In this document: positions 1 through 21,432 of the stretch, in pieces
Numbering within the stretch: position 1 is the first letter of the stretch
Layout: every line of letters begins with the position of its first letter
Source: a virus
Direction: 5' to 3' (one strand)
DNA: 21,432 bases
Virus record (IMG/VR): IMGVR_UViG_3300032287_003299
Location: 1-21,432 of that record
The notes under the pieces: model-generated
Databases searched by the model: none
What the model saw: only the letters and a program-made list of their open reading frames with translations
Told to the model about the DNA's origin: nothing
Translations under genes and position numbers: made by a program

Positions 1-81
1 ACATACAGTATTGCTGGCGCTGTCCTTACATTCTCAGAAGCACCGCCAGTTACTTCGTCAATTGAAGTCAACTACGTCTAA
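1..81 (+). CDS. C-terminal end of a phage fibre-like structural protein (partial)
   Basis: The reading frame is open from base 1 to a TAA at 79-81 and encodes 26 residues ending in SSIEVNYV. The stretch LTFSEAPPVTSSIEVNYV resembles the end of many phage tail-fibre or appendage proteins, where a beta strand with the pattern LTFSEAPP closes the fold. The start and most of the gene lie outside the window. It is followed after 9 bases by the tailspike gene, whose Shine-Dalgarno sequence AAGGA overlaps this stop codon, so the two are probably co-transcribed. The fibre assignment is inference from a short tail and from the neighbours. Confidence 0.55.
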   Translation, partial: TYSIAGAVLTFSEAPPVTSSIEVNYV

Positions 82-90
82 GGATTTATC

Positions 91-1695
91 ATGGCGCTAA
101 CAAAAGTTTCTTACTCCATGATTCAAGGCGCCCCGGTCAACGTGCTTGATTTTGGCGCTGATTTAACCGGATCAGTTGACAGTTCCTCGGCTATTCAAGA
201 CGCTATTAACGCGGCCAACGGAAAACCAGTTTACATGCCGACGGGCACCTATCGGCTTGATACGGGTTTGACACGAATTACAACGCCGTCCGGCGTTTTT
301 GGCCCGGGCTTAACTTTGATTGGTGACGGGCCTGACAAAACAATCTTAGACTTTCGCGGCACATCCTCGGCTGCAATCAGCGCGGGGACTACGACGCTAG
401 GTAAATTTTTAATGTGGGTGACGCTACAAGGCTTCACCATTACGACAACTGGATCACCTGCTGGCGCCATTGGAGTTCAAATTCGCAGCGTCTACATGGC
501 TTGGATGCACGAACTTTGGATTCGAAACATGGCTGCCGATGGCATTAAGGTTGTGATGACCGACGGCGATCAAGACGGCAGCAACATGGTCACCCTTGAG
601 CGAGTGCGGATTGAAAATTGCGGCGGCTGGGGCATTAACACCGCAGTCACTGGCCCATACAATGAATTTTCTTTCCTCAAGCTGCACCATGTATTTATTC
701 AGGCTTGCGGCACAACTTCGGCAACTGTACCGCCACCGAGCGGCGGTATTCGCTGGAAGGGTCAGATTCTTGAAGCAGCCGATTCGTGTGTGGTCATTTG
801 TGAAAACGTCGGTATGTACATCCAAGGTGGTGCTGGCTTGTCCAACACCGCCAGGCTGACGAACTTTGTCTTTGAGAACAACAAGTCCCGCAGCCTGTAC
901 TGCGACGGGCTGGACGGCCTCACATGGAATCGCGGCCAGATTTACAACAACGACACCTACACAGCAACGCGAGGCGCTGAATTTAACGGGGCGACCTATT
1001 CCATCAAAGGAATTCAAATTGATGGCGTATATGTTAGAGCCACAAGCGGAAACAGCTCGCTTCAAGCGTTTACGATCAGTGGAACTGGCGCTGCACTGAA
1101 CTCCTGCCGAGTGACAAACACGATCTGGCAAAACTTTGACTACGCTGGGCAGGTTCGTTTCAGTGGCTGGCAATTTGATGTTGTGCCAAAGACTTGCGAC
1201 TTGGTTGTTTTGTCTTCAACAGATGCAGTCTTGCGAGCGCGTAACATCTTAGGCGACGGCAACAAAATGCCGCTACGGTTGCGCGGTACTGGTTCAACAA
1301 CTGGCGAATGGATACAGTACCAAGTCAGCAATCCAGGAATTTCTCTGACAAATTCTGGCCTTGCCGCAAACACTCGCTACTACTGCTATCTGTGGGACAA
1401 CAACAATGTAGTCCAACTTGAGGCAAGTACATCGGTGCCAGTTTTGGACACTGAAAGCGGGTACAGCGTCAAGACCGGCGATGCCACTCGGCTTTATGTT
1501 GGCAGCGTTGAAACTGACGGAAGCGCAAACTTCAAAACAAGCGCAAGCGGCTGGCTAAACCCAATGTTTGTTCCTGGCTCTCAGACAGGAATTTATACAT
1601 ACATGTGGACGGATAGCAGTAATCGGTTGCGTGTTAAATACGCAGTTGATCCTACGTCTGACACAGATGGCACAATTGTTGGCACACAAACTTGA
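91..1695 (+). CDS. Tailspike protein with right-handed beta-helix (pectate-lyase-like) fold
   Basis: The 534-residue product opens with a short head segment and then VNVLDFGAD (about residues 16-24), followed by an SSSAIQDAINAA helix and VYMPTGTYRL (47-56). This is the entry of the pectate lyase 3 / phage tailspike beta-helix family. The following 300 or so residues show short strands with glycine and asparagine turns, consistent with a parallel beta-helix. Such spikes trimerise at the tail tip and bind, often cleave, host surface polysaccharide. The C-terminal 150 residues look like a separate beta domain. No catalytic residues can be assigned, because tailspike active sites are not conserved between depolymerases. 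AAGGA lies 7 bases before the ATG. GC content is about 52% in sampled lines, lower than in the coat or ejection genes, which fits exchange of host-range genes. Confidence 0.8.
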   Translation: MALTKVSYSMIQGAPVNVLDFGADLTGSVDSSSAIQDAINAANGKPVYMPTGTYRLDTGLTRITTPSGVFGPGLTLIGDGPDKTILDFRGTSSAAISAGTTTLGKFLMWVTLQGFTITTTGSPAGAIGVQIRSVYMAWMHELWIRNMAADGIKVVMTDGDQDGSNMVTLERVRIENCGGWGINTAVTGPYNEFSFLKLHHVFIQACGTTSATVPPPSGGIRWKGQILEAADSCVVICENVGMYIQGGAGLSNTARLTNFVFENNKSRSLYCDGLDGLTWNRGQIYNNDTYTATRGAEFNGATYSIKGIQIDGVYVRATSGNSSLQAFTISGTGAALNSCRVTNTIWQNFDYAGQVRFSGWQFDVVPKTCDLVVLSSTDAVLRARNILGDGNKMPLRLRGTGSTTGEWIQYQVSNPGISLTNSGLAANTRYYCYLWDNNNVVQLEASTSVPVLDTESGYSVKTGDATRLYVGSVETDGSANFKTSASGWLNPMFVPGSQTGIYTYMWTDSSNRLRVKYAVDPTSDTDGTIVGTQT

Positions 1696-1704
1696 GGATA
1701 GATC

Positions 1705-2598
1705 ATGGCTGACTTAAAAATTTCTGCTCTTACTGGAGCAACTACTCCGCTGGCTGGCACCGAAGTACTGCCAATTGTTCAGAGTAGTTCAACCGTCAAA
1801 GTTAGCGTTGCCAATTTGACCGCTGGCCGCGCTGTTTCTGCCTCATCTTTGGCGCTTACGACTCCGCTGCCAACCACCAGCGGCGGCACAGCGCTGGCTT
1901 CCTTCACCAACAAAGGCGTAGTGTACGCATCGTCAACCAGCGCGTTGGCGACGGGCAGCGCGTTGGAGTTTGACGGCACCAATTTTGGCGTTGGTACTGG
2001 CGGCAATACGATGAACCATCAGTCTGTCGTGTACAAAGGCGGTGGGAACGCTGTTTACTTTCAGATTGGAAACGGCGCCAGTGGCCTTGGTGCAACCCAA
2101 GGCGTCAGATTGGGTTTGACTGCTGCCGCTGCCAGTGAACTCTACACAATCAACAGTTTTACATTGTATGTAGATGGAACAGCGGGTTTTTCCCTAGACT
2201 CATCGCGCAACGTATCAGCGGGTACAGATAACAACCAGACCCTTGGGTCAGCAGCTAAACGCTGGTCAGTCGTATACGCTGGCACTGCTATTATTAATAC
2301 GTCCGACAAAAATCAAAAACAGCAAATTCGTGAACTATCTAGCGCAGAAAAAGCCGTCGCACTTCGTTTAAAAGGCTTGATAAGAGCTTTTAAATTTAAT
2401 GATGCAGTCGCAATTAAAGGCCAATCTGCTCGTATTCATGTTGGCGTAATCGCCCAGGATGTAGCTGTTGCTTTTGAAAATGAAGGTCTTGATGCGTATC
2501 AGTACGGAATGTTTTGCTCTGACGAAATGGAAGACGGCAGTAAACAATTAGGGGTTCGATACGAAGAGCTTTTGGCCTTTGTAATAGCCGCAATTTAA
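1705..2598 (+). CDS. Tail fibre protein with C-terminal S74 peptidase / intramolecular chaperone domain
   Basis: The 297-residue product begins with MADLKISALTGATTPLAG, an N-terminus common in phage fibre proteins. Its middle part has repeated beta motifs such as GVGTGGNTMNHQSVVYKGG and SAAKRWSVVYAGT. From residue 200 it carries an S74 domain: SDKNQK supplies the Ser200/Lys205 pair expected of the autocleavage dyad, followed by AFKFND, HVGVIAQDV and the terminal RYEELLAFVIAAI. In characterised endosialidases and fibres this domain assists trimer folding and is then released by self-cleavage. The protein stops right after the last conserved helix, where many relatives continue for another 15-30 residues. 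AT content rises sharply over the S74 part. The gene follows the tailspike by 9 bases, with GAGGAT as ribosome-binding site. Confidence 0.82.
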   Translation: MADLKISALTGATTPLAGTEVLPIVQSSSTVKVSVANLTAGRAVSASSLALTTPLPTTSGGTALASFTNKGVVYASSTSALATGSALEFDGTNFGVGTGGNTMNHQSVVYKGGGNAVYFQIGNGASGLGATQGVRLGLTAAAASELYTINSFTLYVDGTAGFSLDSSRNVSAGTDNNQTLGSAAKRWSVVYAGTAIINTSDKNQKQQIRELSSAEKAVALRLKGLIRAFKFNDAVAIKGQSARIHVGVIAQDVAVAFENEGLDAYQYGMFCSDEMEDGSKQLGVRYEELLAFVIAAI

Positions 2599-2601
2599 AT
2601 C

Positions 2602-2628
2602 TTGACAAGCGCCTTCTTAGCGCATAAT
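2602..2628 (+). promoter_or_regulatory. Sigma70-like promoter candidate ahead of the scaffold gene
   Basis: A perfect TTGACA (2602-2607) is followed after 15 bases by CATAAT (2623-2628), five of six bases of the -10 consensus. It lies in the 78-base gap between the fibre and scaffold genes, where a promoter for the head genes would be useful. The 15-base spacer is shorter than the ideal 17, so strength is uncertain. Inference from sequence only. Confidence 0.5.
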
Positions 2629-2658
2629 CTGAGAACTGTATCGGCCCAGTAGACCGAG

Positions 2659-2671
2659 GTTCCTACGGAAC
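2659..2671 (+). promoter_or_regulatory. Small hairpin over the scaffold ribosome-binding region
   Basis: GTTCC (2659-2663) and GGAAC (2667-2671) form a perfect 5-bp stem around a TAC loop. It ends 5 bases before the ATG at 2677 and contains the only purine-rich stretch that could act as Shine-Dalgarno. It may moderate scaffold translation. The stem is short and could be chance. Confidence 0.3.
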
Positions 2672-2676
2672 AAGAA

Positions 2677-3468
2677 ATGACTGAAGAAGTCCAACAAGCC
2701 TTAGCGGAAGTTGAATCCGCGCCAGCAGCCGAGGTGACGGCCACCACGGACACTGCACAAAACGCGCCGGAAGTAGCTGAGAGTCAACCCGAGCAGACGC
2801 CCGAGGAGAAGAAATTTTCCCAGGCCGAGATCGACGCGATGATCAGCAAGCGCCTTGCCAGAGAGCAGCGCAAATGGGAACGTGAGCAGCAGGCTAAAGC
2901 CACCCATCAGGTGGTGAAAACGGAAGTCCCGCCTATCGAGCATTTCGAGTCGCCTGATGCCTACGCGGAAGCGTTGGCCGTCAGAAAGGCTGAAGAACTG
3001 ATCGCGCAGCGAGATTTCCAACGGCAGCAGGCTGAGATTAACGACGCTTACCACGACCGTGAGGAAGAGGCCAGGGCCAAGTACGACGACTTTGAACAAG
3101 TCGCCTACAACCCGCAGCTTCGAGTCACTGACGTGATGGCCGAGACAATCAAGGCGTCCGACATGGGGCCGGACCTAGCTTATTGGCTGGGAACCAACCC
3201 GAAGGAAGCTGATCGCATTTCCCGCTTGGCACCTCTTTTGCAGGCCCGAGAGATTGGGAAGATTGAGGCCAAACTTGGCTCCAATCCTCTTGTGAAACCA
3301 ACTACGTCTGCGCCTGCGCCTATTTCGCCTGTTACCGCACGCACCAGTGGAAGCCCGTCCTACGACACGACTGATCCTCGGTCTACCAAGACTATGACAG
3401 ACTCGCAGTGGATTGAAGCTGAACGTGCCCGGCAGATGAAAAAGCTGCAAGCGCAAATGAACCGCTAA
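2677..3468 (+). CDS. Capsid scaffolding protein (P22 gp8-like role)
   Basis: The 263-residue product is highly charged and mostly helical, with an acidic Ala/Glu/Pro-rich first 45 residues, then FSQAEIDAMISKRLAREQRK and a long coiled-coil stretch rich in E, R, K and Q to about residue 145. The C-terminal tail, DSQWIEAERARQMKKLQAQ, is a basic amphipathic helix of the sort that contacts coat protein in scaffolds. It sits directly before a P22-type coat gene, the position of gene 8 in P22, whose product I recall as about 303 residues. Scaffolds organise procapsid assembly and leave before or during packaging. Sequence conservation among scaffolds is weak, so the call rests on composition, the FSQAEIDAMISKRLARE signature and position. 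No separate protease domain is seen. Confidence 0.82.
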   Translation: MTEEVQQALAEVESAPAAEVTATTDTAQNAPEVAESQPEQTPEEKKFSQAEIDAMISKRLAREQRKWEREQQAKATHQVVKTEVPPIEHFESPDAYAEALAVRKAEELIAQRDFQRQQAEINDAYHDREEEARAKYDDFEQVAYNPQLRVTDVMAETIKASDMGPDLAYWLGTNPKEADRISRLAPLLQAREIGKIEAKLGSNPLVKPTTSAPAPISPVTARTSGSPSYDTTDPRSTKTMTDSQWIEAERARQMKKLQAQMNR

Positions 3469-3489
3469 AACTTTGAAAGGACCGCCGAA

Positions 3490-4698
3490 ATGGCTAATAG
3501 CATTCTTACCATTGACATGATCACCCGGAAGGCTCTCGAAATCCTCGAGAACAACCTGGTGCTCACCCGTAACGTTAACCGCCAATACGACGACAGCTTT
3601 GCTGTTGAAGGTGCCAAGATTGGCTCTACCCTGCGTATCCGTCTGCCCGACCGCGCTTTGGTCACCGACGGCGCCGCCCTGCAAGTGCAGGACGACAACG
3701 AGCAGTTCACCACCCTGACTGTGTCTTCGCAGAAGCACATCGGCGTGAACTTCACGTCTGCCGAACTGACCATGCAGTTGGACGACTTCGCAGAGCGTGT
3801 TCTGAAGCCTCGTATCAGCCAGTTGGCCTCCAGCATCGATGCTGACGTGGCAAACAGCTTCAAGTACATCGGCAACACCGTTGGCACCCCTGGTACCACG
3901 CCCGCTACCTCGCTGGTTCTGCTGCAAGCTCAGCAGAAACTGAACGAGAACGCTGCTGTGATGTCGCCTCGCTACGCCACCGTCAACCCAGCGGCCAACG
4001 CTGGTTTGGTCGAAGGCATGAAGGGTCTCTTCAACCCCACCGATACCATCAGCAAGCAGTTTAAGAACGGCATGATGGGCATGGGCGTGTTGGGCTTCGA
4101 CGAGATCAACATGTCTCAGTCGATCAAGCAGTTCACCACCGGCTCGCGTACCGCTACTGGCGGCACCTTGTCCGCTGCTGTGACTGCTGAAGGTGCTACG
4201 ACCATTGCCATCACCGGCGCTGGTGCAGCAGGCACCGTGAAGATCGGCGACGTGTTCACCGTGGCTGACTGCTACGCTGTGAACCCACAGACCCGTGAGT
4301 CCACTGGCTCGCTGTTCCAGTTTGTCGCAGCCGCTGACGTGACCCTGAGCGGCGCTGGCGCCGGCAACATCACTGTGGCTCCGATGTACTCGGCCAACCA
4401 CGCTCTGGCTACCGTTGACGTTCTGCCGCAAAACGGTAAGGCCGTCGTGTTCGTGGGTGCTGCTTCCAGCCAGTACGCTCAGAACCTGGTGTACCACAAG
4501 GATGCGATCACCTTCGCCACCGCCGACCTGCTCCTGCCCCAGGGCGTGGACATGGCTGCTCGCGCTGTCCATAACGGCATCAGCCTGCGCGTTGTTCGTC
4601 AGTACGACATCAACAACGACCGTATGCCCTGCCGTATTGACGTGCTGTACGGCTACAGCGTGATTCGTCCTCAGATGGGCGTTCGCCTCTGGGGCTGA
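3490..4698 (+). CDS. Major capsid (coat) protein, P22 gp5 family
   Basis: The 402-residue product matches the P22 coat family. It starts MANSILTIDMITRKALEILE, has the helix and extended loop NRQYDDSFAVEGAKIGSTLRIR (spread over residues 30-51), FTSAELTMQLDDFAERVL near residue 100, and the closing VLYGYSVIRPQMGVRLWG. Residues about 215-305, including GDVFTVADCYAVNPQTRES (253-271), probably form the inserted I-domain that P22-type coats carry on an HK97 fold. Length compares with about 430 in P22. AAAGGA precedes the ATG by 9 bases. Codon use is strongly biased to CTG, CGT, AAC, GAC and ACC, as expected for the most abundant virion protein. A UUCG-loop hairpin just after the stop probably limits transcription into the next gene or protects the mRNA end. 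Confidence 0.95.
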   Translation: MANSILTIDMITRKALEILENNLVLTRNVNRQYDDSFAVEGAKIGSTLRIRLPDRALVTDGAALQVQDDNEQFTTLTVSSQKHIGVNFTSAELTMQLDDFAERVLKPRISQLASSIDADVANSFKYIGNTVGTPGTTPATSLVLLQAQQKLNENAAVMSPRYATVNPAANAGLVEGMKGLFNPTDTISKQFKNGMMGMGVLGFDEINMSQSIKQFTTGSRTATGGTLSAAVTAEGATTIAITGAGAAGTVKIGDVFTVADCYAVNPQTRESTGSLFQFVAAADVTLSGAGAGNITVAPMYSANHALATVDVLPQNGKAVVFVGAASSQYAQNLVYHKDAITFATADLLLPQGVDMAARAVHNGISLRVVRQYDINNDRMPCRIDVLYGYSVIRPQMGVRLWG

Positions 4699-4704
4699 TT
4701 GAAT

Positions 4705-4724
4705 GGGGGCTTCGGCCCCCTTCT
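4705..4724 (+). terminator. UUCG-loop hairpin after the coat gene (terminator or mRNA-stabilising)
   Basis: GGGGGC (4705-4710), TTCG loop, GCCCCC (4715-4720): a 6-bp all-GC stem closed by the extra-stable C(UUCG)G tetraloop, 6 bases after the coat stop codon. It is followed by TTCT and then a looser T-rich run, so termination may be partial. It could also block 3' exonucleases and stabilise coat mRNA. Confidence 0.7.
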
Positions 4725-4751
4725 ACACATTTATTTTGAAAGGATTTCATC

Positions 4752-5156
4752 ATGGCTCTCCCTAATGGTTCTGGTGGGTATCAGGTTGGCGCAGGCAACA
4801 CCAGTGAAGCGCAACTGATCGTTCAAGGCGCCCCCACTGCGATTACCGCAACAACCGCAACCCTGACCGGCGCTCAAATGGCCGTTGGGTTGATCACCAG
4901 CAACACCTCGGCTGACACCGTGGTTACGCTGCCTACCGTTGCCGATCTGGAAGCTGCAATCAGCAGCGCCCAGAAAGTCAACGCTGCATTCGATTTTGCA
5001 GTTGCCGTTGACGACACTGCGTATCAATGCACCTTGGCTACCGCTACTGGTTGGACGTTGCTCGGTAACATGGTGGTGTTGGAAAACACCGGCGCTTTGT
5101 TCCGCGCTCGTAAAACCGGCGACGGTACTTGGACTCTGTACCGCATTGCAGGCTAA
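4752..5156 (+). CDS. Probable capsid decoration or virion appendage protein (unknown family)
   Basis: The 134-residue product is small, slightly acidic and rich in Ala, Thr, Val and Gly, with alternating beta-strand patterns (for example ATTATLTGAQMAVGLITSN and DTVVTLPTVADLEAAI). It ends DGTWTLYRIAG, a closing strand seen in several small phage beta proteins. No transmembrane segment or enzyme motif is visible. It has its own strong ribosome-binding site (AAAGGA, 9 bases before ATG) and sits between two GC hairpins directly downstream of the coat gene, where phages often keep decoration proteins made in high copy. The decoration role is inference. It is confidently a real gene from its SD, codon use and clean spacing. 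Confidence 0.7.
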   Translation: MALPNGSGGYQVGAGNTSEAQLIVQGAPTAITATTATLTGAQMAVGLITSNTSADTVVTLPTVADLEAAISSAQKVNAAFDFAVAVDDTAYQCTLATATGWTLLGNMVVLENTGALFRARKTGDGTWTLYRIAG

Positions 5157-5164
5157 ACCCAAAT

Positions 5165-5186
5165 GGGGGCTCCGGCCCCCGTTTTT
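5165..5186 (+). terminator. Intrinsic terminator-like hairpin
   Basis: GGGGGC (5165-5170), TCCG loop, GCCCCC (5175-5180), then GTTTTT. A 6-bp GC stem and a short T-run make this the best-formed terminator of the three hairpins in the head region. The downstream gene starts 12 bases later with its own AAAGGA, so readthrough must supply that mRNA unless a hidden promoter exists. Confidence 0.75.
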
Positions 5187-5198
5187 AAAGGATAAAAC

Positions 5199-5684
5199 AT
5201 GCCTAATACCAAGCCTGTAGGCGTCGCGTTTAGCGACCCTGAATTGACTTCTGGCACCACTGTAAGTGGTGCAGTAATTGACGGCAGCGCAATCGGTGCA
5301 ACAACGCCATCAACCGTGGTCGGCACTACTGTTTACGCTACAACCGAAATCGGCTACACCGCCGCCGCACAAGGTACTGTGACGCAGGCAACCAACAAAT
5401 CGACAGCGGTCACGCTGGACAAGTCTGCTGGTCGCATCACAATGAACAACGCATCGTTGGCAACCTCCACCAATGCGACGTTCGTTTTGAACAACAGCAC
5501 CATTAGCGCCAACGACGCGGTGATTTTGACCATCTCTGGCGGGCAAACTACTCCTGGCTCATACAACGTATTTGCCAATGCTTTGTCTGCTGGTCAAGTC
5601 AGCATTACCTTACGCAACATTTCGGGCGGGTCGCTGTCCGAGGCTGTTGTCATCAACTTCGCAATTGTTCACTGCGCAAGCTGA
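5199..5684 (+). CDS. Beta-sandwich virion protein, probable decoration or fibre component
   Basis: The 161-residue product splits in two. Residues 1-50 are a low-complexity Ser/Thr/Gly segment. The rest is a conserved phage beta domain: GTVTQATNKSTAVTLDKSAG, RITMNNASLATSTNATFVLN, STISANDAVILTIS and ISGGSLSEAVVINFAIV. This domain recurs in fibre and appendage proteins of many environmental phages as a trimeric beta-sandwich. No enzyme motif is present. Placement immediately after the coat and the 134-residue gene, inside the hairpin-bounded cassette, suggests a capsid-surface protein. Its stop codon is fused to the next gene's Shine-Dalgarno. The domain resemblance is from memory and the exact structural role is inference. 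Confidence 0.72.
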   Translation: MPNTKPVGVAFSDPELTSGTTVSGAVIDGSAIGATTPSTVVGTTVYATTEIGYTAAAQGTVTQATNKSTAVTLDKSAGRITMNNASLATSTNATFVLNNSTISANDAVILTISGGQTTPGSYNVFANALSAGQVSITLRNISGGSLSEAVVINFAIVHCAS

Positions 5685-5689
5685 AAGGA

Positions 5690-5709
5690 GTGGGGACTTC
5701 GGTCCCCAC
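5690..5709 (+). promoter_or_regulatory. Hairpin between Shine-Dalgarno and start codon of the 65-residue gene
   Basis: GTGGGGAC (5690-5697), TTCG loop, GTCCCCAC (5702-5709): an 8-bp perfect stem with a C(UUCG)G tetraloop. AAAGGAG (5684-5690) lies just before it and ATG (5712) 2 bases after it. Unfolded, SD and ATG are about 21 bases apart. Folded, the gap collapses to a few bases. It has the same form as the terminators at 4705 and 5165 but lacks a T-run. Confidence 0.7.
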
Positions 5710-5711
5710 TT

Positions 5712-5909
5712 ATGGCAATAATTTACCTCACACACCCCATCCACGGCGCTAAGGTTGCGACGATGGACATGGAAGCCGATTTGGATGTTCAAAACGGCTG
5801 GTCGCGGTACAATTTCGAGACCGTTGAAGAAGTGGCTGAAGAAGTCAGCCCCGAGCCTGTAGCACGGCGTGGCCGTCGCAAAAAGGACGTTTTAACCGCA
5901 GAGGAATAG
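5712..5909 (+). CDS. Small conserved phage protein of unknown function
   Basis: The 65-residue product reads YLTHPIHGAKVATMDMEADL followed by NGWSRYNFET, then an acidic stretch and a basic RRGRRKKD before the end. The first 37 residues look like a compact domain and I recall similar small proteins between coat and neck genes of other P22-like phages, without known role. The start is unusual: the only good Shine-Dalgarno (AAAGGAG) is about 21 bases upstream, separated by an 8-bp hairpin. Start alternatives inside the gene have no better SD. The stop is one base before the start of the adaptor gene, so translation of the two is probably coupled. Possibly a head-completion factor, but nothing in the sequence proves that. 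Confidence 0.65.
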   Translation: MAIIYLTHPIHGAKVATMDMEADLDVQNGWSRYNFETVEEVAEEVSPEPVARRGRRKKDVLTAEE

Positions 5910-5910
5910 C

Positions 5911-6642
5911 ATGACGACCTACACCGCAGGCGAACAGATTAACCGGGCGTTGCGGCTGCTAGGCGTCCTAGCCGAGGGTGAAACGCCATCGGCGTCAGTG
6001 TCTCAGGACTCCCTGATGGCGCTCAACCAGATGATCGACTCGTGGAACACCGAGCGTCTGGCGGTTTTCTCCACCATCGACCAGATCGTCAACTGGCCGA
6101 CCGGCTCAATCAACGAGACTCTTGGCCCCAGTGGTTCGCTGGTGCGCCTGAACGGCACTGCCGTGCGGCCCGTTCTGGTGGACGACGCCACCTACTTCAA
6201 AGACCCCGGCACCGGTGTGTCGTACGGTATCAAGCTGATCAATCAGCAGCAGTACGACGGCATCGCGGTCAAGACTGTGACCTCGACTTTTCCGCAGGTG
6301 ATGTTTGTCAACATGACCTACCCGGACATTGACATCTTCATCTACCCGCGCCCAACGCGGCTGCTGGAGTGGCACTTCATCAGCGTTGAGGAACTGACGC
6401 AGCCGGCCAATCTGTCCACCCAAATTCTGTTCCCGCCAGGCTACCTGCGGGCGTTCACCTACAACTTGGCCTGCGAGATCGCGCCAGAGTTCGGTGTCGA
6501 ACCAAGCCCCCAGGTGCAGCGTATTGCGATGTACAGCAAGCGCAACTTGAAGCGCATCAACAATCCGGACGATGTGATGTCGATGCCGTACTCGCTGATC
6601 GCCACGCGGCAGCGGTACAACATCTACGCCGGTAACTACTGA
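5911..6642 (+). CDS. Head-tail adaptor / tail accessory factor, P22 gp4 family
   Basis: The 243-residue product starts with TAGEQINRALRLLGVLAEGE, then DSLMALNQMIDSWNTERLAVFS (spanning about residues 33-54). This is the hallmark N-terminal helical region of P22 gp4-type adaptors. Gp4 binds under the portal after packaging and begins to close the channel. The product is longer than P22 gp4 (about 166 residues as recalled), with a C-terminal half carrying YPDIDIFIYPRPTRLLEWHF and FPPGYLRAFTYNLACEIAPE, which is typical of the wider environmental family. The gene follows the 65-residue gene by one base and shares a TGATG overlap with the gp10-like gene, consistent with coupled expression of stoichiometric neck parts. 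Confidence 0.88.
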   Translation: MTTYTAGEQINRALRLLGVLAEGETPSASVSQDSLMALNQMIDSWNTERLAVFSTIDQIVNWPTGSINETLGPSGSLVRLNGTAVRPVLVDDATYFKDPGTGVSYGIKLINQQQYDGIAVKTVTSTFPQVMFVNMTYPDIDIFIYPRPTRLLEWHFISVEELTQPANLSTQILFPPGYLRAFTYNLACEIAPEFGVEPSPQVQRIAMYSKRNLKRINNPDDVMSMPYSLIATRQRYNIYAGNY

Positions 6643-8081
6643 TGAAGACGCCAATTTTGGGCAGCACCTATGTGGCTCGCAGCGTCAACGCTGCGGATGC
6701 TCGCATGGTCAACCTGTTCCCCGAGATCGTGCCCGAGGCGGGCAAGGAGCCGGCGTTTCTGAACCGCGCCCCAGGCCTGCAACTGCTCAACTCGATCGGC
6801 ACCGGCCCAATCCGTGGCCTGTGGGCCTTCTCGCCGCAGGACGGCACGGGCTTTGTGGTGTCGGGCACGCAGCTCTACAAGATCAACAACAGCTACACGC
6901 CGACGCTCATCGGCACCGTGGCCGGCACTGGCCCGGTCAGCTTGGCCGACAACGGCACGCAGCTCTTCATCGCGGCCAACGGCCCGAGCTACATTTACAA
7001 CAATACGACCAACGCCTTTGGGCAGATCACCGACCCGGACTTCCCCGGCGCAGTGACCGTGGCGTATCTGGACGGCTACTTCGTGTTTAACGAACCGAAC
7101 AGCCCAAATATGTGGATCACGGCGCTGCTGGACGGCACGTCGATTGACCCAACTGAATTTGCCCCCGTGGACGCATCCCCTGACGGGTTGGTGGCTGTTA
7201 TATCCAACTTCCGCGAAATCTGGGCCTTTGGCACCAACTCGATTGAGGTCTGGTCTGACACGGGCGCAACGGACTTCCCTCTCCAGCGCATCCCCGGCGC
7301 GTTCAACGAGTTGGGCTGCGCCGCACCCTACTCGATAGCCAAGATAGACAACGGTTTGTTCTGGCTCGGGCGTGACCGGCGCGGTCAGGGCATTGTCTAC
7401 CGGGCCAACGGCTACGCCGGCCAGCGCATCAGCACCCACGCTGTCGAGTGGCAGATTCAGCAGTACAGCGACCTGTCGGACGCCGTTGCGTACACCTACC
7501 AGCAAGACGGCCACAGCTTCTATGTGCTGATCTTCCCCACGGCCAACACGACCTGGGTGTACGACGTTGCCACCCAAGCCTGGCATGAGCGGGCTGGCTG
7601 GAACAACGGCGAGTTCACCCGACACCGCAGCAACTGCCAGATGGCGTTCAACAACAAGGTGGTCGTCGGCGACTACGAGAACGGCAACATCTACGCCTTT
7701 GATCTGGAAGACTACTCGGACAACGGCAGCATCCAGAAGTGGCTGCGGTCGTGGCGGGCGCTGCCCACCGGCCAGAACAACCTCAAGCGCACCGCGCAAC
7801 ACAGCCTGCAACTCGACATTGAGGCCGGCACCGGTCTGAACTTGGGTCAAGGCAGCGACCCCGAGGTCATGCTGCGCTGGTCGGACGATGGTGGTCACAC
7901 ATGGTCCAACGAGCACTGGGCAAAGATTGGCAAGATCGGCGAGTACTATCGCCGGGTGTTCTGGCGGCGCATGGGCATGACCCTGAAGCTGCGCGACCGC
8001 GTTTATGAGCTATCGGGCACCGACCCCGTGAAGATCAGCATCATGGGCGCAGAGTTGATTCTGAGTCCAACGAATGCTTAG
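6642..8081 (+). CDS. Tail hub / packaged-DNA stabilisation protein, P22 gp10 family
   Basis: The 479-residue product matches P22 gp10 (about 472 residues as recalled) in length, order and motifs. It starts TPILGSTYVARSVNAADARM followed by VNLFPEIVPE, has APGLQLL, and then repeated beta-blade patterns such as GTGFVVSGTQLYKIN, YLDGYFVFNEP and REIWAFGTNSIEVW, ending with WRRMGMTLKLRDRVYELSG. Gp10 forms the hexameric tube below gp4 to which the tail needle and spikes attach, and it keeps DNA inside the head. The start codon overlaps the gp4-like stop (TGATG), and the stop overlaps the next gene by 8 bases. No defect is seen. Confidence 0.92.
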   Translation: MKTPILGSTYVARSVNAADARMVNLFPEIVPEAGKEPAFLNRAPGLQLLNSIGTGPIRGLWAFSPQDGTGFVVSGTQLYKINNSYTPTLIGTVAGTGPVSLADNGTQLFIAANGPSYIYNNTTNAFGQITDPDFPGAVTVAYLDGYFVFNEPNSPNMWITALLDGTSIDPTEFAPVDASPDGLVAVISNFREIWAFGTNSIEVWSDTGATDFPLQRIPGAFNELGCAAPYSIAKIDNGLFWLGRDRRGQGIVYRANGYAGQRISTHAVEWQIQQYSDLSDAVAYTYQQDGHSFYVLIFPTANTTWVYDVATQAWHERAGWNNGEFTRHRSNCQMAFNNKVVVGDYENGNIYAFDLEDYSDNGSIQKWLRSWRALPTGQNNLKRTAQHSLQLDIEAGTGLNLGQGSDPEVMLRWSDDGGHTWSNEHWAKIGKIGEYYRRVFWRRMGMTLKLRDRVYELSGTDPVKISIMGAELILSPTNA

Positions 8082-8784
8082 CCCAACTACGCCAATCATC
8101 ACGCCCCCACGGGTGCCGCTGGTTGACCCTCGCACGGGGCTGATCAACAGGGCGTGGTACTTGTTTTTCCTGTCGCTCAACAACGCGGCCACGGCGATCA
8201 TTGACGACTCAGGCATTACGTTTAGCGCCGAGTCAACAATTGCGTCTCTTGAGGCTGCGCTTGACGCCGTGCGGCAGGAGTTGCAGACCCTGCCGCCCGC
8301 ACTTGACTTGAGCGATGAGTTGGTCAAGTTGATCGACGCAGCGACGTTGGCAGACTGCTGCTCGGCGTTGGTGTCGCAGGTTGCCGAGTTGCAAAAGCAG
8401 ATTGACGCGCTGCAAGTTCAGCCCATCGTTGATGCCGGCGCGATCAATGCAGCGATTGCTGCGCTGTCCAGCGCCCCGGCAACGTACACCGCCGACTTCT
8501 CGGTGGCCGCTACGAATGTCTGGATTATCAACAACAAGTCCGGGTCATCCTGCACCGCGACGCTGCCAACGGCCAGCATCAGCGCCGGGCGAGTGCTGTA
8601 CTTTCAGAACTACCAGGCCCAGACGCTGGTGTCAGCGTCGAGCAACGTAGTGCCTCTGGTCGGCGGCTCGGCCACCACGGCGATCTTGGAGGCCGTAGCT
8701 GGGGCAAACGCCACCTTGGTTTCCGATGGAACAAGTTGGATAATGACGCAATACTCGTCTAACAACTCTTTGCAATTGGAGTAA
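8074..8784 (+). CDS. Probable tail needle (P22 gp26-like position and architecture)
   Basis: The 236-residue product has three parts. Residues 1-40 are a proline-rich lead and a conserved PRVPLVDPRTGLINRAWYLF motif. Residues about 55-130 are coiled coil with heptad hydrophobics (for example ALVSQVAELQKQIDALQVQ). From residue 137 there is a C-terminal beta domain ending GTSWIMTQYSSN. P22 gp26 (about 233 residues) also has an N-terminal plug that binds gp10, a long trimeric coiled coil and a C-terminal tip, and lies directly after gene 10. The gene here overlaps the gp10-like stop by 8 bases. There is no clear sequence match to gp26, so the needle call is inference from position, length and layout. 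A short fibre attached to the hub is the alternative. Confidence 0.6.
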   Translation: MLSPTTPIITPPRVPLVDPRTGLINRAWYLFFLSLNNAATAIIDDSGITFSAESTIASLEAALDAVRQELQTLPPALDLSDELVKLIDAATLADCCSALVSQVAELQKQIDALQVQPIVDAGAINAAIAALSSAPATYTADFSVAATNVWIINNKSGSSCTATLPTASISAGRVLYFQNYQAQTLVSASSNVVPLVGGSATTAILEAVAGANATLVSDGTSWIMTQYSSNNSLQLE

Positions 8785-8787
8785 ACC

Positions 8788-9123
8788 ATGACCGTTTCAG
8801 TCAAAGTCCTTGTTCCGGCCAAAACGGTCGAGAACAGCCAAACCACCCAGTACACAGCGACTGGTGTGACGACCATCATCGACAAGTTCACCGCAACGAA
8901 CTACAGCGCCAGCGCTGCGACGATCAGCGTCAACCTCGTCACGGCTGCTGGCTCGGCCGGCAACCAGAACTTGATCACCAAGACCAAGACCTTGCAGGCG
9001 TCTGAGGTGTACACCTTCCCCGAACTGGTGGGCCAGGTGCTTGGCATCGGCGACTTCATCTCGACGATTGCCGGCACGGCCAGCGCCATCAACATGCGCG
9101 TCAGCGGGCGTGAGGTGACCTGA
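8788..9123 (+). CDS. Small beta-rich virion-block protein, unknown function
   Basis: The 111-residue product has strands alternating with turns, including ENSQTTQYTATGVTTIIDKF, NYSASAATISVNLVT and a final ASAINMRVSGREVT. I recall similar short proteins in neck and needle regions of other phages, with no assigned role. There is no membrane segment, coiled coil or catalytic motif. GGAG lies before the ATG, near the end of the preceding gene, and the stop shares TGATG with the cupin-like gene, so the three genes from 8074 to 9584 are probably expressed together. A structural role (tip, collar or fibre accessory) is likely from context only. Confidence 0.65.
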   Translation: MTVSVKVLVPAKTVENSQTTQYTATGVTTIIDKFTATNYSASAATISVNLVTAAGSAGNQNLITKTKTLQASEVYTFPELVGQVLGIGDFISTIAGTASAINMRVSGREVT

Positions 9124-9584
9124 TGGAACTTACGTCCCAAACCTCAAGTGAGCTTTCCGGGCTGATGCAGCAAAAGGTCGGCGCGTTACAGGCCGAACTG
9201 TCTAAGCTGCCGCAGTACCAACCGGAAACAAAACATTACTTTCATGGCGGGATGTACTGCCGCGAGGTGTTTCGGCACGCTGGAGTTTTGGTCGTCGGCG
9301 CAGTTCACAAAAAAGAACATTTTTACCTCATCGTGTCGGGAACCGTGGCGATTACGGACGGCGAGGGTAACGTGCAAGAGGTTACCGGGCCTCATTTGTT
9401 TCAAAGCAAGCCGGGAACAAAGCGGGCGGTGTATGCAGTAACCGACACGCTTTGCATGACATTTCACGCAATCGAGACAACAACTGTCGAAGAAGCCGAG
9501 GCCGAACTGGTTGAGGTGGACCCCGATTCAATGTACAGTCTCGGTAATCAGGTTAAACACACAGAAATTGAGGTGCAGCCATGA
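9123..9584 (+). CDS. Cupin-fold phage protein with degenerate metal motifs
   Basis: In this 153-residue product, residues 57-117 follow the cupin pattern: VVGAVHKKEHFYLIVSGTVA (first motif region, His62 and His66), a turn with DGEGNVQEVTGP, then FQSKPGTKRAVYAVTD (second motif region) and His115. The canonical motif-1 glutamate and motif-2 histidine are not in their usual places (Arg101 occupies the motif-2 position), so metal binding and catalysis are doubtful. An amphipathic helix at residues 10-30 and an acidic C-terminal tail flank the barrel. It overlaps both neighbours (TGATG at the start, ATGA at the stop) and lies in the region that holds gene 14 in P22, just before the ejection proteins. 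It may be a structural or assembly protein built on a cupin barrel. Function unknown. Confidence 0.7.
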   Translation: MELTSQTSSELSGLMQQKVGALQAELSKLPQYQPETKHYFHGGMYCREVFRHAGVLVVGAVHKKEHFYLIVSGTVAITDGEGNVQEVTGPHLFQSKPGTKRAVYAVTDTLCMTFHAIETTTVEEAEAELVEVDPDSMYSLGNQVKHTEIEVQP

Positions 9585-10285
9585 CTTTTTGGGTTGCTGG
9601 TGCTGTAGTCGGCAGTTCTCTCATTGGGGCAAGTGCCTCGCGTAGCGCATCTCGCGCACAAGCCGCTGCCGCTGAACAGGGCATTGACGCGCAAGAGCGC
9701 ATGTTTGAGCGGCAGGTTGAATTAAGTAGACCCTACCGCGAGGCTGGTGAGACAGCGCTTAACAAGCTGGTCCCGCTAGCGACCGAGTACACGCCGTTTG
9801 GGATGCAGCAATTCCAAGCTGATCCTGGATACGCATTCAGGCTGTCGGAAGGCCAGAAGGCGTTGGAGCGGTCGGCTGCGGCTCGTGGTGGGCTGATGGG
9901 CGGCGCAACCGGCAAAGCGTTGCTGCGATACGGCCAAGAGATGGGGTCGCAAGAATTTCAAAACGCCTTTAACCGCTTTCAAACCGAGCGTCAAGCGCGT
10001 CTCAACCCGCTGCAATCGCTGGCCGGTGTCGGTCAGACCTCAGCGCAGAATCTTGCCGGACAGGCGGGGCAGTTTGGCTCCAACATGGCCGAGGGACTTG
10101 GTTCCGCAGCAGCGGCTCGCGCCGCAGGTTATGTGGGCGGCGCCAATGCGCTGAATCAAGGTCTAAGCACCTATATGAACTACTCGCAAGGTCAAAACCT
10201 GCTTAACGCACTTCGCTCACCTTCAATGGGGTACACGACTGAAGCAGGTTTTTCAAATACGCCTTCGTATTTAGTTAGGCCTTAA
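9581..10285 (+). CDS. DNA ejection / transfer protein (P22 gp7-like position)
   Basis: The 234-residue product has a hydrophobic N-terminus (FWVAGAVVGSSLIGASAS, residues 3-20) followed by a helical Ala/Arg/Gln stretch, then a conserved signature: RPYREAGETALNKL (50-63), DPGYAFRLSEGQKALERSAA (81-100) and ARGGLMGG. This family is commonly annotated as phage DNA transfer or injection protein. Length is close to P22 gp7 (about 229 residues), and it is the first of three consecutive large virion proteins before the lysis genes, the same order as 7-20-16 in P22. The C-terminal half is rich in Gly/Ala/Gln, as expected for a protein that must unfold through the portal. The start overlaps the cupin stop (ATGA). 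Confidence 0.75.
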   Translation: MTFWVAGAVVGSSLIGASASRSASRAQAAAAEQGIDAQERMFERQVELSRPYREAGETALNKLVPLATEYTPFGMQQFQADPGYAFRLSEGQKALERSAAARGGLMGGATGKALLRYGQEMGSQEFQNAFNRFQTERQARLNPLQSLAGVGQTSAQNLAGQAGQFGSNMAEGLGSAAAARAAGYVGGANALNQGLSTYMNYSQGQNLLNALRSPSMGYTTEAGFSNTPSYLVRP

Positions 10286-10294
10286 GGAGTTCTC

Positions 10295-12001
10295 ATGCCG
10301 ATCAATCCCGCAATCGCGATGGGCGTTCAGCCCCTCCAGCTTGCTGACCCGCTGGCGCAGTACGGCAAGATCGCCGCTATCCAGCAGGCGCAGAACGAGA
10401 ACGCGCTGGCGCAATACAAACTCGGCGCGGCGCAGCGCGAAGAGACGTCGCAAAACGCCTTGAGCCAAGCCTATCAGGCTGCCTACGATCCCGAGAAGGG
10501 CACCTACGACATCAACAAACTGCGAGGTTCGCTCATCAAATCGGGCGTCGGCGCCAAGCTGCCTGAGATCGAAAAGAAATTGGGCGAGCTACGGACGCAG
10601 CAGTTGACGCAGTTCAAGGCCGAAACCGAACTGGTTGACGCCAAACTGAAGCAGTCGCGATCGTTTCTTGACACTGTCGATCCTACCGACCCCAACGCGC
10701 CATCGCAGTACATTGCGTGGCATGAGGCCAACCACAAAGACCCCGTTCTGGGGCCGCTGTTGGCCTCACGCGGCGTTACAGCCGATCAGTCTCGCGCTCG
10801 CATCGCGCAAGCCATTCAGCAGGGCCCGCAGGCGTTTGCGCAGTTGCTCGCGCAATCCAAGCTCGGCACCGATGAGTTTATGAAGCAGAACGCGGCCAAG
10901 TTCTTTCAGCAGGACACTGGCGGCCAAACTCAGCTTATCTCTGTGCCCGGCCTCGGCGGCACCGCTACGGTTGTGCCCGGCTCTACGGCAGCCAAGACGC
11001 TTACGCCCGGCGAAGCCAAACCGAACGTCAGCACTGTCGACACCGGCAGCGAAATCATCACCCAGTCCTACGATCCAGTCACGAAAAGGATCACCGTGCT
11101 GGAGCGCCGCCCCAAGCAGCTCACGCCCGATCAGGCCCGCACAGCAGCGCAAGAGGCGCGGATTGTGTCGAACACGATTACCGATGCGGCCGGCAACGTC
11201 ACGCTGCTCAACAAGTTCGGTCAGGTCATCAACCCCACCGACGCTGTTGGCGCGCCTGCGACCATCAAGAAAGAAATGAAGCCGGAAATCCGCGAAGTGG
11301 ACACCGGCAGCGCCGTTGTCACGCAGCTGGTCGACCCCAACACCAAGCAGATCACGGTGCTGGGCCAGCGTCCAAAAACGCTCACGCCCGAGCAGCAGCG
11401 TCAAGCGGGGCAAGAAAGCAGAGTCGTCGCCGGTTCGGTCACCGATTCGGCCGGCAACGTCACGCAGTACAACAAGTTCGGCCAAGTCATTCAGACCACC
11501 GCGCCTGCTGGCGGCGGCGCCGTGCAGCTCAAGGGCAAGCCCAGCGCGACGTTTGAGAAGACAGAGGCGCAGCGCAAGCAGCTGTCGAGGGACTTGGACA
11601 CCGCGATTTTTGAACTCAAAGATGCCATCAAGCCCAACGGTTTGATTGACCAGTCCACCGGCAGCGGTGTGGGCCGCGCAGTTGACGTCGGTGCGCGGTT
11701 CATCGGTCAGGCGACCAAGGGCGACATCGCCATCGGCAAGCTCAAACCGATCGCTGACATCGTCCTCAAGATGGTGCCGCGTTTTGAAGGCCCGCAGTCC
11801 GACAAGGACACGCAGTCCTACAAGGAGGCAGCCGGCCAGCTGGCTGATCCGACGCTGCCCCGCGAGATTCGCAAGGGCGCAGCGCAAACCATCATCCGCT
11901 TGATGGAGAACCGCAAGGGCCAGTTTGTGTCGACCGACATGGCTGCCGAAGGTACTGCGGCCGGCGGCGGCGTGGACGCCAACAACCCGTTGCTGAAGTA
12001 A
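10295..12001 (+). CDS. Internal virion / ejection protein with an 87-residue tandem duplication (P22 gp20-like position)
   Basis: In this 568-residue product, residues 1-130 are mostly helical and Gln/Ala-rich (ADPLAQYGKIAAIQQAQNEN). Residues 246-332 and 333-419 are two copies of the same domain, each with VDTGS, ITVL-RPK-LTP and a GNVT--NKFGQVI core. Residues 420-545 form a conserved helical end (KPSATFEKTEAQRKQLSRDL; RFEGPQSDKDTQSYKEAAGQ) that recurs in phage ejection proteins. It has no enzyme motif. Position between the gp7-like and gp16-like genes suggests a gp20 equivalent that leaves the virion with the DNA and helps form the channel across the cell envelope. GGAG precedes the ATG. Role by position and composition, not by sequence match to gp20. 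Confidence 0.7.
   Translation: MPINPAIAMGVQPLQLADPLAQYGKIAAIQQAQNENALAQYKLGAAQREETSQNALSQAYQAAYDPEKGTYDINKLRGSLIKSGVGAKLPEIEKKLGELRTQQLTQFKAETELVDAKLKQSRSFLDTVDPTDPNAPSQYIAWHEANHKDPVLGPLLASRGVTADQSRARIAQAIQQGPQAFAQLLAQSKLGTDEFMKQNAAKFFQQDTGGQTQLISVPGLGGTATVVPGSTAAKTLTPGEAKPNVSTVDTGSEIITQSYDPVTKRITVLERRPKQLTPDQARTAAQEARIVSNTITDAAGNVTLLNKFGQVINPTDAVGAPATIKKEMKPEIREVDTGSAVVTQLVDPNTKQITVLGQRPKTLTPEQQRQAGQESRVVAGSVTDSAGNVTQYNKFGQVIQTTAPAGGGAVQLKGKPSATFEKTEAQRKQLSRDLDTAIFELKDAIKPNGLIDQSTGSGVGRAVDVGARFIGQATKGDIAIGKLKPIADIVLKMVPRFEGPQSDKDTQSYKEAAGQLADPTLPREIRKGAAQTIIRLMENRKGQFVSTDMAAEGTAAGGGVDANNPLLK
11030..11551 (+). repeat. Tandem in-frame duplication within the ejection protein gene
   Basis: Two adjacent units of 261 bases (11030-11290 and 11291-11551) encode related 87-residue segments. 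They align without gaps over at least 70 positions, of which I count 43 identical by hand. The best-kept blocks are VDTGS, DP-TK-ITVL, LTP-Q, TD-AGNVT and NKFGQVI. The DNA has diverged at many third positions, so the duplication is not recent. Confidence 0.9.
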
Positions 12002-12011
12002 GGAGGGCGTC

Positions 12012-13979
12012 ATGGCCGCATCGCTCGCCGAGATCATCCAAGACCCCAACTACGTCAACGCCAACGAGGCGACTAAGCGCGCCATCTTTGACAAGTACGC
12101 GCCGCTCGACCCGAACTTTTCCAAGGCCAACGCTGCCACGCAGGAGGCCATCCGCGTTAAGTTTGGCGTGGCGCAGCCCCGTGCGGCCGAGTCTGAAGGA
12201 GTGCCCGGCCCCCGGGCAGAGCCGCCAGCATGGGCCTCCCAGTACCCGAACCTGTACAAAGGCGCGGTCGCCGCACGTCAGCTGCTCGGCCCTACGGTCG
12301 AGATGCTCGGCGGTGTCGCGGGCGGCGTCGGCGGCGCGGCCGCTGGCACGTTCGGCGCCGGGCCCGTGGGCACGGCAGTCGGCGGTATCTCTGGTTCGGC
12401 GCTGGGCTACGGCACGGCCAAGCAGGGCCTGCGCGCCGTCGATGTGGCCCTTGGTTTGCAGCCCCCGTCGCAGACGCTGGGGCAAGAGATGCGTCAAGCG
12501 GGCGGCAACGTCGTCGAGGGCGCTACCTACGAGGTTGGTGGCCGGCTGGCTGCGCCGGTCATCAACCGGCTGGTGCAGGCCGGCGTGACCGGCGTCGGCA
12601 AGCTCGCTGACATCACCAAACTGCCCAATCAGCTGGCCGCTCGCACGGCTCGCGAAGCGTTGGGCACGCCAGAACAAGTTGCTGCCGCTCGGGCTGCGCT
12701 GCAGGCGCCGGGGGCCCAAGGGCTGACCGCGCAGCAGGCGTTGGCGCAAGGCGGCGTCATTTCGCCCAGCGCGCAAGCTACGATTGAGAAGACGATCAGA
12801 AAGACCGGCACCGTCGACACCCGCGCCACCATCGAGGCAGGCCAAGAGGCCGCGCGCAAGTCGACCATTCAGGGCGTCACGCCTGACTTGCAGGCAGCGA
12901 TTGAAGCCCGCCGCGCGGCGTCCAAGCCGCTCTACGAGGCCGCCGATCGCGCTGTGGTGCCGATCGACGACGCGCTGACCAGCGTCATCTCTCGGATGCC
13001 CGACGGCACTTTAGCTGCTGCGGCCAACATCGCCAAGATGGAGGGCCGGCCCTTCATCATGGGCAAGACCACGCCCGGCAAGATGGTCGAGATGCCCGGG
13101 CAATTTGATGTCACCGGCAAGCCCATAATGATTCAGGAGCCCGGCAAAACGGCCAGCATCACCGGCGAGTCGCTGCACTACATCAAGCGCGCGCTAAGCG
13201 ACATCGCCTACGGCCCGACGGCCACCACCGGCGTTGGCCGCGACACCCAGTTGGCCGCGCGGCAATTGCTGGACGACTACGTCAAGGTGTTTGAGGCGAA
13301 GGTGCCTGATTACGGGCAGGCCCGCGCTACGTTTTCCGCGCTGTCGGCGCCAGTCAATCAGGCGCAGGTGCTCAAAGAGATGGTGTCGGTGCTGGAGAAG
13401 CCCGGCGGCGGCGAGCGCATCGGGCCGTTCCTCAACGTGCTGGGCCGGGGCGAGCAGGCCATGCTCAAGCGCGCCGGCGGCCGGGGCGGCGCTCGCTTTG
13501 AGTCGCTCACCGAGGTGCTGACGCCCGAGCAGCTCTCCAAAGTGCGCGAGGTTGCCAAGCAGCTGGAGACTGAGGCCGCCATCGGCCAGCAGATCAGCGC
13601 CGGCCAGCAGCGCGCCACCGAGCTGCTCAAGGAAGAGCTGCCTAACTACCGTCTGCCCAACATCTTCAACGTGTTGGCGACGACGGCCAATAAGGTGCTG
13701 GACACGCTGGGCACCCGCGTCGGCGAGAAGACCATCAAGACGATGGCCGAGGCGTCGATGTCGGCCAAGTCGTTTGACGAGCTGCTGGGCATGTTGCCCG
13801 GCGACGAACGGATCAAGGTGCTCAAAGCCATCAACGACCCGCAGACGTGGGCGTCAGTGCGCGCCGCGACGCCAAAAGCGGCGATGGGCGTTGGCGGGGC
13901 AATTGAGAACCCTGAGACACCCCAAATCAACAACTTGGCGCCAGCGCCTGCTGCGCCTGCAAATGCTCTGGCGAGGTGA
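12012..13979 (+). CDS. Large internal virion / ejection protein (P22 gp16-like position)
   Basis: In this 655-residue product, residues 11-30 and 33-52 are two copies of a short helical motif (DPNYVNANEATKRAIFDKYA and DPNFSKANAATQEAIRVKFG). Residues about 91-135 form a Gly/Ala-rich hydrophobic stretch (GGVAGGVGGAAAGTFGAGPV) that could insert into a membrane, as proposed for phage ejection proteins. The rest is long helical sequence with many Arg, Gln and Ala. The C-terminal end is Pro/Ala-rich. Length compares with about 609 for P22 gp16. It is the last and largest of the three ejection-type genes, with GGAGGG as ribosome-binding site. No lytic transglycosylase or peptidase motif is visible, so cell-wall penetration must come from another protein. 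Function by context. Confidence 0.72.
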   Translation: MAASLAEIIQDPNYVNANEATKRAIFDKYAPLDPNFSKANAATQEAIRVKFGVAQPRAAESEGVPGPRAEPPAWASQYPNLYKGAVAARQLLGPTVEMLGGVAGGVGGAAAGTFGAGPVGTAVGGISGSALGYGTAKQGLRAVDVALGLQPPSQTLGQEMRQAGGNVVEGATYEVGGRLAAPVINRLVQAGVTGVGKLADITKLPNQLAARTAREALGTPEQVAAARAALQAPGAQGLTAQQALAQGGVISPSAQATIEKTIRKTGTVDTRATIEAGQEAARKSTIQGVTPDLQAAIEARRAASKPLYEAADRAVVPIDDALTSVISRMPDGTLAAAANIAKMEGRPFIMGKTTPGKMVEMPGQFDVTGKPIMIQEPGKTASITGESLHYIKRALSDIAYGPTATTGVGRDTQLAARQLLDDYVKVFEAKVPDYGQARATFSALSAPVNQAQVLKEMVSVLEKPGGGERIGPFLNVLGRGEQAMLKRAGGRGGARFESLTEVLTPEQLSKVREVAKQLETEAAIGQQISAGQQRATELLKEELPNYRLPNIFNVLATTANKVLDTLGTRVGEKTIKTMAEASMSAKSFDELLGMLPGDERIKVLKAINDPQTWASVRAATPKAAMGVGGAIENPETPQINNLAPAPAAPANALAR

Positions 13980-13981
13980 AC

Positions 13982-14194
13982 ATGGCTTTGGAAGGGAACG
14001 CGGAGATCGACCCCGTGAAATACGGTGTCCTGTGGCAAAAGGTGCAGGACATGGACAAGAAGATGGACAAGATGGAACGCCAGATGGAGCAACTGCTGGA
14101 CATGGCAAGCCGTTCCAAAGGCGCGCTGTGGATCGGCATTGGTCTGTGGTCGGCCCTGACCGGCGTTGTCGGGTTCTTCTTCGGCAAGCACTGA
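13982..14194 (+). CDS. Holin-like small membrane protein (XhlA type)
   Basis: The 70-residue product has an acidic N-terminus, a coiled coil at about residues 15-45 (QKVQDMDKKMDKMERQMEQL), then one hydrophobic segment at about 48-67 (ALWIGIGLWSALTGVVGFFF) and a short basic end GKH. This layout, a cytoplasmic coiled coil followed by a C-terminal transmembrane helix, is that of the haemolysin XhlA family, which works in phage lysis. A GTG at 13976 could add two residues, but GAGGT (13973-13977) is well placed for the ATG at 13982. The stop overlaps the endolysin start (TGATG), which supports a lysis role. A one-helix protein may be a holin, pinholin or holin partner; sequence alone does not decide. 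Confidence 0.7.
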   Translation: MALEGNAEIDPVKYGVLWQKVQDMDKKMDKMERQMEQLLDMASRSKGALWIGIGLWSALTGVVGFFFGKH

Positions 14195-14646
14195 TGTTCA
14201 AACTCAGCGCTCGCTCGCTGGCAAAGCTGGATGGGGTAAACCCTAATCTGGTTCGCGTTGTCAAGCGCGCGATCGAGCTGACCAAGGTCGACTTCGCCGT
14301 CACGGAAGGGCTGCGCACGCCTGCTCGGCAGCGCGAGCTGTTCGCTAAGGGCGCCAGCCAGATCAAGGAAGGCGGCACGCATGTAGCCGGCCGGGCCGTT
14401 GACGTGGTGGCCTACATCGGCAACCGCATCTCATGGGAGTTGAACCTCTACGACGACATCGCTGATGCCATGAAAGCGGCCGCGTTGGAAGTCAACGTAG
14501 GACTGCGCTGGGGCGCGGCGTGGAACGTGCCTGACATTCGTCATTGGAAGGGCACGATGGAGTCAGCGATGATGTACTACGTCGACGCCCGTCGTAATAT
14601 GGGCCAGCGGCCTTTCATCGACGGGCCGCACTTTGAACTGGCATAG
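14194..14646 (+). CDS. Endolysin, M15-family L-alanyl-D-glutamate-type peptidase
   Basis: The 150-residue product is a compact single-domain peptidase. Conserved features are VTEGLRTPARQRELFAKG (37-54), GTHVAGRAVDVVAY (61-74) with zinc ligands His63 and Asp70, and DGPHFEL near the end with the third ligand His146 and probable catalytic Asp143. Spacing agrees with T5-type endolysins. Such enzymes cut the peptide stem of peptidoglycan. There is no signal peptide or separate cell-wall-binding domain, so release would depend on a holin. The frame is open far upstream (from 13552), but the ATG at 14194, coupled to the upstream stop by TGATG and beginning at the true domain edge, is the right start. 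Confidence 0.93.
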   Translation: MFKLSARSLAKLDGVNPNLVRVVKRAIELTKVDFAVTEGLRTPARQRELFAKGASQIKEGGTHVAGRAVDVVAYIGNRISWELNLYDDIADAMKAAALEVNVGLRWGAAWNVPDIRHWKGTMESAMMYYVDARRNMGQRPFIDGPHFELA

Positions 14647-14654
14647 GAGGCCAT

Positions 14655-15023
14655 ATGGATCCGCTGACCATACTCGCTGCGCTGGGGCCACTGGCCGTTG
14701 ACTTAGGGAAATCCCTCATCGGACGCTTCATCCAGACCGACGGCTACAAACCCGTCAACGTAGACGAGTACGTCAAGATGCGCCAGTTCGATCTGGACAT
14801 GTTCAAGGCGATGAACGAGGCCGGTGGGGCCAACCCCTCATACCCGTGGGTCGAGGCCGCTGTGCGCCTTATGCGCCCGGCTGTTGCGGCCGTTGTGCTG
14901 GGCACTTGGGCCGCGCTGAAACTTCAGGGCCAGTCGAGCGAGACGGTCGACAACTTTGCGGCCGCCGTGGGCTTCTACCTGTTCGGCGACCGCACGCTGT
15001 TCTACAGCCGCAAAGCAAAGTAG
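14655..15023 (+). CDS. Second holin candidate / membrane protein of the lysis block
   Basis: The 122-residue product has an N-terminal hydrophobic helix (TILAALGPLAVDLGKSLIG, residues 5-23), a polar middle with a charged helix (VNVDEYVKMRQFDLDMFKAM), then VEAAVRLMRPAVAAVVLGTW (66-85) as a membrane segment and NFAAAVGFYLFG (100-111) as a possible third. The NEA followed by RLMRPAVA pattern recalls the three-helix holin family known from gene-transfer agents, where a conserved Arg-Pro sits at a membrane helix start. It has a strong AGGAGG 4-5 bases before the ATG and follows the endolysin by 8 bases. It is the last gene of the rightward late operon. Holin function is inference. No lipobox or spanin features are seen. 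Confidence 0.65.
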   Translation: MDPLTILAALGPLAVDLGKSLIGRFIQTDGYKPVNVDEYVKMRQFDLDMFKAMNEAGGANPSYPWVEAAVRLMRPAVAAVVLGTWAALKLQGQSSETVDNFAAAVGFYLFGDRTLFYSRKAK

Positions 15024-15028
15024 CCTGA

Positions 15029-15046
15029 GGGGGCAGTCACGCCCCT
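15029..15046. terminator. Weak hairpin at the convergent gene junction
   Basis: GGGGGC (15029-15034), a 6-base loop, GCCCCT (15041-15046): five GC pairs plus one G-T pair. It lies between and over the stop codons of the two converging operons (15023 on plus, 15037 on minus). It has no T-run on either strand, so if it terminates it is inefficient. Confidence 0.35.
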
Positions 15047-15288
15047 GCCGGCAGTTGTGGTTGCAGCAGGTCACCACGGCGCGGGCTCGGCGTCGGCGAG
15101 GGGGTCGGTTTTTCTACGCGGGACGGTGTTTTGGTACATGCGTCCGTTTTCTTCGTAGACGCGGAAGGGCCAATTTTCACGACGCTTTCTTGGGTAGTGA
15201 ACTTGTGCAGGTTCGCACACTCTCGGCGCCGGCGCTCGTCCCGCGTCTCCTTCACCACTGTCCATGTTCCGCATACTGGGCATTTCAT
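15037..15288 (-). CDS. Zinc-ribbon protein, NrdR-like ribbon without ATP-cone
   Basis: The 83-residue product starts MKCPVCGTWTVVKETRDERR, then RRECANLHKFTTQE. Cys3, Cys6, Cys24 and His28 form a likely zinc ribbon, and the arginine run followed by EC-----KFTT is the pattern of the ribbon of NrdR. The ATP-cone of NrdR is absent. An upstream in-frame ATG (15354) exists, but the ATG at 15288 overlaps the preceding stop (ATGA) and has GGAG at proper distance. After about residue 37 the frame becomes Pro/Thr/Ser/Lys-rich, while the -1 frame over the same bases encodes a more protein-like aromatic segment ending at 15071. A frameshift, natural or from assembly, is possible. Likely nucleic-acid binding; role unknown. 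Confidence 0.65.
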   Translation of the reverse strand: MKCPVCGTWTVVKETRDERRRRECANLHKFTTQESVVKIGPSASTKKTDACTKTPSRVEKPTPSPTPSPRRGDLLQPQLPAGA

Positions 15289-15488
15289 TTGATCTCCGTC
15301 GCGCTGTGCAGATAGCTCGTCAAACGCTTTATACGCGCTTCGTGATACTTGCACATCGACTCAGAGAATTCGCGCGCTGACTGCGCCTCCAGCAGCTTGC
15401 GCTTGGCCTCCTCCAGCTCCTTGAGCGCCAGCGACTCCGCGCTGGGCAGTCGGAAGTAAGCGCGCATCGCGTCCATCAGTTTCCGCAT
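15285..15488 (-). CDS. Small coiled-coil protein, unknown
   Basis: The 67-residue product is almost wholly helical: a short amphipathic start (MRKLMDAMRAYFRL) then ALKELEEAKRKLLEAQSARE and a basic middle (YHEARIKRLTSYL). No membrane segment or known motif. The ribosome-binding site AAGGAG is 6 bases before the ATG and overlaps the stop of the upstream gene. Its own stop shares ATGA with the zinc-ribbon gene. Such short charged helical proteins at the end of early phage operons often act on host targets, but nothing in the sequence identifies one here. Confidence 0.65.
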   Translation of the reverse strand: MRKLMDAMRAYFRLPSAESLALKELEEAKRKLLEAQSAREFSESMCKYHEARIKRLTSYLHSATEIK

Positions 15489-15498
15489 GATCTTCTCC

Positions 15499-15690
15499 TT
15501 ATAGCGCCCGGGCCTCTTTCAGAATCTCCATGCGCTCCCGGGCGGCGCGCAGGCTGGTGTAGCGCTGGTGCAAGCGCTCAAGAATCGACAGGCGCCGGCG
15601 GCCAACGCGCTCGGCGTTGAGCAGCTCCAGCACCTCGTTTTCACTGAGCAGCGCCAGCTCTTTGTTCAGCTTTCGCCAGTTCGTTTGCAA
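15499..15690 (-). CDS. Small helical protein with TTG start, unknown
   Basis: The 63-residue product reads NKELALLSENEVLELLNAER then a basic RRRLSILERLHQRY and a charged end. It is helical with a spacing of leucines that suggests self-association. The only start that covers the conserved-looking part is TTG at 15690, supported by GGAGAAGAAGA directly upstream. The start lies 50 bases inside the end of the preceding gene in another frame. A proline-free, charged composition and preserved reading frame support a real gene. I recall similar short proteins in proteobacterial phages, without function. Confidence 0.6.
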   Translation of the reverse strand: MQTNWRKLNKELALLSENEVLELLNAERVGRRRLSILERLHQRYTSLRAARERMEILKEARAL

Positions 15691-15832
15691 TCTTCTTCTC
15701 CAGTTCGTCGATCTGTCGGCCCACGCGCAGCATGGCGCGCTCGGCCCGGTTGTACGCCTTGGCCCATTGACGCTCTTCGGCCTTGGACGCCTTGAGCTTG
15801 GCCTTGAGCAGCTTAATTTTTGTCGAGTCCAT
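15641..15832 (-). CDS. Small basic coiled-coil protein, unknown
   Basis: The 63-residue product is Lys/Ala/Glu-rich and helical (KIKLLKAKLKASKAEERQWA; RQIDELEKKIANELAKAEQR). AAGGA lies 5 bases before the ATG, the best ribosome-binding site among these small genes. It overlaps the upstream gene by 20 bases and the downstream gene by 50 bases. It has no domain I recognise. The high positive charge would allow nucleic-acid binding, but this is speculation. Confidence 0.6.
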   Translation of the reverse strand: MDSTKIKLLKAKLKASKAEERQWAKAYNRAERAMLRVGRQIDELEKKIANELAKAEQRAGAAQ

Positions 15833-16016
15833 ATCGTTCCTTGATTACGCGAGTGATGTCACGGGGCGTCATGCCGGGGATTGCGGAGATGAGCGCGCAC
15901 TCCATCGCCACCTTCTGCGCGAATTGGCGCATCTCTTTGACCGTCATCACCGCGATCGGCAGCTTCTCAGTCGCTGCGTCGCGAATCATCTCGATCAGCT
16001 CTTCGTCTTTGATCAC
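15813..16016 (-). CDS. Small conserved protein coupled to the helicase gene, unknown
   Basis: The 67-residue product reads DEELIEMIRDAATEKLPIAV, then MTVKEMRQFAQKVAMECALI and a final ITRVIKERYGLDKN. It looks like a compact three-helix protein. The start is GTG at 16016, overlapping the helicase stop as GTGA, so translation is coupled. No catalytic motif or membrane segment. The tight link to a SNF2-type helicase suggests a partner or regulator, which is inference from position only. Confidence 0.65.
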   Translation of the reverse strand: MIKDEELIEMIRDAATEKLPIAVMTVKEMRQFAQKVAMECALISAIPGMTPRDITRVIKERYGLDKN

Positions 16017-17305
16017 TTCAGTTCCTCCATTGCTACGTCACTGATGGCGCGCTTGTCGTGCAGCGCGGCCCAAATCTTTTCGTCCACGGTCTTGTTGGTC
16101 ATCAGGACGTAGCACCAGACGTCGTGTCGCTGGCCGGAACGGTGCAGTCGCCCAACGGTTTGTTCGTAAAGCTCAAGACTCCACGGCAAGGACAGAAAGA
16201 CCATGTGTCGGCCTCCGTGCTGCAAGTTAAGGCCATGACCTGCGGATTTTGGGTGCACTGCCAGAAGTGGAACCAAGCCGGCGTTCCATCGCTCAATGGC
16301 ACCAGCATCGTCCAGCGTGGTGAGGTGCTTGTATCGTCGCTTGAGTTCGGCGAGTTCTTCTTGGTAGTTGTAGACAAGGAGGGTGTTTGCATGTTGGTTT
16401 TCTTCCAGTAGGTCATCGAGGGCGTCAAACTTGTGCGGGCTGAACCAGCGCGGCTCGGGCGTGTAGACGAACCCGGACGACATCTGTTGCAGCTTCTGCG
16501 TGACCACGGCCGCGTTCTGGGCCACGGCGGCGGTGTCAGGAAATTGCACGATGAAATCCTTCTTCATCGTCTCGTAGGGCTGGCGATCCTCCAGCTCAAC
16601 GCGCAGCTCGACCGTGTGCAGCGGCGGCAGCGTGTCGGTGTAGACGCCCGGCTCCAGCACATAGGTGGCCGGCTTGATGCGCGCCATGACCTGTTCCAGC
16701 GCGCCGGGGCGTGGCGCCCACTCGTTGTAGTCCTTGTTGACCAAATAGAAATATTGCTGCTGGAACGCACCTTTGCTGCGGCCCAGCAGGCGCTGGTCGA
16801 CAATCTTGCACTGGCCGAAGACGTCTTCCAAACCGTTGCTGGTGAACGAGCCGGTCAGGCCCCAACGGATGTTGAGCGTGTCCATGACCTTGAACAGCGC
16901 CTTAAAGCGCTTGCCCGAGGCGTTCTTGAGCTTGGTCAGCTCGTCGAACACCACGCCGTCGAAGATGCCAAGGTTCAGCTCAGACAGCCATTGCAGGTTG
17001 TCGTAGTTGATGACCATGACGTGCGTGTCGGCCGCGTAGGCCACCAGACGCTGGCGCGGCGTGCCGATGCACACAGACATCGTCAGCTCGGGCGCCCATT
17101 TCGGCGCCTCGACCGGCCAGACGTCGGTGCAGACGCGCTTGGGCGCGACCACCAGCCAGCGCTTGACGACGCCCCCGCGCACCATGTCGCGCATAGCCGT
17201 GAGCGTGAGCGCGGTCTTGCCCGCGCCCACCGGCGCCAGCACCATCGCCCTGTCGTGTTCGAACAGGAAGTCGGCAGCGTCTTCTTGATACGGTCGCAGC
17301 TTCAT
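16013..17305 (-). CDS. SNF2-type DNA helicase / translocase
   Basis: The 430-residue product has both RecA-like domains. Motifs: KLRPYQEDAADFLF (Q-like region, residue 2 on), Walker A APVGAGKT (24-31), Walker B VVFDELTKL (118-126), motif III LTGSF (150-154), motif V SAGHGLNLQHG (354-364) and motif VI YEQTVGRLHRSGQRHDV (380-396) with the arginine fingers. Motif VI in the form QTVGR-HR-GQ marks the SNF2 superfamily rather than DEAD-box RNA helicases. Phage members of this size lack accessory domains and usually accompany VRR-NUC, DUF2800 and polymerase genes; they are thought to act in replication or recombination. It starts and ends with 4-base overlaps (ATGA with the gene before, GTGA with the gene after). 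All key residues are present. Confidence 0.93.
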   Translation of the reverse strand: MKLRPYQEDAADFLFEHDRAMVLAPVGAGKTALTLTAMRDMVRGGVVKRWLVVAPKRVCTDVWPVEAPKWAPELTMSVCIGTPRQRLVAYAADTHVMVINYDNLQWLSELNLGIFDGVVFDELTKLKNASGKRFKALFKVMDTLNIRWGLTGSFTSNGLEDVFGQCKIVDQRLLGRSKGAFQQQYFYLVNKDYNEWAPRPGALEQVMARIKPATYVLEPGVYTDTLPPLHTVELRVELEDRQPYETMKKDFIVQFPDTAAVAQNAAVVTQKLQQMSSGFVYTPEPRWFSPHKFDALDDLLEENQHANTLLVYNYQEELAELKRRYKHLTTLDDAGAIERWNAGLVPLLAVHPKSAGHGLNLQHGGRHMVFLSLPWSLELYEQTVGRLHRSGQRHDVWCYVLMTNKTVDEKIWAALHDKRAISDVAMEELK

Positions 17306-17490
17306 AGCTTGTCCATCGGAAGAACGTCAAGCACATGTTCGGCAAGCAGCACTTGCTCTACAACCACTGAGGTCGGCGTTTCAAATACCTGATCGCGGTA
17401 TCGCCATGCGCGGGTGTCGCGCTCAACGCTGTACGACGGCAAGGCGTAGCCTGCGTCGTAAACATCTTTTGAGTTGTCAAACTGTTTCAT
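17302..17490 (-). CDS. Small acidic protein upstream of the helicase, unknown
   Basis: The 62-residue product reads KQFDNSKDVYDAGYALPSYS, then ERDTRAWRYRDQVFETPTSV and an acidic hydrophobic end EQVLLAEHVLDVL. It is rich in Tyr and Asp. The ATG at 17490 overlaps the upstream stop as ATGA and is preferred over a GTG at 17502 that would lengthen the overlap. The stop overlaps the helicase start as ATGA. There is no known domain. Expressed in fixed ratio with the helicase and the 123-residue protein. Confidence 0.6.
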   Translation of the reverse strand: MKQFDNSKDVYDAGYALPSYSVERDTRAWRYRDQVFETPTSVVVEQVLLAEHVLDVLPMDKL

Positions 17491-17858
17491 TCTTCTACCC
17501 ACGCATCAATCGCATCAGCACTTTGCTGACCGCCAAGCAAAACGATAGGCGACGTCCAGCGACCGTTGATGAAGCGCTGGCTGCGTATGTACTTAGCTAT
17601 CTGCTCATCGGTCAGCCGGCCAGTAACTGGCGGCACATACGGGTCGGGCGGGTACACGAATTCCGTAGTCTGATTCCACTCGTCGGCAATCTGCTTGGCG
17701 TGCGCCTCATCGGTCACCACAGCACCGCGCTTCTCGGCGAACGTCAACACGTTGACGCCGTTCTTGTTCATCACGCCCCACCATGTCGGGCCGACCTGCT
17801 CGGCGCGGTACGGGCCGACGGCGAAGTACTTAGCCGGCAAGGCTGTTAATCCACTCAT
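17487..17858 (-). CDS. Conserved unknown protein between nuclease and helicase genes
   Basis: The 123-residue product starts MSGLTALPAKYFAVGPYRAE, continues GPTWWGVMNKNGVNVLTFAE, then VVTDEAHAKQIADEWN, and has an acidic end DAIDAWVEE. The first half resembles the short beta-beta-alpha pattern of proteins that read out row-like features (FAVGPYRAEQ...WGVMNKNGVNV), typical of a small conserved phage domain of unknown role. The ATG at 17858 is favoured over TTG at 17861 by the position of AGGAG (17866-17870). The start overlaps the VRR-NUC gene by 29 bases. No enzyme motif is clear. Confidence 0.65.
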   Translation of the reverse strand: MSGLTALPAKYFAVGPYRAEQVGPTWWGVMNKNGVNVLTFAEKRGAVVTDEAHAKQIADEWNQTTEFVYPPDPYVPPVTGRLTDEQIAKYIRSQRFINGRWTSPIVLLGGQQSADAIDAWVEE

Positions 17859-18117
17859 CAACGTGCTCCTTTGACCACAGGCAGGCGTAGCGCTGCCCCA
17901 TGCGCGCCATCTCCGACGCGAAGTGCTTCTGCAACGGCGACAGCCGGCCGCCGGGCGCCTTCAGCTCGATGAACCATGTGCTGCCGTCGGGCAGGCAGAC
18001 AACGCGGTCGGCCACACCCCGGTGCGCTGGGCTCGTAAACTTGTACGCCACGCCGCTTAACTTCTTGACTTGGCTCACCAGATGAGCCTCGATTTGTTTT
18101 TCCATGCGGTGCATCAT
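17830..18117 (-). CDS. VRR-NUC domain nuclease
   Basis: The 95-residue product is a stand-alone VRR-NUC (PD-(D/E)XK) nuclease: MEKQIEAHLVSQVKKL, KFTSPAHRGVADRVVCLPDG with Asp37, FIELKAPGGRLSPLQKHF with Glu51, Lys53 and Gln63, ending with a helix. Stand-alone phage VRR-NUC proteins are structure-specific or nicking nucleases, usually near a SNF2 helicase, as here. The start is uncertain. The first ATG (18117) lacks a Shine-Dalgarno and overlaps a -10-like element, whereas the fifth codon ATG (18105) begins MEKQIE, where relatives usually start, and lies at the predicted transcription start. It is the first gene of the leftward operon. Confidence 0.88.
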   Translation of the reverse strand: MMHRMEKQIEAHLVSQVKKLSGVAYKFTSPAHRGVADRVVCLPDGSTWFIELKAPGGRLSPLQKHFASEMARMGQRYACLWSKEHVDEWINSLAG

Positions 18118-18142
18118 AACACCGTCAAAAACTTCTTGACAA
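18113..18142 (-). promoter_or_regulatory. Leftward promoter candidate for the nuclease-helicase operon
   Basis: Read on the minus strand, TTGTCA (18142-18137) and TATGAT (18118-18113) each match five of six consensus bases, with an 18-base spacer. Transcription would begin near 18106, at or next to the ATG of codon 5 of the VRR-NUC gene, implying a leaderless or very short leader. The -35 overlaps that of the rightward promoter. Confidence 0.5.
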
Positions 18143-18166
18143 CCCTTTTTTGTTTTGTGGTAGGAT
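18136..18166 (+). promoter_or_regulatory. Rightward promoter candidate for the DUF2800-polymerase operon
   Basis: A perfect TTGACA (18136-18141) is followed after 19 bases by TAGGAT (18161-18166, four of six), preceded by TGG, an extended -10 feature that can offset a long spacer. Predicted start is near 18173, giving a leader of about 24 bases with GGAG (18187-18190) before the ATG at 18197. Confidence 0.55.
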
Positions 18167-18196
18167 CAAGGCTCGTTCAATTCACTGGAGTCCAAT

Positions 18197-19303
18197 ATGC
18201 AACACAGCAAGATCGTCGGCGGTTCCACCGCCAAGCGCGTCATCAACTGCCCCGGCAGTGTGGCGCTGGTTCAGAGAATGCCTCCCCAAGTGGAGAGCAA
18301 GTACGCCGCCGAGGGCACCATGCTGCACGCCTGCATGGAAGACCTGCTGGCCGATGGTGAGCTGGGCGACGTCATCGCCAAGAACAAACTCACTGATGAG
18401 CAGGCCGACAAACTCCAGTACTGCCTTGACGCGCTCGACGAGATCGACCCGAAGCAGGAGATGGTCTTCAACCAAGAGGTCGAGGTGTCATTCGACGGCG
18501 TCAAGGGCCTTGAGGGCGTCTTCGGCAATGTCGACCTGATCGGCCGCCTCGGCGACCGCGTCATCATCCTTGATTGGAAGTTCGGCGACGGTGTCATGGT
18601 CGAGGCCGAAGAGAACCCGCAGGGGCTGTTCTACGCAGCTGCTGCCATGCGCACCAAGTCGCTGGCGTGGGCGTTCTACGACGCCAAAGAAATCGAGATC
18701 GTCATCGTCCAGCCGTTCGCAACCCGGCGCTGGGTGACGACGTTTGAGCGCCTGCTGGAGTTCCGCGACGAGCTGGCGCGCGCCGTCAAGCAGGCATCCA
18801 AACCCGACGCTGCGCTGGCGATCGGCGATTGGTGCCGCTGGTGTACAGGCAAACCCATCTGCCCTAAGATGACCGGCGCCATCGACCGCACGGTGCACAT
18901 GAAGCTGGAGGCGCTCGCGCCCGAGGAGCTGTCCAAGGCGCTTGAGCTGGCCGAGAAGCTGGAGTCCTTCATCTCCGACGCCCGCAAGCTGGCGCAGGAG
19001 CGGCTTGAGAAAAACATGCCCGTGCCCGGGTACAAACTTGTAGCGAAGCGCGCTACGCGCCAGTGGACTGATGAGCTTGTCGCCATCAAATGGCTGGACA
19101 GCCAAGGTATCAACCCTTTCAAAGGTGAGACTATTTCTCCAGCACAAGCGGAGAAAGAACTCAAAAAGAGCAAGGTGGCGCTGCCCGACGCACTCGTCGT
19201 GGCAGTGTCGTCAGGCAGCACGTTGGCGCCGGAGAGCGATCCCCGGCCCGCCGTGCTTAATGTTGGGACGCAACTCGTTGCGGCCCTTTCTAAACTCCAG
19301 TAA
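18197..19303 (+). CDS. DUF2800-family nuclease (Cas4/RecB-like, probable Fe-S cluster)
   Basis: The 368-residue product matches DUF2800: STAKRVINCPGSVAL at the start, AAEGTMLHACME with His44, GVFGNVDLIG with Asp113, VIILDWKFGDG with Asp126 and Lys128, and a Gln142 helix (ENPQGLFYAAA). These form a PD-(D/E)XK nuclease core of the RecB/Cas4 type. Cys18 plus Cys213, Cys216 and Cys222 (DWCRWCTGKPICPKM) match the one-plus-three cysteine layout that binds a 4Fe-4S cluster in Cas4 and AddB. The C-terminal third is helical and Lys-rich and may bind DNA. In many phages this gene precedes a DUF2815 ssDNA-binding gene and polA. It is the first gene of the rightward operon. Nuclease action is inferred from motifs. 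Confidence 0.88.
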   Translation: MQHSKIVGGSTAKRVINCPGSVALVQRMPPQVESKYAAEGTMLHACMEDLLADGELGDVIAKNKLTDEQADKLQYCLDALDEIDPKQEMVFNQEVEVSFDGVKGLEGVFGNVDLIGRLGDRVIILDWKFGDGVMVEAEENPQGLFYAAAAMRTKSLAWAFYDAKEIEIVIVQPFATRRWVTTFERLLEFRDELARAVKQASKPDAALAIGDWCRWCTGKPICPKMTGAIDRTVHMKLEALAPEELSKALELAEKLESFISDARKLAQERLEKNMPVPGYKLVAKRATRQWTDELVAIKWLDSQGINPFKGETISPAQAEKELKKSKVALPDALVVAVSSGSTLAPESDPRPAVLNVGTQLVAALSKLQ

Positions 19304-19314
19304 GGAAGACAGTC

Positions 19315-19965
19315 ATGTCAAATCTCGTATCGTTCAGTCAAGCAAACCTCCCCGCAGTAGCAAGCCTGTCTACGGCGCTGCGTTCACTTGAGAAGGAAGT
19401 CGGCCCCTCCGGCGTCGTCCTGCTCAAGATGGACAAGACCGGCCACTGGGTCTATGGCGCCGACCAAACCGAAGTCGAGGACAACTCGACTTGGGCCGTC
19501 AACCCCTTCTCCTTCGTCCACGGCTTCATCGCTTGGGGTGACGGTGAGGTGTTGGCAGAGAAGATGGTGTCTGTGTCGCAGCCCCTGCCCGAAGTCGACG
19601 CCGCGCCCCCGGGCGCCAAGCGTGGATGGGAAACGCAGGTCGGCATGTCGTTGAAGTGCCTCAACGGCGAAGACGAAGGTATGGAAGCACGCTACACGAC
19701 CACCTCGGTGGGCGGCAAGCGCAGCGTCCAGACCCTCGCTCTGGCGATCGCAGCTCAGGTCGAGAAGGAGCAGTCCAAGCCCGTGCCAGTGGTGCGCCTG
19801 AAAAAGGATCACTACACGCACAAGTCCTACGGGAAAATCTTCACGCCGGTCTTTGAGGTCGTCGAGTGGGTTGGCATGGACGGCAAAGCCGAAGAGAAGG
19901 TCGAAGCCGCGATCGAGGCCCCTGCAGCGGAAGAGGCGCCTCGTCGCCGTCGCCGCGCCGTCTAA
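19315..19965 (+). CDS. Conserved replication-block protein, candidate ssDNA-binding protein
   Basis: In this 216-residue product, after a helical N-terminus (SLSTALRSLEKEVGPSGVVL) come beta-rich conserved stretches: MDKTGHWVYGADQTEVED, WAVNPFSFVHGFIAWGDGEV, GWETQVGMSLKCLNGEDEGM and HYTHKSYGKIFTPVFEVVEW. The C-terminus is low-complexity, first acidic Ala/Glu then RRRRRAV. I recall close relatives annotated only as hypothetical phage proteins. It sits between DUF2800 and polA, the slot that holds the DUF2815 ssDNA-binding protein in other phages, but I see no sequence match to DUF2815. The ssDNA-binding role is therefore positional inference. AAGGA lies before the ATG; a strong terminator follows the stop by 6 bases. 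Confidence 0.72.
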   Translation: MSNLVSFSQANLPAVASLSTALRSLEKEVGPSGVVLLKMDKTGHWVYGADQTEVEDNSTWAVNPFSFVHGFIAWGDGEVLAEKMVSVSQPLPEVDAAPPGAKRGWETQVGMSLKCLNGEDEGMEARYTTTSVGGKRSVQTLALAIAAQVEKEQSKPVPVVRLKKDHYTHKSYGKIFTPVFEVVEWVGMDGKAEEKVEAAIEAPAAEEAPRRRRRAV

Positions 19966-19971
19966 GGTCGG

Positions 19972-20010
19972 AGGCCGGGGCCTTGTGAAAGGTTCCGGCC
20001 TTTTTCTTTC
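19972..20010 (+). terminator. Strong intrinsic terminator
   Basis: A 13-bp stem runs from AGGCCGG (19972-19978), two G-T pairs and CCTT, through a GTGA (GNRA type) loop, to AAGG, TT and CCGGCCT (ending 20001), followed by TTTTCTTTC. Stem, loop and T-run are all of high quality. It lies between the candidate ssDNA-binding gene and the small gene ahead of the polymerase. Confidence 0.85.
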
Positions 20011-20021
20011 TGGAGAAAGCT

Positions 20022-20207
20022 ATGCACCCCTACCAAGACTTGTGCCACCTTCTGCGCGAGTATCAGCTCGCCTGTGATTCGATGGACGACGATGGCGCGC
20101 TCAAAGTCGCCATGCAAGTGCGTGAGGCCGCGCACCAGCTCGTCGTTCAGGCCGCCAAGAACGTCAGCCCGCCGGCAGACCCGCGCCAGCTGGAGCTTGA
20201 CCTGTGA
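20022..20207 (+). CDS. Small helical protein coupled to DNA polymerase, unknown
   Basis: The 61-residue product reads HPYQDLCHLLREYQLACDSM, then ALKVAMQVREAAHQLVVQAA and an end PADPRQLELDL. It is a two-helix acidic protein. The final QLELDL resembles a beta-clamp-binding type peptide (Q-L-x-L-x-L form), which is speculative. GGAGAAAG lies before the ATG, just after a terminator. The stop overlaps the polymerase GTG start as GTGA, so the two are translated together. It may assist or regulate the polymerase. Confidence 0.62.
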   Translation: MHPYQDLCHLLREYQLACDSMDDDGALKVAMQVREAAHQLVVQAAKNVSPPADPRQLELDL

Positions 20208-21432
20208 GCATCCTGTGGATTGATTTTGAGACGCGCAGCCGGTGCGACCTGCCGGCACGCGGCGTCTACAACTACGCGCAGGACGGCAGCACGGAGGTGC
20301 TGTGTCTGTCCTACGCCTTCAACGACGAAGAAGTCGTCACATGGCGCCCGGGCGAGCCTTTTCCGCACCGGGTGGCCGAAGCCGTGCAGTACGGCATCAC
20401 CATCCGCGCCCACAACGCCGCGTTTGAGCGGCTGATCTGGACGTACGTCCTCGCGCCTGACTACAACCTTCCGACACCGCGCTTGGAGCAGTTCTACTGC
20501 ACCGCCACGCAGGCGCGCGCCAACTGCGGCCCGGGCGGCCTTGAAGACGTGGGCCGCTTTGCATCGGCCGACATGAAGAAGGACTACCGTGGCGCGCAGC
20601 TCATCCGTCTGCTGTCGCTGCCGCAGGCCGACGGCACCTTCCGCAAGGACGAGAAGCTGCTGGCTGAGATGATCGCCTACTGCGAGCAGGACGTGCGCGC
20701 CATGCGTGCCATCTCTAAGGCCATGCGCGACCTGAGCGCCGAAGAGCTGGCCGACTACCACGCCAATGAGCGCATCAACGACCGTGGCGTGCTGGTGGAC
20801 GTCGACCTGTGCAAGGCCGCCGTCAAGTACGCCAGCGATGAGCTGGTCGAGATCGAAGAGATCGTCGCTGAAGTCACCAACGGCGAGGTCGCCAGCGTCC
20901 GCAGCCCCAAGATGCGCGAGTGGGTGCTGGAGCGCGTGGGTGAAGAGGCCAAGAAGATGATGGTCGTCTACAAGGACGGCGAGAAGAAGTTCAGCATTGA
21001 CAAGACCGTGCGCGCCAATCTGCTGGTGCTGGCCGAGGAGAACCCTGATGAGATACCGCCCGCTGTTGCCGAGGTCATCCAGTGCGCCGACGACCTCTGG
21101 GCGTCGAGCGTTGCGAAGTTCAGCCGCCTCGCTGCGCTCGCCGACGAGGAAGACCATCGGGTTCGGGGAGCCTTTGTATTTGCGGGTGGATCAGCTACGG
21201 GACGGGCCTCGTCCTACGGCGCTCAAGTTCACAACTTTACCCGGAAGGTCGCGGCTGCCCCGGATGACGTACGTCATGCAATGGTCAGAGGCCACAGCAT
21301 TGTTCCGAAGTACGGAAAGCGCGTCACCGACGTTCTGAAGGGAATGCTTCGTCCTGCGCTTGTGCCGGCGCCGGGGCATACGCTGATCGTAGCCGATTGG
21401 GCGGCGATTGAGGCGCGCATGAACCCGTGGCT
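20204..21432 (+). CDS. Family A DNA polymerase with 3'-5' exonuclease (partial, runs off the window)
   Basis: 409 residues are visible, open to the window end. The GTG start overlaps the upstream stop (GTGA). Exonuclease motifs: SILWIDFETRS with Asp7 and Glu9 (ExoI), AHNAAFERLIW (ExoII region, residues 69-79, with Glu75 in the usual Asp place, as seen in many phage relatives), and YCEQDV with Tyr159 and Asp163 (ExoIII). Polymerase motifs begin with GSATGRASSYGAQVHNFTRK (329-348) and motif A LIVADWAAIEARM (394-406) with catalytic Asp398, where the window ends. There is no 5'-3' exonuclease domain ahead of it, as is usual for phage replicative PolA-like enzymes. It is the likely replicase of this phage. 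Confidence 0.93.
   Translation, partial: MSILWIDFETRSRCDLPARGVYNYAQDGSTEVLCLSYAFNDEEVVTWRPGEPFPHRVAEAVQYGITIRAHNAAFERLIWTYVLAPDYNLPTPRLEQFYCTATQARANCGPGGLEDVGRFASADMKKDYRGAQLIRLLSLPQADGTFRKDEKLLAEMIAYCEQDVRAMRAISKAMRDLSAEELADYHANERINDRGVLVDVDLCKAAVKYASDELVEIEEIVAEVTNGEVASVRSPKMREWVLERVGEEAKKMMVVYKDGEKKFSIDKTVRANLLVLAEENPDEIPPAVAEVIQCADDLWASSVAKFSRLAALADEEDHRVRGAFVFAGGSATGRASSYGAQVHNFTRKVAAAPDDVRHAMVRGHSIVPKYGKRVTDVLKGMLRPALVPAPGHTLIVADWAAIEARMNPW

Follow-up and report, generated by a model that had tools for sequence, protein, structure and literature searches.

A terminator-like hairpin between Shine-Dalgarno sequence and start codon: a probable split ribosome-binding site in a P22-like podovirus

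Two genes of phage T4 are the closest described cases of a ribosome-binding site interrupted by RNA structure. At gene 38 the Shine-Dalgarno sequence (SD) lies ~22 nt from the AUG, and a hairpin between them brings the distance to ~5 nt (PMC3014915). At gene 25 (the gene 26-25 junction), the same article, citing Nivinskas 1999 and Malys and Nivinskas 2009, describes a hairpin that shortens 27 nt to 11 nt, an intercistronic element that one lineage has conserved and more distant relatives lack. Structures that mask the ribosome-binding site and reduce initiation are, according to this article, shown for mobE and implicated for segB. Our search of the openly accessible literature found no published hairpin-bridged start outside T4.

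With genes 38 and 25 as precedent, the locus described here fits a known kind: as at gene 38, a hairpin lies between SD and AUG and would shorten the distance, and as at gene 25 an intercistronic hairpin would split the ribosome-binding site. Unlike that of gene 38, the hairpin belongs to the upstream gene as its terminator-like stem-loop, has a cUUCGg or UCCG loop and occurs in a P22-like podovirus. Unlike at gene 25, with its folded distance of 11 nt, the folded distance would be ~5 nt in our window and 7-11 nt in relatives, and the hairpin is more widespread than the SD. At mobE and segB a hairpin likewise stands at the start of a phage gene, but there it is reported to reduce initiation, whereas most of the SD in our window is outside the strong stem. 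The locus would extend the T4 cases in that a terminator-like hairpin is used, the arrangement appears repeatedly within one phage family and unrelated phages show signs of it.

The window, that is, the whole stretch of 21,432 nt analysed (a 21-kb virus record), is a fragment of a freshwater P22-like podovirus. Its head genes stand in P22-like order: scaffold, major capsid (phrog_283), a decoration gene at 4752, an Ig/adhesin-like gene at 5199, a small gene at 5712, the head-tail adaptor at 5911 and head closure at 6642. The Ig/adhesin-like gene (5199..5684, + strand, 161 aa, phrog_18251) matches the Pfam adhesive domain pAdhesive_15 weakly, below threshold, and ends at TGA 5682-5684. The small conserved gene (5712..5909, + strand, 65 aa) encodes a member of a head-module protein family with the pattern IYLxHPxHGxKVA...NGWxRY and a basic C-terminus; neither this protein nor its relatives matched Pfam or PHROG, and no relatives were found in bacterial and archaeal genomes. 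In L040 (MW202483.1) the small gene is present at 3128-3331 and unannotated, the tblastn match having no feature under it. An Rfam search of the window matched no known RNA family, and a scan found no promoter in the leader of the small gene.

Most other genes of the window have an ordinary SD, and so do both genes that lie behind the hairpins at 4705 and 5165. The hairpin that comes after the major capsid gene (4705..4720, + strand) is followed downstream by AAAGGA before ATG 4752; the one after gene 4752 (5161..5184, + strand) is likewise followed by AAAGGA before ATG 5199. The tail adaptor gene next after the small gene (5911-6642) serves as a further comparator, with an ordinary SD, AGAGGAA, at 5900..5906 (+ strand).

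For the small gene itself, AAAGGAG (5684..5690, + strand) lies 5' of a hairpin with an 8-bp stem and a cUUCGg loop (5690..5709, + strand; 5' arm GTGGGGAC at 5690-5697, loop TTCG at 5698-5701, 3' arm GTCCCCAC at 5702-5709), which is followed by a 2-nt linker, TT (5710..5711, + strand), and ATG 5712. Direct reading confirmed each of these elements of the sequence-only reading, together with the gap of 21 bases between G5690 and the ATG; unfolded, the SD is thus farther than ~15 nt from the start, no SD-like sequence occurs between stem and ATG, and the interval holds a stable hairpin. The leader hairpin folds at -21.0 kcal/mol (z = -3.55), a stability that none of 200 shuffled sequences matched. 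The predicted stem has 10 bp rather than 8, a G.U and an A-U pair being added (5688-5711), so that the GAG of the SD and both linker bases fall inside it. The earlier claim that folding brings SD and ATG within a few bases accordingly needs amending: in the full 10-bp minimum-energy stem the gap is zero and part of the SD is masked, and a spacing of 5 nt, within the ~5-11 nt taken as functional, is obtained only if the stem is opened to about 6 bp, the inner core at 5692-5707. The calculated energies are -19.1 kcal/mol for the 10-bp stem and -12.3 kcal/mol for the core; opening from 10 to 6 bp costs 6.8 kcal/mol, which the duplex of SD and anti-SD (-7.5 to -8.2 kcal/mol) would pay for, leaving the spacing of 5 nt.

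We consider this leader to be, probably, a split ('accommodated') ribosome-binding site working by hairpin bridging. Lying this near to the next start codon, the hairpin would take up the position of the ribosome-binding site; the 30S subunit would pair with AAAGGAG, opening the weak base of the stem, and the inner 6-bp cUUCGg hairpin would stay folded and be looped out, reducing the effective spacing from 21 to ~5 nt and allowing the gene to be translated. Re-initiation may contribute as well, through ribosomes that terminate on the upstream gene at the neighbouring TGA and would transiently open the hairpin. Two features of the leader count against bridging: the full 10-bp stem, masking the GAG and leaving no gap, could repress, and a purine-rich stretch 5' of a terminator stem can originate as its A-tract. 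The first of these invites an inhibitory reading, in which the stem, covering the GAG and abutting the ATG, masks SD and start codon and keeps the small protein low, as in some T4-like homing endonuclease genes (shown for mobE and implicated for segB according to PMC3014915). We think this quite unlikely, as the SD motif is at the weak edge, outside the strong stem, most relatives keep the stem with no SD to mask, and the same arrangement precedes genes that must be expressed, such as the terL described below.

In the window TGA 5682-5684 is in frame with ATG 5712, and nine open codons separate them with the hairpin directly downstream of the stop, a layout in which hairpin-stimulated UGA readthrough could fuse both proteins. 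Such a fusion is extremely improbable; most relatives use TAA, and we rejected it on the reading frame from stop to ATG, which is not conserved (58/49/48 over the three frames).

To place the leader among its relatives, ~320 loci were gathered by searches with the small protein, the upstream protein, the adaptor and two annotated phages; a distinct leader was taken from the upstream stop to the small-gene ATG, with the start set by the conserved N-terminus. The same 30-mer, with the loop base left free, is found in 9 further viral contigs, a near-identical set that makes up the window lineage, in which the stem is identical and the loop alone varies (UUCG to UCCG). Among 161 distinct hairpin leaders of the small gene, an SD follows the hairpin in 13, a motif (AAGGA, GAGGA, AGGAG or GGGAG) precedes it with none after in 39, and neither side has one in 109. 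The window's arrangement, SD before hairpin, therefore occurs beyond its near-identical lineage, in several other leader types of the family: the 39 leaders fall in 6 leader clusters and use different stems and loops (GGGGGC-CACAA, GGGGAGGCC-AAAAA, GGCCCC-UUCG and CGGGGC-UUCG), with spacings of 7-11 nt folded (2-5 nt for the window type) and 22-31 nt unfolded. On a tree of the small protein, which has few columns and evident recombination, the SD-before state underwent at least eight changes on well-supported branches.

Decoration genes behind the same kind of hairpin on the same contigs are organised differently, with the SD after the hairpin in 253 of 255 distinct leaders, at a spacing of 5-9 nt, and a motif before it in one of 255; the adaptor gene has its SD after the hairpin in 16 of 16 leaders. 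By this difference in SD position the small gene is special, and the hairpin alone does not predict where the SD will lie. Enrichment of SD-before leaders over the decoration genes is strong on distinct leaders (Fisher, P ~ 3e-15) and modest on leader clusters (P = 0.04 for the broader motif and 0.001 for the narrower), with a motif that was chosen after inspecting the data.

These counts bear on the plainer reading that the hairpin serves the upstream gene alone, as a (leaky) terminator or a stabiliser of its 3' end, with AAAGGAG arising by chance or as an A-tract and with poor translation of the small gene. Hairpins of the same type do stand behind the capsid and decoration genes, module swaps carry the hairpin along with the upstream gene (L030 vs. 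L027), and in most relatives the U content after the stem, ~4 T within 8 bases, resembles that of the comparators. In the window, however, the U-tract is just TT before the ATG, a poor terminator: the combination of GC-rich stem and direct U-tract that marks an intrinsic terminator is absent, and the scan listed none here on the + strand. With the motif before the stem at 39 of 161 as against one of 255 in the control genes, and with the scrambled-motif control in unrelated phages given below, we regard this plainer reading as unlikely. At the exchange point, L030/L031 and L027/L010 have nearly the same downstream gene start, preceded by hairpin and no SD or by SD and no hairpin, respectively, which puts the boundary of the exchanged module at the start codon.

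Paired comparisons favor bridging. The stem sibling L007 shares the identical hairpin but lacks AAGGA ahead of it and has 10 nt of linker, with TTCTACATCT before the ATG; in the window lineage AAGGA precedes the stem and the linker is 2 nt long. This paired difference in SD and linker length matches what bridging needs. Among leaders with the same core, GGGGGC/GCCCCC, GGA or GAA frequently stands opposite TTT as the three flanking bases in small-gene leaders (32 cases) and never does so in decoration genes; since AAA would pair equally well, selection for an SD is a natural reading of these flanks.

The hairpin is nonetheless most likely, and foremost, a terminator-like 3' element of the upstream gene, an assignment suggested by pairing kept through sequence change; nearly every relative has such a hairpin at this position. 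For the six inner stem pairs, 99.6% of cells are paired in 42 leader clusters defined at 80% identity, a value raised by our having found the hairpins through a search for pairing, compared with 77.7% when 3' arms are shuffled between leaders, a control for arm base composition alone. The inner pairs include GC, CG, AT, TA and wobble variants, supplying the compensatory changes that the sequence-only reading had proposed to look for among relatives, and the loops vary (UUCG, UCCG, CACAA, CAAAA and CUAAUCA). Its suggestion that the hairpin is a relic-like copy of the two preceding terminators is not supported: throughout the family the element is strongly conserved in this place and shows compensatory change, and its stem is unlike those at 4705 and 5165. 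In these phages, the hairpins behind capsid and decoration genes are alike in being GC-rich stems of UUCG type directly after the stop codon, and differ in having ~20 nt with a normal SD downstream of them. Relatives that lack the stem while keeping the same long spacing, which would have spoken against a role of the hairpin, were not found; hairpin-less relatives mostly have an SD-like sequence at ordinary spacing.

The 109 leaders that keep the hairpin with an SD on neither side count against bridging: it is not for bridging that the hairpin exists, and apparently no SD is required for this gene to be started. Their likeliest route, in our better guess, is re-initiation from the upstream stop, which lies ~27-40 nt from the ATG in almost all leaders. 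Extended to the window, this would mean that ribosomes finishing at TGA 5682-5684 remain bound to the RNA, unfold the hairpin and begin again at ATG 5712, any SD serving only to hold them. Translational coupling has been described for spacings of ~+23 to +25 nt, as has scanning by ribosomes from a stop codon (review PMC12548453), and we count this in favor of such restarts, as we do the leaders devoid of SD. As the explanation for the window we find it possible yet somewhat unlikely: a stable hairpin stands in the ribosome's path, another ATG occurs between stop and start in 24 of the 109 SD-less leaders, and the recurrent SD ahead of the hairpin is left unexplained. It is also conceivable, and to us quite doubtful, that the SD-less leaders reflect a family-wide non-SD start in which the hairpin, 7-12 nt before the AUG, itself positions or recruits the ribosome, SD-before leaders being repeated reinforcements of such hairpin-guided initiation. 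The SD-less small-gene leaders (e.g., L011:3967-4000, L104, L163 and L070) mostly start 7-12 nt after the hairpin, and nearly all decoration genes of these phages have an SD.

Hairpin-bridged initiation seems to recur in many other phages. We scanned viral contigs for the pattern AAGGAG-N5-CTTCGG-N5-(linker)-ATG and, as a control, for the same pattern with the scrambled SD GAAGAG. Among the matches listed, some of them near-copies, complementary arms were present in 23 of 121 for AAGGAG and in one of 120 for GAAGAG; 12 and 0 of these, respectively, also open an ORF of 60 aa or more that directly follows another ORF. Genes with this SD, UUCG hairpin and ATG in unrelated phages include terL (terminase large subunit), a T4-like endonuclease II and a tail fibre. 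The proposal that the hairpin may be needed for translation thus gains from comparison (recurrent SD-before leaders, the L007 contrast, energies with the 6-bp inner stem, unrelated phages and the T4 precedent), from which we infer the function.

Both gene-finding programs and models of expression expect the SD 5-10 nt ahead of the start. Should the looping-out of terminator-like hairpins be routine, starts would be mis-scored in many phages. The curiosity of T4 genes 38 and 25 would become a common device, whose natural variants, with the stem intact and the SD before it, after it or absent, could be compared side by side, and a 3' element of one gene would prove to be reused in the start signal of the next.

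Examples of the arrangement in unrelated phages are L339:9378, L348:614 (- strand), L347:4878, L343:1338 (- strand) and L329:561, with products that comprise endonuclease II, terminase large subunit, tail fibre and an unknown product. In leaders of this sort a TAA stop codon often overlaps the SD, as TAAGGAG.
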